Shown in pieces: positions 1 to 64,000 of a stretch of DNA of 64,000 bases. A program made the translations under genes and the position numbers. The notes under the pieces are model-generated. The model had not been told where the DNA came from. It did no database searches and saw only the letters and a list, made by a program, of their open reading frames with translations. Origin of the DNA: Deltaproteobacteria bacterium (GTDB taxonomy: Bacteria > Desulfobacterota > Dissulfuribacteria > Dissulfuribacterales > QOAL01); assembly GCA_026995935.1 (NCBI GenBank), contig JALWNK010000019.1:1-64000 (forward strand), given 5' to 3'. Positions within the stretch are counted from its first letter, which is position 1; every line of letters begins with the position of its first letter.

Positions 1-377
1 GCGCCAAGGTGGGAAGACGTTGTTACATTGAGACCACTTTTATGACCGAATTTGATCTCGTTTCCATTGGTAACGACTGTTGTATTGGCATGGCATGCTC
101 TCTCCAGACCCATCTTTTTGAAGACAGAGTCATGAAGATGTCCAAAGTCAAGCTGGGAGACGCATGCTCCATTGGGCCTCGTGCAGTAATCCTCTATGAT
201 TCAGTGCTGGAAGACAGGGTGAGGCTTGATGCACTGTCCCTTGTAATGAAGGGAGAAACACTTCCGTCAGACAGTTCCTGGAGCGGGGCACCGGCTCAAA
301 GACAGGCCGGTTCAAAGACAAAAATTTGTGATTTTAAGGCTAATCATAACACCACTACAGAGCTTCAGGCGGCATAA
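1..377 (+). CDS. Hexapeptide-repeat (LbH) acyltransferase-like protein, C-terminal part (5' truncated by window)
   Basis: Frame is open to the window start (..AKVGRRCYIE); repeats such as VSIGNDCCIG / VKLGDACSIGPRAVI look like left-handed beta-helix hexapeptides. Confidence 0.6.
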   Translation, partial: AKVGRRCYIETTFMTEFDLVSIGNDCCIGMACSLQTHLFEDRVMKMSKVKLGDACSIGPRAVILYDSVLEDRVRLDALSLVMKGETLPSDSSWSGAPAQRQAGSKTKICDFKANHNTTTELQAA

Positions 378-400
378 TGGGGCAATGAAGGAATTTGTAC

Positions 401-748
401 CTAAAACGTTATGATATTGAAACCATCATCCATGAAGGCCGCAAGGGATGAATGGCCTGACATGTCCCCGATTATGGGAAGGCCTATCCATTCTGCGGCC
501 TTAAGGGTTCCCATCTTGTTGGCGCATGCCCTGCAAGCCCCTGTGACAAGACCCTTTGTTTTTACCTTTTCCCAAAGGGCATGAAGGAAATGTGCTTCCT
601 TCTCGAGCTTCGAAATTAGTTTTGTTGAGGCACCTCCAATGATTATACCCACATCAAATGATTTTTCTGACATGTCAAGGGCGCTTAAGAGGACATGGAT
701 AAAACACATCTCGTCGCCATTAAACACCACTAGCATCACCTTTTTCAT
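401..748 (-). CDS. DsrE-like family protein (copy A)
   Basis: MKKVMLVVFNGDEMCFIH...CRACANKMG; ATG at 748; near-identical to 4224..4571. Confidence 0.75.
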   Translation of the reverse strand: MKKVMLVVFNGDEMCFIHVLLSALDMSEKSFDVGIIIGGASTKLISKLEKEAHFLHALWEKVKTKGLVTGACRACANKMGTLKAAEWIGLPIIGDMSGHSSLAAFMDDGFNIITF

Positions 749-789
749 GAAAAACCCGACAGTTCCGAGCTGGCTCACTTCCTTACCTA

Positions 790-2238
790 CTAATAATTGC
801 CAAGGGTTTTAATGGTGTTTCCATGACTGTCCACCAGGGTCACTGTTAAGGGAATCCCGCCATCCAGACGGTGTGTTGCACAGGACATTCATGGGTCGTA
901 GGCGCGCACAGCCATTTCAACCCTGTTAAGCAAAGCCTCGTCGTAAACCCCGTCCTTTATCAGGCTGGTTGCTGCCTCTTTAACGCTCATATTCATGGGC
1001 GCTATATTGTGGGTGGTACCAACGATCATGTTGGCCTTAACAATGCAGCCGTTGTCATCGGTGGTATAATCATGGATAAGGGTGCCACGGGGGGCTTCAA
1101 CAGCGCCAATACCACGCCCTGCTTTTGGTTCGGCCTTGGCACGGATATTTGTATCGGTGATGTCCTCCTGCTCCAGGAGTTCAATGGTACGCTCACAGGC
1201 ATAGATAAGCTCGATGAGACGTGCCCAGTGATAAAGTAATGTGCCCTGGGCCGGCCTTCCAAATTTTTCCCGGAACTCCTCAAGCTCTGCCTGGGCATGT
1301 GGAGTCGCAATATGATCGGCCACATTCATCCTGGCAAGGGTGTTTGAACGGTATACGCCCTTGGGCGCATCCAGATCCATGGAAAACCCCTCGTTCCAAC
1401 ACCTGGCATAGGGCATTTTCCCGTATGTCCAGGACTCTACATGTTCTGACAGGTAATTATCATACTCACTAACCGGAAATTCCGTCACTGTTCCATCGGC
1501 CTTCATTAAACGAAGATGACCGTCATAAAGCTGTAATGCGCCATTGTCATCAACTGTTCCCAAGAAACCCGTGTTGATAACCCCCAGTGTGGCCATGAGA
1601 TCTTCATACTTTGGAAAGACAGAGGTCTTCGCAAACTCCATGGCATACAGGGCAAAGTCGAGCAGTGTCCGTGCATTGGACAGCAGACTTTTGCGTTCTT
1701 CTTCTGTCATGGGCTTGGCAAACCCTCCGACCACACCGGCAACAGGATGAATGGCCTTGCCGGCAAAGTCCTCTAGCATCATCTGGCCCAACTGCCTCAT
1801 CTTCACCACCTTGGCAGCAAGCTCAGGGGCCTTTTTGACTATGCCGATTACGTTTCTTACAGCGTAATCGCTGTCAGGTCCCAAAACAAAGTCGGGAGCA
1901 GCCAGAAAAAAGAAGTGGAGAATCTTGTCACTGATGTGTGCCATAACCTGGCAGACCTCGCGCAGTTTGTGACCGGCAGCGGTGGGCTTAACACCGAAAC
2001 AGCCGTCCACGGCCTTATTGGAGGCGAGATGGTGCATCCAAGGGCAGATACCGCATATTCGATTGACGATTCTCGGTACTTCTTCGGCAGGCCGCCCTTG
2101 AATAAATTTCTCAAATCCCCGCAAGGACATGATATGTAAAAAGGTGTCACGGACATTGCCTGTATCATCAAGATGAATGGCTATCCTGGCATGACCCTCG
2201 ATACGGGTTATCGGTTGTATGTTGATTACACTGCCCAT
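790..2238 (-). CDS. [NiFeSe]-type cytoplasmic hydrogenase large subunit (Mvh/group 3-like); in-frame UGA at 889..891 read as selenocysteine
   Basis: N-terminal ITRIEGHARI and RICGICPWMH motifs; ORF stops at ..RAYDP(TGA), but reading through gives DP-U-MSC-ATH-RLDGGIPLTVTLVDSHGNTIKTLGNY*, the canonical DP(C/U)xxCxxH C-terminus. Confidence 0.93.
861..873 (-). promoter_or_regulatory. Candidate bacterial SECIS element for the hydrogenase large subunit
   Basis: CACC-GUCU-GG-a-UG, short imperfect hairpin with GU in the loop about 20-21 nt after UGA, spacing close to that of E. coli fdhF. Confidence 0.5.
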
Positions 2239-2241
2239 GTC

Positions 2242-3186
2242 CTATTCCTCCCTGGTTTTCCGTCTGGGTAGCTTGCGCAAAAGCCCATGGGCACCTGAAA
2301 AACGCAACAAGGACCTGCGATCCACCACTGATTTCCAATCAATCCCGTTACTCGCCAAGGCATTCATCATATCAAGCATCTGATTTCCATCCCTTCGTAC
2401 CGGGCCGAAACAGCCTCTGCAGGGGACCCGTGCCTTTATACAGGGTGGCACTTTTTGATCTGCTCCGGCAGCACAGCCAGCAGCGGTAACCGGCCCCATG
2501 CACATGAAACCCTGCTCAAGCAGGCAGCGCATTTCCTCAATGGGCCTTTCTGGATCATATTGGACGTTTTGTAAAAACCTGAGAACAGCACCCACTCCTC
2601 CCTTGCCCACACGTCTGGTGGGACACGTGTCACAGACGGATTTCTCAGGTATGACCGGATCCTTGCCATTTATAAGGCTGGTTATCACCTCCGCAATGAG
2701 TATGGAATTTGGAGGACAACCAGGAAGCATACAGTCAACTTCCACCTTTTCATCCACGGCATAAACCCTGTCAAGAGGTGGTGGCACAACTTCATCTGGC
2801 ACCCGACAAGGTTCCGTGGTGATGGTTTTATAACACGCCTCTATACCCTCCTTCATGCCCCATTCATTTATAAGGGCAGGTAAACCACCATGCGTTGCGC
2901 AGGTTCCAAGAGCGATCAAAATCTTGCATTTCTCCCGCATGACATCAAGAACCTGTACATGTTCTTCATTGGCCACACCCCCGGAAACAATGCCTATTTC
3001 GGCCTTTGGGATTTCCAAATCCTTTTTCTGGCCTCGTTGACCATAATATTTATGATCAAGAAGTAGCGGTATATGGACAAATTCAATCTTGTTCAATAAC
3101 TCTAAGAGTGGTTCTCCCATATTGAGGATTGCAATTTCACATCCAGAACAAGAATGGAGCCACTCCTCTGCTATGCGCACTCGCAT
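2242..3186 (-). CDS. Cytoplasmic [NiFe] hydrogenase small subunit (MvhG-like)
   Basis: MRVRIAEEWLHSCSGCEIAIL; ALGTCATHGG; LPGCPPN; start reassigned from the ORF's first Met to the Met before RVRIAEEW. Confidence 0.88.
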   Translation of the reverse strand: MRVRIAEEWLHSCSGCEIAILNMGEPLLELLNKIEFVHIPLLLDHKYYGQRGQKKDLEIPKAEIGIVSGGVANEEHVQVLDVMREKCKILIALGTCATHGGLPALINEWGMKEGIEACYKTITTEPCRVPDEVVPPPLDRVYAVDEKVEVDCMLPGCPPNSILIAEVITSLINGKDPVIPEKSVCDTCPTRRVGKGGVGAVLRFLQNVQYDPERPIEEMRCLLEQGFMCMGPVTAAGCAAGADQKVPPCIKARVPCRGCFGPVRRDGNQMLDMMNALASNGIDWKSVVDRRSLLRFSGAHGLLRKLPRRKTREE

Positions 3187-3443
3187 GATATTCTCCTCAC
3201 TCAGATTTGCAGGATACAAGACCTTCGGCAACAGGCCCTAGGGCCTTTGTCCGGTTTGTCATCTCCCTTACAGACTCATTAAATCGGCTCAAAACCCATT
3301 ATATCACGCTCCCCTTGGTAAAGGCTCATTAGGCTCATTATAGGAACGGACGGTCTAGAAGCTACTTAAATGCGAACCCGGTTACTGAAATGGCAATTTT
3401 CGGGCAGGTCGCCCGGCAAAGCCAACACTCTAGGCCAGTTAAC

Positions 3444-3983
3444 CTACCTTGAATCTGTAGAAAATGGCATGATTACCCTGCAATTTTCACTTGTTATTTC
3501 TTTTATAAGACTTCTTACTTTCTCACCAGCATCCCTTACAGCCTGCTGCATGGCCTGGCTCAACCCTGGACGGATTTCATCTGGTATATATTCGATCTGG
3601 GCTGCAACAATATGTATTTTGGTTCCTGTAAATTCAGAAAGCTCCTTTAGCAGATTAACTGTCGGGAACTGGTGCAGGGAAAAATCGTGAATCTTTTTGG
3701 CGGGAATGGAATCTGGATTTATGACAAAGACCTCACCGGACCTGCGTCCGTGGAAATGGACAGCGTCAAGTATGATTAACATGTCCGGTGCAAGATCTGG
3801 AGCAAGAAGATAATCTAGCAGATATTCTCGGATACCCGTTCCAGCATCTTCAAGGATTACGTTCCGGGAAAAGACATATTTATCTTTTAAATCGGCAATA
3901 ACGGCCGGGCCGAACCCATCATCCCCAAGAAGAACGTTTCCACACCCAAAAACAGAAATTTTTGGCGCTTGATGATTATGCAT
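3444..3983 (-). CDS. Hydrogenase maturation protease (HyaD/HycI family)
   Basis: ISVFGCGNVLLGDDGFGPAV and ILDAVHFHGR motifs; immediately upstream of the small subunit. Confidence 0.85.
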   Translation of the reverse strand: MHNHQAPKISVFGCGNVLLGDDGFGPAVIADLKDKYVFSRNVILEDAGTGIREYLLDYLLAPDLAPDMLIILDAVHFHGRRSGEVFVINPDSIPAKKIHDFSLHQFPTVNLLKELSEFTGTKIHIVAAQIEYIPDEIRPGLSQAMQQAVRDAGEKVRSLIKEITSENCRVIMPFSTDSR

Positions 3984-4223
3984 CTTGGCCACTGATGTTG
4001 CCAGAAAAGTTTGATATTTCAGGCAAATGGTCCATTGGCGAAGATTTTTTGCCCCTTTTGGGCATGATATACACTTTATAGATTGTCGCGTCCCTGAAGT
4101 ACTGAGGATTATGTGAGCGGAAACTCTAAACAATGTCCCCAGAAGACAGGAAAAAGAGTAATAACATTCCGGTGTTTACACGGCCTTGCTAACCGGACCC
4201 GGCCTGATAAAGGCCTTGTCAGA

Positions 4224-4571
4224 CTAAAAAGTAATAATATTAAAGCCCTCGTCCATCAAGGCCGCAAGGGATGGGTGGCCTGACATGTCCCCGATTATGG
4301 GAAGGCCTATCCGTTCTGCGGCCTTGAGGGTTCCCATCTTGTTGGAACATGCCCTGCAAACCCCTGTGATAAGGCCCTTTGTTTTTACCTTTTCCCAGAG
4401 GGCATGAAGGAAATGGGCTTCCTTCTCGAGCTCTGGAATCAGTTTCGTTGAGGCTCCCTCAATGATTATGCCCACGTCATATGATTTTTCCGACATATCA
4501 AGGGCGTTTAAGAGGATATGGATAAAACACATCTCGTCGCCATTAAACACCACTAGCATCACCTTTTTCAT
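4224..4571 (-). CDS. DsrE-like family protein (copy B)
   Basis: MKKVMLVVFNGDEMCFIH...; near-identical to 401..748 at protein and DNA level. Confidence 0.75.
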   Translation of the reverse strand: MKKVMLVVFNGDEMCFIHILLNALDMSEKSYDVGIIIEGASTKLIPELEKEAHFLHALWEKVKTKGLITGVCRACSNKMGTLKAAERIGLPIIGDMSGHPSLAALMDEGFNIITF

Positions 4572-4617
4572 GAGACTCCTCCTGGGGCAGATTTCAGAAG
4601 ATTGTTGCAGGCATCCA

Positions 4618-5988
4618 TTACACGACTCCGCAACTTACCATGGCATCTGCCACTTTTATGAAACCGGAAATGTTGGCTCCTTTCCTGTAGTTTACATAAC
4701 CGTTTCCTTCCAGTCCATATTGCAAACATTTTTCGTGTATCCTGGCCATGACCTCGTGGAGGCGTTCATCAAGCTGCTTTCTTGTCCAGGAAAGCCGCAT
4801 GGAATTCTGGGTCATCTCCATTCCGGAAACTGCCACACCACCGGCATTTGCCGCCTTGGCAGGAACGAATATGACACCTGCCCGCATGAAAAGCTCAACC
4901 GCCTCCCGCTCACATGGCAGATTGGCACCCTCCAGCACGGCCATGCACCCATTTAGTATGAGTCTTTCCGCATCGGCCTTGCTCACCTCGTTCTGGATTG
5001 CACAGGGTATGGCGATCTTACAGGGCACCTGCCAGGGACGCTGGCCAGGGAAAAACTCGAGCCCAAACATTTTTGCAAAAACCTCCAGGGACTCGTGCCT
5101 TTCAAACTTAATCTCCTTAAGCGCATTGAGCTTAGTGTCGTCAATACCCTTTTGATCCAGGACGAACCCCTTGGAATCAGAAACCGTTAGCACCTTGGCT
5201 CCCACGTTGATGAGCTTTTCAACCACATGTAACGCCACGTTACCAGAGCCGGAAACCACAACTGGTTGGCCTTCGAGCTTCTTGCCGTGGTACTCAAGAA
5301 CGTTTTGGAGCATGTACACGCAGCCGTAACCGGTGGCCTCTTTCCTTATGAGGCTTCCACCAAAGGAGACGCCTTTTCCTGTCAAAACCCCGGAAAACTC
5401 GTTGGACATCCGCTTGTACTGGCCGAACATGTAGCTTATTTCACGCTGCCCTGCACCCACGTCTCCAGCAGGTATGTCAATGTTTGGCCCTATATGGCGG
5501 GCAAGCTCCAACATATATTGCTGGCAAAAATGCATAATCTCCCTCTCGGACCTGCCCTTTGGATTGAAGTTCGCTCCACCCTTTGCCCCTCCCATGGGAA
5601 GGCCAGTGAGGCTGTTCTTAAAGGTCTGTTCGAAGGCAAGGGCCTTTAATACGCAAAGCTGCAGTCCGGGTACAAAGCGCGTCCCGCCCTTGTAAGGGCC
5701 TATTGCATTGCTGTGCTGGACCCTGAAGCCACGGTTTGTCTGTATGGCTCCGCTGTCATCCTCCCAGGTAACCCTGAAGATTATTATCCTGTCTGCCTCG
5801 GTTAGTCGCTCAAGTATTCTAAGTTCACGGTAACGGGGATTCTTGTCCATAAACGGAATAACGTCCCTTGCAACCTCAAAGACGGCCTGGTGAAACTCCT
5901 TTTCACCCGGATTTCTCTCCTTTATTCCCTCCATAAAGGGTTTTAACTCATCGGAAAGACAGGCCTTCATTTGGCTTCCTCCTCCCAC
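4618..5988 (-). CDS. gdhA: NADP-type glutamate dehydrogenase
   Basis: GLPMGGAKGGANFNPKGRSEREIMHFCQQYM; PAGDVGAGQREISYMFGQYKR; ANAGGVAVSGMEMTQNS. Confidence 0.95.
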   Translation of the reverse strand: MGGGSQMKACLSDELKPFMEGIKERNPGEKEFHQAVFEVARDVIPFMDKNPRYRELRILERLTEADRIIIFRVTWEDDSGAIQTNRGFRVQHSNAIGPYKGGTRFVPGLQLCVLKALAFEQTFKNSLTGLPMGGAKGGANFNPKGRSEREIMHFCQQYMLELARHIGPNIDIPAGDVGAGQREISYMFGQYKRMSNEFSGVLTGKGVSFGGSLIRKEATGYGCVYMLQNVLEYHGKKLEGQPVVVSGSGNVALHVVEKLINVGAKVLTVSDSKGFVLDQKGIDDTKLNALKEIKFERHESLEVFAKMFGLEFFPGQRPWQVPCKIAIPCAIQNEVSKADAERLILNGCMAVLEGANLPCEREAVELFMRAGVIFVPAKAANAGGVAVSGMEMTQNSMRLSWTRKQLDERLHEVMARIHEKCLQYGLEGNGYVNYRKGANISGFIKVADAMVSCGVV

Positions 5989-6527
5989 TTGAACTGGTCC
6001 CGAAACCCCTCCCTTATGACCTTGAATTCACCGGTCTCCTCATCAAGTTTATAAATGTTAAAGTTGGTATTGATGTCAAAGCCAGGATAGTGAACGGCAA
6101 AATTTACAGAGGCAGACCCGGTTTCTCCGCTTACTATCCTGTGGAAGACGCCCCTTGGCCAGGCGAGCATGGAAGGAAAATCAATTAAAGGCCCACCTGT
6201 TTGCCTGACAGAATTGGCAGTAACCTCAAACTTTTCTATTCGTCCATGTTTCTTCGTATAAAGTTCCACATACCGGATGCCGTGAAGGACCATCAGATTA
6301 TCATCCTGACACGGATGCATGTACCAGGGCCGTTTTACGCCAGCCACCGGCCCTGGAGAAACGGCGCTACCATCGTGGAGAACCCGGTCTACCGCATCTA
6401 TTCTGGGAAGCACCTTGCGTGGAAGAATGTCAAACCTGACCCCTGGTGTCCTTCTGAATTCCACAAGCCTGATTACCTTGAAAAGCCCAGGAATTTCGTA
6501 AACGATGTTATCGTTGTAATTGTTCAT
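5967..6527 (-). CDS. Conserved hypothetical protein, possibly cupin-like
   Basis: Single ORF overlapping gdhA start; beta-rich sequence with HPCQDDNLMVLHG. Confidence 0.5.
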   Translation of the reverse strand: MNNYNDNIVYEIPGLFKVIRLVEFRRTPGVRFDILPRKVLPRIDAVDRVLHDGSAVSPGPVAGVKRPWYMHPCQDDNLMVLHGIRYVELYTKKHGRIEKFEVTANSVRQTGGPLIDFPSMLAWPRGVFHRIVSGETGSASVNFAVHYPGFDINTNFNIYKLDEETGEFKVIREGFRDQFKWEEEAK

Positions 6528-6548
6528 ATCTTTATGTCTCCCGTTTTT

Positions 6549-7166
6549 TTACGAAGTGATGAAGACCTTGAAGTGGAGAAGGTCCTCCATTGTGTCGAGA
6601 TCAGAAAGTGCCATGGTAAACCTGGTGGAGAGCCCAACGGCCCTGGCCTTTTGGATGGTTTCATCAAGCACTTTGCTGCTTCCCCAGGAGATATTTTCAA
6701 AGAGTGCCGAACACGGCCTCCTAAGGCCTATCAGGTAGTAGCCTCCATCCCTTGCAGGCCCAAGAACAAGATCGCACTGTGAAAGAAGCGAAAAACCTTC
6801 CAAAAGCACTTCTTCAGACAGTTCCGGGCAGTCTGTTCCCACAAGGATCGCCCTTTTTGCCCCCCTGCCAAAGGCCCAGTCAAAGGCCTTTTTCATCCTT
6901 TCTCCAAGGTGTGCGCCTTTTTGCCTAAGAAGCCTTGTTCCCATACCAAGCCAGTTTTCCATGAGATAGCGGCTTCCCCCCGAGTAAAGGACCACAAGCT
7001 CTGCACCGCTTTCTTTCCTAAAGGCGCAGCAAACCTGGATGGTCCTTTCGGCAAGACGCCTGTGTATTTCTGCGGCATCCTTAGCCCCAATGTGTTTTGC
7101 CAGGCGCTTTTTGCACTTTCCCGGCTCGGGGTAACGGGTCATTACCAAAATGATGTTATTTCCCAA
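6549..7166 (-). CDS. TIGR04282-type (DUF2064) transferase, rSAM/selenodomain-associated family 1
   Basis: NIILVMTRYPEPGKCKKRLAKHIG..GTDCPEL..LGPARDGGYYLIGL; likely TTG start at 7166 overlapping the upstream gene end. Confidence 0.8.
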   Translation of the reverse strand: MGNNIILVMTRYPEPGKCKKRLAKHIGAKDAAEIHRRLAERTIQVCCAFRKESGAELVVLYSGGSRYLMENWLGMGTRLLRQKGAHLGERMKKAFDWAFGRGAKRAILVGTDCPELSEEVLLEGFSLLSQCDLVLGPARDGGYYLIGLRRPCSALFENISWGSSKVLDETIQKARAVGLSTRFTMALSDLDTMEDLLHFKVFITS

Positions 7167-7962
7167 CACTTGCCTTGGCCTCTTTTTCAACAGGTCTGTC
7201 CGCCACCTCGAGGAAATCCATGAGGAAGAGCGATGACTCACCGGTATTGTCTGAGTCGTTCATAATGGCAAGTTGTGCAATCCTTGGCGGCTCCTTCCCG
7301 AATGCCTGCCTGTAGTCTTTAAGGATGTTTACCTGAAACTCCTTCCAGACACCCAGGTCCTTTTTGCCGTAGTCGATAATCACCATCTTGGCCCTGTCGG
7401 TATAGGTGCTCGTCAAGATGGTTTTTTCGTGTCTTTTGTTGGCCCAGATGTAGTTTAATGAGGCGTAGGGCGGATACTTTCCGTATATGAGTTTTGCGCT
7501 TTTATATTTGACCTTTTCCCAGAAACCCGCCCTTGAAGGATCATACTTGAACATCACGTATATCCTGAAGGGATAGTCATCACCTGATTTTTTCTCAGCG
7601 TCTCCCCTTTTGTATACGTTTCTTACAAGTATGCGGAAGCGAAGCCAGGGGTAACGGTAAACATCAAAGGGAGTTTCGCTTACAAGGGCTGAGGCGGACG
7701 CCGAGCTCTCGGCCTGAAGGTAAGAAGTCCCATCCTTTTTCATTACTTTGTAAATGGAGTGTTTCTCGATTTTGGGAAAGTATAGGGGCTTCCACCTCGA
7801 AAGGGTATCAAAGTCCTCGTGAAAAAGGACTTTTCGCCCTCTTTCCCTCCCTTTTGCAGCCATTTTGCCCTTGTCACCTGATGCACACACACTGCCTTGA
7901 TAAAGTGAGGGAAAAAGAAACAGACACAAAATAACCAGGGGAAACAAGGACATCCGCATCAT
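7156..7962 (-). CDS. DUF3047-like secreted protein
   Basis: N-terminal signal sequence; FDTLSRWKPLYFPKIEKHSIYKV...LNYIWANK. Confidence 0.65.
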   Translation of the reverse strand: MMRMSLFPLVILCLFLFPSLYQGSVCASGDKGKMAAKGRERGRKVLFHEDFDTLSRWKPLYFPKIEKHSIYKVMKKDGTSYLQAESSASASALVSETPFDVYRYPWLRFRILVRNVYKRGDAEKKSGDDYPFRIYVMFKYDPSRAGFWEKVKYKSAKLIYGKYPPYASLNYIWANKRHEKTILTSTYTDRAKMVIIDYGKKDLGVWKEFQVNILKDYRQAFGKEPPRIAQLAIMNDSDNTGESSLFLMDFLEVADRPVEKEAKASVGK

Positions 7963-9422
7963 GATTCTTTCACCCCGCAGGCCCTTCCCTTGAAGCCGAA
8001 AAAGAACTTAAGCCCCTTTTTAAGCCGCTCTGAAAATATACTTTCTCCAACTATGTCGGCTGCAACCCTCTTGTTGATCTCTGAAAGGGTCGGATAGGGA
8101 AGAACGGCTCCTGCAAGTGTTGTGAGGGATGTTCCGCCGTTTAAGGCTGCCACCCAGTACGCCAAAAGCTCGCCTGCATGAGGGCCAAGTATCTGGCAGC
8201 CGATGGGCCTTCCACGCCTATCAAGGATGAGCTTTGCCCTGCCGGTTGACTCAAAGCTTGCAACCGCCCTGTCATTTGAGGAAAAATCCTTGCTCCAGAC
8301 CTGGTACTCCACCCCTGCCTTTTTGGCCATTTTCTCATTCATCCCGATGCTTGCAAGCTCTGGATCGCAGTAGGTGCACCAGGGCATGAGACTGTAATTG
8401 GCCTTTCTTGGAAAATGAAATATGGCGTTTGTCACGACTATGCCGCCTTCATAACCTGCAGCATGGGTAAAAAGGTATTTTCCAGTAACGTCTCCTGCAG
8501 CATATATGTGCTTCTGGCTCGTCCGAAGCCTTGAATCCGCGACTACTCCCTTTTTACTAAATTCAACGCCTGCATTTTCAAGACGAAGCCTGCCTATATT
8601 GGGACGCCTACCCATTGCCACAAGTAGATCATGGGCCTCTATGGTCTCCTGGCCGTTATCCTTCCTGGTCACCACCACCTGTTTTTGGCCAGAAGGCCCC
8701 TTTGCCACCGACTCCACCTGGCAGTTTAGCCGAACGCTTACGCCTTCTTCCACAAGCCTTTCCATGACCATGTCTGCAAGGTCCTTGTCCTCCTTGCTAA
8801 GTATCTGGCCGCTTCTCTGGATTATGGTGACCTTCGTTCCAAGCCTGTTAAATGCCTGCGCCATCTCCACTGCAATGGGCCCTGCCCCCAGGATGATCAT
8901 GGATGAGGGAAGATCATCAAGGTAAAATATGTCTTTGTTCGTCCAGTAACCAGCCTCTTCAAGGCCCTTAAACGGCGGGGCGGAAGGAGAAGAGCCCGTT
9001 GCTATCGTCCATTTTTCAGCACTTATCCTTTTACCGTTAAGATCGACCGTGTGCTCATCCACAAACAGCGGTTCGCCAAACTCCACCTTGGCACCAAGGC
9101 TGCAGAACCTTTCCACAGAGTCATGTTTCTGGATTTCATCTATAACGTGCCTTATTTTCTCTGAGACACGGGAAAACTTAACAGGCGCAAGATCGGCTCC
9201 GGGAAGACCGTAGATTGAAGCCCTAGCCATGAGGTGGCGTACCCGGGCGATATTTATGAGGGTCTTACTTGGAACGCATCCGTAATGGAGACAGTCCCCG
9301 CCAAGCCTCGGCTCTTTTTCTATTATGAGGGTCTTTGCACCTATCCTTGCGCTTCCTGCGGCAACCGTAAGCCCTGCTGCTCCCCCTCCTATTACTGCCA
9401 TATCGTAGTCATATCTGGCCAT
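7959..9422 (-). CDS. MerA/dihydrolipoamide dehydrogenase-like FAD-dependent disulfide oxidoreductase
   Basis: YDMAVIGGGAAGLTVA; GGDCLHYGCVPSKTLI redox motif; IYAAGDVTGK. Confidence 0.88.
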   Translation of the reverse strand: MARYDYDMAVIGGGAAGLTVAAGSARIGAKTLIIEKEPRLGGDCLHYGCVPSKTLINIARVRHLMARASIYGLPGADLAPVKFSRVSEKIRHVIDEIQKHDSVERFCSLGAKVEFGEPLFVDEHTVDLNGKRISAEKWTIATGSSPSAPPFKGLEEAGYWTNKDIFYLDDLPSSMIILGAGPIAVEMAQAFNRLGTKVTIIQRSGQILSKEDKDLADMVMERLVEEGVSVRLNCQVESVAKGPSGQKQVVVTRKDNGQETIEAHDLLVAMGRRPNIGRLRLENAGVEFSKKGVVADSRLRTSQKHIYAAGDVTGKYLFTHAAGYEGGIVVTNAIFHFPRKANYSLMPWCTYCDPELASIGMNEKMAKKAGVEYQVWSKDFSSNDRAVASFESTGRAKLILDRRGRPIGCQILGPHAGELLAYWVAALNGGTSLTTLAGAVLPYPTLSEINKRVAADIVGESIFSERLKKGLKFFFGFKGRACGVKES

Positions 9423-10089
9423 GGCCCTTCCTCCTTGCTCTTGACCTGAGCATGCCCACAAGCCGCTTTGCTACAAGCGGCAGAAGACCCAGCATGACAA
9501 AAGCGGCTATAAGCCTTGCCGACATGATGTCAGACAGAGACTGGATGCGGGCAAGTTCGCGCCCTGCGTTTACGTAGACAATGGTTCCAGGAAGCATTCC
9601 AAGCTGGGAAACCAGGTAGAATGTTCCCGTCCTCATGGAGGTAAGCCCCATGAGAAGGTTAATGACAAAAAAGGGAAATATCGGCACAAGCCTCAGTGTA
9701 AAGAGATAGAGTGCGCCTTCCCGTTCTATCCCTTTGTTTATGGTCTCAAGCCTGTCCCCGAATCTTTCCTGGACCCAGTCCCTCAGAAGAAACCGTGAAA
9801 CCAGAAACGCCAATGTGGCACCAAGGGAGCTTGCAAAGGAAACGATAACGGTTCCCTTCAAAAGGCCGAAGAGGGCCCCTCCGGCAAGGGTCATTACCGC
9901 GGCCCCAGGAATGGAAAGGGCCGTTACCACGACGTAGGCCAAAAAGTAAGCTGACATTACAAGAAGACCATGCGCCTGGTAGAAGCCATCAAGGGTGTTT
10001 TTATAGCCTTTTAGCGCGGAAAGTGTAAGATAATTGTGAATTCCGGTAACCTTTATTGCCACTACAATGGTGGCAATGAGTGAAACCAC
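9409..10089 (-). CDS. TVP38/TMEM64 family membrane protein
   Basis: Multi-TM; GAAVMTLAGGALFGLLKGTVIVSFASSLGATLAFLVSRF; RLVPIFPFFVINLLMGLT. Confidence 0.85.
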   Translation of the reverse strand: MVSLIATIVVAIKVTGIHNYLTLSALKGYKNTLDGFYQAHGLLVMSAYFLAYVVVTALSIPGAAVMTLAGGALFGLLKGTVIVSFASSLGATLAFLVSRFLLRDWVQERFGDRLETINKGIEREGALYLFTLRLVPIFPFFVINLLMGLTSMRTGTFYLVSQLGMLPGTIVYVNAGRELARIQSLSDIMSARLIAAFVMLGLLPLVAKRLVGMLRSRARRKGHGQI

Positions 10090-10255
10090 TATCAGCTTCT
10101 TAACTGTCTTTTTCTTCAGAGGTCCTCCTTTTTGTCCTTTGTTCAGGTTTTTTTACCAAATTCGTCTTCCAATTTATAAAATAACTATTATAATACAAAA
10201 AATAAACATAAAATAAATTTTAAATATCTAGAAAAATTGGATAGTTCCGTACATC

Positions 10256-10948
10256 ATGTCAAAAGCCTCCATCTCCGTGATTATTCCTACAGTCAACGAG
10301 ATGGAAAACCTGAAACGGTGCATAACCGCAGTCAGAGCAGCCAGCAACACAGAAATAATAGTAGTTGACGGCAAAAGCAGAGATAAAACCAGGGAGATAG
10401 CCTCAGACTTAGGTGTAAGGGTCATAGGGACGGATAGGTCAAGGGGGCTTCAAATGAATCTTGGTGCCGAAAAGGCCTCATCTGAAATACTCCTTTTTCT
10501 TCATGCTGACACCCTGGTTCCAGCCGGCTTTTCAAAGGAGATAAGAAATATACTGAAAAGAGCGCCTGGGGCGGTAGGGGCCTTTGGCCTGTCCATTGAC
10601 GCTCCTGGCATCTCGTACAGGATCATAGAGTTCTTCGTGGGCCTACGCTCCAATTACCTGAAAATGGTCTATGGGGACCAGGCCATCTTTACTAAAAGAG
10701 AAACCTTTAGGGCCTTGGGAGGCTTTCCGGATCAGCCTCTCATGGAGGACCTTGAATTTATCAGGCAGGCACGGCGAAGACGCCCCATTATTGTTTCAAA
10801 GCTAAAGGTCAGGACATCTGCCAGAAGATGGCAAAGGCTTGGCCCCCTTAAGACCACGCTTCTTAACCAGTTACTCATCATGGCTTACCTGGCAGGCGTT
10901 TCCCCCAAGAGCCTTTCAAGAATTTATTACAGGAAAAGGAGAAAATGA
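10256..10948 (+). CDS. TIGR04283-type glycosyltransferase, rSAM/selenodomain-associated family 2
   Basis: SVIIPTVNEMENLKRCI; VVDGKSRDKT; FLHADTLVP; GDQAIFTKRETF. Confidence 0.85.
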   Translation: MSKASISVIIPTVNEMENLKRCITAVRAASNTEIIVVDGKSRDKTREIASDLGVRVIGTDRSRGLQMNLGAEKASSEILLFLHADTLVPAGFSKEIRNILKRAPGAVGAFGLSIDAPGISYRIIEFFVGLRSNYLKMVYGDQAIFTKRETFRALGGFPDQPLMEDLEFIRQARRRRPIIVSKLKVRTSARRWQRLGPLKTTLLNQLLIMAYLAGVSPKSLSRIYYRKRRK

Positions 10949-10949
10949 T

Positions 10950-13900
10950 TTGACTGATCCACACCTTAGACCAATACCCACAAAAACTATTGGGACAAAC
11001 AAGGGTGAAAGCAGCCTCTGGGTAGTGCCAGAAGGCCCCTTTTGGTTCGTGCCAGGCCCTGTCACCGAAAGCATTCTTAAAAGATGCAAGGATGATTTAA
11101 GCAGGAACAAACTGTCAAGGGCCATAAAAAAGGAAACTGGTTTCACGGAAACCGTCTCCCAGATTGAGGCAGAAAGACTCCTTGACGCATTATCCTTTAA
11201 CTTCCCAGGCCCTTACAGGGGTCGGGCAGAACGAGGTCTCAATAAGCTTTCAGAGGTGTGGTTTCACCTGACAGACGCCTGCAACCTTTCTTGTTCCCAC
11301 TGCCTTTTCGGCATGAACAAAAAGGGGGCAAGAAGGCTTTCAAGGGAAAAGGTAGAGGCTGTTATTAGGGAGGCCAGGGGTCTTGGATGCAGGCTCATCT
11401 GCTTTACAGGGGGTGAGCCATTCCTCTATCCAGATTTCCCAGGGCTTCTAAGGTGGATTCTCTCCCTGGATGAAAGCATATCCGTTGCCATCTTGACTAA
11501 CGGAATCCTTGCAGGCGGCCTTGTGGACAGCCTTTCACCACAAGAGGTGTCCCGCATTCATCTACAGGTAAGCCTTGACGGGCAAAAACCCCACCATGAT
11601 GCCCAAAGAGGAGGCGGCACCTATGACAGAACAGTTGATGCCATAAGGAGGCTCGTTGATGCGGGATTTTCCGTATCAATTGCCATGGCAGTAACTGGAG
11701 AAAACATGGAGTCCATGAAGGAGATGCCTGAAATTGCCCACGCACTAGGGGTAGCGGGCATTCACTTTCAGTATCTCATAAAGCGAGGGCTAGGAAAGGA
11801 GACCAAGGAAGCTCCAGTAAGCCTCCTTGCAAAGGGGATGTTAGATGCCCATCACGCAGCCAAAAAACATGGCATCACCATAGACAATGTGGAAGCACTG
11901 AGAAGCCAGGTGTTTACTCCGGCTGGCACAAGGTTTGATCTTGGAAATGCAGGATGGGAAAGCCTTGCGGTTGGTCCTGACGGATACGTTTACCCCACCC
12001 CTGCCCTTGTGGACAGCCAGGAACTGTGTGCCGGGCATGTCATGGAGGGCCTTGAAAAAGTATGGAGAAAAAGCGCCCTTTTTAAGAGGCTAAGAAACCT
12101 TTCGCTTCTTGATTCAAAGGCAGCATGCAGCAACCCCTACACGCTCATTACCGGTGGCGGGGACATCGACCACTGCCTTTTCGTAAAAAACGGTCGCCTC
12201 TTCCTTGGTGAAGACCCGTATCAAGAACTCTACAGGGTCATCATAGAGGAACTTATACAGGAAGAATGTTTGGGACTTCCCGTTCCTCAGGGGCCTGGGA
12301 TGGTTCTTCGCATGGGAGAGATAGTCGTGCAGTGCCATAGTTCTTCTGAGGTGAACTTCACCCACTGTAACTGCCTCCTTTCCCTTGGTTCAGGCAAGGA
12401 AAGCCACCAGATCGTAAGGGAATTTTACGGGAAAAGGGCAAGGGAAACAGATGAGCTCATCCGTAATCCCGCAATATTCAAAGACGATTCCATGGGCTTC
12501 ATACCTGATGAGGCAAAGGTAAGGATGTATGGGTGCGGAAGCCCTGTGGAGGACGCAGACCTGCTAAGAGGGCAAAGTGTGGTGGATCTTGGCTGCGGAA
12601 GCGGGGTGGAATGCTTTATTGCAGCAAAAAAGGTTGGGCCAGAAGGAAAGGTCGTTGGCATTGACATGACCGAGGAGATGCTTGAGCTTGCAAAAGGGGC
12701 ATACAAAAAGGTCAAAGAGAATCTTGGCTATGACAATGTCTCCTTCAAAAGGGGGTTTCTTGAGGAACTTCCCATTGATTCAAACTCTGTGGATGTTGTC
12801 ATATCAAACTGCGTTCTCAATCTCAGCAAGAACAAGAGAAAGGTCTTTGGGGAGATACGGCGCATTCTGAGGCCAGGGGGCAAGCTCGTCGTCTCGGACG
12901 TTGTTACAGAAAAAGAGCCGTCTTTAGAAATCCGTGCAAACCAACAGCTCCGCGGCCAGTGCATTGGAGGGGCATGGGTGGAAAATCAGCTTTTTTCCAT
13001 GCTAAAGGACGCCGGTTTTAACTACGGCAAGGTGGTAAAACGCTTTCCCTACAAGGAAGTTGGCGGGCACCAGTTCTTCTCAGTAACCTTTTATGCGCTT
13101 AAGCCTGGTTCAAAAGACCTCAGCGCCAGAGCAGAGGCCATCTACGCCGGCCCTTTTCAGGCAGTTGTTACAGATGACAATCAGGTCCTTATGAGGGGCA
13201 AAAGGGCACAGATCAATGTGGAGAGAGGACTTGACGAAGACTTCCTTTCAAGATCAGGAATTCTCCTCCTTGATGACAAGGGCGTTACTGTCGTGAACCA
13301 GAAAGGGCAGAGCTGCTGTTCTTGTACACCTTTTTCAACGACCTCGGCCCTGCCTCCTGACACAGGATGCCTAGTTTGTGGGCTTCCCCTTTCCTACCTG
13401 GAAGACCATCAGGAAAGGGTGTGCGTTATCTGTGGAGAGAGGAAGACGGCAAATGCAGTTTGCCAGGAAGGCCACTTCGTATGTGACTCGTGTCACGCCC
13501 AGGGACCCCTTGATTGGATAAAAAAGGCGTGTCTTTCAAGCAGGAAGACGGACATGATTTCACTCCTTGTAAAGATACGCTCAAATCCCCTTCTTCCCAT
13601 CCATGGGCCGGAGCATCACGCAATGATCCCCGGTATAATCCTTTCCACTTACCGAAACCTCGGAGGGGAAATTCCGGAAGGGGCTATTTTAAAGGCCATT
13701 GATAGGGGCGCTTCAATACCTGGAGGGGCCTGTGGTTTCATGGGTACCTGTGGTGCAGCTACAGGGGCAGGAATAGCCCTAAGTGTCATCATTGGGTCAA
13801 CGCCTGTAAAGGCCCAGGAAAGACAGCTGGTTCAGCTCTGGGTTTCTGAAATACTTAAGAGCCTGGCTGGTTTCAGGGCAGGAAGGTGCTGCCAGAGGGA

Positions 13901-14165
13901 ATGCTTCACCACCCTCAAGGAAGTCTCAAGTATTACAAAGGGGCATTTTTCATTCGAACTCCTTGCTCAAAAGGAACTTGTATGCTCCCAGTTCAGGCTT
14001 AACAAGGAATGCATAAGGCTTGACTGCCCGCTTTTTCCGGCCGCAAAGGGCTCACGGGCAGCGATCAGGGGCCGAATCGACCCCTCCGTCATGGATACCA
14101 TCGGGGCAGGTGGGCTTGCCATAAAAGGAAACCACGGCCTTGGCGGGAACGGAGGACGAAGATGA
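10950..14165 (+). CDS. Multidomain radical SAM / ArsM-like methyltransferase / DUF5714-like fusion protein
   Basis: CNLSCSHC radical SAM motif; methyltransferase VVDLGCGSGVECFIAAKKVG with ArsM-like NCVLNLS and QCIGGAW; C-terminal HGPEHHAMIPGIIL..CGFMGTCGAATGAG; TTG start with AAAGGAG upstream. Confidence 0.8.
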   Translation: MTDPHLRPIPTKTIGTNKGESSLWVVPEGPFWFVPGPVTESILKRCKDDLSRNKLSRAIKKETGFTETVSQIEAERLLDALSFNFPGPYRGRAERGLNKLSEVWFHLTDACNLSCSHCLFGMNKKGARRLSREKVEAVIREARGLGCRLICFTGGEPFLYPDFPGLLRWILSLDESISVAILTNGILAGGLVDSLSPQEVSRIHLQVSLDGQKPHHDAQRGGGTYDRTVDAIRRLVDAGFSVSIAMAVTGENMESMKEMPEIAHALGVAGIHFQYLIKRGLGKETKEAPVSLLAKGMLDAHHAAKKHGITIDNVEALRSQVFTPAGTRFDLGNAGWESLAVGPDGYVYPTPALVDSQELCAGHVMEGLEKVWRKSALFKRLRNLSLLDSKAACSNPYTLITGGGDIDHCLFVKNGRLFLGEDPYQELYRVIIEELIQEECLGLPVPQGPGMVLRMGEIVVQCHSSSEVNFTHCNCLLSLGSGKESHQIVREFYGKRARETDELIRNPAIFKDDSMGFIPDEAKVRMYGCGSPVEDADLLRGQSVVDLGCGSGVECFIAAKKVGPEGKVVGIDMTEEMLELAKGAYKKVKENLGYDNVSFKRGFLEELPIDSNSVDVVISNCVLNLSKNKRKVFGEIRRILRPGGKLVVSDVVTEKEPSLEIRANQQLRGQCIGGAWVENQLFSMLKDAGFNYGKVVKRFPYKEVGGHQFFSVTFYALKPGSKDLSARAEAIYAGPFQAVVTDDNQVLMRGKRAQINVERGLDEDFLSRSGILLLDDKGVTVVNQKGQSCCSCTPFSTTSALPPDTGCLVCGLPLSYLEDHQERVCVICGERKTANAVCQEGHFVCDSCHAQGPLDWIKKACLSSRKTDMISLLVKIRSNPLLPIHGPEHHAMIPGIILSTYRNLGGEIPEGAILKAIDRGASIPGGACGFMGTCGAATGAGIALSVIIGSTPVKAQERQLVQLWVSEILKSLAGFRAGRCCQRECFTTLKEVSSITKGHFSFELLAQKELVCSQFRLNKECIRLDCPLFPAAKGSRAAIRGRIDPSVMDTIGAGGLAIKGNHGLGGNGGRR

Positions 14166-14971
14166 ACAGAAATATCCTTTTATTATTTGTCGTTGCCATG
14201 CTTTTATGGCCTTCTTTCGCCTTTTGTAAGGCTAGGACCATCCGTTTTCCTTCTACTGATTCCGTATTGATTACTGCTGATCTTTATCTTGCGCATCCAC
14301 CCAAGGCCCCTTTCATCCTTCTCTTTCACAGGGCGGGGTGGAGCAGGGGAGAATATGCTTCCATTGCCCCAAGGCTTAACCATATGGGATTTAACTGCAT
14401 GTCTGTTGATCTAAGATCTGGAGAAAGCATCAACGGGATCAAAAACCAGACCCATATTTCTGCCGTTAGGATGGGGAAAAAAACGGGTTTTCTGGATGCA
14501 GAAAGAGACATCATCGCTGCCACCGAGTTTGTAAAAAGGCAATATGCACCAGACATCCTTATTCTTTGGGGAAGCTCCTACTCTGCCTCCCTGGTGATAA
14601 AAATTATTGGGGAAAAACCGCGCATTTGCCAGGCCGCCTTGCTATTTTCTCCAGGCGAGTACTTTGTTCGATTCGGCAAGAGCACACATTTTATCAGGGA
14701 CAGGGCCAAAAATATCCAGATACCTGTCTTTTTCACCTCAGAAAGCAGTGAAAGGCCAAGGTGGTGGACTATTTTTGAGGCCATCCCTCATGGGTCCAAG
14801 ACCTACTTTCTTCCAGAAGAAGACGGGGCCCACGGCTCAAAGGCCCTTTGGCCCATGACCAGGAAAAACCAGGAATACTGGAGGGCAGTGGAGGCCTTCC
14901 TTCAAAACCTTTTACCAGGACAAGACCATGAGATTTCGTCTGCGCAGGAAGGACCTGACAGGCGAAAATAA
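14162..14971 (+). CDS. Secreted alpha/beta-hydrolase-like protein
   Basis: Signal peptide; LLFHRAGWSRGEY; ILWGSSYSASLV nucleophile elbow; ATGA overlap with upstream gene. Confidence 0.7.
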   Translation: MNRNILLLFVVAMLLWPSFAFCKARTIRFPSTDSVLITADLYLAHPPKAPFILLFHRAGWSRGEYASIAPRLNHMGFNCMSVDLRSGESINGIKNQTHISAVRMGKKTGFLDAERDIIAATEFVKRQYAPDILILWGSSYSASLVIKIIGEKPRICQAALLFSPGEYFVRFGKSTHFIRDRAKNIQIPVFFTSESSERPRWWTIFEAIPHGSKTYFLPEEDGAHGSKALWPMTRKNQEYWRAVEAFLQNLLPGQDHEISSAQEGPDRRK

Positions 14972-15003
14972 CCCAACCTCCCCAAGAGAAAGGAGAAGAA
15001 GCC

Positions 15004-15567
15004 ATGAAGATCAACTGGGAAAACCAAATGAAAGAGGCCCTTGAAAAGGCAAAGAATCAGGCCAAGCCGGTGCTGCTGGATTTTTTTAACCCTGGCTGAA
15101 TCGGCTGTCAGCAGATGGAAACAGTTACGTTTCCTGAAAAAGAGGTGGTGGATTTCGTAACAGAAAATGTTATTCCCCTGCGGGTTGCCCATGATCAAAA
15201 GCCCCTATCCGAGGAGTTCAACGTGAAATGGACACCAACACTGGTGATTCTTGATGAAACAGGTGGCGAACACCATCGCACAGTGGGTTTTCTTCCACCT
15301 GAAGAGCTCATGGCCTCGATACTGCTTGGCATAGGAAAGATGCACTTTGACAGGGAAGAGTTCAAAGAGGCCATAGAGGTATTGAACAGGGTGGTGGATG
15401 AATTCGGCTCAACAGGGGTAGCTCCTGAGGCCATTTTCGTAAGGGCGGTCGCCCTCTTTAAATCCACCAATGAAACCTCGCATCTGAAAAATGCCTATGA
15501 AGTCTTAAGCAGCAAGTATCCAGAAAGCGAATGGGCCAAGAGGGCGCTGCCTTACAGACTGCTTTAA
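15004..15567 (+). CDS. Thioredoxin-like selenoprotein with C-terminal helical extension; in-frame UGA at 15097..15099
   Basis: MKINWENQMKEALEKAKNQAKPVLLDFFNPG-U-IGCQQMETVTFPEKEVVDF..; UGA occupies the first Cys of a CxxC motif; same frame as ORF 15115..15567. Confidence 0.93.
15117..15134 (+). promoter_or_regulatory. Bacterial SECIS element (thioredoxin-like selenoprotein)
   Basis: GGAAAC-AGUUAC-GUUUCC: perfect 6-bp stem, hexaloop with GU, beginning 18 nt after the UGA. Confidence 0.85.
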
Positions 15568-15630
15568 AAGTTACTCTCATGACTCTGGCATGGCCATTTG
15601 GGCTAAGCTCTAAAGGGCCATGCCATGTTG

Positions 15631-16425
15631 TCAAAAGGAATAGGTCCCAGGCTTGCCTGTAAAAGGGAGAATCAAGAGACCCTTTATATCAGAAGGAGGA
15701 TCTTTCTGGTACTGGGAAAGCCCGATTGGCGTTTTCAATACCCCAAGCTTTGGTAGTTTTTTATAGGTTCCAAAGAGCCTGTCCCATATGGACAGGTTAA
15801 ACCCAAAATTTGAATTGGTCTCCTTGATGATAACCGAGTGGTGTACCCTGTGCATGTCTGGGGTGACAATCAAGAGTCTGAGAAAGCGGTCCATTCTCTC
15901 TGGAAGCGCAAGATTCGAATGGGTAAACATGGACATGGCGTTGAGGATCACCTCAAAGGCCACCACACCCGTAACCGGCGGCCCAAGGGCTGCTGCAGCC
16001 CCTGCCTTTAAAAGCGCTGAAAGGAGAATCTCAACCGGATGGAATCTAAGGCCTGTTGTGAAATCAAGGTGGTTGTCACTGTGGTGTACCATGTGAAGAC
16101 GCCACAGAGCGGGTACTGCGTGAAATAGCACGTGCTGAAAATAGATGAGAAGGTCAAAAAATACCACTGACAGTATGACCTGCCAGTAAGGCCCCACCCC
16201 TAGAAAGGAAAATAGTGCCCAGCCTCTTTCCCTGACCATGTAAGCCAAAGAGACAGCCTTTGCCGGAACGAAGAAGAGTATGATCCCGCTTCCAATGGCT
16301 ATGAGCATAAGATTTGAAAACCTTCTTTTCAGGTTTTTATCAGGCGCCTTCTTTCTTGGAGAGATATGCTCTGCCAGACCAAGGATCACAAAACACAGGG
16401 CAAATACCAGAAACCTGACTACCAT
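15631..16425 (-). CDS. Sterol desaturase / fatty acid hydroxylase family membrane protein
   Basis: Histidine boxes HVLFH, HMVHHSDNHLD, HRVHHS. Confidence 0.88.
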   Translation of the reverse strand: MVVRFLVFALCFVILGLAEHISPRKKAPDKNLKRRFSNLMLIAIGSGIILFFVPAKAVSLAYMVRERGWALFSFLGVGPYWQVILSVVFFDLLIYFQHVLFHAVPALWRLHMVHHSDNHLDFTTGLRFHPVEILLSALLKAGAAAALGPPVTGVVAFEVILNAMSMFTHSNLALPERMDRFLRLLIVTPDMHRVHHSVIIKETNSNFGFNLSIWDRLFGTYKKLPKLGVLKTPIGLSQYQKDPPSDIKGLLILPFTGKPGTYSF

Positions 16426-16436
16426 GGCTCCACTAT

Positions 16437-16961
16437 TTACTTCCTTAGATATTTTCTACAGGACAGTTCAAAAAGCCTTATGATCTCCTGTCTTTTGTGG
16501 CAAAGGCTTGTCATGAGAGACTCAAATCTCTCGTATGCAGCCCTGTCCCTTGCCTCAAACCTGTCAAAGACCTCATCACAAAAGTACCAAGTGCACCGGT
16601 AGGACCTGTAGCATCTTTTGAGGGTACAGCCCTCTTTGCCCAGAAACTGGCAAGGAGAGGTATCCTGCGCTGAAAAATCAAAGCTTGGAATATGATGTCC
16701 CATGGCTGCAAGTATTATAAGGTCCTCAAAGTCTGGGAAACCGTGACGATTGACACAACAGGGATGATCACACTCTTTGCATATGGACTCCGTATATTCT
16801 ACAAAATATGGTTCGAGGGCCTTGTACGTCTCGTTAAGGCCCTTTGAAAGAGAGGCTATGCGCTGGGCCATCTCCTTATCATCCAGCATGAGCTTTTCAA
16901 TAAAACTAATGGCATCTTGCAGGGAACATTGGTTTCCAAAAACCACCTCTGGGAAATCCAT
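16437..16961 (-). CDS. YkgJ-like Cys-cluster protein
   Basis: CKECDHPCCVNRHG ... CQFLGKEGCTLKRCYRSYRCTWYFC. Confidence 0.65.
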   Translation of the reverse strand: MDFPEVVFGNQCSLQDAISFIEKLMLDDKEMAQRIASLSKGLNETYKALEPYFVEYTESICKECDHPCCVNRHGFPDFEDLIILAAMGHHIPSFDFSAQDTSPCQFLGKEGCTLKRCYRSYRCTWYFCDEVFDRFEARDRAAYERFESLMTSLCHKRQEIIRLFELSCRKYLRK

Positions 16962-17130
16962 CTTGGGAGGTATCCTTTCAGAAGTGACCGTCTTTTAAGA
17001 CCGGCCTTGGCCTTTAACCTATGTCACTCCTAAAAGGGAGTATGGCAGAAAAGTCTTGAAAAATCCAGGTGTCAGAATACCAGGCACACAATTCAAAGGC
17101 GCATTTCACACGCTTTTTGGGAAACAGGAA

Positions 17131-17718
17131 TCAACCTGCCTGACCCTTTAGCCCAACCGCGTAAAGCAAAAGGTTTATCGCAAAGTGGATGACAACCCCG
17201 GCAACAAAGATGGCCACTCCATCCTGAAACGTTGGCACATAGAAAAAGAGCATAAATAACATGCAGCCTATTACAGAGTCTGCCTGGTCCACGAATTTGA
17301 AAAGATTGCCAACAAACCCGGACCTGTTACGGCCTGGAGGGATTCCAATGCGCCTTTTGACAAAACTGTTCGGTAGTTCAAAAAGTACGTAACCAAGACC
17401 CCACAGGCATCCATAAATCCATTCTTCAAGGGGGGAAAAGCGCCCAAAGTCAAAAAGAGAAAGGCCGTGGGCCCAGTCAAAGGCTCTATCCAGAAACCCG
17501 AAAAACCACATCCAGAAACCCGTCAGAAAGATCATTCCAAGAAAACCCTTCCACGTCTTGTTATCGCCAAAGAGCCTGCGCCCGTCCCTATATACGGCCC
17601 CTCCATCCATTGGCCTCTTAAGCCAGGTAAAGACAGGTAGCTTAACCAGGATCATGTTACAGACTCCGGCAAGGATCACTGGAAGGAGCGTGTATGTAAT
17701 ACGCACCATGTAATTCAT
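17131..17718 (-). CDS. CDP-archaeol synthase (CarS)-like CTP transferase
   Basis: Polytopic; FGDNKTWKGFLGMI and DQADSVIGCMLF motifs. Confidence 0.8.
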   Translation of the reverse strand: MNYMVRITYTLLPVILAGVCNMILVKLPVFTWLKRPMDGGAVYRDGRRLFGDNKTWKGFLGMIFLTGFWMWFFGFLDRAFDWAHGLSLFDFGRFSPLEEWIYGCLWGLGYVLFELPNSFVKRRIGIPPGRNRSGFVGNLFKFVDQADSVIGCMLFMLFFYVPTFQDGVAIFVAGVVIHFAINLLLYAVGLKGQAG

Positions 17719-18638
17719 GCCCGCCTCCTTTTACCTATCCTGGAGCCGTACCTCACAAGGGTCTCAATGCCCTTACTGGAATAGTGCATTATATCCTGGT
17801 CCAGTTCCACCATTCCCTGCTCAAAAATGAGGATAATGGTGGAGCCTCCCATCTCAAAGTAGCCCTTCTCCTGGCCCCTTGAAAAGCACCCGCCTTCCCT
17901 TAAATGCTGGTGAATCCTGCCAACGGCCATTGCTCCTATGTCAACATGGATCACCCTGCCGAAGTTGGCTGTTTCAAGCACAACATATTCCCTGTCATTA
18001 CCCTGAAGAATTTTCAGATTGTGCATCAAGGCAAGTGGGCTTACCGAATGAAGCCTCCCCTGCACGTGAACAACCCGCCCGTGACATCCTGAGTCTATGT
18101 AACAAAACCTGTGATAGTCCATGGGGGCAAGGCGTATCTTAACGCAGGTGCCATCTGTCCAATCTCCCTGTGGCAGGCTTCCGCCAAGGAGCTCTTCTAA
18201 AGTAAAGGAGCTCCCCTTAACAGACATCACAAGATCCTGGTCTACCCTGCATGCCTCGAGACGTCCGTCTGAGGCAGATACAAGCACATCAGGCTCATGT
18301 CTTACAGGCCTTGCTTCAGGCCGAAGCCTCCTTTTAAAAAAGTCATTGAAGCTCTCATAGGATTCTACAGGCCTTTCGAGCTGGCTGGTGTCTATACCAT
18401 AGCTTTCTATAAAGGGGCGTATCTTTGCCCTGCTTGAAGGCCTGTTTTGTAACCAGCCGTAGAGTCTGGAAAATATCTTTCTGCTAAGAAATATCCTGGC
18501 AACCAGCCTTCCGGGAAATGTCCCATAAACCAGGCGCATAAAACCTTCCTCAAAGACCTCTTCCCTTTGAAGGCATGCCTTTTCCCTGTTATAGACATGT
18601 ATAGTGCAATCGCTTCTGATGAAACCCTGGACCTTCAC
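17715..18638 (-). CDS. psd: Phosphatidylserine (or archaetidylserine) decarboxylase
   Basis: YESFNDFFKRRLRPEARPV; APMDYHRFCYIDSG; FEMGGSTIILIFE pyruvoyl cleavage motif. Confidence 0.9.
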   Translation of the reverse strand: MKVQGFIRSDCTIHVYNREKACLQREEVFEEGFMRLVYGTFPGRLVARIFLSRKIFSRLYGWLQNRPSSRAKIRPFIESYGIDTSQLERPVESYESFNDFFKRRLRPEARPVRHEPDVLVSASDGRLEACRVDQDLVMSVKGSSFTLEELLGGSLPQGDWTDGTCVKIRLAPMDYHRFCYIDSGCHGRVVHVQGRLHSVSPLALMHNLKILQGNDREYVVLETANFGRVIHVDIGAMAVGRIHQHLREGGCFSRGQEKGYFEMGGSTIILIFEQGMVELDQDIMHYSSKGIETLVRYGSRIGKRRRA

Positions 18639-18652
18639 CCTATATCTCTCCT

Positions 18653-19282
18653 TTAGTTAAAGGCCCGTAAAAGCCAAAAGGAAATGACAAGGAGACCCAG
18701 CACGGAAAAAAACAGATAAAATACGCCACCTGGTTTCTTTATGGGTATTTTCAATACAAAAAAGAACCCCAGGGCCAACATGCAGACACGCACGAGCAGG
18801 CTTGAAACCGAGCCAGGAAGCGCAGTGCCAATGGTCATTACGATAGGAATAAAAAGGCTTGAATAGGTAACGGGAAGGCCCATGTAGTGGGTAAACGGCC
18901 CCTGGCTTTCCCTTTGGAGCAGGTTAAAGTAGGCAAGACGAATCACCGCGCAGGAACAATAGAATATAAACAAGAGGTAGTCCGGCCACGAGTTGAATCC
19001 CCAGTGTAGAAGAAGCACCACAGGAACCGCCCCAAAGTTGACCGCATCCACAGTCGAGTCGATGTACAGGCCAAAGACTGATTCCTCTTCAGTTGTCTCA
19101 AGCCGCCTTGCCACAAAACCGTCAAAGAGATCGCAAAGCCCTGCCATTACAAAACAGGCCATGGCAAGATTCAGCCTGTGGTTAAAAGAGAGCATACATG
19201 CTGAAAGAGCGCTGATCAGCCCAAGCATGGTTACCAGCAGTGGCAGGTTGTAGATTCCAACCAGATATTTCATGAATACCAT
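18653..19282 (-). CDS. CDP-alcohol phosphatidyltransferase, PssA-like
   Basis: LCDLFDGFVARRLETTEEESVFGLYIDSTVD matches DxxDGxxAR-x8-GxxxDxxxD. Confidence 0.9.
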   Translation of the reverse strand: MVFMKYLVGIYNLPLLVTMLGLISALSACMLSFNHRLNLAMACFVMAGLCDLFDGFVARRLETTEEESVFGLYIDSTVDAVNFGAVPVVLLLHWGFNSWPDYLLFIFYCSCAVIRLAYFNLLQRESQGPFTHYMGLPVTYSSLFIPIVMTIGTALPGSVSSLLVRVCMLALGFFFVLKIPIKKPGGVFYLFFSVLGLLVISFWLLRAFN

Positions 19283-19283
19283 C

Positions 19284-20141
19284 CTAACTCCCCGTTAGGG
19301 CCGAAGCCACCCCCTGCACGATTATGGTAGCCATTGGCACCATAAAGAACAGGAATCCCGACACGTAGAGCCTCCTGGCAACACTCCTTGCAGGATTTTT
19401 CAGAAGGGCCAAAAAAATCCTGGCAATCACCAATGACATGATGGCAAGCGCTATGAGAAAGAGAATGCCTAAACCCCCTTCCAACCAGGCCAGATAACCG
19501 GTGACTAAGGAGCAGAGATAAAAGAGAGCACCCAGAACTGCACAGGGCCTTGGCCCAAGATGGCTGTAAAACGTGATCGAGCTCGCCTGCCCTGTCGTGT
19601 TTGATTCGGAAACACTATGTCCGTAGTCATGCCCCACAACAGCACTCCAAATAAAAATCGAAAGTAAGATCACAGAAATAGACGGCCTCTTGCCGCCAAG
19701 AAGGCAGGCATAGACTGGCACCAATGGAAAAACCATGTTCACCAGCAAGGGTTGCCAGGCAACAATCCCCCTTCTCACCCGGTAGTAGACAAAATAAAAG
19801 AGGGCCCCAAGGAGCAAAAACATGAATACCACAGGCGACGGATTAAAGACGAGCATGACGAGAAAAAAGAACGCACTCCAGGCCTTAAGGTGCCCAGGCT
19901 CGATCCTTCCTGACACAAGCCCCCTTTCTGGACTGGTTACTGCGTCAACCTCAATATCAGACAGGTCGTCAACCATACGAAGTACAAGCAGGGCCATGAA
20001 AGTGGTGGCAAGACCCCGGAGCCAATCCGAAACATCCAGGCGTACCAGGACGGCCGGCGCTCCAAACAGCACAAGGGAAAGCGGCACCGCAACCCAAATG
20101 GGGAACCTCTCCCGGATAAAGGCGGAAAGTCCGCTACGCAT
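19284..20141 (-). CDS. UbiA-family prenyltransferase
   Basis: VDDLSDIEVDAVTSPERGLVSGRI first Asp-rich motif; polytopic; second Asp-rich motif looks degenerate. Confidence 0.82.
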   Translation of the reverse strand: MRSGLSAFIRERFPIWVAVPLSLVLFGAPAVLVRLDVSDWLRGLATTFMALLVLRMVDDLSDIEVDAVTSPERGLVSGRIEPGHLKAWSAFFFLVMLVFNPSPVVFMFLLLGALFYFVYYRVRRGIVAWQPLLVNMVFPLVPVYACLLGGKRPSISVILLSIFIWSAVVGHDYGHSVSESNTTGQASSITFYSHLGPRPCAVLGALFYLCSLVTGYLAWLEGGLGILFLIALAIMSLVIARIFLALLKNPARSVARRLYVSGFLFFMVPMATIIVQGVASALTGS

Positions 20142-22725
20142 GGCCCTTCACCCCCTGGCCTTTTCCATCCAGGTGGCGGGATGAAAAGAGAGTCACCGTT
20201 CCGGAAGTTCCGTCTATCTCCACATCCTGGCCATCACGAAGTATGGAACAAGCGCCCTCAAGACCTACAACCGCCGGTATGCCGAATTCCCGTGCCACTA
20301 TGGAGCCGTGCGAAAGCATACCACCCCTTTCCAAGACAAGTCCGCCTGCCAGAAAAAAGAGCGGGGTCCAGCCCGGATCCGTTGTCCTTGCCACCATGAT
20401 TTCGCCACGCCGAAGCTCATGGCCCATTGACGGGTCAAGGACCACCCTTACCCTTCCCCTTGCCTTGCCGTGGGAAACTCCAAGCCCCCTGAGGGAAGCG
20501 GCATCAGAGTGCTTCTGAACAGAAACTTCCGGTTTCCAATATTCGGCCCAATCTGTAAGGAAGAATTCCGGGGGCTCATACTTTTCACTCTTCTTAATGG
20601 CTCTTTTCCTGAGAGCCACCAGTTCGGGTATGAGCTCAGGAAACTGGAATTTGCCATCCACCAAGTCGCGCAACTCGGAAAGGTGCAGATAGAATATCTC
20701 CTCTTGCTCGGCCAGATGGCCCCTTTCCACAAGATGGCTTGCAAGGAGAAGGCATGTCCGCCTGATCTCACCAAAGAGCATACTCTGGAGAAGCCTTCCC
20801 CGCTCCCGAAGCTGCATGGCCTTGCGGGCAGAAGACAACACCCTTTTTAGAACCAAACGTTTCCAAAAGGGAAGGGCCTTGATTTCTGGGGGAAGGTCAG
20901 AATCTGGCCCGCTCCTATTCCCCTTGACCTGGCAGGATGAGTCTGGAGATGGCCTCTTTGAAAGCATGTAGCCCCTGACCAGGTCCCAGAACAGGTCGTG
21001 GCGTTCCTCAAAGGTGGGATAGACCAGCATGCAGTCATGGTAGCAGCGCCCTCCAAATTCCTGCATAAAGCCTTCCAGGGCCTTTTGCTCACTGGGGCCA
21101 AGACTGCCTTCCAGCTCCTGGTATCTCCTATCCTTTAGGAGCCGTGCAAGCTCGCTATCCCCCTTAATCATCTGGGCCATATTCCATATGTATCTTACAG
21201 GTTCAGTGCTCTTTACCTCCACCCCTTCCATAAGGGCTGCAAGCATCTGCCCGGTCTCACCTTTAACCCAGCGCTCCACCAGCAGCTCCAGCAGGCCGGT
21301 TCCAACCATGACCTTGAGATCTGCAAGCACACATGCCTGCCACCGCTGGTCCACAAACCTGAAAATGTCATCCAGTACACCAAGACACCCCTTTGGAGAA
21401 GGATCGTCAGAAGCCTCTTTGCGCCACAGGGCCTTCCTCCTGGAAAAGGCAGGTTCCGCCTGGTCCATTCTTCTACCAGAAACGGCAAGGCAGCGGAAGA
21501 AACGAGGCCAGAAAAGGGTTGCATCCGCCCACTTTCGAAACGTTCCCCCTGATGCATGCCCCAATCCACCGTGCCCCAGGCTCACCGTGGTCTTTTGGCC
21601 TATGTAGGTATCAAGGAACCTGGCAAGCCACTTGCCTATGGGAAAGAGATACATCACCCGGTACCAGTTGTTCAGGTTGTAGTATATACGTCCGCAGTGT
21701 ATCCCATTCAGGCACTCAACCACGTTTCCCAATCTGGCAAGCCTGGCATCGCTCCAGCCAAAAAGCCTAAGGGCGCATCTCATGTATGCTGTATAGAAGG
21801 CATCCACTGCCGACCATGCAAGAGGGGCAAGTGGCCTTGGGAAGTTCTCGGCCATGTTGGCATTGGTCCACGCAACGCTGTGGCTTCCGCAAATGCCGGT
21901 CACCGGCCTAGACTGAAGGATGTACAGCTCATCTTTGGTGCAGCACCACTCCATATCCACCGGTTGGGAAAACATCCTTTCTGCCCCAAGGGCCAGGTCA
22001 CGCAACCGGATGAGATGGGGGACCAGAGTGGTTGGCACACCTTCTGGAACCGTTTTTGAACTTCTGCCAAAACGGATACGTTCAGGCACGACCTTTCCAG
22101 ACACCAGCTTTTCCCCAAGGCCGCTGACCCATTCCACCACCAGGTGATCAGAGGACCTGTTCAGGGGATCAACGGTAAAGATCACGCCTGAAAATTCCGG
22201 CTGGATCTGCTCCTGAATGATGACTCCCATGGTGGGCACCTGTCTGGAGCTCCTTTTTTCAAGATAGGCAGACACTGGAGAGGCAAACCGGCTTGCCCAG
22301 CACCTCTTTATGGCCTGGGACAGGTCACTTTTGCAAACATCAAGCACTGTCTGAAACTGCCCTGCCATGGAAAATTCTGCGCCATCCTCTGCACATGAAG
22401 AGGATCGAACCGCAAACCTCTTTCCCGCAGATGAATCTTTCATTGCCTGGGAAATCGCTTCCTGTACCCCTTTGGGCAACGTGCCTTTAATGACGTCTTC
22501 GGTAGTGATTTCTTTCCCTTCAGGGACGAAGCCGTTTTCCCTGCAAAATATCTCAAAGGCCCTTTCCAGGACCACCCATCCACATGGCACAGGCAAGCCT
22601 GCCTCCATCATGGCCGCCAGCCTTTGGGCCTTTGATCCCACCTGTTCCAGAGGTTGACTGCATGCATCCCGCAGGTTTATCACCAAAGGAGCAGGCCTTG
22701 ATCTTCCAAACTTGATGAGGTCCAT
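20134..22725 (-). CDS. PEP synthase / rifampin phosphotransferase-like three-domain phosphotransferase
   Basis: ATP-grasp FAVRSSSCAEDGAEFSMAGQFQTVL; GVIFTVDP; mobile His domain LVLERGGMLSHGSIVAREFGIPAVVGL. Confidence 0.88.
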   Translation of the reverse strand: MDLIKFGRSRPAPLVINLRDACSQPLEQVGSKAQRLAAMMEAGLPVPCGWVVLERAFEIFCRENGFVPEGKEITTEDVIKGTLPKGVQEAISQAMKDSSAGKRFAVRSSSCAEDGAEFSMAGQFQTVLDVCKSDLSQAIKRCWASRFASPVSAYLEKRSSRQVPTMGVIIQEQIQPEFSGVIFTVDPLNRSSDHLVVEWVSGLGEKLVSGKVVPERIRFGRSSKTVPEGVPTTLVPHLIRLRDLALGAERMFSQPVDMEWCCTKDELYILQSRPVTGICGSHSVAWTNANMAENFPRPLAPLAWSAVDAFYTAYMRCALRLFGWSDARLARLGNVVECLNGIHCGRIYYNLNNWYRVMYLFPIGKWLARFLDTYIGQKTTVSLGHGGLGHASGGTFRKWADATLFWPRFFRCLAVSGRRMDQAEPAFSRRKALWRKEASDDPSPKGCLGVLDDIFRFVDQRWQACVLADLKVMVGTGLLELLVERWVKGETGQMLAALMEGVEVKSTEPVRYIWNMAQMIKGDSELARLLKDRRYQELEGSLGPSEQKALEGFMQEFGGRCYHDCMLVYPTFEERHDLFWDLVRGYMLSKRPSPDSSCQVKGNRSGPDSDLPPEIKALPFWKRLVLKRVLSSARKAMQLRERGRLLQSMLFGEIRRTCLLLASHLVERGHLAEQEEIFYLHLSELRDLVDGKFQFPELIPELVALRKRAIKKSEKYEPPEFFLTDWAEYWKPEVSVQKHSDAASLRGLGVSHGKARGRVRVVLDPSMGHELRRGEIMVARTTDPGWTPLFFLAGGLVLERGGMLSHGSIVAREFGIPAVVGLEGACSILRDGQDVEIDGTSGTVTLFSSRHLDGKGQGVKGHA

Positions 22726-25436
22726 TAGTTCATACCCTTCATGATAAAGGTGGCCAGATTGGTGTAGACACGCTCCAGAAAATCGAGCCTTAGTATATTG
22801 TGGCCCAGGAGATAGAGGTTCATCCTGACCGCTCCCAGAAACAGGCCATTCAGGTCTAGTACCTCAAGAAAATCCTTCCTGGAAATCTCCCTTCCGGTTT
22901 TCTGCCGGAGGTGTTCCAGATACAGGTCTGCATAGTGTATGTATTCCTCCCTGGAAAAATCCGGCCCCAGGACAAACACCAGGAACTCTATCAGGTCATG
23001 TTGGGGATTCTGGAAAAAGGCAAGTTCCCAATCATAAAGTACTGTGACTGGATGAGACTTCCGCCTTCTAAGACACAGGTTTCTGGGATTAAAGTCGTTG
23101 TGGGTAAGGGTGCATGGAAACGACAACATGCGTTCCAGATGATCGTCCAGATTGTTCAGAAAATCGTGGTAAATTCCCTTTAAGGCAGGTGTTACAAGCT
23201 CTGGGTACCTGACACTGTTGAACCTGGTGAGCTCCTTTAAAAGCTCAAGGGAGGCAGATACGAAGTCCCTGTCGAGACGCTGGACTCCCATTCTTTCAAG
23301 TCCATCCCCCCTTTCGAAGTAGACCGCATGAAGGGCTGCCATGTCTCTAAGTACTGTCTCTATATCGGAACTGGGCCACCTGTTTATCCTTCCAATGGAA
23401 TCGAAGAGACGGCAATCAGTAAGGTCCTCCATGAGGATGGCGTAGATTTCCCTTTCAGGCTCAACCATGGTGCCGTAAATCCTGGGGGCATATTCCAGAA
23501 GGCGGCTGTCTGCGTGGCGGTAAACCCTGATTTCCCTCAGGTGGCTGTCATCAAGGCAGAACACATGGGACTGGGACTCATACAGCCCCGGGAGCCTGTC
23601 CTCTCCGGTAAGTCTTGCAACCTTAAGCCCTATCTCATCAAGTTGTCTGCCTGAAGCCTTGAGTTTCAAAAAGGTGTCTAATTGTCTTGTGCCCTTACTG
23701 CTGTCAAGGGTCAATCTGTAACGATAAAGGCCATGGGCGCTGTTTGATTCCCTGGTGATGGAAGATATTATTCCTGAACAACTTGCACGGGGCAGCATCT
23801 GGCTTTTCACCACACGGCCCCTGCCTTCGCCAATGAGCCTGGTGAAGAAACTGTTGTCTATCTCAGACCTGGATATGGCCCTGGTGGGCCTGTTTCGTCC
23901 AAGCCTTTCATGTGCGCTCACAAAATCGTTGCTGACAATGGCAGCCCCGGTAGATATGTCAAGGGCCAGGCAGGCGGCAGCTATTATCTCGGCCAGTCTG
24001 AAGAGCTTACCCTGGCCATAGCAGCCCATGAGCTCGAGACACTCCTTTTGCACAGGCAGACTCGTGCCCCCGCCCACTGTACCTATTACAAGAGAAGGCA
24101 GATAGGCAGTAAATAAGAGGCCGTCATCCTTCTGCACTGCCTTGAAAACACCGCATGAAGATTCGTGAACGCAGGCGATATCCTGACCAGTAGCCGTGAA
24201 TATCCCGGCTATGACATTGGCAAAGTTTATGTTGGAACCTACCATCCCGATCTGACTGGCAGCCATCTCTGCCTCTGACCAAATACGCACAAACTGTTCC
24301 GGTTTCACCCTGAGTATCCTGCGCAGAATGCTGCCTGGTACGAAGCAGGTGGCGGTGACCCCTACCCCTCTGCCCTCCACAAAATTCTGGAAATTGACCT
24401 TCTTATCGCCAGACATATTGGCTTCAATGTTGTACCAGAGAAAATCAATAAAGGGCTCTTCCTTTATCTGCTCCTCTATCCACTGGCAGGCCACCCAGGT
24501 ACAGGCCGAGGTCATGTTCTGGCCTGATGCATCCCCGGTTGAAAAGTAAAAACACAAATGAAGTGCATTTCCAAAGACCAGGGGACGAATCCTATCAAGC
24601 CGTGCAACAGAGGAGACGCTCTCCGCCTTTTCCTTTATCTGTGCAAAGTGGTCAAGGACCCATCTTTCAAGGTTCACAGCCCCCTCGAGACTTTCGCAAA
24701 AGAATACCGGCGACCTGACCATGCACTGCCTGAGTACGTGCACATGGATTCCTCCTGCAAGGCTGCAGGCCTTTGCTCCCCTGCTAATGGAACTCACAAG
24801 GGCTCCTTCAGTGGTGGCAATGGGAAGCGTGACAAAACCCTGGGTATATGTACCATCAACCAGCAGCGGCCCAGCAAGGCCCACCGGGACCTGAACCGCA
24901 CCGATATAGTTCTCGATATTGCCGGCAAGGCTCTCTGGCTCCATGAAGGACCTGGCAATGTTTTCAAGCCTGGCTCCAGACACTGCCCTTGCCCACTCAA
25001 GCCTGGCCCTTATTGCATGCTCTGAATAGTGCTCCTTTTTTGAAAATCTGGGAATCCTTCCAGGATCTGCCTCCCTGCTAGGTTCCAAGGCCTCCATATC
25101 AAAAGGCCAATTTGCGCCCCCTCTGAGTGCATCCCTGTTCTTGCTTCTGCAGCCTGATAGCTCAATGACAGTGGAATCCCCGTTTGAGCGAACCTGCATG
25201 ACCTTGAGTCCTCCGACCCTGGTGCTGTTTCCATTTTCTCCCAGGCAGATGTGAGCCACTTCCATGCCTGGAGTAAGCCGAATGCGCTCTCCAACCCGTA
25301 TTTCGAGACCGTCATCCCAGTATCCGGCCAAATGACCTGAGTAAATTTTGCTTCCCACGGTAAAAGATACAGATGGCCGTCTTACCTCATGAAAGATCTT
25401 TTTCCCTGGCATTACCTGCCCTCCTGGAAAATACAA
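22725..25436 (-). CDS. HMG-CoA reductase-like enzyme fused to a C-terminal APH/choline-kinase-like domain, with an N-terminal extension
   Basis: NIENYIGAVQVPVGLAGPL; TTEGALVSSISRG; GDASGQNMTS; GDKKVNF; GQDIACVHESS; GTVGGGTSLP; FVSAHERLGRNR; C-terminal LTHNDFNPRNLCL and VLYDWELAFFQNPQHDL. Confidence 0.85.
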   Translation of the reverse strand: MYFPGGQVMPGKKIFHEVRRPSVSFTVGSKIYSGHLAGYWDDGLEIRVGERIRLTPGMEVAHICLGENGNSTRVGGLKVMQVRSNGDSTVIELSGCRSKNRDALRGGANWPFDMEALEPSREADPGRIPRFSKKEHYSEHAIRARLEWARAVSGARLENIARSFMEPESLAGNIENYIGAVQVPVGLAGPLLVDGTYTQGFVTLPIATTEGALVSSISRGAKACSLAGGIHVHVLRQCMVRSPVFFCESLEGAVNLERWVLDHFAQIKEKAESVSSVARLDRIRPLVFGNALHLCFYFSTGDASGQNMTSACTWVACQWIEEQIKEEPFIDFLWYNIEANMSGDKKVNFQNFVEGRGVGVTATCFVPGSILRRILRVKPEQFVRIWSEAEMAASQIGMVGSNINFANVIAGIFTATGQDIACVHESSCGVFKAVQKDDGLLFTAYLPSLVIGTVGGGTSLPVQKECLELMGCYGQGKLFRLAEIIAAACLALDISTGAAIVSNDFVSAHERLGRNRPTRAISRSEIDNSFFTRLIGEGRGRVVKSQMLPRASCSGIISSITRESNSAHGLYRYRLTLDSSKGTRQLDTFLKLKASGRQLDEIGLKVARLTGEDRLPGLYESQSHVFCLDDSHLREIRVYRHADSRLLEYAPRIYGTMVEPEREIYAILMEDLTDCRLFDSIGRINRWPSSDIETVLRDMAALHAVYFERGDGLERMGVQRLDRDFVSASLELLKELTRFNSVRYPELVTPALKGIYHDFLNNLDDHLERMLSFPCTLTHNDFNPRNLCLRRRKSHPVTVLYDWELAFFQNPQHDLIEFLVFVLGPDFSREEYIHYADLYLEHLRQKTGREISRKDFLEVLDLNGLFLGAVRMNLYLLGHNILRLDFLERVYTNLATFIMKGMN

Positions 25437-25605
25437 AGACTGAAAAGACTAACCCCTAAGTAATTAGTACCCAATTTTTTCCATATTGTTTAGGAAAACT
25501 TCTTCCTTTTAGTGTTTTTTAAAAAAAAATGCGCTGAAACATGTATGGATAATGGTGTTCATGTTATCTTAGGGCACAAAATCCCTCAGAAAATTTCAGA
25601 GAGGT

Positions 25606-26466
25606 TTGTCAGACTTGCCACTTCTTGGAGCACATATGTCCGTTTCAGGCGGACTCCACACTGCCTTTTCACGAATGGAAAGAGTCGGGGCAGAGTGTCT
25701 CCAGGTCTTTACCCGAAACCAGCGCCAGTGGAAGGCTCCTCCACTGAATGACAAAGAAATCAACCTCTTTCGTCTCAGATACCGGGAGAGTGGAAGGCCT
25801 CCTGTTGCATCCCACGCCTCCTACCTCATAAATCTTGGCACCTGGAAGGAGGAGCTTGCGGAAAAGTCTGTGGCCGCCTTGGCTGAGGAACTTGACCGCT
25901 GCCATCACCTTTCCATTCCCTGGATTGTTATTCATCCAGGAAGCCACGGCGGAAAGGGTATCCAAAAGGGTATCGAGAGGGTGATAAGAAACCTGGACCA
26001 GGCCTTTGAGCGTTCAGGGCCCAGAAATCGCGTGGGCATTCTACTTGAAACCGTGGCAGGCCAGGGAACTGCCATTGGAAGCACGTTCCAGGAACTTTCA
26101 TCCATTATTAATGGCTCATCGTTCCCGTCCCGACTTGGCGTCTGTGTAGATACATGCCACATTTTTTCAGCAGGTTATGACATTTCTTCCAAGAAGGCCT
26201 ATGAAAAGACTAAGGACGAGATTGAAAGAACCATTGGCCTTGAAAAGGTCAGGCTTTTTCACCTGAATGATTCCCAAAAGGGGCTGGGAGCCCGGATTGA
26301 CAGGCATGAGCACATAGGGAAGGGAAGGATTGGGCTTTCCGGCTTCTCACTCCTCTTAAACGACCCCCTGTGGGCAGAGCATCCCATGATCCTTGAAACC
26401 CCAAAGGGAAAGGAGCAGCTTGAAGACATTGAAAACCTTAAAGTGCTCCGCTCTCTCCTGAAATAG
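25606..26466 (+). CDS. nfo: Deoxyribonuclease IV (endonuclease IV)
   Basis: LLGAHMSVSGGLHTAFSR; LGVCVDTCHIFSAGYD; LFHLNDSQKGLGARIDRHEHIGKG. Confidence 0.95.
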   Translation: MSDLPLLGAHMSVSGGLHTAFSRMERVGAECLQVFTRNQRQWKAPPLNDKEINLFRLRYRESGRPPVASHASYLINLGTWKEELAEKSVAALAEELDRCHHLSIPWIVIHPGSHGGKGIQKGIERVIRNLDQAFERSGPRNRVGILLETVAGQGTAIGSTFQELSSIINGSSFPSRLGVCVDTCHIFSAGYDISSKKAYEKTKDEIERTIGLEKVRLFHLNDSQKGLGARIDRHEHIGKGRIGLSGFSLLLNDPLWAEHPMILETPKGKEQLEDIENLKVLRSLLK

Positions 26467-26486
26467 CCTGGGCTTCAGGGTCTGTA

Positions 26487-26750
26487 TTACCTTTCTCCGA
26501 GATCAAGACTACAGCTGTCCATTCCAGGCCTGAAGACACATGCCATTCCATGTGTGGATACAGTATCCTTAGACCCTAAATTCTTGCGTAGTTCCATGTC
26601 TCCCCCTTGATACCACGAGGATATTTTAGACCTGAGGGACACAACCACCTTTTTCTCAAAGAACTGTGGCACACCCTGGGGACTTAATCCATAGATACCT
26701 GTCAGTGTCAAAGTAATCAGGCCGATTAGGAACAGATTTCTGAGTTTCAT
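26487..26750 (-). CDS. Small secreted hypothetical protein
   Basis: MKLRNLFLIGLITLTLTGIYG signal-like N-terminus; GGGGGAA-like SD upstream. Confidence 0.45.
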   Translation of the reverse strand: MKLRNLFLIGLITLTLTGIYGLSPQGVPQFFEKKVVVSLRSKISSWYQGGDMELRKNLGSKDTVSTHGMACVFRPGMDSCSLDLGER

Positions 26751-26922
26751 GCCTTCCCCCTTTTTCTAATTTTGTAAGTGTGTAAACAACAAAGCGGAAA
26801 AGGTTCATTATCCTAAAAAAATTTTTCTTACTGTTTCATTGTCGGCCTGGAGAAATAGCGTATTGCGTCAAAAGAGATAATTATTATCTTTTTAATAATA
26901 AATCAAAAAGGAGGACAAAGCC

Positions 26923-27114
26923 ATGTCTCAAAAGATTGTTATTGACAAAGAAGAGTGTCTTGGATGCGAAACATGCTCGGAGATCTGCCCGGATGTATTC
27001 GGTTTTGATCAAGATGAGGAAAAGGCCTACGTAATAAAACCAGAGGCCACTGAAGTAGAGTGTGTAGAGGAGGCAATCTCCTCGTGTCCGGCAGAGTGTA
27101 TTTCAATCGAGTAA
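26923..27114 (+). CDS. Single-cluster ferredoxin
   Basis: CLGCETCSEICPDVFGFD...CVEEAISSCPAECI; GGAGG SD. Confidence 0.92.
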   Translation: MSQKIVIDKEECLGCETCSEICPDVFGFDQDEEKAYVIKPEATEVECVEEAISSCPAECISIE

Positions 27115-27310
27115 GTCACAGTTAGAGTTCAAAAAGATGGTTGGCCTATTCTTTTGCAGTCGCATCACCTGCCCAGATGATCTCTAAGGCATCTGGGCAG
27201 CCCCCCACGCCCTTTTCTCAAATGGCCCAAATTAAAGGCTTTCCGCAATTATTCCGATAAAGGACTAAAGAAATTTTTTATGCCTTTTCATTTTTCCTTT
27301 TGGCCAGAAA

Positions 27311-27916
27311 ATGGGGATTACACTCTTTATGCAACCCTACATTGCCGGATTTCAGCAAACCCCTGTAACGCCCGATACCAAGTCTGTCCAAAAGACTTCA
27401 GACGACTCCAAACAAACCCAACAGGAAACAAAACAGGGCCAAAATCCTGCAACAACAGACAGGCTCACCCTGTCTAAAGAGGCCCTGCAACTATTGCAAA
27501 AACTTCAGGCCAGGGACAGGGAGGTCAGGGCACATGAACATGCCCACATGGTAGCAGGGGGGCCCTATGTCAGAGGTGGACCAAGTTATACCTATAAAAC
27601 AGGGCCAGATGGGAAAAGATACGCCGTTGGAGGCGAGGTCCAGATCGACACATCCCCTGAAAAAGACCCTGAAGCAACAATCAGAAAAATGGAAACGGTT
27701 AAAAGGGCGGCCTTAGCACCTGCCAAACCCTCTAGTCAAGACCGCATGGTGGCAGCAAGGGCCAGCATGGAGGAACAAAAGGCCAGAATGGAACTGATGG
27801 AGCAGAAAAGGGAAGAGGAGGTAAGCTCCCTCCAAAAAGGCAACAAGGTCGCTGGCGATAGCCCCAAGGAAGGCCCCTTAGAGGGCAAAGGCTCATTCAT
27901 GGATATTACAGGCTGA
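27311..27916 (+). CDS. SprA-related putative metalloprotease (CJM1_0395 family-like)
   Basis: REVRAHEHAHMVAGGPYVRGGPSYTYKTGPDGKRYAVGGEVQIDTSP. Confidence 0.8.
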   Translation: MGITLFMQPYIAGFQQTPVTPDTKSVQKTSDDSKQTQQETKQGQNPATTDRLTLSKEALQLLQKLQARDREVRAHEHAHMVAGGPYVRGGPSYTYKTGPDGKRYAVGGEVQIDTSPEKDPEATIRKMETVKRAALAPAKPSSQDRMVAARASMEEQKARMELMEQKREEEVSSLQKGNKVAGDSPKEGPLEGKGSFMDITG

Positions 27917-27945
27917 TTAAATTAAAATCCCAATAAAAAAAACGT

Positions 27946-29058
27946 CTAACTGCTAAAATACTCAACAAGCCTCTTTACGTGGCTGTCCCAGCCAAACTTC
28001 TTTGCAAGGTGTGCGCAGCCTTCCCCAAGGGCTGATCTTTCTGAGCTTTTCATATTAGCAATCCTTTGAATTGCCCCTTTTAGGGCATCAACATCCCCTG
28101 GCCCAACCACAAGCCCTTCATCCACCCTTTCAACAAGCTCGCTTGCACCGTTAGTTTCTGTAGTCACAACAGGCATTCCACAGGCCATGGCCTCAAGACA
28201 CACATTTGCAAAGGGGTCGTAATGGGTTGGAAGACAAAGAAGGTCACAGGCCATGTAAAACCTCTCTACATCCCCTCTTTTGCCAAAAAAACTCACATTT
28301 TCAAGGAGGCTAAGCCCCTGGCAGGTCCTCAAAAGCCCTTTTCCTGCCTCAACACCAATGACAAACAAATGAAAATCAACGTGCCTTTTTAGGGCCGAGA
28401 CGGCCTCAAGAAGGTTCAGAAGGCCCTTTCTCTTCCAGTCTGAGCCCACAAAGAGAATAAGAAAGCTGTCTTTCTTACCCAAAGATAGACTGGCCCTTAG
28501 ACGCCTTCTCTGGCTTTCTTTCACAGGGTGAAACCTGTCAAGATCAACACCGTTATATATGGTGATGACCCTTTGAGGTTCAAGACGGTAATACTTAATT
28601 ACCTGCTCCTTAACCAGGTTCGAATTTGTGATTACAAAACGTGTGCTCTCTATGGCCTCCTTTTCCTGGATAAGGAGGGAAAGGTGCCTTGGAGTAATTC
28701 TTCGAAGCTGCCAGGGTATCTTACTGCCAGAGTATCCTAGCTCAAGCCACGCCCTGTGAAGAGGGTCGGATATCCTTAGAAAATCAGCACCCCTTATTCG
28801 GGATAGACCATAGATGCAGTCAAACTCCCCGGCCTTTAAGACACTTCTGACAGAGTGGAAAAATGACAAGTTCTTGAGGATGCTTCCCCTTCCCCATACC
28901 CTTGCCCTTTTAAAATCAAGCCCCTCCACTGTGGAGCTGTCTGCAATGACAGTGACCTTGTGGCCCAGCCTTGAAAGCCAGATGGCAACATTTGCGCAGT
29001 ACCTTTCCGCACCGCCAAGGCCAAGGCCGCACTGCCTCCTTACCACAGCAACTCTCAT
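27946..29058 (-). CDS. Glycosyltransferase family 4 (WaaG-like)
   Basis: GLGGAERYCANVA; TIYNGVDLDRFHP; FVGSDWKRKGL; PFANVCLEAMACGMPVVTT. Confidence 0.9.
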   Translation of the reverse strand: MRVAVVRRQCGLGLGGAERYCANVAIWLSRLGHKVTVIADSSTVEGLDFKRARVWGRGSILKNLSFFHSVRSVLKAGEFDCIYGLSRIRGADFLRISDPLHRAWLELGYSGSKIPWQLRRITPRHLSLLIQEKEAIESTRFVITNSNLVKEQVIKYYRLEPQRVITIYNGVDLDRFHPVKESQRRRLRASLSLGKKDSFLILFVGSDWKRKGLLNLLEAVSALKRHVDFHLFVIGVEAGKGLLRTCQGLSLLENVSFFGKRGDVERFYMACDLLCLPTHYDPFANVCLEAMACGMPVVTTETNGASELVERVDEGLVVGPGDVDALKGAIQRIANMKSSERSALGEGCAHLAKKFGWDSHVKRLVEYFSS

Positions 29059-29061
29059 GGG

Positions 29062-29976
29062 CTATTTCCTGATCCCCGTAGCAACGGTCCCTGCCCTTCC
29101 GGGAAGTTCTATGAAACCAAGCCTGCACACCTCTATCCTTTCAGGTGCCTCAAGAAGGCCTGTTGCAAGCTCACCCAGGGTAAGAAAGCCCTGAAAGCGT
29201 TTTTTAAGAGCAGTCATTAGCCTTCTGAAAAAGGGACGGAAGGGGCCCCCTTCAACCTCGGCATGTAGGGCAAGAACAGGAAAATCCGCCCCCATAAGCC
29301 CGTCAATGAGGGCGATCTTCATCTCATCCTCATCCCTCATTCCTGTTGCCAGAAGCTCTTCAATACATGGGCCTGTGGTGGGAATCTGGAGGGTGCGATA
29401 CCTCTTTCCCTTAGCCTCAAGGAGACAGGGTACCCCCTCCCTGAGATCACTTGCATACAGCAGCCCCAGTTCGTCTTGCACCTCAAGGCTCCTGGGTGTT
29501 ACCTGCCAGCCAGGGGCGGCAACTGCCCATGGCCTCATTCCCTGTATCTTCCTGTATGAGGTGAAGGCCCTTTGGAAATGCTCCCTTATCTCCTGCCTTT
29601 CCATGCGGGGAAGATGATCCTGCCACCTCCTGTGATCCCATGCATGCACAATGACCTCGTGCCCCTCATCCCGTATCCTTTGACAAAGCCCTGGAAAGGC
29701 AGTAGCTATTGGCCTTGCAGGAAGGAGCGTGCCGGAGAGGACCGTGCGGAGGCCGTAGAGCCTTGGGGCCCCTGTCCTTAGCATCTTTTTTAGGAATCTT
29801 GGATCCCTTAGGAGCCGAAATATGGCCTTTCCGGAATTGTCTGGGCCAAAGGACAGACAAAAGGTCGCCTTTACACCAAAGTGTGAAAGATCCTCAAGAA
29901 GGGCCACAACGCCGTTTTTCATGCCGTCGTGGGTATCAACGTCTATCTTCAGGCAAACTGCCTCTTTCTCACTCAT
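29062..29976 (-). CDS. Polysaccharide deacetylase family, ArnD-like
   Basis: CLKIDVDTHDGMKNGV; VIVHAWDHRRWQDHL; YASDLREG. Confidence 0.82.
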   Translation of the reverse strand: MSEKEAVCLKIDVDTHDGMKNGVVALLEDLSHFGVKATFCLSFGPDNSGKAIFRLLRDPRFLKKMLRTGAPRLYGLRTVLSGTLLPARPIATAFPGLCQRIRDEGHEVIVHAWDHRRWQDHLPRMERQEIREHFQRAFTSYRKIQGMRPWAVAAPGWQVTPRSLEVQDELGLLYASDLREGVPCLLEAKGKRYRTLQIPTTGPCIEELLATGMRDEDEMKIALIDGLMGADFPVLALHAEVEGGPFRPFFRRLMTALKKRFQGFLTLGELATGLLEAPERIEVCRLGFIELPGRAGTVATGIRK

Positions 29977-31142
29977 CTTTCATATCTCTTTAGAAGCTTT
30001 TTAAGGCTTGAAACAACCCGTTCCTGCTCTTTTTCAGTAAGAAGTGGATAGAGGGGAAGGGAGAAGAGCCTGTCACTGTTCCACTCTGCATTAGGAAGCA
30101 TTCCCCTTTTGAAGCCGTATCTTTCCCTGTAAAACTTCTGAAGGTGAACTGCCGGGAAATGAAGCCCCACACCTATACCCTCATCCTGGAGCTTGGCGAT
30201 AAACTCGTCCCTTCCAATTCTAAGCCTATCAATATCGAGCCTCACTACAAAGAGGTGCCAGGCATGCTCGTGGGCATAGGAAGGAGGCTTAAGGGGCATG
30301 AGTCCTGGGACATTGGAGAGAAGCTCAAGATAGTTTTTTGCAAGAAGGCGTCTTCTTTCGTTGAAATTTGTAAGCTTTTCAAACTGGTGCAACCCGATGG
30401 CTGCCTCGATATCAAGCATATTGTACTTGAAGCCAGGCTCCACCACCTCGTACTGGGGGCTTCCTCCCTTTGAATAACGTTTCCAGGCATCCCTTGATAT
30501 GCCGTGAAAGCGAAGCCTCCGCATCCGATCTGCCCGCTTCCTGCTGCTGCACAGTATCATGCCCCCTTCCCCGGTTGTCATGTTTTTTATAGGGTGGAAG
30601 GAAAAGACGGCCACCTCGCTGTCTGAGCCAATGGGCCTTCCCTTGTAACTGGTTCCCACTGCATGGGCCGCATCTTCAATAAGATCAATACCTCTTTCCT
30701 GGCAAAGACTTCTTATTGGGTCAAGATCTACTGGAGCGCCTGCAAAGTGAACGGGTATTACCGCCCTTGTGCGCCCTGTTATCCTTTCTTCTATCTCCTG
30801 CGCCATTATCTGCAGGGTGTCCCTGTCAACGTCTGCAAAGACAGGCCTTGCTCCGCAGATTACTATGTTATTGACAGTGGAAGGCCAGGTGATGGGAGTT
30901 GTTATCACCTCGTCACCAGGCTTAAGATCAAGGGTCAGAAGGGCAAGGTGAAGGCCTGCTGTTGCAGAGTTTACTGCAACGGCCTGCTGGTGTTCTCCAA
31001 GCCACCTTCTAAATTCCTGCTCAAGCCTTGCAACCTTTGGCCCCGTGGTGATCCAGCCGCTTTTCAGGCTGTCAACCACCTCTTTGATTTCCTCATCCCC
31101 TATGGTTGGCCTGCAAAAGGGGATAAAATCCTTTTCCTTCAT
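29973..31142 (-). CDS. DegT/DnrJ/EryC1/StrS aminotransferase, ArnB-like
   Basis: IPFCRPTIGDEEIKEVVDSLKSGWITTGPKVARLE; LIEDAAHAVGTSYKG; FSFHPIKNMTTGEGGMI; start corrected to Met at 31142. Confidence 0.92.
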   Translation of the reverse strand: MKEKDFIPFCRPTIGDEEIKEVVDSLKSGWITTGPKVARLEQEFRRWLGEHQQAVAVNSATAGLHLALLTLDLKPGDEVITTPITWPSTVNNIVICGARPVFADVDRDTLQIMAQEIEERITGRTRAVIPVHFAGAPVDLDPIRSLCQERGIDLIEDAAHAVGTSYKGRPIGSDSEVAVFSFHPIKNMTTGEGGMILCSSRKRADRMRRLRFHGISRDAWKRYSKGGSPQYEVVEPGFKYNMLDIEAAIGLHQFEKLTNFNERRRLLAKNYLELLSNVPGLMPLKPPSYAHEHAWHLFVVRLDIDRLRIGRDEFIAKLQDEGIGVGLHFPAVHLQKFYRERYGFKRGMLPNAEWNSDRLFSLPLYPLLTEKEQERVVSSLKKLLKRYER

Positions 31143-31143
31143 A

Positions 31144-31518
31144 TCAGGCAGCGCTCCTTGTAATGAGATAGACGCCAATACAGATGACAATGATGCCTGC
31201 CCAGCGCACAAGCCCAAGCGGTTCGTTAAAAAGGTACTTTCCGGCAAGGGCCGCCACTATGTACCCAACGCTTAACATTGGATAGGCATAACTTACATCC
31301 ACCCTGGAAAGGACCATTAGCCAAAGCGCAAGACTTACCACGTAGAAAAAGACCCCTGTAATGACAAAGGGGCTTGTAACCACCTTGAGCCCCACAGGGA
31401 CAATGTTTTCAACAGAAAATTCAAAGGTGCCAATATCTGACATGCCCTTTTTTATAACGATCTGGGCTGCAGCATTAAGAAGCACCCCTGCAAGGATTAA
31501 AGGAATGTACCTGTTCAA
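31144..31518 (-). CDS. EamA/SMR-like small transporter (ArnE/ArnF-like)
   Basis: Four TM segments; LILAGVLLNAAAQIVIKKGMS; TTG start preceded by AAGGAGG. Confidence 0.78.
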   Translation of the reverse strand: MNRYIPLILAGVLLNAAAQIVIKKGMSDIGTFEFSVENIVPVGLKVVTSPFVITGVFFYVVSLALWLMVLSRVDVSYAYPMLSVGYIVAALAGKYLFNEPLGLVRWAGIIVICIGVYLITRSAA

Positions 31519-31704
31519 CTGCTCCTCCTTTTTGGCCCTGTTATTCTCCTGGCTGCTTACTTGAATACACAGGTTACTTTGTTGCGCCACAAAAATCATT
31601 CCCCTTAAGACCTTAAACTTATGCCCGGCCCTGACTCGGCTGGTCTCCTTTTTGCTCACTTTAGATAAGAAGAAGATGACTCGATAAGTAAAAAGAGGTT
31701 CATT

Positions 31705-32889
31705 ATGAAGAATAACTTATTGATTTCAATATGTTTAGCACTTTTCATGACAGGAATTCTGGGTGTTGAAATCCCTTCCTATGCGGCAGGAATTTCCATA
31801 GGAAAGGATGCAGATTCCGCCTATCTGGACATTAACGGCCTGTGGAATTTCAACACCTCTGACTACACGGTTACTGGCACTTGCCCTCCCGGGAACCCGG
31901 CTTCCGGCACCATATCCCTTACAAAAGAGGCCAACTCTACAAGGGTAACACTTGTGTTCCTTTCAGGAATGACATGCAACCCCAATGAGGCCTGCGTTTA
32001 TCAGGGCGCCTTCCAGACGGAAAAAAACATAGTGGTATCAAACCACCTTACAGACTCAAGCGGCGGAACCATAACAAACACCATCTCCATCACCTGGACT
32101 TCCCCAACCTCGGCCCTTGGCACTGGGACTTCGGTGTACAACTTCTCAAACGGGGTCTCATGCACCTGGAACTACAAGATAACCCTTTCCCAGCACGCCG
32201 GTAGCGACAAGACAGGCTGGTGGTACGACAAGGACGCCCTGGGCTCTGGTATATCCATTGAGATACAAAACGACAAACTGTTCATGGGGTGGTACACATA
32301 CGATACCAGTGGCAACCCCATCTGGATGAGCTCATCAGGGGTAGTAACCAACAACAGCTTTTCTGGAACCCTTTACAAATGGCACGGCTGGTACCTGGAG
32401 GACAGCTATTCACTGCCCACCCCTGAGCCTGTGGGCACGGTGAATCTGGATCTTTCTGATGCCAACTCAACGGCCTTTTCCTGGACGTACAATGGGATAA
32501 GCGGAAACGCCACCATGGTGAAGTTCATGGACAGCCTTGCACCTGGGGAAAGGGACTCGAGAAACATCCATGGCTGGTGGTACTGCCCAGGCCTTGAAGG
32601 CATGGGATTTTTCATGGAGGCCCAGGCGGAGGTCATGTTCCTTGCCTGGTACAATTACGACATCTTTGGCAATCCCCTTTGGTGGACAGCCTCTGACACC
32701 TTTAAGCCTACTGATGAAACCTTTGTGGCAACACTCAAGGAGTGGCATGGAGGCCAATGCCCGGGGTGCACCTATGAGTTGCCAACCGCCTTTGATAAGG
32801 AAAAGGTTGTGGTGGAATTCCTTTCAGACTCAACGGCGAGACTCATCTGGAATGGACGGATATTTAATATAGAAAGATTCGTCTTTTAA
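31705..32889 (+). CDS. Secreted protein with two internal GWWY...GNPxW repeats
   Basis: Signal peptide; GWWYDKDALGSGISIEIQNDKLFMGWYTYDTSGNPIW and GWWYCPGLEGMGFFMEAQAEVMFLAWYNYDIFGNPLW. Confidence 0.8.
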   Translation: MKNNLLISICLALFMTGILGVEIPSYAAGISIGKDADSAYLDINGLWNFNTSDYTVTGTCPPGNPASGTISLTKEANSTRVTLVFLSGMTCNPNEACVYQGAFQTEKNIVVSNHLTDSSGGTITNTISITWTSPTSALGTGTSVYNFSNGVSCTWNYKITLSQHAGSDKTGWWYDKDALGSGISIEIQNDKLFMGWYTYDTSGNPIWMSSSGVVTNNSFSGTLYKWHGWYLEDSYSLPTPEPVGTVNLDLSDANSTAFSWTYNGISGNATMVKFMDSLAPGERDSRNIHGWWYCPGLEGMGFFMEAQAEVMFLAWYNYDIFGNPLWWTASDTFKPTDETFVATLKEWHGGQCPGCTYELPTAFDKEKVVVEFLSDSTARLIWNGRIFNIERFVF

Positions 32890-33133
32890 ATAAACGGGCG
32901 GCAGGTTTTTCATCTGAAAAGTCGTTTAGCTAACTTTTCAAGCCTTTTGCCCTCCAAATCTGGGCAAAAATATCGGCTAATGGCCTAAAATACCCTTCAG
33001 CTACATGCCATGGATTATAGCATTAACCGCAAGAATCCCAAACCTTGCCGCATTTTATGACCCTGACCAGTGCCTGCCAAACAATGGCTGATTGGGGGTC
33101 ATTGGGGTGATTGAGGGTATTGGCAGCCGCTAT

Positions 33134-33343
33134 TTACCCTGGCATATTTAGCGCCACAACTTCCCTTGCCTTCTTTTTTACCTTGGAAGGTGGCTCCTTT
33201 TTCTTAATTCTTTCCGGTTCGATTCTCTGTATTTTCTGACTGCTTGGAACAAGCGGCTGTGACCCACCTCACGAATAACCCTTGCCGGGCAAAAATGCCA
33301 ACAAGATCACCAGCAGAACCCAATAAACAACCTTCATTACCAT
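33134..33343 (-). CDS. Candidate small secreted selenoprotein (UGA codon 25) or recent nonsense pseudogene
   Basis: Absent from ORF track. AAGGAGG SD, then MVMKVVYWVLLVILLAFLPGKGYS-(UGA)-GGSQPLVPSSQKIQRIEPERIKKKEPPSKVKKKAREVVALNMPG*; hairpin GCUUG-UUC-CAAGC at +15..+27 after UGA. Confidence 0.5.
33242..33254 (-). promoter_or_regulatory. Candidate SECIS-like hairpin of the small UGA-containing ORF
   Basis: Perfect GCUUG/CAAGC hairpin 15-27 nt downstream of UGA with GU at +19/+20. Confidence 0.45.
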
Positions 33344-33711
33344 CTTTACCTCCTTTTTCATTAGGTTATTCCCTATAAAAAACCCTCTTCATAATCCGTA
33401 CCTCATTCACAGGGAAATCTCGTTATTTTGGGCCAGAAAATGCCCATGAAAAAGGATTATGTGGAAAGCAGGCAAGAAATTTGCCCCAAAAAGTGACACA
33501 ACGTGACACAATTTGGCAGGTAACACAACTCAAAAGTTTCTCTGAGATTTTTTACATTTTGGTAAAATATCAAATTTTGCCTTACAAAATTGTAATACCA
33601 CTTGCAAAAAAAATTCATTAAAACTAGAACTAGCATGATTTCAATCAAATAGGAATTGGTCATGTAGTAATTCCTTGCTTTACAAATTCTTTCTGAGAAG
33701 GGAGGGAAAAA

Positions 33712-34941
33712 ATGGCACAAATTTCAGCAGGAGACACCGCTTTCATATTGGTCTCGGCAGCGCTTGTCCTTCTGATGACCCCGGCACTTGGGCTTTTTTA
33801 TGGAGGAATGGTGCGTAACAAAAATGTACTGGGCACCATAATGCAAAGCCTGATCATGATAGCCATTATAAGCTTTGAATGGGTGTATATTGGCTATTCC
33901 ATGTCCTTTGGTCCTGATGTGGGCGGTTTTATCGGAGACCTGTCGTGGTTCGGGCTTAAAGGCGTAGGGGCCGCGCCAAGCAGCACCTATGCGACCACCA
34001 TCCCCCATATCCTTTTTATGATTTATCAGTGCATGTTCGCCGTGATCACCCCTGCTCTTATCACAGGGGCGTTTGCTGAAAGGATGAAGTTTGGCCCATT
34101 TATTGTATTCAGCCTTGTCTGGGCGATAGTAGTTTACAACCCTGTCTGCCATTGGATATGGGGTTCTGGTGGCTGGCTCGGGGCAAAAGGGGCCCTGGAT
34201 TTTGCCGGAGGCCTGGTTGTCCACCTTACATCCGGGGCGGCAGCCCTGGCAGCAGCCATAATTATAGGCCCTAGACAGGGTTTTAAGAAAAGGAGTTTTA
34301 TGCCGCACAATCTGCCAATGACCTTATTGGGCACAGGACTTTTGTGGTTCGGTTGGTTTGGTTTTAACGGAGGTAGTGCTCTGGCAGCCGACGGCATAGC
34401 AGCTACGGCCTTTGTAGCCACGCATCTTGCGGGAATGGCGGCAATGGCGAGCTGGTGTTTCATGGAAAAGATACGTCAGGGAAAGGCAACAACGCTTGGC
34501 GCCGCATCTGGTGCAATCGCGGGACTGGCCACGGTTACGCCAGCAGCTGGCTTTATAAGTGCCAACTCAGCCATCATTATAGGACTTATTGCAGGTGTAA
34601 TCTGTTACTTTGCCGTATCCCTTAAGGAAAAACTTGGTTATGACGACAGCCTGGACGTTGTAGGAATTCACGGGCTGGGGGGCTTTGCCGGAACACTCAT
34701 GCTCGGCATTTTTGCCTCAAAGGCAGTAAATCCTGGTGGAGCAGACGGTCTTCTTGCGGGCAATCCATCTTTTTTTGCCACGCAGGCCTTTGCTGTACTG
34801 GTGGTGTTGATTTACGCCTTTGTGGTGAGTTTTGTACTCCTTAAGATAGTTGACGCACTGTTCGGATTAAGGGTACCAGCTGATGATGAGGTTCAGGGCC
34901 TTGACCTTTCCCAGCACAGTGAGACAGCCTACAATCTTTAG
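33712..34941 (+). CDS. amt: Ammonium transporter (Amt), copy 1
   Basis: TPALGLFYGGMVRNKN; HNLPMTLLGTGLLWFGWFGFNGGS; GIHGLGGFAGTLMLGIFAS. Confidence 0.95.
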   Translation: MAQISAGDTAFILVSAALVLLMTPALGLFYGGMVRNKNVLGTIMQSLIMIAIISFEWVYIGYSMSFGPDVGGFIGDLSWFGLKGVGAAPSSTYATTIPHILFMIYQCMFAVITPALITGAFAERMKFGPFIVFSLVWAIVVYNPVCHWIWGSGGWLGAKGALDFAGGLVVHLTSGAAALAAAIIIGPRQGFKKRSFMPHNLPMTLLGTGLLWFGWFGFNGGSALAADGIAATAFVATHLAGMAAMASWCFMEKIRQGKATTLGAASGAIAGLATVTPAAGFISANSAIIIGLIAGVICYFAVSLKEKLGYDDSLDVVGIHGLGGFAGTLMLGIFASKAVNPGGADGLLAGNPSFFATQAFAVLVVLIYAFVVSFVLLKIVDALFGLRVPADDEVQGLDLSQHSETAYNL

Positions 34942-34984
34942 CAGGCTGAATCCAAATACGTGAGAGGAAAGGAGAAACAGAGAG

Positions 34985-36202
34985 ATGGACACCGGTGATA
35001 CCGCCTTCATGCTATTAGCCACGGCCCTGGTCATGTTCATGACACCAGGCCTCGCCCTATTTTACGGAGGTCTTGTAAGAAACAAAAACGTGCTCAGCAC
35101 CATAATGCACAGCATGTTTTGCCTCGGCCTGGTTTCTATTATCTGGCTGGTCTATGGATACTCCATGGCCTTTGGGCCGGATATTGGAGGCTTTGTTGGC
35201 AACCTGGACTGGATAGGGCTTAAGGGTGTAGGGCTTGACCCTGGGCCGTACTCAGACACCATTCCTGACTTGCTCTTTTGCGCCTTTCAGCTGATGTTTG
35301 CCATTATAACACCGGCGCTCATCTCAGGTGCCTATGCAGAGAGGATACGCTTTACGGCCTTTATTCTTTTTACGGCACTCTGGAGCACCTTTGTTTACAT
35401 GCCTGTATGTCATTGGGTATGGGGACAGGGTGGATGGCTTGGCAAGCTTGGTGCCCTTGACTTTGCAGGCGGCACTGTAATCCACATAAACTCTGCCTGT
35501 GCAGCCCTGGCTGCTGCCTTGGTGCTCGGGAAGAGAAAGGGCTGGGGCCATGAGGCCTTTCATCCCCACAATCTTCCAATGACAGTGCTTGGAGCCGGAA
35601 TCTTGTGGTTTGGCTGGTTCGGTTTCAATGCTGGAAGCGCCCTTTCTGCAGGCAAGATTGCCACCCTTGCCTTTTTCACCACACAGATTGCCACTGGCTG
35701 TGCGCTCATATCCTGGGTGGTAACAGAGTGGATAATCCAGGGCAAACCCACCACTCTGGGTGCAGCCTCTGGTGCGGTAGCAGGTCTGGTCGCCATAACA
35801 CCGGCAGCAGGATTTGTCAGCCCTGTCTCAGCCGCAATTATAGGACTTGTGGCAGGGGGCCTCTGTTACTGCGCAATACTTCTAAAGGGCAGGTTCGGTT
35901 ACGATGACGCCCTGGATGTCGTGGCAGTACATGGCGTGGGGGGGCTGTGGGGTGCCCTGGCAACAGGCCTTTTCGCCTCCCTTGCCTGGAATCCCGATGG
36001 GGCCAATGGACTCTTTTACGGCAACCCAAAGCAGTTTCTCATTCAGGCGATAGGTGCTGGAAGTGCAATTATATATTCTTTGGTTTTAAGCTTTGTTATA
36101 TTAAAGGTTGTTGATATGATTATTGGACTAAGGGTAGAGCGTGACGATGAGATCCAAGGCCTTGATATCACGCAGCACAGTGAAATAGGCTACAACATTT
36201 GA
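34985..36202 (+). CDS. amt: Ammonium transporter (Amt), copy 2
   Basis: TPGLALFYGGLVRNKN; HNLPMTVLGAGILWFGWFGFNAGS; AVHGVGGLWGALATGLFAS. Confidence 0.95.
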   Translation: MDTGDTAFMLLATALVMFMTPGLALFYGGLVRNKNVLSTIMHSMFCLGLVSIIWLVYGYSMAFGPDIGGFVGNLDWIGLKGVGLDPGPYSDTIPDLLFCAFQLMFAIITPALISGAYAERIRFTAFILFTALWSTFVYMPVCHWVWGQGGWLGKLGALDFAGGTVIHINSACAALAAALVLGKRKGWGHEAFHPHNLPMTVLGAGILWFGWFGFNAGSALSAGKIATLAFFTTQIATGCALISWVVTEWIIQGKPTTLGAASGAVAGLVAITPAAGFVSPVSAAIIGLVAGGLCYCAILLKGRFGYDDALDVVAVHGVGGLWGALATGLFASLAWNPDGANGLFYGNPKQFLIQAIGAGSAIIYSLVLSFVILKVVDMIIGLRVERDDEIQGLDITQHSEIGYNI

Positions 36203-36205
36203 TGA

Positions 36206-36556
<351 letters not shown>

Positions 36557-36583
36557 TACGCTGTTTACAGTTTACGTCAGTTC

Positions 36584-39148
36584 ATGAACCAAGAAGGCCT
36601 TTTGGCAGAAAAAGGCGTCTTCGATATACTAACGCCCAGGCAGGCCCTTGCGAGCCTTTGGGAACGCGGCCTGTCTGGTGCTGACTTATTGCAACAGCAC
36701 TCTTCCCTTATAGACAAATTTATTGGGGAGAAATTTTATTCCACTTTCCAGGGAAGTCCTTCCGGGCTCTGTCTGGTTGCCCTTGGCGGCTATGGAAGAA
36801 AAGAGCTTTTCCCCTATTCAGACATAGACCTGCTCTTACTCTACCATGAAAAACAGGCGCAGTTCATCGAACGGGTAACCGAATCGGTCTTTTATCCGCT
36901 ATGGGACGCAGGCCTTGACGTCGGGCACGGGGTACGCACCATTGACGCCTGCATGGAGGACATAAAAAACGACTTCTTTTTCATGGTCTCCTTGCTTGAT
37001 GCCAGGCCAATCTGTGGCGATAAAGACCTTTTCGCAAAATTGTCTCATAAATTCAAGGCACATTTCAAGGCAGGGGCCAGGAAGAAATTCGCCCAGGACA
37101 TGATGCTCCATCGGATGGAACGACACAAACGCTTTGGAGATCACACATATCTGCTTGAGCCAAATATCAAGGAGAGCAGGGGCGGGCTCCGTGACCTCCA
37201 CGCCATCTTATGGACGGGTAAGGTGCTCTTCGGACTCAAAAACCTTGAGGAATTTTCTCAGGCCGGTCTTCTTGGCAAGGACGAATATGATCAAATAGTT
37301 GGGGCCAGAGACCATCTTTTCGTTGTCAGAAACAGGCTCCATCACGCAAGTGGCCGCAAAAACGACCGCCTTTTCTTCGAATATCAAGAAGAGATTGCAA
37401 AGGCCTTAAGATTCTACGACACCAGGGACATGCTTGGAGTAGAAAGATTCATGCGTGATTTTCACATGGATATCCAAACCATATCCGTTGCCTCTGATCT
37501 TTTTTTTGAGCATGTCCAAGAGGTCATCACCCCCCAGCCTGTCTCGGCGTCATCCAAGGTAATCTGCAAGGGCATTGAGGAGCTGAAGGGCAGGATCGTT
37601 CTTACAGATACTGAGCTTTGCCAGGCAAAACCATACATAATGCTAAAGGCCTTCGCCATTGCTGCCAGAGAGAACACCCCTATACACTACCGTTCGCGCA
37701 AGCTTATATCATCAATTTGCAAGAACCTGGATCCAAAATGGCGTTCGTCGAGGAAATGCGCGAAGTACTTTATTGAAATCCTTGCAAACTCCAAAGATTC
37801 AACCATACTTGAGCAGCTGATGGATAGTGGCCTGCTGACCGCCTACATTCCTGAGTTTGAACATTTAAGGGCCCTTGTTATCCACGACGTCTACCATGTG
37901 AACACGGTGGACAGGCACTTGGTAGAAAGCGTGGTACAGCTTAACAGGCTGAGAGAAAAGTATTCTTCTTTATTCCAAGACATCGAGGATGAAGCAGTCC
38001 TCCTTCTGGCCACTTTCCTCCACGACATAGCAAAGGGCATGGGGGGCGGTCACGCCGAAAAGGGTGCCAAGATAGTAAAAGACATGGGCCAGAGACTTGG
38101 GCTTTCCAAATCTGAAATTGAGTCTCTGTCATTTCTTGTGGGAAACCACCTCTACCTCATTGATAATGCCACAAGGCGGGACCTTGAGGATGAATCCCTG
38201 ATACTTAAGTTCGCGAGGCATATAAAGAGACTTGACTGGTTGAATATGCTCTACCTCATCACCATAGCAGATTCACTCGCAACCGGTCCTAATGTATGGA
38301 ACGACTGGAAAGAGGCCCTGCTTCTTGAGGTCTATCACAAGATTGCGCATCTTCTTGAGCAGCACGAGCTTGTGGATCCGGACAGGATAAGTGCGGTTAA
38401 TTGGATGAAACAAAAGGTCTCGGAGCTTCTTGGGGAAAGCGCCCAGGACATCCTGTCCATTCTGCCTGAAGATTATCTTCTTAGCTTCACGCCCCAGGCC
38501 ATATCGCTCCACATGGGCCTTAAAAGGGAACTTGGACAAAAGCAGGTCCTGTGTATACCTGAAGACAGGGGAAATTTCTGGTCTGTACTCCTAATGACCA
38601 CAGACAGGACAGGGCTTCTGTCCAAGATTTGCGGTACCTTTGCCCTTTACAATCTCAACATACTTCAGGCCCAAATATTCACTTTGAAGGACGGAACCGT
38701 TGTAGACGTTCTTGACGTACGCTCCCTTGCCAATAACACATTTGCCGATGTGGACTGGGAGGCACTTTGCAACGACCTGAAAAAGGCCGTACAAGATCGG
38801 CTGGGGCTCAACCACAGACTTGCGGAAAAGTTTTCACGTCTTCGTCCCCTGGAACACAAGGTATCCATACGCCCCAAAACCAAGGTAATCGTCGACAACA
38901 AACAGTCAGACTTTTTCACCATCATCGAGGTGTATGCGCAGGACTCTCCCTGTCTATTGTACAGCGTTACCAAAACCCTGGCCGATTTTAATATCAACAT
39001 TCACAAGGCCAAGATAGGCTCCAGTGCGGACCAGGTAGTGGACGTTTTCTATGTTCTGGATGCCCTTGGGCAACGCATAGAGGATGAAGTACTTGTTAAA
39101 GAGTTGGAAAAAGCACTGGAATATGCTGCTACAAGTTGTCTTTTTTGA
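36584..39148 (+). CDS. glnD: [Protein-PII] uridylyltransferase
   Basis: ALGGYGRKELFPYSDIDLLLL; FLHDIAKGMGGGHAEKG HD motif; two C-terminal ACT-like domains. Confidence 0.93.
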   Translation: MNQEGLLAEKGVFDILTPRQALASLWERGLSGADLLQQHSSLIDKFIGEKFYSTFQGSPSGLCLVALGGYGRKELFPYSDIDLLLLYHEKQAQFIERVTESVFYPLWDAGLDVGHGVRTIDACMEDIKNDFFFMVSLLDARPICGDKDLFAKLSHKFKAHFKAGARKKFAQDMMLHRMERHKRFGDHTYLLEPNIKESRGGLRDLHAILWTGKVLFGLKNLEEFSQAGLLGKDEYDQIVGARDHLFVVRNRLHHASGRKNDRLFFEYQEEIAKALRFYDTRDMLGVERFMRDFHMDIQTISVASDLFFEHVQEVITPQPVSASSKVICKGIEELKGRIVLTDTELCQAKPYIMLKAFAIAARENTPIHYRSRKLISSICKNLDPKWRSSRKCAKYFIEILANSKDSTILEQLMDSGLLTAYIPEFEHLRALVIHDVYHVNTVDRHLVESVVQLNRLREKYSSLFQDIEDEAVLLLATFLHDIAKGMGGGHAEKGAKIVKDMGQRLGLSKSEIESLSFLVGNHLYLIDNATRRDLEDESLILKFARHIKRLDWLNMLYLITIADSLATGPNVWNDWKEALLLEVYHKIAHLLEQHELVDPDRISAVNWMKQKVSELLGESAQDILSILPEDYLLSFTPQAISLHMGLKRELGQKQVLCIPEDRGNFWSVLLMTTDRTGLLSKICGTFALYNLNILQAQIFTLKDGTVVDVLDVRSLANNTFADVDWEALCNDLKKAVQDRLGLNHRLAEKFSRLRPLEHKVSIRPKTKVIVDNKQSDFFTIIEVYAQDSPCLLYSVTKTLADFNINIHKAKIGSSADQVVDVFYVLDALGQRIEDEVLVKELEKALEYAATSCLF

Positions 39149-39280
39149 AAGAAACTATGGTTTTTTCTCAAATTTATATTAAAAAACTGTCTAAATCATA
39201 AAAATTGTAATTAGAGAAATAAAATATGGGCCAAAGGCCTTGGTTACAGGCCCAAAAATAAGAAACAGGAGGAGACTTTT

Positions 39281-40693
39281 ATGACCCCCAAAGAAGTTTT
39301 AGACCTTATCAAGGAAAAGAACATCAAGGTTGTTGACCTGAGGTTCCTGGATTTTCCAGGAGTCTGGCAGCATTTTACAGTCCCGGCCAGCGAACTGGAT
39401 GAGGGTTCCTTTGAGGCAGGTTTTGGTTTCGACGGCTCGAGCATCAGGGGCTGGCAGCCCATTCATGCCAGCGACATGCTGGTTGTACCGGACGCCTCTA
39501 CCGCGTTGATGGACCCGTTTTTTGAGGAACCAACTCTGGTACTCATCGGAGACATTGTTGACCCGGTCACCAAGGAGGCCTATTCAAGAGACCCCAGAAA
39601 CATTGCCAAAAAGGCAGAGGCATATCTTAAGAGCACAGGTGTTGGAGACACTGCCTTCTTTGGCCCAGAGGCCGAGTTCTTCATCTTTGATGACGTACGC
39701 TATGACAACGCAAGCAATGGATGCTTCTATGAGGTGGATTCCGTAGAGGGCATCTGGAATACTGGCAGGGACGAGTGCCCCAACCTTGGATACAAACCAC
39801 GCCACAAAGAAGGTTACTTTCCTGTCCCGCCCACGGATAAGTTTCAGGATATGCGTACCGAGATGCTTCTGACCCTGGAATCCCTTGGAATCGACACCGA
39901 GTGTCAGCACCATGAGGTCGCCACCGCAGGCCAGGCCGAGATTGATATGCGCTTTAAGCCCCTTCTCCAGATGGGCGACCAGCTCATGTGGTTCAAGTAC
40001 GTGCTTAAGAACGTGGCTTACAAGTATGGCCGCACGGTAACCTTCATGCCCAAACCCCTCTATGGTGATAACGGAACAGGTATGCACACCCACATCAGCA
40101 TATGGAAGGATGGAGAACCCGTCTTTGCAGGCGACAAGTATGCGGGAATGTCAGAAACTGCAATGTATGCCATCGGTGGAATCCTCAAACATTGCCGTGC
40201 CCTGTGCGCCTTCACCAACCCCTCAACCAACTCCTACAAAAGACTCGTTCCTGGATTTGAGGCGCCTGTCAACCTCGCCTACTCAAGCAGAAACAGGAGT
40301 GCTGCAGTAAGGATACCTATGTACTCAGCCTCTCCAAAGGCAAAGAGAATCGAGTTCAGAACACCTGATCCATCCTGTAATGGCTACCTTGCCTTCTCAG
40401 CCATGCTCATGGCAGTACTTGATGGAATAGAGAACAAGATTGATCCAGGTGAGCCCCTTGACAAGAACATATATGACCTGCCTCCAGAAGAGCTTGCAAA
40501 CATTCCTTCTGCACCTGGCTCACTGGAAGAGGCCCTGGAAGCCCTCAAGGAAGACCATGAATTCCTATTAAAGGGTGATGTATTTACCCAGGATGTAATT
40601 GATATGTGGCTGGAATACAAGACAGAAAACGAGGTGAATGCCGTTAAGCTTCGCCCGCATCCAATCGAATTCTACCTCTACTACGACATTTAA
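39281..40693 (+). CDS. glnA: Glutamine synthetase type I
   Basis: [44 protein letters not shown] adenylylation Tyr. Confidence 0.97.
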
Positions 40694-40729
40694 GTCGATT
40701 TAATTAATAAGTTTTTTAGATACCATGAG

Positions 40730-40755
40730 AAAGGGCCGCATATGCGGCCCTTTTT
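40730..40755 (+). terminator. Rho-independent terminator downstream of glnA
   Basis: AAAGGGCCGCATATGCGGCCCTTTTT. Confidence 0.9.
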
Positions 40756-40778
40756 ATTTAAAGGATTTGATAAAACAG

Positions 40779-41918
40779 CTACTGCAAAGTCACCATGTTA
40801 TCCCTGTGGATTACCTCCTCCTTTGCAGAATCCTTTCCTATCCTTGAACATATTTGGCTGGAATGGCATCCAGAAATCTTCCTGAGATCTGAGGCAGAAT
40901 AATTTGATAGACCAAGGGCGACCTCGTTTCCGCTCTTGTCAATGCAGACAATGCAGTCGCCTTCCTTAAATTCACCCGACACATCCAATATCCCGGCTGG
41001 AAGAAGGCTCTTGCCTCCTTTAAGAAGGGCCGAAACCGCCCCATCATCAATGCTTATACTACCCTTCCTTTCCAGAGCGTAGGCTATCCAGGGCTTTCTT
41101 CCAAAGATTCGTTTTCTTTTTGACGGAAGAAAAAGTGTGCAATCGGCCTCTCCCTGAAAAATGTCATGTATGATTCCAGGCTGTTTTCCCCCGGCAATCA
41201 CCATTGGCACACCAAAGGAGGTAACCATTTTTGCAGCGCGGAGCTTTGAGCCCATGCCCCCTCGCCCTGCCCTTCCAGGGCTGTCTCCGGCCATGGAGAG
41301 GACTTTCTCATCTATCTTTTTAACGACCTCGATCTTTTTGGCATCCCCTCTTTCTCTTGGATCGCCTTCGTATAGCCCGTCAATGTCACTCAGGCACACG
41401 AGAAGATCAGCCTCTGCCAAATTTACTACCAGGACGGATAGAGCATCATTATCGGTAAATTGAAGCTCTTCCGTGGCTACCGTATCGTTCTCATTAATGA
41501 CAGGAATGACACGCCAATCCATCAAGGTCTTGATGGTGTTTTTTGCATTAACGTACCGTCTCCGTGAAACAAGACCGTCTCTTGTAAGGAGCACTTGTGC
41601 CACCTTGAAGCCATACCTTGAAAAGGCTTCCTCATAAACCTGCATTAGCAAACCCTGCCCAATAGCAGCTAGTGCCTGTTTTTCTGGAACGGAACGGCCT
41701 TGGGCCTTTTCAGGCATCTTTGTCATTCCGGCTGCCACGGCCCCTGAAGAGACAATCACAAGCTGCCGGTCTTCTTCCATTAGCGAGGCCATCTGGCTGC
41801 AAAGATCATAAATGAGCCTCTTTTCAAGCCCGAGGCGATTAGTCAAAACCGCACTTCCTATCTTGATGACTATGCGCCTTGCCGAATGGATATGGTCTTT
41901 AAACAGCTTCTTATCCAT
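40779..41918 (-). CDS. proB: Glutamate 5-kinase with PUA domain
   Basis: RIVIKIGSAVLTN; VSSGAVAAGM; INENDTVATEEL; GRGGMGSKLRAA. Confidence 0.95.
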   Translation of the reverse strand: MDKKLFKDHIHSARRIVIKIGSAVLTNRLGLEKRLIYDLCSQMASLMEEDRQLVIVSSGAVAAGMTKMPEKAQGRSVPEKQALAAIGQGLLMQVYEEAFSRYGFKVAQVLLTRDGLVSRRRYVNAKNTIKTLMDWRVIPVINENDTVATEELQFTDNDALSVLVVNLAEADLLVCLSDIDGLYEGDPRERGDAKKIEVVKKIDEKVLSMAGDSPGRAGRGGMGSKLRAAKMVTSFGVPMVIAGGKQPGIIHDIFQGEADCTLFLPSKRKRIFGRKPWIAYALERKGSISIDDGAVSALLKGGKSLLPAGILDVSGEFKEGDCIVCIDKSGNEVALGLSNYSASDLRKISGCHSSQICSRIGKDSAKEEVIHRDNMVTLQ

Positions 41919-42930
41919 GTTGATCAGTTTGGTTTTTATGACTGTTGACTTCGTTTAAAAGGACAGGTATGAGTCTCCCCAACCCCTCACCAGTATAGGC
42001 AGAAATGAGGAAAACCCGTTCACCTTTTGCTTCAAGCCATTCCTTTACTACAGTAACTTCCTTTGGATCACTAATATCAATTTTATTCAGGGCAACAACC
42101 GCTTCCTTGGCAAGCAGCGACTGGTTAAAGGAAAGAAGCTCCTGCCTTATCATCTCATACTGCTTCTTGGCCTCCTCCTGGCCAACTGATACGTCAAGTA
42201 CATGAAGAAGTACAGAGGTCCTTTCAATGTGTTTCAGAAAATCTGCCCCCATGCCGACACCAGAGTGGGCCCCCTGAATCAGGCCAGGGATATCCGCCAT
42301 GACAAAGCTCTCCTCAGGATCAACTTCTACTACGCCAAGGTGAGGTACAAGTGTCGTAAAGGGGTAGTCTGCGATCTTTGGCCTTGCTGCCGAACACCTG
42401 GAAAGAAGTGTCGATTTACCTGCATTTGGAGCCCCGACAAGGCCAACATCGGCAAGGAGCTTGAGCTCAAGCCTGAACCTCCTTTCCTCACCTTTCAGAC
42501 CCTCCTGGCTGTAACGGGGTGCCTGGTTGGTGGCTGTGGCAAAACGGGCATTCCCCTTGCCTCCAAGCCCCCCCCTGGCAGCCACCCACCTCTGACCTGG
42601 CCTGGTGAGATCGGCGACAACCAGGCCGGTGTCCAAGTCCCTGACCATGGTGCCTACAGGTACCTTGACCACAAGGTCTTTACCTGAGCGCCCATGCATC
42701 TTCTTCCCAGAACCGGCCATGCCCTTTGGAGCAAAGAACCGTCTCTTATGCCTGAAAGGCTGCAAGGTGTTGAGGCCAGGATCTACAAGGAAGATTACAT
42801 CTCCTCCCTTGCCACCATCTCCACCATCCGGTCCCCCCCTAGGGACATATTTTTCACGGCGGAAACTTACAGCTCCCGGGCCACCATCACCGGCCTTCAC
42901 ATGTATTTCTGCCTCGTCAACAAAATTCAT
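41911..42930 (-). CDS. obg: GTPase Obg
   Basis: MNFVDEAEIHVKAGDGGPGAVSFRREKYVPRGGPDGGDGG; GAPNAGKSTLL; DIPGLIQGAHSGVGMGADFLKHIERT. Confidence 0.97.
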   Translation of the reverse strand: MNFVDEAEIHVKAGDGGPGAVSFRREKYVPRGGPDGGDGGKGGDVIFLVDPGLNTLQPFRHKRRFFAPKGMAGSGKKMHGRSGKDLVVKVPVGTMVRDLDTGLVVADLTRPGQRWVAARGGLGGKGNARFATATNQAPRYSQEGLKGEERRFRLELKLLADVGLVGAPNAGKSTLLSRCSAARPKIADYPFTTLVPHLGVVEVDPEESFVMADIPGLIQGAHSGVGMGADFLKHIERTSVLLHVLDVSVGQEEAKKQYEMIRQELLSFNQSLLAKEAVVALNKIDISDPKEVTVVKEWLEAKGERVFLISAYTGEGLGRLIPVLLNEVNSHKNQTDQHG

Positions 42931-43010
42931 AAAATCAGTGAAGCCTCACCCTAACCTTATAATGAGATGACTTTCATCAAAAAAGTAATCAGTTTTATGA
43001 AATAAAAAAA

Positions 43011-43038
43011 CCCACATCCTTAATAAAGATGCGGGCTT
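43011..43038 (-). terminator. Rho-independent terminator downstream of rpmA
   Basis: Minus strand CCCGCATCTTTATTAAGGATGTGGG followed by T-run. Confidence 0.75.
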
Positions 43039-43067
43039 AAAAAGGGTTTGGGTTGTTGGATAAAAAA

Positions 43068-43319
43068 CTATGCAGGATAGACGCTTACCAACTGCCTGTT
43101 GCGCCTCGTCTCAAACTTGACTGTTCCGTCGATCTTTGAAAACAGGGTATAATCCTTACCCATACCCACGTTCTTACCTGGATGAAACCTGGTTCCAAGC
43201 TGACGAACCAAAATATTGCCTGCGCGCACAAACTGGCCGCCAAAACGCTTTACTCCGCGCCTCTGGCCCTTGCTGTCTCTTCCGTTTTTGGAGCTGCCAC
43301 CGGCTTTTTTATGTGCCAT
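43068..43319 (-). CDS. rpmA: 50S ribosomal protein L27
   Basis: [28 protein letters not shown]. Confidence 0.98.
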
Positions 43320-43331
43320 GTCAAAAGCCTC

Positions 43332-43643
43332 CTATATAGTGATATCCTGTATTTCAAGGGTGGTAAAGAGCTGCCTGTGGCCTCTTTTCTTTTTGTACCC
43401 TTTGCGTCTTTTTTTCTTGAAAACTATGACTTTCTTGTCCTTACCCTGTTCAATCACCTTTGCCTTCACCGCAGCGTTATCAACAGTGGGATTTCCCACC
43501 TTAACGTCATCTCCACTTATGACCATTAACACTTCAGGTATATCTATCTCTGAACCAACGTCTGCATCAAGCTTTTCCACCTTGATGACTTCACCCTTGG
43601 TTACCTTGTACTGCTTTCCACCCGTTTTTACAACTGCAAACAT
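43332..43643 (-). CDS. rplU: 50S ribosomal protein L21
   Basis: MFAVVKTGGKQYKVTKGEVIKVEKL; FKKKRRKGYKKKRGHRQ. Confidence 0.98.
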   Translation of the reverse strand: MFAVVKTGGKQYKVTKGEVIKVEKLDADVGSEIDIPEVLMVISGDDVKVGNPTVDNAAVKAKVIEQGKDKKVIVFKKKRRKGYKKKRGHRQLFTTLEIQDITI

Positions 43644-43756
43644 CGTCTACTTCCTCCGGCCACGTAATAATAGGCCTTTAGTTGATAAATGGCATCCCCT
43701 GATGCGGAGTCAAAAATAACATGAAAAGGTCTCTTGTCAATACTTGATGAAAACAA

Positions 43757-43783
43757 AAGGCCCTGCCGAATGTGCAGGGCCTT
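43757..43783 (-). terminator. Hairpin terminator downstream of the porin gene
   Basis: AAGGCCCTGCCGAATGTGCAGGGCCTT; T-run on minus strand. Confidence 0.75.
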
Positions 43784-43810
43784 GCAATCCACTATTTATG
43801 TGTTTGCTTC

Positions 43811-45475
43811 TTAGAAGAAGTGCTGGTACTGAATCCTGAAGCGGACATCATCCTGATCCTTGGGATCCTTGGCAAGCTTGCCGGTGAATCCAAGGGCATC
43901 GGCCTCGTCCTGGCTGATTTCGTAGAAATTCCTGTGGAACAGCCCGACCTCAGCGGAGATATACTGGTTGAAGCCGTGGAGATAGTAGTTGATACCGGCA
44001 CGGATCTGGTGCATATCCTTCTCAACTGCGTATCCGCCGTCGTCTGACATCTTCACAAGGCCGAGACCACTTGCCAAGCTGTTTTCCAGGTTGTTCTGGT
44101 CAAGCCTCTTCAGGTAGGCATACTTGACGGTAACTTCCCATTTCTTTGGTACCAGGAAGTAACCGAGGTTTGCCCTGGCACCCCAGCGGTCCCAGTTGTA
44201 GCTGTACTGGTTGTTCTTATCCGGGGCCTGCTGGAACTCTTCCCAACCTGCTTCAAGGTCTGCTGAGAAACCGAGATACCTGAAGAGAAGTGCAGCATTT
44301 CCACCGTAGTTGTTGATGTCATGGGCAAAACCGACCTTCTTTGCCAATACACCATTTTTGCCCTTGGGATCAAACTGATGTGGATCGTATACATTCTTTA
44401 CCTTGTTTTTCCAATCAAAGACACCGAGGATCAAGGCTGCCAGAGGCGTGGTGTTGTAACCATAGTCACCCTGTGCAAAGTAGTGCTTGAAGCCCTTTGG
44501 CCCCATTGGACCCTTTGGATCAGAGCCAGGCAGGAAGTTGATGCCTATACGGCCAACATAAAGCATCTGATCGTCAAAGTTGGCAGTAGCCTGGGTGTCC
44601 CTGCCGTTGTAAATACCGGCCCAGTAAACCAGAAACTGTTTCTGGTTGAAGAGATCCAGGTCACCGTTGATATTGAAACCCTGGGACCTGTAAAGAAGCA
44701 TACCACCAGTGGGGAACTCAGTAGTCTTGTCCAGATGGCTTCCAACCCTCAGGCGGGCATTGTAACCAGGAATGTCATAAGTACGGTTTCCGAATTTGTC
44801 CTTATCCATCTCGGAGTCACCGGTGAATATGGTACGGTCAGCTCCGTTCTGGCCAAATCCACTCTGCCAGTATTCAATGGAGTAAGGAATCTTCATACGA
44901 CCAAACTGGATACGAGCATATTTGTACTTGCGCCATACGATGAAGGCGTCGTGGGTATGGACCTTACCCTGTGGCTCAAGCTGGATGTGCATGAAGTACT
45001 TCCAGTCCTTGTTGGGTGCATAGCCGTCTACAAAGAGACGCAGACGACGCATAGTAAAGGAGCTAAAGTTCTCGTCTGCACCGGAAATGTCGTCATCCAC
45101 GGATACGTAGGTGTACCTCATCTGTATGCCGGCACGAAGCCTCATGAGATACTCGTTGTTGTTCTTGGGATTGTGATACTTGATCCTGAAGCCGTTTTTC
45201 CAGAATACCTTAAAGTTACTCCTATCCTTCTTCCACTTCTCGAGCTCCTGCACCTTTTGCTGAAGCGCTGCCGTGTCTGGGCATGGAGCTGTCCTCTGCT
45301 GGGCCTCCAGCTGCTTGATCCTCTTGGTCAACGCCCTGACCTGGGCCTTGAGATCGGCCAGTTCCTGGTTTGGCGGCACTCCACCAGCAAAGGCTGCTGC
45401 CGATGCAGTGAACAGGAACACAAAAGACAGAAGCAGAAGCCCTAGACTCCTTTTTGGAACTAATCCCTTGCGCAT
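43811..45475 (-). CDS. Porin (phosphate-selective porin O/P-like) with N-terminal coiled coil
   Basis: Signal peptide; QELADLKAQVRALTKRIKQLEAQ; FSSFTMRRLRLFVDGYAPNKDWKYFMHIQLEP; terminal aromatic residue ..YQHFF. Confidence 0.85.
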   Translation of the reverse strand: MRKGLVPKRSLGLLLLSFVFLFTASAAAFAGGVPPNQELADLKAQVRALTKRIKQLEAQQRTAPCPDTAALQQKVQELEKWKKDRSNFKVFWKNGFRIKYHNPKNNNEYLMRLRAGIQMRYTYVSVDDDISGADENFSSFTMRRLRLFVDGYAPNKDWKYFMHIQLEPQGKVHTHDAFIVWRKYKYARIQFGRMKIPYSIEYWQSGFGQNGADRTIFTGDSEMDKDKFGNRTYDIPGYNARLRVGSHLDKTTEFPTGGMLLYRSQGFNINGDLDLFNQKQFLVYWAGIYNGRDTQATANFDDQMLYVGRIGINFLPGSDPKGPMGPKGFKHYFAQGDYGYNTTPLAALILGVFDWKNKVKNVYDPHQFDPKGKNGVLAKKVGFAHDINNYGGNAALLFRYLGFSADLEAGWEEFQQAPDKNNQYSYNWDRWGARANLGYFLVPKKWEVTVKYAYLKRLDQNNLENSLASGLGLVKMSDDGGYAVEKDMHQIRAGINYYLHGFNQYISAEVGLFHRNFYEISQDEADALGFTGKLAKDPKDQDDVRFRIQYQHFF

Positions 45476-45621
45476 AATCCCTCCTTTGTTCGTTTTTTTA
45501 CAACCTCCTGAAATGTCTACTCTTTTCTTAAACTACCAGTGACCAATTTTGTCAAGATGTATTTTTTAGGTATTTAAAGAATATTTATCGCCCCTTTCAT
45601 GGGAAAATTCCTTAAATATCT

Positions 45622-47031
45622 TCAACTTGGCTGAGATACCTCCTTCTGAATTGGAAGTATGAAAAAGAAGTTGTTGCCCATGGGAACCGGTTCATAGCCA
45701 ACTTCGCCTCCATGTACCTCTATAATCTTTTTGACGAAATGAAGACCGTGACCTGTGCCAGGCATGTTCTTTGAGGCATCGGTTGTGCGGAAACCTTCAT
45801 CGAATATATGGGCTGCCTCCTCTGAGCTCAGGTGTGGACCGGTAGTAAAGACGTTGAACTTGATTCCATCCTTGCCAGGGCCAAAGTAGTCGGGTAGGAC
45901 CTGTCTCCCATAGGCCATAAACTTTATAGGGTTTCCATGGGAATCCTTGACTTCCTGGCAATATTTTTCCGCATTTGAGAACAGGTTGGCATAAACTTGT
46001 GATATCAGGCCTATATCGACGGCAAGGGGAATATCCTCGTCAGGGACCCCACCAAGTTGATTGTCTATAGTGATGCCACGCCTTGCCAGACGCTCCTTAT
46101 ATCGTTCAAGCTGTGGCTCTATGACCTCCTTCCTGAAATTACAGCTACGCCTCCTCAGAACCAACTCCCCCTTTTGAAAGTGCTCTCGTCTTAAGAGGCT
46201 TTCAAGAAAGAGGCTCGTATTCTCAAAATGTTTTCTTATGTCATTATAGTATGACCGGAGATCCTCAACAGCCGATTGCAGTTGCCTCTCCACTTCTTCT
46301 GCCTGTCTGACATGGGGGCAGTTACAAGTTTCTGCATCCTTAAGATGATGCCTCAAAAGCCCCATGATTGCATCCAAATCCTTTATCTTTTTCTCTATAA
46401 GCTTAAGAAAATATTTATACTTTATATTGGGAGCAATGACGTTATGTTCTATATCGGCCACCAGAGTATTAATGAACTTTATGTGATCCTCGTTCTGCCT
46501 TGCCAGTAGCTTGTAATGCAGATTATAGCCGATTCGGTTGGCGTACTTCTCGAAAAAGAGCTTATCCTTGTCAGAAAGATGTCTCCTTGGAAACACTTCT
46601 AACATCCCGATGATGTCTGTGGCCCTCGATATGGCCTTTACAGCAAATAGCCTTTTGTTCCCTCGGATAGGTGCAAAATAGGAATCACCAAATTCATAGG
46701 GCCTGGTTGACAGCTTGACACCTTCAGGCGGATCCATACCGCAGACACCAAGGGCATTAAGTGAGTCGGCAATTCGCATTAGTTTTCCTGTCTCAAAGTC
46801 TATCAAGTAGAGACAGGAATCAAAGTCCATAAATATCTTGGGAACAAATACGGCTATTCGGTAGAAGTTTTCGAGGGTCTCAAATTCCTGGGCAAGATCG
46901 AAAAAGGCCCTTAACGCCCTGTCCTGTATGACAGTAAAGTCGTATCTTTCGTAATCTTCCTTTTTCTTTCTAATACGCGCGAGAACTGCTGCCAGTTCTG
47001 GGGGATCAGGCTTGGCACAGTAAATGGTCAT
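45622..47031 (-). CDS. Sensor histidine-kinase-like protein
   Basis: HATPase motifs QVYANLFSNAEKYC and GTGHGLHFVKKIIEVHGGEVGYEP; no obvious canonical H-box. Confidence 0.78.
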   Translation of the reverse strand: MTIYCAKPDPPELAAVLARIRKKKEDYERYDFTVIQDRALRAFFDLAQEFETLENFYRIAVFVPKIFMDFDSCLYLIDFETGKLMRIADSLNALGVCGMDPPEGVKLSTRPYEFGDSYFAPIRGNKRLFAVKAISRATDIIGMLEVFPRRHLSDKDKLFFEKYANRIGYNLHYKLLARQNEDHIKFINTLVADIEHNVIAPNIKYKYFLKLIEKKIKDLDAIMGLLRHHLKDAETCNCPHVRQAEEVERQLQSAVEDLRSYYNDIRKHFENTSLFLESLLRREHFQKGELVLRRRSCNFRKEVIEPQLERYKERLARRGITIDNQLGGVPDEDIPLAVDIGLISQVYANLFSNAEKYCQEVKDSHGNPIKFMAYGRQVLPDYFGPGKDGIKFNVFTTGPHLSSEEAAHIFDEGFRTTDASKNMPGTGHGLHFVKKIIEVHGGEVGYEPVPMGNNFFFILPIQKEVSQPS

Positions 47032-47046
47032 ATTCCTGCGATTGGA

Positions 47047-48585
47047 TTAATCCTCTTCTTCATATTCAGCAAAACTCTTCTCTATGGCATCGACCATGCT
47101 TGGTATGGTAGATTTTTCTGGAATAATGTGGACATTAAGCCCCTTTTTCTCTGCGGTCCTGGCAGTAACCGGGCCGATGCAGGCAATCTTTGCCTGTGAT
47201 GTGACCCTCCTGGCAATATCAGAGGGGACCGCCTTGAAAAAGTTCTTCACGGTGGAGGAGCTGGTAAAGGTAACAACGTCAATGTCCTCTTCCTCAAGCA
47301 GCTCAAGGGTCTGAGGCGCCACCCTGGGAGACACAGTTTCATAGGCAGGGGCAACCACCACCTGGGCTCCCATTCTTTGAAGACCTTCGGGAAGTATCTC
47401 CCTGGCCTTGACGGCCCTTGGAATGAGAATTCGCTTGCCCTTCATGTCTTGTCTGGCAAAAAGCTCAAGGAGCCCCTCTGCGCGAAAGTCTTTGGGAATG
47501 GCGTCTACCCGTATGTGGAGCTTTTCGAGTTCCTGCGCAGTGCTCGTGCCAACGGTGGCCACCCTTGCCTTTCCCAAGGCGCGCACATCCTTTCCAAGCT
47601 GGTCCACCCTCAAAAAGAAAAACTTTACCGCATTTGGGCTGGTGAATATGATCCAGTCAAACAGATCCGCCTCTGAAATGGCCTTGTCCAGAATGGAGGT
47701 ATCCTCCACCTGTCTTACCTCAATGGTCGGACACTCTATACAGCCTGCACCTTTTCTTTCAAGAAGGTTGACCAGGAGGCTGGCCTGTTGGCGTGTCCTT
47801 GTTACAAGTACCTTTTTGCCAAGAAGGGGCTGTCTCTCAAACCAGTTGATCTGGTCACGCACCTTGCAGACATCTCCCACCACAATAATTGCAGGGGGTT
47901 TAAAACCTGCCTCCTTTACCTTTTTGGCTATATCCGCAAGGGTGCCGGTTATGGATTCCTGAAGTGGCGTGGTGCCCCACCTTATAACTGCAGCAGGTGT
48001 ATCCGGGCTTCTGCCAAAGCGGATGAGATTATCTGCAATACTTGGAAGGTTTGTCATGCCCATGAGAAAAACCAGGGTTCCAACACCCTTGGCAAGCCCC
48101 TCCCAGTCCACATCTGCCTCGTTTTCAAAACGCCTGTGCCCGGTAATAAAGGCAACTGAGGCGGTATAGGAACGATGGGTCAGGGGAATCCCCGCATAGG
48201 CAGGCACGGCAATGGCAGAGGTTACACCAGGCACTATCTCAAAGGGTATCTGGTTTTCGGAAAGTATTTGCGCCTCTTCTCCGCCCCTTCCAAAGATGAA
48301 AGGGTCGCCTCCCTTGAGCCTCACCACCCTTTTGCCTTCTTTTGCCTTTTGAAGGATGAGGTCATTAATCTCATGTTGTTTTGCAACATGTCTGCCAACG
48401 CGCTTACCGACGTAAATCCTTTCCGCCTCTGGATTGACAAACTCCATTATCCTTGGTGAGGCAAGCCTGTCGTAGATTACCACCTCTGCATTTTCAAGGA
48501 GCTCCCTCCCCCTCAGGGTAAGAAGACCTGGGTCGCCAGGACCTGCTCCAACCAGATACACCTTTCCCTTCTTTTCAACCTGCAC
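47047..48585 (-). CDS. cobA-hemD: Uroporphyrinogen-III C-methyltransferase / uroporphyrinogen-III synthase fusion
   Basis: VYLVGAGPGDPGLLTLRG; VRLKGGDPFIFGRGGEEA; GIPLTHRSYTASVAFITGH; C-terminal HemD-like FTSPNAVKFFF and FTSSSTVKNFF. Confidence 0.94.
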   Translation of the reverse strand: MQVEKKGKVYLVGAGPGDPGLLTLRGRELLENAEVVIYDRLASPRIMEFVNPEAERIYVGKRVGRHVAKQHEINDLILQKAKEGKRVVRLKGGDPFIFGRGGEEAQILSENQIPFEIVPGVTSAIAVPAYAGIPLTHRSYTASVAFITGHRRFENEADVDWEGLAKGVGTLVFLMGMTNLPSIADNLIRFGRSPDTPAAVIRWGTTPLQESITGTLADIAKKVKEAGFKPPAIIVVGDVCKVRDQINWFERQPLLGKKVLVTRTRQQASLLVNLLERKGAGCIECPTIEVRQVEDTSILDKAISEADLFDWIIFTSPNAVKFFFLRVDQLGKDVRALGKARVATVGTSTAQELEKLHIRVDAIPKDFRAEGLLELFARQDMKGKRILIPRAVKAREILPEGLQRMGAQVVVAPAYETVSPRVAPQTLELLEEEDIDVVTFTSSSTVKNFFKAVPSDIARRVTSQAKIACIGPVTARTAEKKGLNVHIIPEKSTIPSMVDAIEKSFAEYEEED

Positions 48586-49504
48586 TGTAAACTTCCTCTA
48601 GTATCTCCCTTCCGCCAAGGTCCAGTATGGTTTCCGCAAGCTCCACTCCAAGACGTTCCGCCTTCTGCGCCGACCCTTCCATCTTCTGCCTGATAACCCT
48701 GTTTCCCTCTTCATCGGCCACAATGCCCTCTAGTTTGAGCCGATCCCCTTTCAGGGTTGCAACTGCGCCAATGGGGACCTGGCATCCGCCTTCTAGCCTC
48801 TTGAGAAAGGCCCTTTCTGCGCGCACCCGTATTTCCGTCTCATGGTCATGAAGTGGCACCAAAATTTGCCTAGTTTCGTTGTCCTCTGTCCTGAATTCTA
48901 TGCCAAGCGCCCCCTGGCCAATGGCCGGAATCATGGTCTCCTCTGGGATAAGGCAGGAAATACGGTTAGAAAGGCCAAGCCTGTTAAGACCTGCAGCGGC
49001 AAGGATAATTGCGTCAAAATCTCCCTGATCAAGCCTTTTAAGGCGCGTGTCAAGGTTTCCACGAAGAGACTCTATTTTAATATCTGGCCTTATGAGCTTA
49101 AGCTGTGCCATGCGCCTGAGGCTGCTCGTACCCACTGTGGCGCCAGTTGGAAGCCCTTCCATACAGCCGTCATGCCTGCTAATGAGTGCATCCCTAGAAT
49201 CTTCCCTCTTGGGGAAAACACTTACCTCCAGCCCCGGAGGTATCTCAGTGGGGACGTCCTTAAGGCTGTGAACCGCAATATCAGCCCTGCCATCAAGCAT
49301 GGCCTCTTCTATCTCCTTAACGAACAGACCCTTACCACCAACCTTTGCAAGCGGAACATCAAGGATCTTGTCCCCCTTGGTGGTGACCTTCAATAGCTCA
49401 ACGGTGCAGCCCGGCCAGTGACTTTCTATCTGGCCCTTGACCCACATGCTCTGGGCCATGGCCAACTTGCTTTTCCTTGTGGCAAGTACGAGTTTTTCCT
49501 TCAT
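48575..49504 (-). CDS. hemC: Hydroxymethylbilane synthase
   Basis: LVLATRKSKLAMAQS; VHSLKDVPTEIPPGLE; GTSSLRRMAQL; EGGCQVPIGA; start at MKEKLVL. Confidence 0.96.
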   Translation of the reverse strand: MKEKLVLATRKSKLAMAQSMWVKGQIESHWPGCTVELLKVTTKGDKILDVPLAKVGGKGLFVKEIEEAMLDGRADIAVHSLKDVPTEIPPGLEVSVFPKREDSRDALISRHDGCMEGLPTGATVGTSSLRRMAQLKLIRPDIKIESLRGNLDTRLKRLDQGDFDAIILAAAGLNRLGLSNRISCLIPEETMIPAIGQGALGIEFRTEDNETRQILVPLHDHETEIRVRAERAFLKRLEGGCQVPIGAVATLKGDRLKLEGIVADEEGNRVIRQKMEGSAQKAERLGVELAETILDLGGREILEEVYSAG

Positions 49505-49517
49505 CTGTTCTTCCCTG

Positions 49518-49745
49518 TTAACCGCCGCAGGAGCTGCAGTTGGTGCTGGTGCAGCCCTTGCAACCGGAAGAGGCCTTCTTGCCTGTTCCACGAAAGCTTC
49601 CGCTTGATTTCATGGCAAACATGGACATCTTCTTTACGGTGTCCTCAGAGCCACACTTTCTGCACTTAATGACCTTGTCGGAGCTGAAAACAAGCTGTTC
49701 AAACTCCTCTCCGCAGGAGTTACATAAGTATTCATAAATGGGCAT
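49518..49745 (-). CDS. FmdB-family zinc-ribbon protein
   Basis: MPIYEYLCNSCGEEFEQLVFSSDKVIKCRKCGSED...; Cys-rich C-terminus. Confidence 0.9.
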   Translation of the reverse strand: MPIYEYLCNSCGEEFEQLVFSSDKVIKCRKCGSEDTVKKMSMFAMKSSGSFRGTGKKASSGCKGCTSTNCSSCGG

Positions 49746-49771
49746 TGGAACTTCCTCCACTACAATTTTCA

Positions 49772-50713
49772 TCAAAGATATTCCATCACGGCTGCAGTAA
49801 GAAGCGGCAGCATTATCTCGTGATGGCCTGTCAGGTTGTAGCCCTTGCCGCCTTCCAAGGTAGGTCTGTTTACCACGTTGGTCAAGGGGCGGTACTGCCT
49901 GATGAAGTCCAGGTTGACGGTTGTGATTCTCTCGACCTTGTAGCCAAGATTCCTTACGGCAGTAAGGGCCTTTAGGAAGACCTCGGGAAGGAGGACTGCT
50001 GAACCGATGTTGAAATATACACCATCTTGAAGCCCTGCCACAAGTGAGCAAAAAAGCCTGAAATCCGTATATGTTGCCTCACCTGTTCTGGCCCCGTGAG
50101 CGTGGGGATGGATGTGAATGATGTCCGTGCCAATGGCAACGTGCACGGTCACTGGAATTTCCCTGGCAGCCGCCTGGGCTAGCAGGCTGTACCTGTTATA
50201 GGGAAAGGAGGCCTTAAGGAGGCTTTCACCAACTGCCCTTCCAAGCCCGATGCCCTTTTTGCAGGCATAGTCTATGGCCCCGTTTAGAAACTCACCTGTC
50301 TCCCGTGCGGCACCAAACCTGCCAGAGCCAAGAACCGCAGCCACATCCTCTGACGTCTTTCCTGCCATTGCAAGCTCAGAGTCGTGTATGATTCCTGCTC
50401 CATTTAGGGCAAAGGCACTCACAAGGCCCCTGTCCATGAGGTCTATGAGAAGCGGGCCAAGGCCCACCTTTATGACATGTGCCCCCATGGAGAAGATCAC
50501 CTTCTTTCCCTCTCTTGCGGCCTTTGCCCACCTGGCAGCCACTTCCTTCAAATCCTTTGCCGCAAGCTGGGATGGAAGGCTGTCAAGGAAGTCACTGACC
50601 GTTAGTCCTGGCCTCATGGCCCTGCAAAGATCCTCCACCCCAACCTTGCTTGGCCTGTCATGGAGGCTGTACGTCTTAAGCCCCTTAAAGGAGATGGGTT
50701 CGGGATAACTCAT
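49772..50713 (-). CDS. Conserved hypothetical protein, possible deoxyhypusine-synthase-like superfamily
   Basis: VIFSMGAHVIKVGLGPLLIDLMDRG; HIHPHAHGARTGEATYTDFRLF; TGHHEIMLPLL. Confidence 0.6.
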   Translation of the reverse strand: MSYPEPISFKGLKTYSLHDRPSKVGVEDLCRAMRPGLTVSDFLDSLPSQLAAKDLKEVAARWAKAAREGKKVIFSMGAHVIKVGLGPLLIDLMDRGLVSAFALNGAGIIHDSELAMAGKTSEDVAAVLGSGRFGAARETGEFLNGAIDYACKKGIGLGRAVGESLLKASFPYNRYSLLAQAAAREIPVTVHVAIGTDIIHIHPHAHGARTGEATYTDFRLFCSLVAGLQDGVYFNIGSAVLLPEVFLKALTAVRNLGYKVERITTVNLDFIRQYRPLTNVVNRPTLEGGKGYNLTGHHEIMLPLLTAAVMEYL

Positions 50714-51279
50714 CCTTTAAAAAGTCTCCTTTCCACCAGGTCACAGATTACGTGAGCACAAAATATGTGCACCTCCTGAATCCTTGGCGTATCCTCAGAT
50801 GCAACCTGAAGGAGGTAATCGCACCTTTCAACCATTTCACCGCCATCTTTGCCTGTAAACCCCACAGTTACAAGGCCCTTTTCCCTTGCAGCCTCCAAGG
50901 CCCTAAGCACGTTGGCAGAAGAGCCACTGGTGGAGATTCCAACCAGTACGTCTCCGTCTCTTCCCAGGGCAAGTACCTGTTTGGAAAATACCTCGACAAA
51001 GGAGTAGTCATTAGCCACCGAGGTCAATATGGAAGAATCCGTTGTAAGGGCCACTGCGGGCAGGGGCGATCTTTCGAGCCTGAATCTGTTAACGAACTCG
51101 GCAGCTATGTGCTGACAGTCTGCAGCGCTTCCCCCATTCCCACACAGAAGCACCTTTCCACTGTCTTCAAGGCAAGAAGATATCCGGGAAGCCACCTTTT
51201 CCATAAATTCCCACTGGTCTGAAACCGTGGATTTAAGGGCATTAAGAGTCGCCTTTAGTGATGATGAAATTATATCCAT
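50710..51279 (-). CDS. gmhA: SIS-domain D-sedoheptulose-7-phosphate isomerase
   Basis: LLCGNGGSAADCQHIAAEFVNRF; VGISTSGSSANVLRALEAAR. Confidence 0.93.
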   Translation of the reverse strand: MDIISSSLKATLNALKSTVSDQWEFMEKVASRISSCLEDSGKVLLCGNGGSAADCQHIAAEFVNRFRLERSPLPAVALTTDSSILTSVANDYSFVEVFSKQVLALGRDGDVLVGISTSGSSANVLRALEAAREKGLVTVGFTGKDGGEMVERCDYLLQVASEDTPRIQEVHIFCAHVICDLVERRLFKG

Positions 51280-51402
51280 TGACCTTCTTTATTTCAGAAA
51301 ATGTATGTTTTTACGTTTCTGACAGTATACCGCCTGATTTTGTGAATCCCTACACCGGTAAAAAAATAAAAGGGTCTTTCCTTGTCAACTGAAAGTGGCA
51401 GT

Positions 51403-51424
51403 TGTTTCCCACAGGTGGGAAACA
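51403..51424. repeat. 22-bp near-perfect palindrome upstream of fliK
   Basis: TGTTTCCCAC-AG-GTGGGAAACA. Confidence 0.85.
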
Positions 51425-51458
51425 TTTTCCATTTAATTCATTTATAGAAATCAACTAA

Positions 51459-53342
51459 ATGAGTCCAAGTGGCCCAAAAACTGCCCGTGGAAGGCCTGTT
51501 AAGCCTTTTACCCTCCAGGGAACGACACTTGCAATGTTGTCCCTGAATGAAAAGGAAAATAGACAAAATGCAATACAGGAGAAACCAATGACAGCAGCTG
51601 CCATTCCAAACATCTTTCCAGGAAGCCCTCCGGTTGGGGGCGAAAAGGTGACACTGTCTGCAGTTCCTGCAGAACCATCCGGTTTTGAAAAGTACCTGAA
51701 CAGTGCCGAAACGGCCGCATCCAGCCCGATGGGCGCCATGGATGACACAGGGACAGCGCCTCAGGGTCTGCAGGATCTCTTTAACCTATTAAATCTTTTA
51801 TGGGGTAACGCAACAGACGATATCCAAGAAGACGCATCCATCCATACCAACATGGACACGGAGAACAATGCCTTTGGAACCCAGGATCATGCATCTGGAT
51901 ACCAGTTAAGCGGCTTTGTTTCCGAGCTGCAGCTGATCCTTTCCATGTTTGAAAAGATTGCTGCATCTTTGGATTCAGTTGAAAACGCTGTTTCAGACAC
52001 TCCTGGGCCTGTCTTGCCAAACGAGGCACCAGGATTGCAGTTTAATGGAAATGAGGCCAACACAACCAGACAAGACATGGCACAGGCTGCCGCCACACTG
52101 CCAGCTGCTCCTAAAGTAGTGGCCCCTGGCATTGACACGCCGATAATTGGCGCTAAAGAGACAAAACCTGACAGAGCCAGCGATTTTAAGACGACAAATG
52201 ACATGCCAACGCCTTCATACCCCGGCGACATCCAGTACCAGGCTAAAACCGAGCCCGAAAATGCCACTTTGGCCCAAAACGTAGATGCTGTTGATACAGA
52301 AATGCCTTCCGATATGCCCAAGACCATGAACGGCAATTTTCAGGCCAATTCTCCCTCAGGGCCGAACCAGCAGTCAGGAAACGTAAACAGGCACCACTCT
52401 CACCTTGATCTGCACCTTCTTACCTTTTCCTATTCAAGGTCAGGAGGCATGGATGTAACGGATTTGACCTATTCTGGAGACCTTGGCGACGAATCTGATC
52501 TTCAAAAGATACTTTCTGGCGACAGTACCCAGATTGAGGCCTCAATGGTGAACTTTTCTGATGGAGACAGAAGCAACCATTCTGGGATTCAAATGGGCAG
52601 GGTATCCATAAATGAAAAGGACGGAACAAATATCAGCCTGAAAAAAATGCACGTCTCTTCGGCCTTTTTTAACAATCAAAAAGATGTGGCAACAGGTGCA
52701 ACCCAGAACAGTCAAGCCGCACCCGTTGAAAACGACCACGGCGATATTCTCACCATAGACTTTAACAGCCAAAAAAATGGCGACCTAAAGGACCACAGCA
52801 AAGAGACGCTGTTGGGGAGCAGTAAAGGGCAAGACACGAATATCCAGGACGGTTCGGTCCTTGGAAACAACTTGAATATCCCCCAGTCAAAGGGTGATAC
52901 GCCCACACAAACGCGCCTGGACGATCTGGTTACTGCCCAGATAAGGGACGGAATCAGCCAGGCCCTCAAGATGAACAAAAACAGGGCAATACTCCATTTA
53001 AATCCGCCAGAGCTTGGCAGCGTGAAAGTCAGCATCACTGTATCCCACAACAACCACGTACAGGCAAGCTTTGTGGCAGACCATCCAGAGACCAGACATA
53101 TCCTAGAGGCAAACATGCAGCATCTCAAGGACAGCCTGGCCCAAAACGGCTTTTCAACGGCACAGGTGAACGTGGACGTTGGAGGAGGATTTGCCAACGG
53201 ACATGGCGCCCAGCATGAAAAACTCACACCTTTTGGCCTTCCAAGCATGTGGCTCAAAAACAGTCCACAGGAAACCACAGAAGAGCCGAAAACTGGCCAG
53301 CCGTACAAGATCGGCCCATACGGGATGCACGTGATTGCATAG
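51459..53342 (+). CDS. fliK: Flagellar hook-length control protein FliK-like (start uncertain; ATG 51588 has a better SD)
   Basis: C-terminal RAILHLNPPELGSVKVSITVSHNNHVQASFVADHPETRHILEANMQHLKDSLAQNGF; next to flgD/flgE. Confidence 0.88.
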   Translation: MSPSGPKTARGRPVKPFTLQGTTLAMLSLNEKENRQNAIQEKPMTAAAIPNIFPGSPPVGGEKVTLSAVPAEPSGFEKYLNSAETAASSPMGAMDDTGTAPQGLQDLFNLLNLLWGNATDDIQEDASIHTNMDTENNAFGTQDHASGYQLSGFVSELQLILSMFEKIAASLDSVENAVSDTPGPVLPNEAPGLQFNGNEANTTRQDMAQAAATLPAAPKVVAPGIDTPIIGAKETKPDRASDFKTTNDMPTPSYPGDIQYQAKTEPENATLAQNVDAVDTEMPSDMPKTMNGNFQANSPSGPNQQSGNVNRHHSHLDLHLLTFSYSRSGGMDVTDLTYSGDLGDESDLQKILSGDSTQIEASMVNFSDGDRSNHSGIQMGRVSINEKDGTNISLKKMHVSSAFFNNQKDVATGATQNSQAAPVENDHGDILTIDFNSQKNGDLKDHSKETLLGSSKGQDTNIQDGSVLGNNLNIPQSKGDTPTQTRLDDLVTAQIRDGISQALKMNKNRAILHLNPPELGSVKVSITVSHNNHVQASFVADHPETRHILEANMQHLKDSLAQNGFSTAQVNVDVGGGFANGHGAQHEKLTPFGLPSMWLKNSPQETTEEPKTGQPYKIGPYGMHVIA

Positions 53343-53351
53343 GAGCGGGCA

Positions 53352-54050
53352 ATGACAACAACAGCAATGATAAACAACACCAGGGCCAATACAACCAGCG
53401 GCCTGGAAGACATTGAATACAAAACAAGAGAAGAACACGCCACTCTGAATCGTGACGACTTCATGAAGCTTTTTGTAACTCAGCTCCAGTACCAGGACCC
53501 AATGAACCCAATGGAAAGTGCGGAGATGGCATCCCAGGTGGCACAGTTCAACATGGTTGATCTCATGTACAAGAACAACACGGCCCTTCAAAACATGGCA
53601 AAGGCCGAACAGACAGCCACTTCGGTGACGGCCATAGGCCTTCTTGGCCATAAAGTAGAGTACCAGGGAAGCAAGGTATTTGTCTCAGAAGACGGGGTTC
53701 AGCCATTTCATATCACCAATGAACAGGACATCCAGGCCACAAGATGCAAGGTCTCCATCTATTCCCCAAAGGGTGCCCTGGTTCAAAAACTGGATATGGG
53801 ACCCATTGATCCTGGGCAGGACGTTAGCCTTGACTGGGACGGAAAGGACGCAAGCGGAAACAACATGCCCCCTGGTGCCTACAGCGTAGTAATTGAGGCA
53901 GAAGACGCCAGCGGCAATGAAATCGAACTCAAGACCCGGACAATGGGAATGGTCTCTGGGATAGAAACAGGAGAAAACGGATTGCCCAGGATAAAAATAC
54001 TTGGCGACAGGTCCATTGATTTTAAAGACATAACAAAGGTTGAATCATAA
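53352..54050 (+). CDS. flgD: Flagellar hook assembly protein FlgD
   Basis: DDFMKLFVTQLQYQDPMNPMESAEMASQVAQFN. Confidence 0.95.
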   Translation: MTTTAMINNTRANTTSGLEDIEYKTREEHATLNRDDFMKLFVTQLQYQDPMNPMESAEMASQVAQFNMVDLMYKNNTALQNMAKAEQTATSVTAIGLLGHKVEYQGSKVFVSEDGVQPFHITNEQDIQATRCKVSIYSPKGALVQKLDMGPIDPGQDVSLDWDGKDASGNNMPPGAYSVVIEAEDASGNEIELKTRTMGMVSGIETGENGLPRIKILGDRSIDFKDITKVES

Positions 54051-54083
54051 ACACAAAAGTTTCAGATACAGGAGGTCAGCAAA

Positions 54084-55601
54084 ATGGCACTTACAAGTTC
54101 CCTATATTCAGGCGTTAGCGGCCTGGTAAACATGGGTAACGCCATGCAGGTCATAGGAGACAACATCTCAAACGTGAATACCACTGGCTTTAAGGCAGCA
54201 CGGGCCACATTCCAGGACATCATGGCCCAGTCCATTAATACAGCAAGAGGAGGCTCCCAGGTGGGAAGGGGCTCGGCAATGTCCGATGTTGCCCCCCAGT
54301 TCATCCAGGGCTCCTTTGAATCCACAGCCTCTCCGACTGACCTTGCCATTGCGGGAAACGGCTTTTTCATGGTTTCAAATCCAAAAATAGAAAACAGCAT
54401 TTACTACACAAGGGCAGGCCAGTTCCATGTAGACAAGAACGGTTACATGGTGAATCCAGCAGGCTTAAGGGTCCAGGGCTGGGACATGGAAGAGCAGCCG
54501 GACGGGACATTTGAAATCGTTGGGTCCATAAAAGACATAGAGATACAAAACACCTCACCCCCAGTTGCAACGAGTCTTGCCACCATAGCCGTTAACCTGG
54601 ATGACGGGGCCAAGCCTGTGGACAGCAACAATCAACTGTACCAGACATGGGATGGTAGCACAGGAGACCCAAATGGAGGCCTAAAACAGAATATTAACTA
54701 TGAATACAAGACCACATTTAAGGTCTATGACAGTCTCGGTAATACCCACGAGCTAACTGTATATTTCGACAAGGAACTGGATGATCCAAATGTACAGGGT
54801 GATGAGCGCACCTGGGAATTCCTTGTGGCCATGAATCCGGAAGAGGACAAATCCCAAAATGCAGGAACTGCCGCTGCCGGAAGACTGATGAGGGGACACA
54901 TCCAGTTTACCCCTGACGGACAGATAGAAAGAATATTTGACATTTACCGCTACAATAACAACACTGAAGAAGGCCCCCTGGAGACAAACACCAACACGAA
55001 CCAGGCCTTTGGGGACCACAACTATCCGCAGATCATTGCCTTTTTCCAGGCACCTTCCGGGCAGACAGACCCCACAACTGGTCTGGACACCACAGCCCAA
55101 AGGATCGAGTTCAGTTTTGGTGCCCATGCCCAGATAGACTCCGGCACCAACTCGGTAATCAGCTGGGCCCCGGAAACCATTACAACCACCCAGTACGCAA
55201 ACCGCTCAAGCACCCTCTTCTACGACCAGAACGGTTTTGGCGCAGGCTTTCTAGAAAGCCTGAGTGTTGATGCAGAAGGCGTGATATCCGGTTCATATTC
55301 GAACGGAAGGATCATTGCCCTTGGGCAGCTAGCCCTGGCTAGATTCTACAGCCCCTCTGATCTTTCAAAGGAAGGTGGAAACCTTTGGAGAGAGACTACC
55401 GCATCTGGTACTGCAATCACTGGACCGCCAAGAACAAACGGCCTTGGCTCAATTGCGGCAAATGCACTTGAGCAGTCGACAGTGGACATGGGAACCGAAT
55501 TCGTAAAACTCATAACCACCCAGAGGGCATTCCAGGCAAACTCCAGGGTAATTACCACTACAGACGACATGCTGAATGAGTTGCTTAATATGAAACGATA
55601 A
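54084..55601 (+). CDS. flgE: Flagellar hook protein FlgE
   Basis: SSLYSGVSGLVNMGNAMQVIGDNISNVNTTGFKAARATFQDIM; C-terminal EFVKLITTQRAFQANSRVITTTDDMLNELLNM. Confidence 0.96.
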   Translation: MALTSSLYSGVSGLVNMGNAMQVIGDNISNVNTTGFKAARATFQDIMAQSINTARGGSQVGRGSAMSDVAPQFIQGSFESTASPTDLAIAGNGFFMVSNPKIENSIYYTRAGQFHVDKNGYMVNPAGLRVQGWDMEEQPDGTFEIVGSIKDIEIQNTSPPVATSLATIAVNLDDGAKPVDSNNQLYQTWDGSTGDPNGGLKQNINYEYKTTFKVYDSLGNTHELTVYFDKELDDPNVQGDERTWEFLVAMNPEEDKSQNAGTAAAGRLMRGHIQFTPDGQIERIFDIYRYNNNTEEGPLETNTNTNQAFGDHNYPQIIAFFQAPSGQTDPTTGLDTTAQRIEFSFGAHAQIDSGTNSVISWAPETITTTQYANRSSTLFYDQNGFGAGFLESLSVDAEGVISGSYSNGRIIALGQLALARFYSPSDLSKEGGNLWRETTASGTAITGPPRTNGLGSIAANALEQSTVDMGTEFVKLITTQRAFQANSRVITTTDDMLNELLNMKR

Positions 55602-55622
55602 TTTACATCATAAAAAAACCTA

Positions 55623-55648
55623 AAAGGCCGCCAAATTGGCGGCCTTTT
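55623..55648 (+). terminator. Rho-independent terminator downstream of flgE
   Basis: AAAAGGCCGCCAAATTGGCGGCCTTTT. Confidence 0.9.
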
Positions 55649-55696
55649 CACTTAAAATAAGACTTTACCTGAACTCTATCTGCCACTTACCTTCCC

Positions 55697-56074
55697 TTAC
55701 TTCTCCATCACCACAACGGCTGCTGCAACATCCCTTTCATGAGTAAGGCTTACGTGTACACTTGAACTTCCTAGCTCTTCCATCAACTGTTGTACCTTGT
55801 TGGAAAACCTTAAAACAGGTGCACCAGTATCAAGCCTTTCGATCCAGATGTCTTTCAGGGTTATTCCACCTGAAAAACCAGTTCCAAGTGCCTTTACAAA
55901 GGCCTCTTTGGCGGCAAAACGTGCGGCAAAGCAGGGATAGGGGTTTTGCTTTTTTTTGCACCAGGAAATCTCCCCAGGACAAAAGACCCTTTGCAAAAAG
56001 GCCTCTCCAAAGCGATCAAAGGCCCTTTCCATGCGCTCTATTTGCACAAGATCTATGCCTACACCAATAATCAC
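55697..56074 (-). CDS. acpS: Holo-[acyl-carrier-protein] synthase
   Basis: IIGVGIDLVQIERMERA; FAARFAAKEAFVKALGTG; VHVSLTHERDVAAAVVV. Confidence 0.95.
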   Translation of the reverse strand: MIIGVGIDLVQIERMERAFDRFGEAFLQRVFCPGEISWCKKKQNPYPCFAARFAAKEAFVKALGTGFSGGITLKDIWIERLDTGAPVLRFSNKVQQLMEELGSSSVHVSLTHERDVAAAVVVMEK

Positions 56075-56085
56075 TAAAAAGAACC

Positions 56086-57222
56086 TTAACCCTTTACAAG
56101 GGCAAGCATATCCTTCACCGCCCTTTCAATCCCCACAAAGACAGATCTTGAAATAACGGAGTGACCTATGCTGAATTCCACTATTTCACTGACTGCAGCA
56201 AGCCTTCCTGTGTTCTGGTAGTTGAGCCCATGACCTGCATGCACCCTGAGGCCAATATCAGCAGCGAATCCTGCCATCTCCACTATTGTATCGAATTCCT
56301 TCTCCTGTGCCTCCTCACTTTCCGCATCGGCGTAACGGCCTGTATGTATCTCTATGCATTCTGCACCTGTCCTCCTGGCGGCCTCGATCTGATCCCTTTC
56401 AGGGTCAATGAAGATGCTCACCGGAATGCCTGCATCGTGAAGCCTTTTTACGGCATCCGTAATGGATTTTTCAAGCCCCAACACGTCCAGGCCGCCCTCT
56501 GTGGTAAGCTCCTGCCTCTTTTCAGGAACAAGGGTCACGATATCTGGTTTGATGTCTTCAGCAATTCCAAGCATCTCTTCAGTTGCAGCCATCTCAAGGG
56601 TAAGACGCGTCTGAACGATCTGGCGGAGCAGACGCACGTCCCTGTCCTGAATGTGGCGCCTGTCTTCCCTTAGATGCACCACGATCCCGTCCGCACCTGC
56701 AAGCTCCACCATGCCTGCGGCTACAACCGGGTCAGGTTCCACCCCGCCCCTTGCCTGCCGAATGGTTGCAACATGATCAACATTTATACAAAGATCTGCC
56801 ATTAGATTCCTCCTGAAAAGGTTCCTCTTTAGCTCAAATTCCTTTTTGGCCATGCGCTTTTCTTCATGAGGGCCAAGCTCATGATCATACCCCAAAAGAT
56901 GGACAAAGCCGTGGATCAAAAGCTCTAGGGTCCGGTTTTGAACAGTGGTAAGCCCCTCCTGGGCCTCTTCCCTTGCCCTTTCAACAGATATGACAATGTC
57001 TCCAATAATGCCAGGCTCCTGCGCCGGAAAAGAGATGACATTAGTAGCCCAGGGCCTTTTAAACCATCTTTCATTTATTTCCTTTATGCCGGTATTGTCC
57101 GTAAGGACAACGGTGAGTTCTTCATGGGAAAGCAACTGGCTCCTAAGCAGCCAGTCTGCACTTCTTTTTATGCGTTGTATTGAAACAGGGCTTTGGGATT
57201 TAACGAGTACGGTCGCAGGCAT
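56086..57222 (-). CDS. ybeY-pdxJ: YbeY endoribonuclease in-frame with pyridoxine 5'-phosphate synthase PdxJ (read-through fusion with internal PdxJ start at 56802)
   Basis: YbeY motif [21 protein letters not shown]; Pdx[21 protein letters not shown].. and [18 protein letters not shown] 7-12 nt before the internal ATG. Confidence 0.92.
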
Positions 57223-57225
57223 GGC

Positions 57226-58212
57226 TTAGGTGGCCCTTTTTCGTCTCTTTTCTTCCTCTTCCTCGTATGCCTGGATAATCCGTTTTACTAGGGGGTGTCT
57301 TACCACATCCTTTTTTGAAAAGGTGCAAAATGCGATTCCCTTGATATCCTTCAAAAGCCTTTTGGCCTCAACAAGCCCTGACTCGCTCCTGTCATCAAGG
57401 TCTATTTGGGTAATGTCACCGGTAATCACGGCCTTTGAGCCAAACCCTATCCTGGTAAGAAACATCTTCATCTGGCTCGATGTGGTATTCTGGGCCTCAT
57501 CAAGGATAATGAAGGCATCATTCAGCGTCCTTCCCCTCATGAAGGCAAGGGGTGCCACCTCGATTATGCCCCTTTCAAGAAGTCTTGCCACCCTGTCAAA
57601 GGGAAGCATGTCGTAAAGGGCGTCATAAAGGGGCCGCAGATAGGGGTTTACCTTCTCCTCAAGATCCCCTGGCAGGAATCCGAGCCTTTCCCCTGCCTCA
57701 ACCGCTGGCCTAACCATGATTATCCGCGCTATGTCGTCGTTTAGAAGGAATGATATGGCCATTGCCATGGCAAGATAAGTCTTACCGGTGCCTGCCGGGC
57801 CTATTCCAAAAACAATATCGTTTTTCCTGATGGATTCCACATAATACTTCTGGGCAAGACTCTTGGGGGATATCTTTTTTCTGCCTGATTTTATGGTGAG
57901 ATTATCAAGAAATACGTCGGCTATCCGTGCGTTTGGGTCCTCGCTGAGTATTCCAATTGCAAACTCAACGTCCTTTGACTCCAGAGGGTATCCCTGCTTC
58001 ACCAGGCTGTATAGCTGGGTGCATGCACTTTGGGCAAGATCGATACCAGCAGCGTCCCCGGTGATGGTGAGCTGGTTTCCCTTTGTCTGGATGTCCACCC
58101 CCAGTGCATCTTCAATGAGTTTCAGATTACGGCCATGTTCACCATAAAGGTCGATGATTACGGTATTGTCTTCAAAATCAAGGTTCCTGGTGATCATATG
58201 CTTACGAAACAT
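57226..58212 (-). CDS. PhoH family ATPase
   Basis: FGIGPAGTGKTYLAMAMAI; RGRTLNDAFIILDEAQNTT; TGDITQIDL. Confidence 0.96.
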   Translation of the reverse strand: MFRKHMITRNLDFEDNTVIIDLYGEHGRNLKLIEDALGVDIQTKGNQLTITGDAAGIDLAQSACTQLYSLVKQGYPLESKDVEFAIGILSEDPNARIADVFLDNLTIKSGRKKISPKSLAQKYYVESIRKNDIVFGIGPAGTGKTYLAMAMAISFLLNDDIARIIMVRPAVEAGERLGFLPGDLEEKVNPYLRPLYDALYDMLPFDRVARLLERGIIEVAPLAFMRGRTLNDAFIILDEAQNTTSSQMKMFLTRIGFGSKAVITGDITQIDLDDRSESGLVEAKRLLKDIKGIAFCTFSKKDVVRHPLVKRIIQAYEEEEEKRRKRAT

Positions 58213-59953
58213 CTCCTAAGGTTCTATCGTACAGTTTTCCTACCCCATACTCTTTCCTCCTTAGAAATTTCTCCCACGGCGGCCCGATTATCTGCATCTC
58301 TGGATGCTCCTTCTGGACCTCCCTGGCTATCTGCATCTCCTTTGTGCAACCTGTGCTGTAGGTGGCGTCCTTGCCCACCCACTCAGGTGGAACCTTCTCA
58401 CCCATAAGCTCAAAGGCCTTTTCAATGTCTTCATAGGTCTGAAAACGCCAGATGTCAATGAGACCGCTTCTCTGGACTATCTCCCACATGTACATAAGAT
58501 CATCTGCATCCATTCCAGGCTCAAAATGTTCAGCAGGGTTGATTATCACCACATCCTTGTGCTTTTTACGCAGATAGTTCACAAATACCTTAAGAATCTT
58601 CTTGGCCATTTCAAGCTGCCCAGGGATGCTGCCCACTATGGCACTATAGAACATTACGGTCTTGCCCCTCCTCTTTTCCATCTTCAAGTGGTAAATGAGT
58701 GCCTCGGCCTTGGCCCTTAGGTCTGCCTCTGAAAAGCGCACCGCCTTAGGATGCTTAGGTTTGAATATTATGTCCAGATGGTCCGTTACATCCAGGTTTC
58801 GCAACAACATGTTTCTGGTATATCTGAAACTGGAATGGGCAATACACCACGCATCCTTTGGCGAACGTATAAAGACCTCGTCTGCCTCCTTGAAGGCCCT
58901 GGCAAATGTTACAGAGGTAAGGAGGGGATTGAACCTTTCCTGGGTACCGTCATCTATTACGAATATGGTCTTATCACTTTTCAATTTATCCAAGAGATCG
59001 TTCTTTGATATCTGACGATCTGTAATGATCTCTGAAATCTTGAAACGGTCCGTGAGGTAAGGATCTTCCATGACATCTGCCATGGTTATCTCATCAAAGT
59101 AAAAGGAGTGTTTCACCGAGATAATTACCTTTACGCCGAAGCGCACCAATATCTTGATAACCTCAAGGTCCAGCAAGACAGAGCCTGCCAGTGGACTTTT
59201 CCACAGTATGTAGTGCCATTCCTGATCACTCTGCCAGCTTCTTAGAGTCTCTTCCAGATGCTTCCAGCCTTCCCCTGCGACTTCTGTGGACATTAATTCC
59301 ATAAGCCTTTCTTTGGTAAGTTCTTCACTGGCCATTACCTTTTCCATGTTAAAGGCCAGGCTGAAAAGCCTCTTTAATTTCAAAAAACTTATGCGCAACC
59401 CTATTTCATCTAGGGGGGAATCTGTTTCAAGGGTCAGTCCCTCCCTATCGTTTATGGCCTCCTGGTAGGCCTTGGAATTCAGAAGCCTGCTAACCTTCTG
59501 ATTCATCTCCTCCTTTTTTCTTGCAAGGGGCCTGTCTATCTCACTGACCCTGACGAATATATGAAGAAGGCGTTTTTCTACCCTGGAAGGAAGCACCACA
59601 AGAGAGGCGGTATCATGCCTGAATTTTATATGCAGAAGGTGCAGCAGGAACTCGCGCTTGTAGTCGTCTTCAATTATGGAAGTAACGAGGGGTTTTATTT
59701 TTTCCCACACCTTGACATAGTTCATTATGAGCCAGTCACTGTCGGTCTTGTTTATTATGGCGTTAAAGGTACGGTCTGAGCATGGATAGTAGAGCTGGCC
59801 AGGCTCTGTGTAGACCATGAACCGGAGCTGTTCCAGGGATGCCACCTCATGGGGAAAGGCCTCATAGGCAATGTGATTCTCAGTAAAGAAGTTGGCCAGC
59901 CAGGCCTCTTTCTCGGGATTTTTGTCAGTTCTTTCCTTTTTATCCGGATTCAT
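58202..59953 (-). CDS. Large conserved hypothetical protein (possible DUF89/ARMT1-like region)
   Basis: Single 583-aa ORF overlapping phoH start; KTIFVIDDGTQERFNPLLTSVTF; KVIISVKHSFYFDEITMADV. Confidence 0.6.
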   Translation of the reverse strand: MNPDKKERTDKNPEKEAWLANFFTENHIAYEAFPHEVASLEQLRFMVYTEPGQLYYPCSDRTFNAIINKTDSDWLIMNYVKVWEKIKPLVTSIIEDDYKREFLLHLLHIKFRHDTASLVVLPSRVEKRLLHIFVRVSEIDRPLARKKEEMNQKVSRLLNSKAYQEAINDREGLTLETDSPLDEIGLRISFLKLKRLFSLAFNMEKVMASEELTKERLMELMSTEVAGEGWKHLEETLRSWQSDQEWHYILWKSPLAGSVLLDLEVIKILVRFGVKVIISVKHSFYFDEITMADVMEDPYLTDRFKISEIITDRQISKNDLLDKLKSDKTIFVIDDGTQERFNPLLTSVTFARAFKEADEVFIRSPKDAWCIAHSSFRYTRNMLLRNLDVTDHLDIIFKPKHPKAVRFSEADLRAKAEALIYHLKMEKRRGKTVMFYSAIVGSIPGQLEMAKKILKVFVNYLRKKHKDVVIINPAEHFEPGMDADDLMYMWEIVQRSGLIDIWRFQTYEDIEKAFELMGEKVPPEWVGKDATYSTGCTKEMQIAREVQKEHPEMQIIGPPWEKFLRRKEYGVGKLYDRTLGDVS

Positions 59954-59959
59954 GCAGGA

Positions 59960-60979
59960 TCAGAACATCTTCTTTCTGATAAAAATATAGACCACAACGG
60001 CTGACATGAGAAAGGACAGTCCCATAGTGATGAAAAAGGCATGTGGATTGTGCTGAAAGGGCAGCTCTATATTCATGCCATATATGCTTGCCACTAGATT
60101 CGGTAGCATAAGGACTATAGTTACGGCAGTAAGAAACTTCATTACTATGTTGAGATTGTTGGAAATTACAGAGGCATATGCATCCATCATACCGGCCAGG
60201 ATGTCACTGTATATCTTAGCCATTTCTATGGCCTGCTGGTTTTCAATCTGGGCGTCTTCAAGTATATCCTCATCGTCCTCTGAGATGGCCAGGTAACGGC
60301 CGCTACCAAGTCGTGCCATGACCATGTCATTTGCTTTCAGGCTTGTATTGAAGTATACGAGGCTTTTTTCCAGGTTGAGAAGTTTTATGAGCTCCTTGTT
60401 TCGCATTGAGCGGTGAAGCTCCTCTTCATATTCGTCCATGAGCCTGTCTATGAGACGCAGGTAACGCAGATACTCCCCTGCGACCCTGAGGAATATATTG
60501 AAAATAAAACGTATGTGGGAAGACAGTGCCCGCTGCTTGGTGGCAGTCTCCACTACCTTGTCGAGAACTGCAGACTTTACCGGGCAGACAGTAATTACAA
60601 GATCCTCAAGCAGGATAATGCCCAATGGTATTGTTTCATACCTCACCATATCTTCAACGTGTTCGGGATGAGGAATCTTGACGATGATAAGAAGCTGACC
60701 CTCGTCGCTTTCCACCCTGGATGTCTCTTCCATGTCCAGGGGATACTTCAAAAACTCTGGCAACACTTGAGTCTCTGACAATATCCTATTAATCTCGTCA
60801 TCAGTGGGCTCTTCAAGATTTATCCAGCAGCCCTTTTCCAGGGTATCCAGTGTTTCGAGGGCACACTTTTGGGGTTTATATATTTGAAGCAAGAGGTCAC
60901 CTGCGAAAATTTTTTCTACATTTATAAGACAGGGCATGGCAATAGGCAAGGGAAAGAGGCTCAAATAAGAGGCTAACAT
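59960..60979 (-). CDS. corA: CorA-type magnesium/divalent cation transporter
   Basis: FLTAVTIVLMLPNLVASIYGMNIELPFQHNPHAFFI with GMN motif. Confidence 0.93.
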   Translation of the reverse strand: MLASYLSLFPLPIAMPCLINVEKIFAGDLLLQIYKPQKCALETLDTLEKGCWINLEEPTDDEINRILSETQVLPEFLKYPLDMEETSRVESDEGQLLIIVKIPHPEHVEDMVRYETIPLGIILLEDLVITVCPVKSAVLDKVVETATKQRALSSHIRFIFNIFLRVAGEYLRYLRLIDRLMDEYEEELHRSMRNKELIKLLNLEKSLVYFNTSLKANDMVMARLGSGRYLAISEDDEDILEDAQIENQQAIEMAKIYSDILAGMMDAYASVISNNLNIVMKFLTAVTIVLMLPNLVASIYGMNIELPFQHNPHAFFITMGLSFLMSAVVVYIFIRKKMF

Positions 60980-61680
60980 TGAAGGTTAAAGATGTCTTAG
61001 CTCAGTGTTTTCTTTTCAGGGGGCTTCCTGACGCCCATATAGATCAGCTGGTATCCATTGGTCAGCTTCGCTCCTTTTCCAAAAAGGAGGCCATTTTTTT
61101 TCAGGGTGAGCCAGCGGAAGGCTTTTATGTGGTTTTATCCGGAAAGATAAAGGTATTTAAAATTTCGGGAGAGGGCAGGGAACAGATACTCCATATTTTT
61201 GGACCAGGAGAACCCTTTGGAGAAGCCGCCGTGTTTGCAGGTGCCCTTTTCCCGGCAAATGCATCCGCCATGGAAAATACACACGCATTTTACCTGCCAA
61301 GGGCAGGGTTTGAAAGGCTGCTTCGGGGAAATCCCTCTCTTTCCCTTAACCTTCTTGCCATCCTGTCCAAGAGACTCATGCTCTTTGCAAGGATGATAGG
61401 TGACCTTTCGCTTAAGGAGGTTCCTGGCAGGCTGGCAACTTATCTCTTGATTGCCAGTGCAAAAAGGGGAGGGACAGACACCATCACTCTGGACATGACA
61501 AAGACCCAGCTTGCCAGCCTTCTCGGCACCATACCGGAGACTCTTTCGAGAATACTTTCAAAGATGCAAAAATCCGGCTTAATAGTGGTAAAAGGTGCTC
61601 AGATCGAAATAAGGAACAGGAAGGAACTGGAGTCCATTTCAGGACTGACGCCTGAAGAGATCGGCCTGAACATGCCATGA
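60979..61680 (+). CDS. Crp/Fnr-family transcriptional regulator
   Basis: cNMP-binding fold GEPAEGFYVVLSGKIKVFK; HTH TKTQLASLLGTIPETLSRILSKMQKSGLI; TTG start. Confidence 0.93.
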   Translation: MKVKDVLAQCFLFRGLPDAHIDQLVSIGQLRSFSKKEAIFFQGEPAEGFYVVLSGKIKVFKISGEGREQILHIFGPGEPFGEAAVFAGALFPANASAMENTHAFYLPRAGFERLLRGNPSLSLNLLAILSKRLMLFARMIGDLSLKEVPGRLATYLLIASAKRGGTDTITLDMTKTQLASLLGTIPETLSRILSKMQKSGLIVVKGAQIEIRNRKELESISGLTPEEIGLNMP

Positions 61681-62657
61681 ACAGACATAACCCTTTCCAG
61701 CTGATTGCCGTAGCAATGGTCTTGTCATTCTTTATCCACCTTGGTGTAGGTGTAGCCAGTGCCCAACGCATCTCCCCTGCAAGCGGACAGGAACCTGCTG
61801 TTTCCGCCTTTTTTGTGTCCGTACCTGTCTTTTTAAGGCCATGTGTTGAGGAAGTGGTGAAACAGTGGAAAAAATTAAAACCTGCAGCCAAAGTGGTGGT
61901 GCTTGATGAAAACAGTGACCTCTTGCCCAGGAAAGAAAACGGGCCACTAATAGAGTTTGTTATTAGTGCTGAAGAAACAACACCCTTGGCTGATACAAAT
62001 GCCACACGGACTGATGAAAGGGAATACATGGTTCTGGGCAAACCCGCCCTTGCCATTTATGTAAATGAGTCAAATCCCCTAAAGGGCCTTACAATCGGCC
62101 AAATAGATGCCATATTTTCACAGAACAGGAAGTGCGGCTTTCCTTTTTCAGTGGAGACCTTTGGCCAGCTTGGCCTTACGTCCCACTGGATATCCCTCAA
62201 GATAATCCCCTTTGGAATATCGTTTTCGCCATATATGAATAGATGGTTCCAGGAGACCTGTCTTTGCGGTGGAACCCTGAAGGATGAGGTAAAACTCCTT
62301 GACACCAGGGTGGATCTTTTCCAGGCATTATCAACCCAGCCTGGAGCCGTGGGTTTCTATCTTTTCACTAAAACGCAGAAGGGCGTAAGAGCAGTGGCAA
62401 TTTCAAGAAAAGAGGGGGAAGACTACTTTATCCCCTGTCCAGAAACCATTAAAAACGGTTCCTATCCCCTTTCCGCCACCCTTTATGCACGCTTCAAAGG
62501 TAAAGAAATTGGCGAAAATGGGTTACAATTTTTGAAGTATTGCCTTTCCAAGATGGGACAAAATATTATATCTTCATACGGAATAATCCCCGTTTACCAA
62601 AGGGGCCACAATGGAAAGGAGCTGCCTGTGAAAAGGCTGGTCCCAAGGTCGCATTAG
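61677..62657 (+). CDS. PstS-like periplasmic substrate-binding protein
   Basis: Signal sequence; [31 protein letters not shown] overlap with the regulator. Confidence 0.8.
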
Positions 62658-63556
62658 TCAGAAACTATTTCCGTGCCTACACCTGCATCGGTAAAAAGCT
62701 CCAATAAGATGGCGTGTTCCCGTCTGCCATCAATTATATGTGCCTTCCTTGTTCCCTGTTTAAGGGCCTTGAGACAGGCCTTCAGTTTTGGAATCATTCC
62801 TCCAGAGGCCGTACCCTCGTCCAGGGCCTTTTGTACCTCATCTGCAGTCATTGAATGAATAAGCCGCTGATCTTCTCCTTCTCCTCCAGGCCCAAGGACA
62901 CCGGCCACATCGGTGAGAAGTATGAGTTTTTCAGCGCGAAGCTTGCCTGCTATAGCTCCGGCCACAAGGTCTGCATTTATGTTGTAGGCCTGTGAGTCAG
63001 GCCCTACACCCACTGGAGCAATGACGGGTATAAAACCCTGGTTTTCCAGGGCGACCAGCACCTCTGGATTCACCTTGGAGACCTTGCCCACCCGGCCTAT
63101 ATCTATTATTTCCGGGGGGCGTTCGTCCCCGCTGTAGCGGTATATCTTCATGCGTTTTGCCTGCACGAGCTCCCCGTCCCGGCCTGAAAGCCCTACGGCA
63201 CGCCCTCCGAGCCTGTTAATGAGCCCCACAATCTCCTTGTTAACGGTACCCACGAGCACCATTTCCACAACGCTCATGGTCTCGTCGTCTGTTACCCTCT
63301 GGCCCTCCACAAAGGTAGGCTTTATGCCCATTCGATCCATTATGTTACTTATCTGGGGGCCTCCCCCGTGCACTATCACGGGATTTATACCCACATACTT
63401 CATGAGGATGATATCAAGGGCAAACTTCTCCTTAAGGGCCTCATCCACCATGGCGTGTCCGCCATATTTGATAACAATGGTCTTTCCATAAAAGCGCCTT
63501 ATATAAGGAAGGGCCTCGATTAAAACCTGCGCAGTTACAGATGATTCGGTTGACAT
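62654..63556 (-). CDS. argB: Acetylglutamate kinase
   Basis: [65 protein letters not shown]. Confidence 0.97.
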
Positions 63557-63570
63557 AGCTTTCCCTCTTT

Positions 63571-64000
63571 TTACAGGATGAACCTGCTGAGATCCTGATC
63601 TTCCAGGATATCCGCCAGTTTTTCCCTCACGTACCCGGCTGTAATATTAATGGTTTGCGGGGCGATATCAGGGGCCTCAAAGGAGACCTCCTCAAGGAGC
63701 CTTTCCATTACGGTATGAAGCCTCCTTGCTCCAATGTTTTCCGTCCGAGAGTTCACTTCAAAGGCAATCCTTGCTATCTCAGAAATGGCCTCATCTTCAA
63801 AGACAAGTTTAATATCCTCGGTTTCCATGAGGGCCCTGTACTGGGTCACCAGTGCATTTTCAGGCTCTACAAGTATTCTGGCAAAGTCCTCCTGGGTCAG
63901 GGAGTCCAGTTCCACCCGTATGGGGAAACGCCCCTGAAGCTCAGGAAGAAGATCAGAAGGTTTTGCCACGTGGAAGGCCCCGCTGGCAATAAAAAGGATA
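63571..64000 (-). CDS. hslU: ATP-dependent protease ATPase subunit HslU, C-terminal part (continues beyond window)
   Basis: [56 protein letters not shown]; frame open to window end. Confidence 0.96.

Follow-up and report, generated by a model that had tools for sequence, protein, structure and literature searches.

A six-gene bacterial operon with an HMG-CoA reductase-like fusion protein and a DGGGP synthase-like UbiA: a candidate pathway to ether- or alkyl-type phospholipids

A tight operon of six genes in a desulfobacterotal genome probably constitutes a dedicated second lipid pathway of its host, and the HMG-CoA reductase (HMGR) homologue that it encodes very probably does not make mevalonate. 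We propose, with a probability of roughly 35%, that bacteria with this operon make ether lipids by a route not described before, whose core consists of a four-electron acyl-thioester reductase derived from HMGR, two phosphorylations and ether formation by a UbiA-family enzyme and is exchangeable between CarS/Pss/Psd and BtaA-like head-group modules. The full scheme, a mobile and dedicated pathway to an ether- (or alkyl-) type phospholipid, stands at even odds at best. A search of the open-access literature did not find this gene combination described.

The operon and its distribution

The operon lies in the window (the whole stretch of 64,000 nucleotides that was analysed) on contig 19, which is 67.7 kb long; the genome measures 2.59 Mb, with a completeness of 100% and a contamination of 0.7%. 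Its six open reading frames, running from 25436 to 17131, are all complete and intact, with junctions of -1, -8, +1, +14 and -4 bp, in agreement with an earlier note made from the DNA letters, which had described a minus-strand operon with gaps or overlaps of 15 bp or less; the family that the note assigned to each of the six genes was confirmed by Pfam (Table 1). As listed, the first frame opens with a TTG, and an in-frame ATG follows 24 bp further inside. In the fusion protein that it encodes, the HMGR-like domain covers approximately residues 140-515 and the kinase approximately residues 630-850, while the N-terminal extension of about 110 aa has no Pfam match.

Table 1. Genes of the operon in order of transcription, with positions in the window.
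Gene product	Position	Strand	Features
HMGR-like reductase + APH/EcKL-type kinase fusion	22725..25436	-	903 aa; Pfam HMG-CoA_red 1e-103, APH/EcKL 1e-10
PEP-synthase-like (PEPs) phosphotransferase	20134..22725	-	Pfam PPDK_N + PEP-utilizers (ATP-grasp + phosphohistidine swivel)
UbiA-family transferase	19284..20141	-	Pfam UbiA; motif 1 kept, motif 3 changed
CDP-alcohol phosphatidyltransferase, PssA / archaetidylserine synthase-like (Pss)	18653..19282	-	CDP-OH_P_transf; motif DG..AR..G...D...D intact
Phosphatidylserine decarboxylase family (Psd)	17715..18638	-	PS_Dcarbxylase; GGST processing motif
CarS-like CTP:lipid-phosphate cytidylyltransferase	17131..17718	-	PF01864, 5e-15

A related UbiA occurs in 4 of 20 genomes of the family, and the same operon surrounds it in all four. 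All six genes are found in unchanged order in G003, a Deltaproteobacteria MAG, and in G011, where different genes flank them; G001 has five of the six on a contig that stops inside the PEPs gene. Outside the family, locus L126 of G435 carries PEPs, UbiA, Pss, Psd and CarS at 44-69% identity, again five of six genes on a contig that ends in the PEPs gene. This conservation of gene content and order implies that the operon is neither a chance arrangement nor contamination. It is known from two families and missing in most relatives, and the gene set looks compact and horizontally mobile. A scan of the genome contigs with UbiA returned the near relative as its sole match, and a plasmid search with UbiA and CarS gave none. 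Among the operon members UbiA is the least conserved, with CarS and HMGR among the most conserved.

Part of the operon also recurs in other company. In G298 the order is an NMT/GNAT-like gene, an AMP-binding ligase, the HMGR-like gene, UbiA, a PEPs-like gene, a DUF3419 (BtaA-like) gene and a membrane protein; such loci, which we call type 2, have an acyl-AMP ligase and a BtaA-like enzyme in place of CarS/Pss/Psd. G446 and G626 have this set too, and G496 has part of it. The set is also carried by a plasmid of the alphaproteobacterium Roseinatronobacter sp. S2; the first base of that plasmid's record falls within the HMGR-like gene. A mixed locus (L125 in G461) brings together UbiA, PEPs, an acyltransferase-like gene, a Psd homologue, the HMGR-like gene and DUF3419. 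As the core is found with differing head-group genes, HMGR-like, UbiA and PEPs appear to travel together while the head-group genes are swapped. The 442-aa membrane protein of the type 2 loci was considered as a phytol/dolichol kinase (VTE5-like); sequence, profile and fold searches gave no match and the confidence of its model is low, and the label is therefore not used as evidence.

A reductase with an altered HMG carboxylate site

Aligned to solved HMGRs, the HMGR-like domain keeps the catalytic residues E559, D690, K691, D767 and H866 (human numbering) and carries the substitutions S684->E, K735->A and H752->N. R590, S684 and K735 bind the carboxylate of HMG and are the three residues named together in papers on statin binding; only R590 is retained here. 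Ser684 and Lys735 are both present in the three solved HMGRs used for comparison, whereas Lys735 is lost in every other bacterial homologue that we recovered, from 20 loci of the phylum and from Streptomyces, Vibrio, Alteromonas, Sinorhizobium and Roseinatronobacter, with residue 684 mostly Asp or Glu. A simple reading is that an acidic residue opposite R590 replaces the carboxylate of the substrate, which would then have none at that position; the loss of Lys735 points to no particular new substrate. The enzyme has probably been retooled to make another alcohol instead of mevalonate.

Some of the homologues lie in settings of their own. The Sinorhizobium gene is flanked by acyl-CoA carboxylase subunits, which hints at other acyl-CoAs as substrate. 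A Streptomyces plasmid encodes an HMGR-kinase fusion with a GH3 acyl-adenylating protein on one side and a thymidylate-kinase-like protein on the other; this fusion groups with that of the window in an HMGR tree whose long branches make it informative only for the grouping of kinase-fused forms. Another HMGR-kinase fusion, L038 in G364, was left out as a further operon because two catalytic residues are altered (K691R, H866Q) and neither UbiA nor PEPs is nearby.

The genome as a whole does not support the mevalonate role that the earlier note had given to the reductase: HMG-CoA synthase was not found in it, its only GHMP kinase is IspE, with neither mevalonate-type GHMP kinases nor the decarboxylase, and IspH of the MEP pathway is present. 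Nor did the archaeal genes that the note had named turn up. GGGP synthase (PF01884) has no match in the genome, in a search whose controls did score, and G1P dehydrogenase was not found among three Fe-ADH_2 hits, two of which NCBIfam assigns to AroB and an alcohol dehydrogenase while the third, in a 606-aa protein, reads as PurD; lipids of the archaeal type based on G1P are therefore unlikely. A protein of the geranylgeranyl-reductase superfamily does exist, at C19:65690-66844, about 40 kb from the operon and shortly beyond the end of the window; searches of the operon-bearing G003, G001 and G011 gave no counterpart. It counts against the scheme proposed below that no saturating reductase is conserved together with the operon and that the operon offers no enzyme to form a first ether bond.

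UbiA and the head-group enzymes

The closest solved protein to the operon's UbiA is the DGGGP synthase MjDGGGPS, whether judged by sequence (E 6e-7), by family profile (6e-13) or by predicted fold (pLDDT 88; Foldseek E 1e-7, TM 0.73). Chlorophyll synthase is second nearest in the profile search, and the fold matches include the solved PRTase 8j8j. Motif 1 is intact (D58-x3-D62-x3-D66). Of the three Asp of motif 3 only the first survives in the operon's UbiA, which reads D-x2-H there; UbiAs of type 2 loci have E-x2-R. The corresponding residues of MjDGGGPS, D180/D183/D187, are important for binding and catalysis (PMC9385802). With this motif altered, the operon's UbiA may use a donor other than a plain prenyl diphosphate or bind it differently, and its diphosphate chemistry may not be that of MjDGGGPS, a point against the scheme proposed below. 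Two further UbiAs are encoded in the genome. One recurs in the other members of the family that were tested, including the operon-free G004; the other is related to decaprenyl-phosphate phosphoribosyltransferase, and motif 3 is altered also in the same-genome UbiAs related to that enzyme.

The phosphotransferase deserves its PEP-synthase-like label for its ATP-grasp and phosphohistidine domains only: Pfam finds no PEP-binding domain in it, and its nearest solved structure is rifampicin phosphotransferase. The CarS-like protein matches 5guf and has the motif KRR..PG..DQxD, with a score under the NCBIfam equivalog cut-off, and Pss resembles archaetidylserine synthase and PssA equally. A second PssA (125 bits to TIGR00473, above the cut-off) directly adjoins a second Psd at G000:C78:8733-9791. 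Each of the four carriers in the family has two Psd genes, the operon-free G004 has one, and the separate Pss-Psd pair is present in all of them. The operon's Pss and Psd thus come on top of a housekeeping pair for phosphatidylethanolamine (PE); the earlier note would have read them as plain housekeeping genes had a second complete set been absent.

A proposed pathway and its alternatives

Since its UbiA is closest to DGGGP synthase and its last gene belongs to the CarS family, a prenyl- or alkyl-glycerol phospholipid with a serine or ethanolamine head group is a fair lead as the product. Such a product had been suggested in the earlier note, of which the dedicated lipid operon survives and the mevalonate and archaeal part does not; likewise, the resemblance to archaeal polar-lipid enzymes extends to UbiA, CarS, Pss and Psd and fails for HMGR. 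We infer each reaction of the scheme, and the identity of the chain, as follows. The HMGR-like domain would reduce an acyl-thioester other than HMG-CoA with four electrons to a primary alcohol, which the fused APH kinase would turn into an alcohol phosphate; with one more phosphate from the rifampicin-phosphotransferase-like enzyme, an activated alkyl (di)phosphate would result. The acceptor of the chain would be a glycerol phosphate, probably lyso-phosphatidate, to whose free hydroxyl UbiA would attach it in the manner of DGGGP synthase acting on GGGP. From this the CarS-like enzyme would make a CDP-lipid, Pss would attach serine and Psd would decarboxylate the product to an ethanolamine lipid. 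For UbiA chemistry the best fit would be an allylic chain, either 2-enoyl or polyprenyl.

Of the competing explanations, salvage seems rather unlikely: an isoprenoid or fatty acid would be reduced to the alcohol and rephosphorylated, much as in the salvage of phytol by plants, UbiA would use the diphosphate for a specialised metabolite, and Pss, Psd and CarS would serve the same product. The acyl-AMP ligase that type 2 loci carry beside the three core genes, the GH3 protein in Streptomyces and the place of chlorophyll synthase in the profile search are consistent with it, but the operon in the window has no ligase, its three head-group genes favour a membrane lipid, and the reading leaves the class of product unconstrained. 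We regard as unlikely an archaeal-type route, with mevalonate-derived chains that UbiA joins to glycerol phosphate before CarS, archaetidylserine synthase and a decarboxylase act. The DGGGPS-like UbiA, the CarS family member and a Pss as close to archaetidylserine synthase as to PssA all point that way; against it stand the loss of the HMG-binding Lys735, the failure to find GGGPS, G1PDH, HMG-CoA synthase or mevalonate kinases in a genome that has IspH, and a reductase-superfamily gene undetected in three other carriers. Its mevalonate part is largely refuted, and geranylgeranyl chains from the MEP pathway would rescue another part.

We give little credence to a UbiA that acts on a lipid phosphate like decaprenyl-phosphate phosphoribosyltransferase, yielding a sugar-linked lipid with no ether. 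It would account for a motif 3 altered in both types of operon as in the relatives of that enzyme in the same genomes, and for 8j8j among the fold matches, but DGGGPS is closer in sequence, profile and fold, and sugar enzymes are missing from both operon types. Ordinary redundancy, in which the operon would duplicate PE synthesis and HMGR and UbiA would be neighbours by chance, is given marginally less credence still: the motifs of Pss and Psd are intact and both could use a diacyl CDP-lipid, yet the six-gene order is constant between genera while the flanks differ, and the core recurs with other head-group genes.

The proposed ether-lipid route would offer a concrete function for the HMGR-like genes of bacteria that have no mevalonate pathway, would tie a DGGGPS-like UbiA and CarS to a bacterial operon without GGGP synthase, and provides a testable candidate for ether-lipid formation in some bacteria. 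Roseinatronobacter sp. S2, a cultured organism with a plasmid-borne sister operon, opens the system to experiment.

Comparison with known systems

The archaeal glycerophospholipid pathway (GGGPS, DGGGPS, CarS, ASS, ASD) is matched by the operon in a UbiA closest to DGGGPS, a CarS family member, a serine transferase and a decarboxylase. Unlike that pathway, the operon has an altered UbiA motif 3 and a host lacking GGGPS, G1PDH and mevalonate synthesis, and its fused reductase-kinase and its phosphotransferase have no archaeal counterpart; since it lacks defining features of that pathway, it can be said to work like the archaeal pathway and not to be a member of it. With class I HMG-CoA reductase the fusion protein shares the fold family and the catalytic residues, and it differs in the three substitutions, the fused kinase and the host. 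The phosphotransferase has the ATP-grasp and phosphohistidine swivel, with no PEP-binding domain, of rifampicin phosphotransferase (5hv1-3, 5fbs-u) and the RedH/PigC ligases, and departs from them in the low similarity of its middle part. Betaine-lipid synthesis (BtaA, DUF3419) touches on the sister operons through their DUF3419 enzyme, which the operon in the window lacks; the sister loci add the HMGR-like, UbiA, PEPs, ligase and GNAT-like genes. In plant phytol salvage (VTE5, VTE6 and a prenyltransferase) an alcohol is converted to its phosphate and then its diphosphate, which a UbiA-type transferase uses. The kinases of the operon come from other families, yet the logic of the proposed sequence of steps is the same.

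Surroundings of the operon and related HMGR-like genes

The FAD protein encoded shortly past the window end could have a menaquinone- or lipid-related role. The genes for the FA_hydroxylase and the Cys-rich protein come next after the operon on its strand, and the hydroxylase is absent from the operon's neighbourhood in locus L006.

Residues 1-110 of the HMGR-kinase fusion form an N-terminal extension, in part common to other HMGR-like proteins, which gave no Pfam match and looks PilZ-like by eye only. The fusion in L038 has changed catalytic residues (human HMGR numbering); sensor kinases adjoin it and a Pss-like gene lies close by. At L039-L044 and L048-L049, a stand-alone HMGR-like gene (about 535 aa) adjoins an LPG_synthase_C (PF09924) gene, a pairing that recurs in many genomes of family f41.

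Features in and near the window and at other loci
Feature	Position	Remarks
Radical SAM ORF	10839-14165	1108 aa; a single frame combining a radical SAM domain with a methyltransferase domain and DUF5714
FA_hydroxylase (OlsE-like)	15631-16425	
Cys-rich protein	16437-16961	
HMGR-kinase fusion	22725-25436	
Geranylgeranyl-reductase-superfamily FAD protein	G000 contig 19:65690-66844 (L008:5690-6844)	TIGR02032, 179 bits
HMGR-kinase fusion	L038:7690-10431	D690I, K691R, H866Q
HMGR-like gene, Sinorhizobium meliloti plasmid	L109:11998-13242	flanked on one side by an acyl-CoA carboxylase beta gene, on the other by a biotin carboxylase gene
Single stretch, Alteromonas macleodii plasmid	L108:6430-13191	HMGR-like, SDR, haem-oxygenase-like iron enzyme, thermostable hemolysin family and AMP-binding genes
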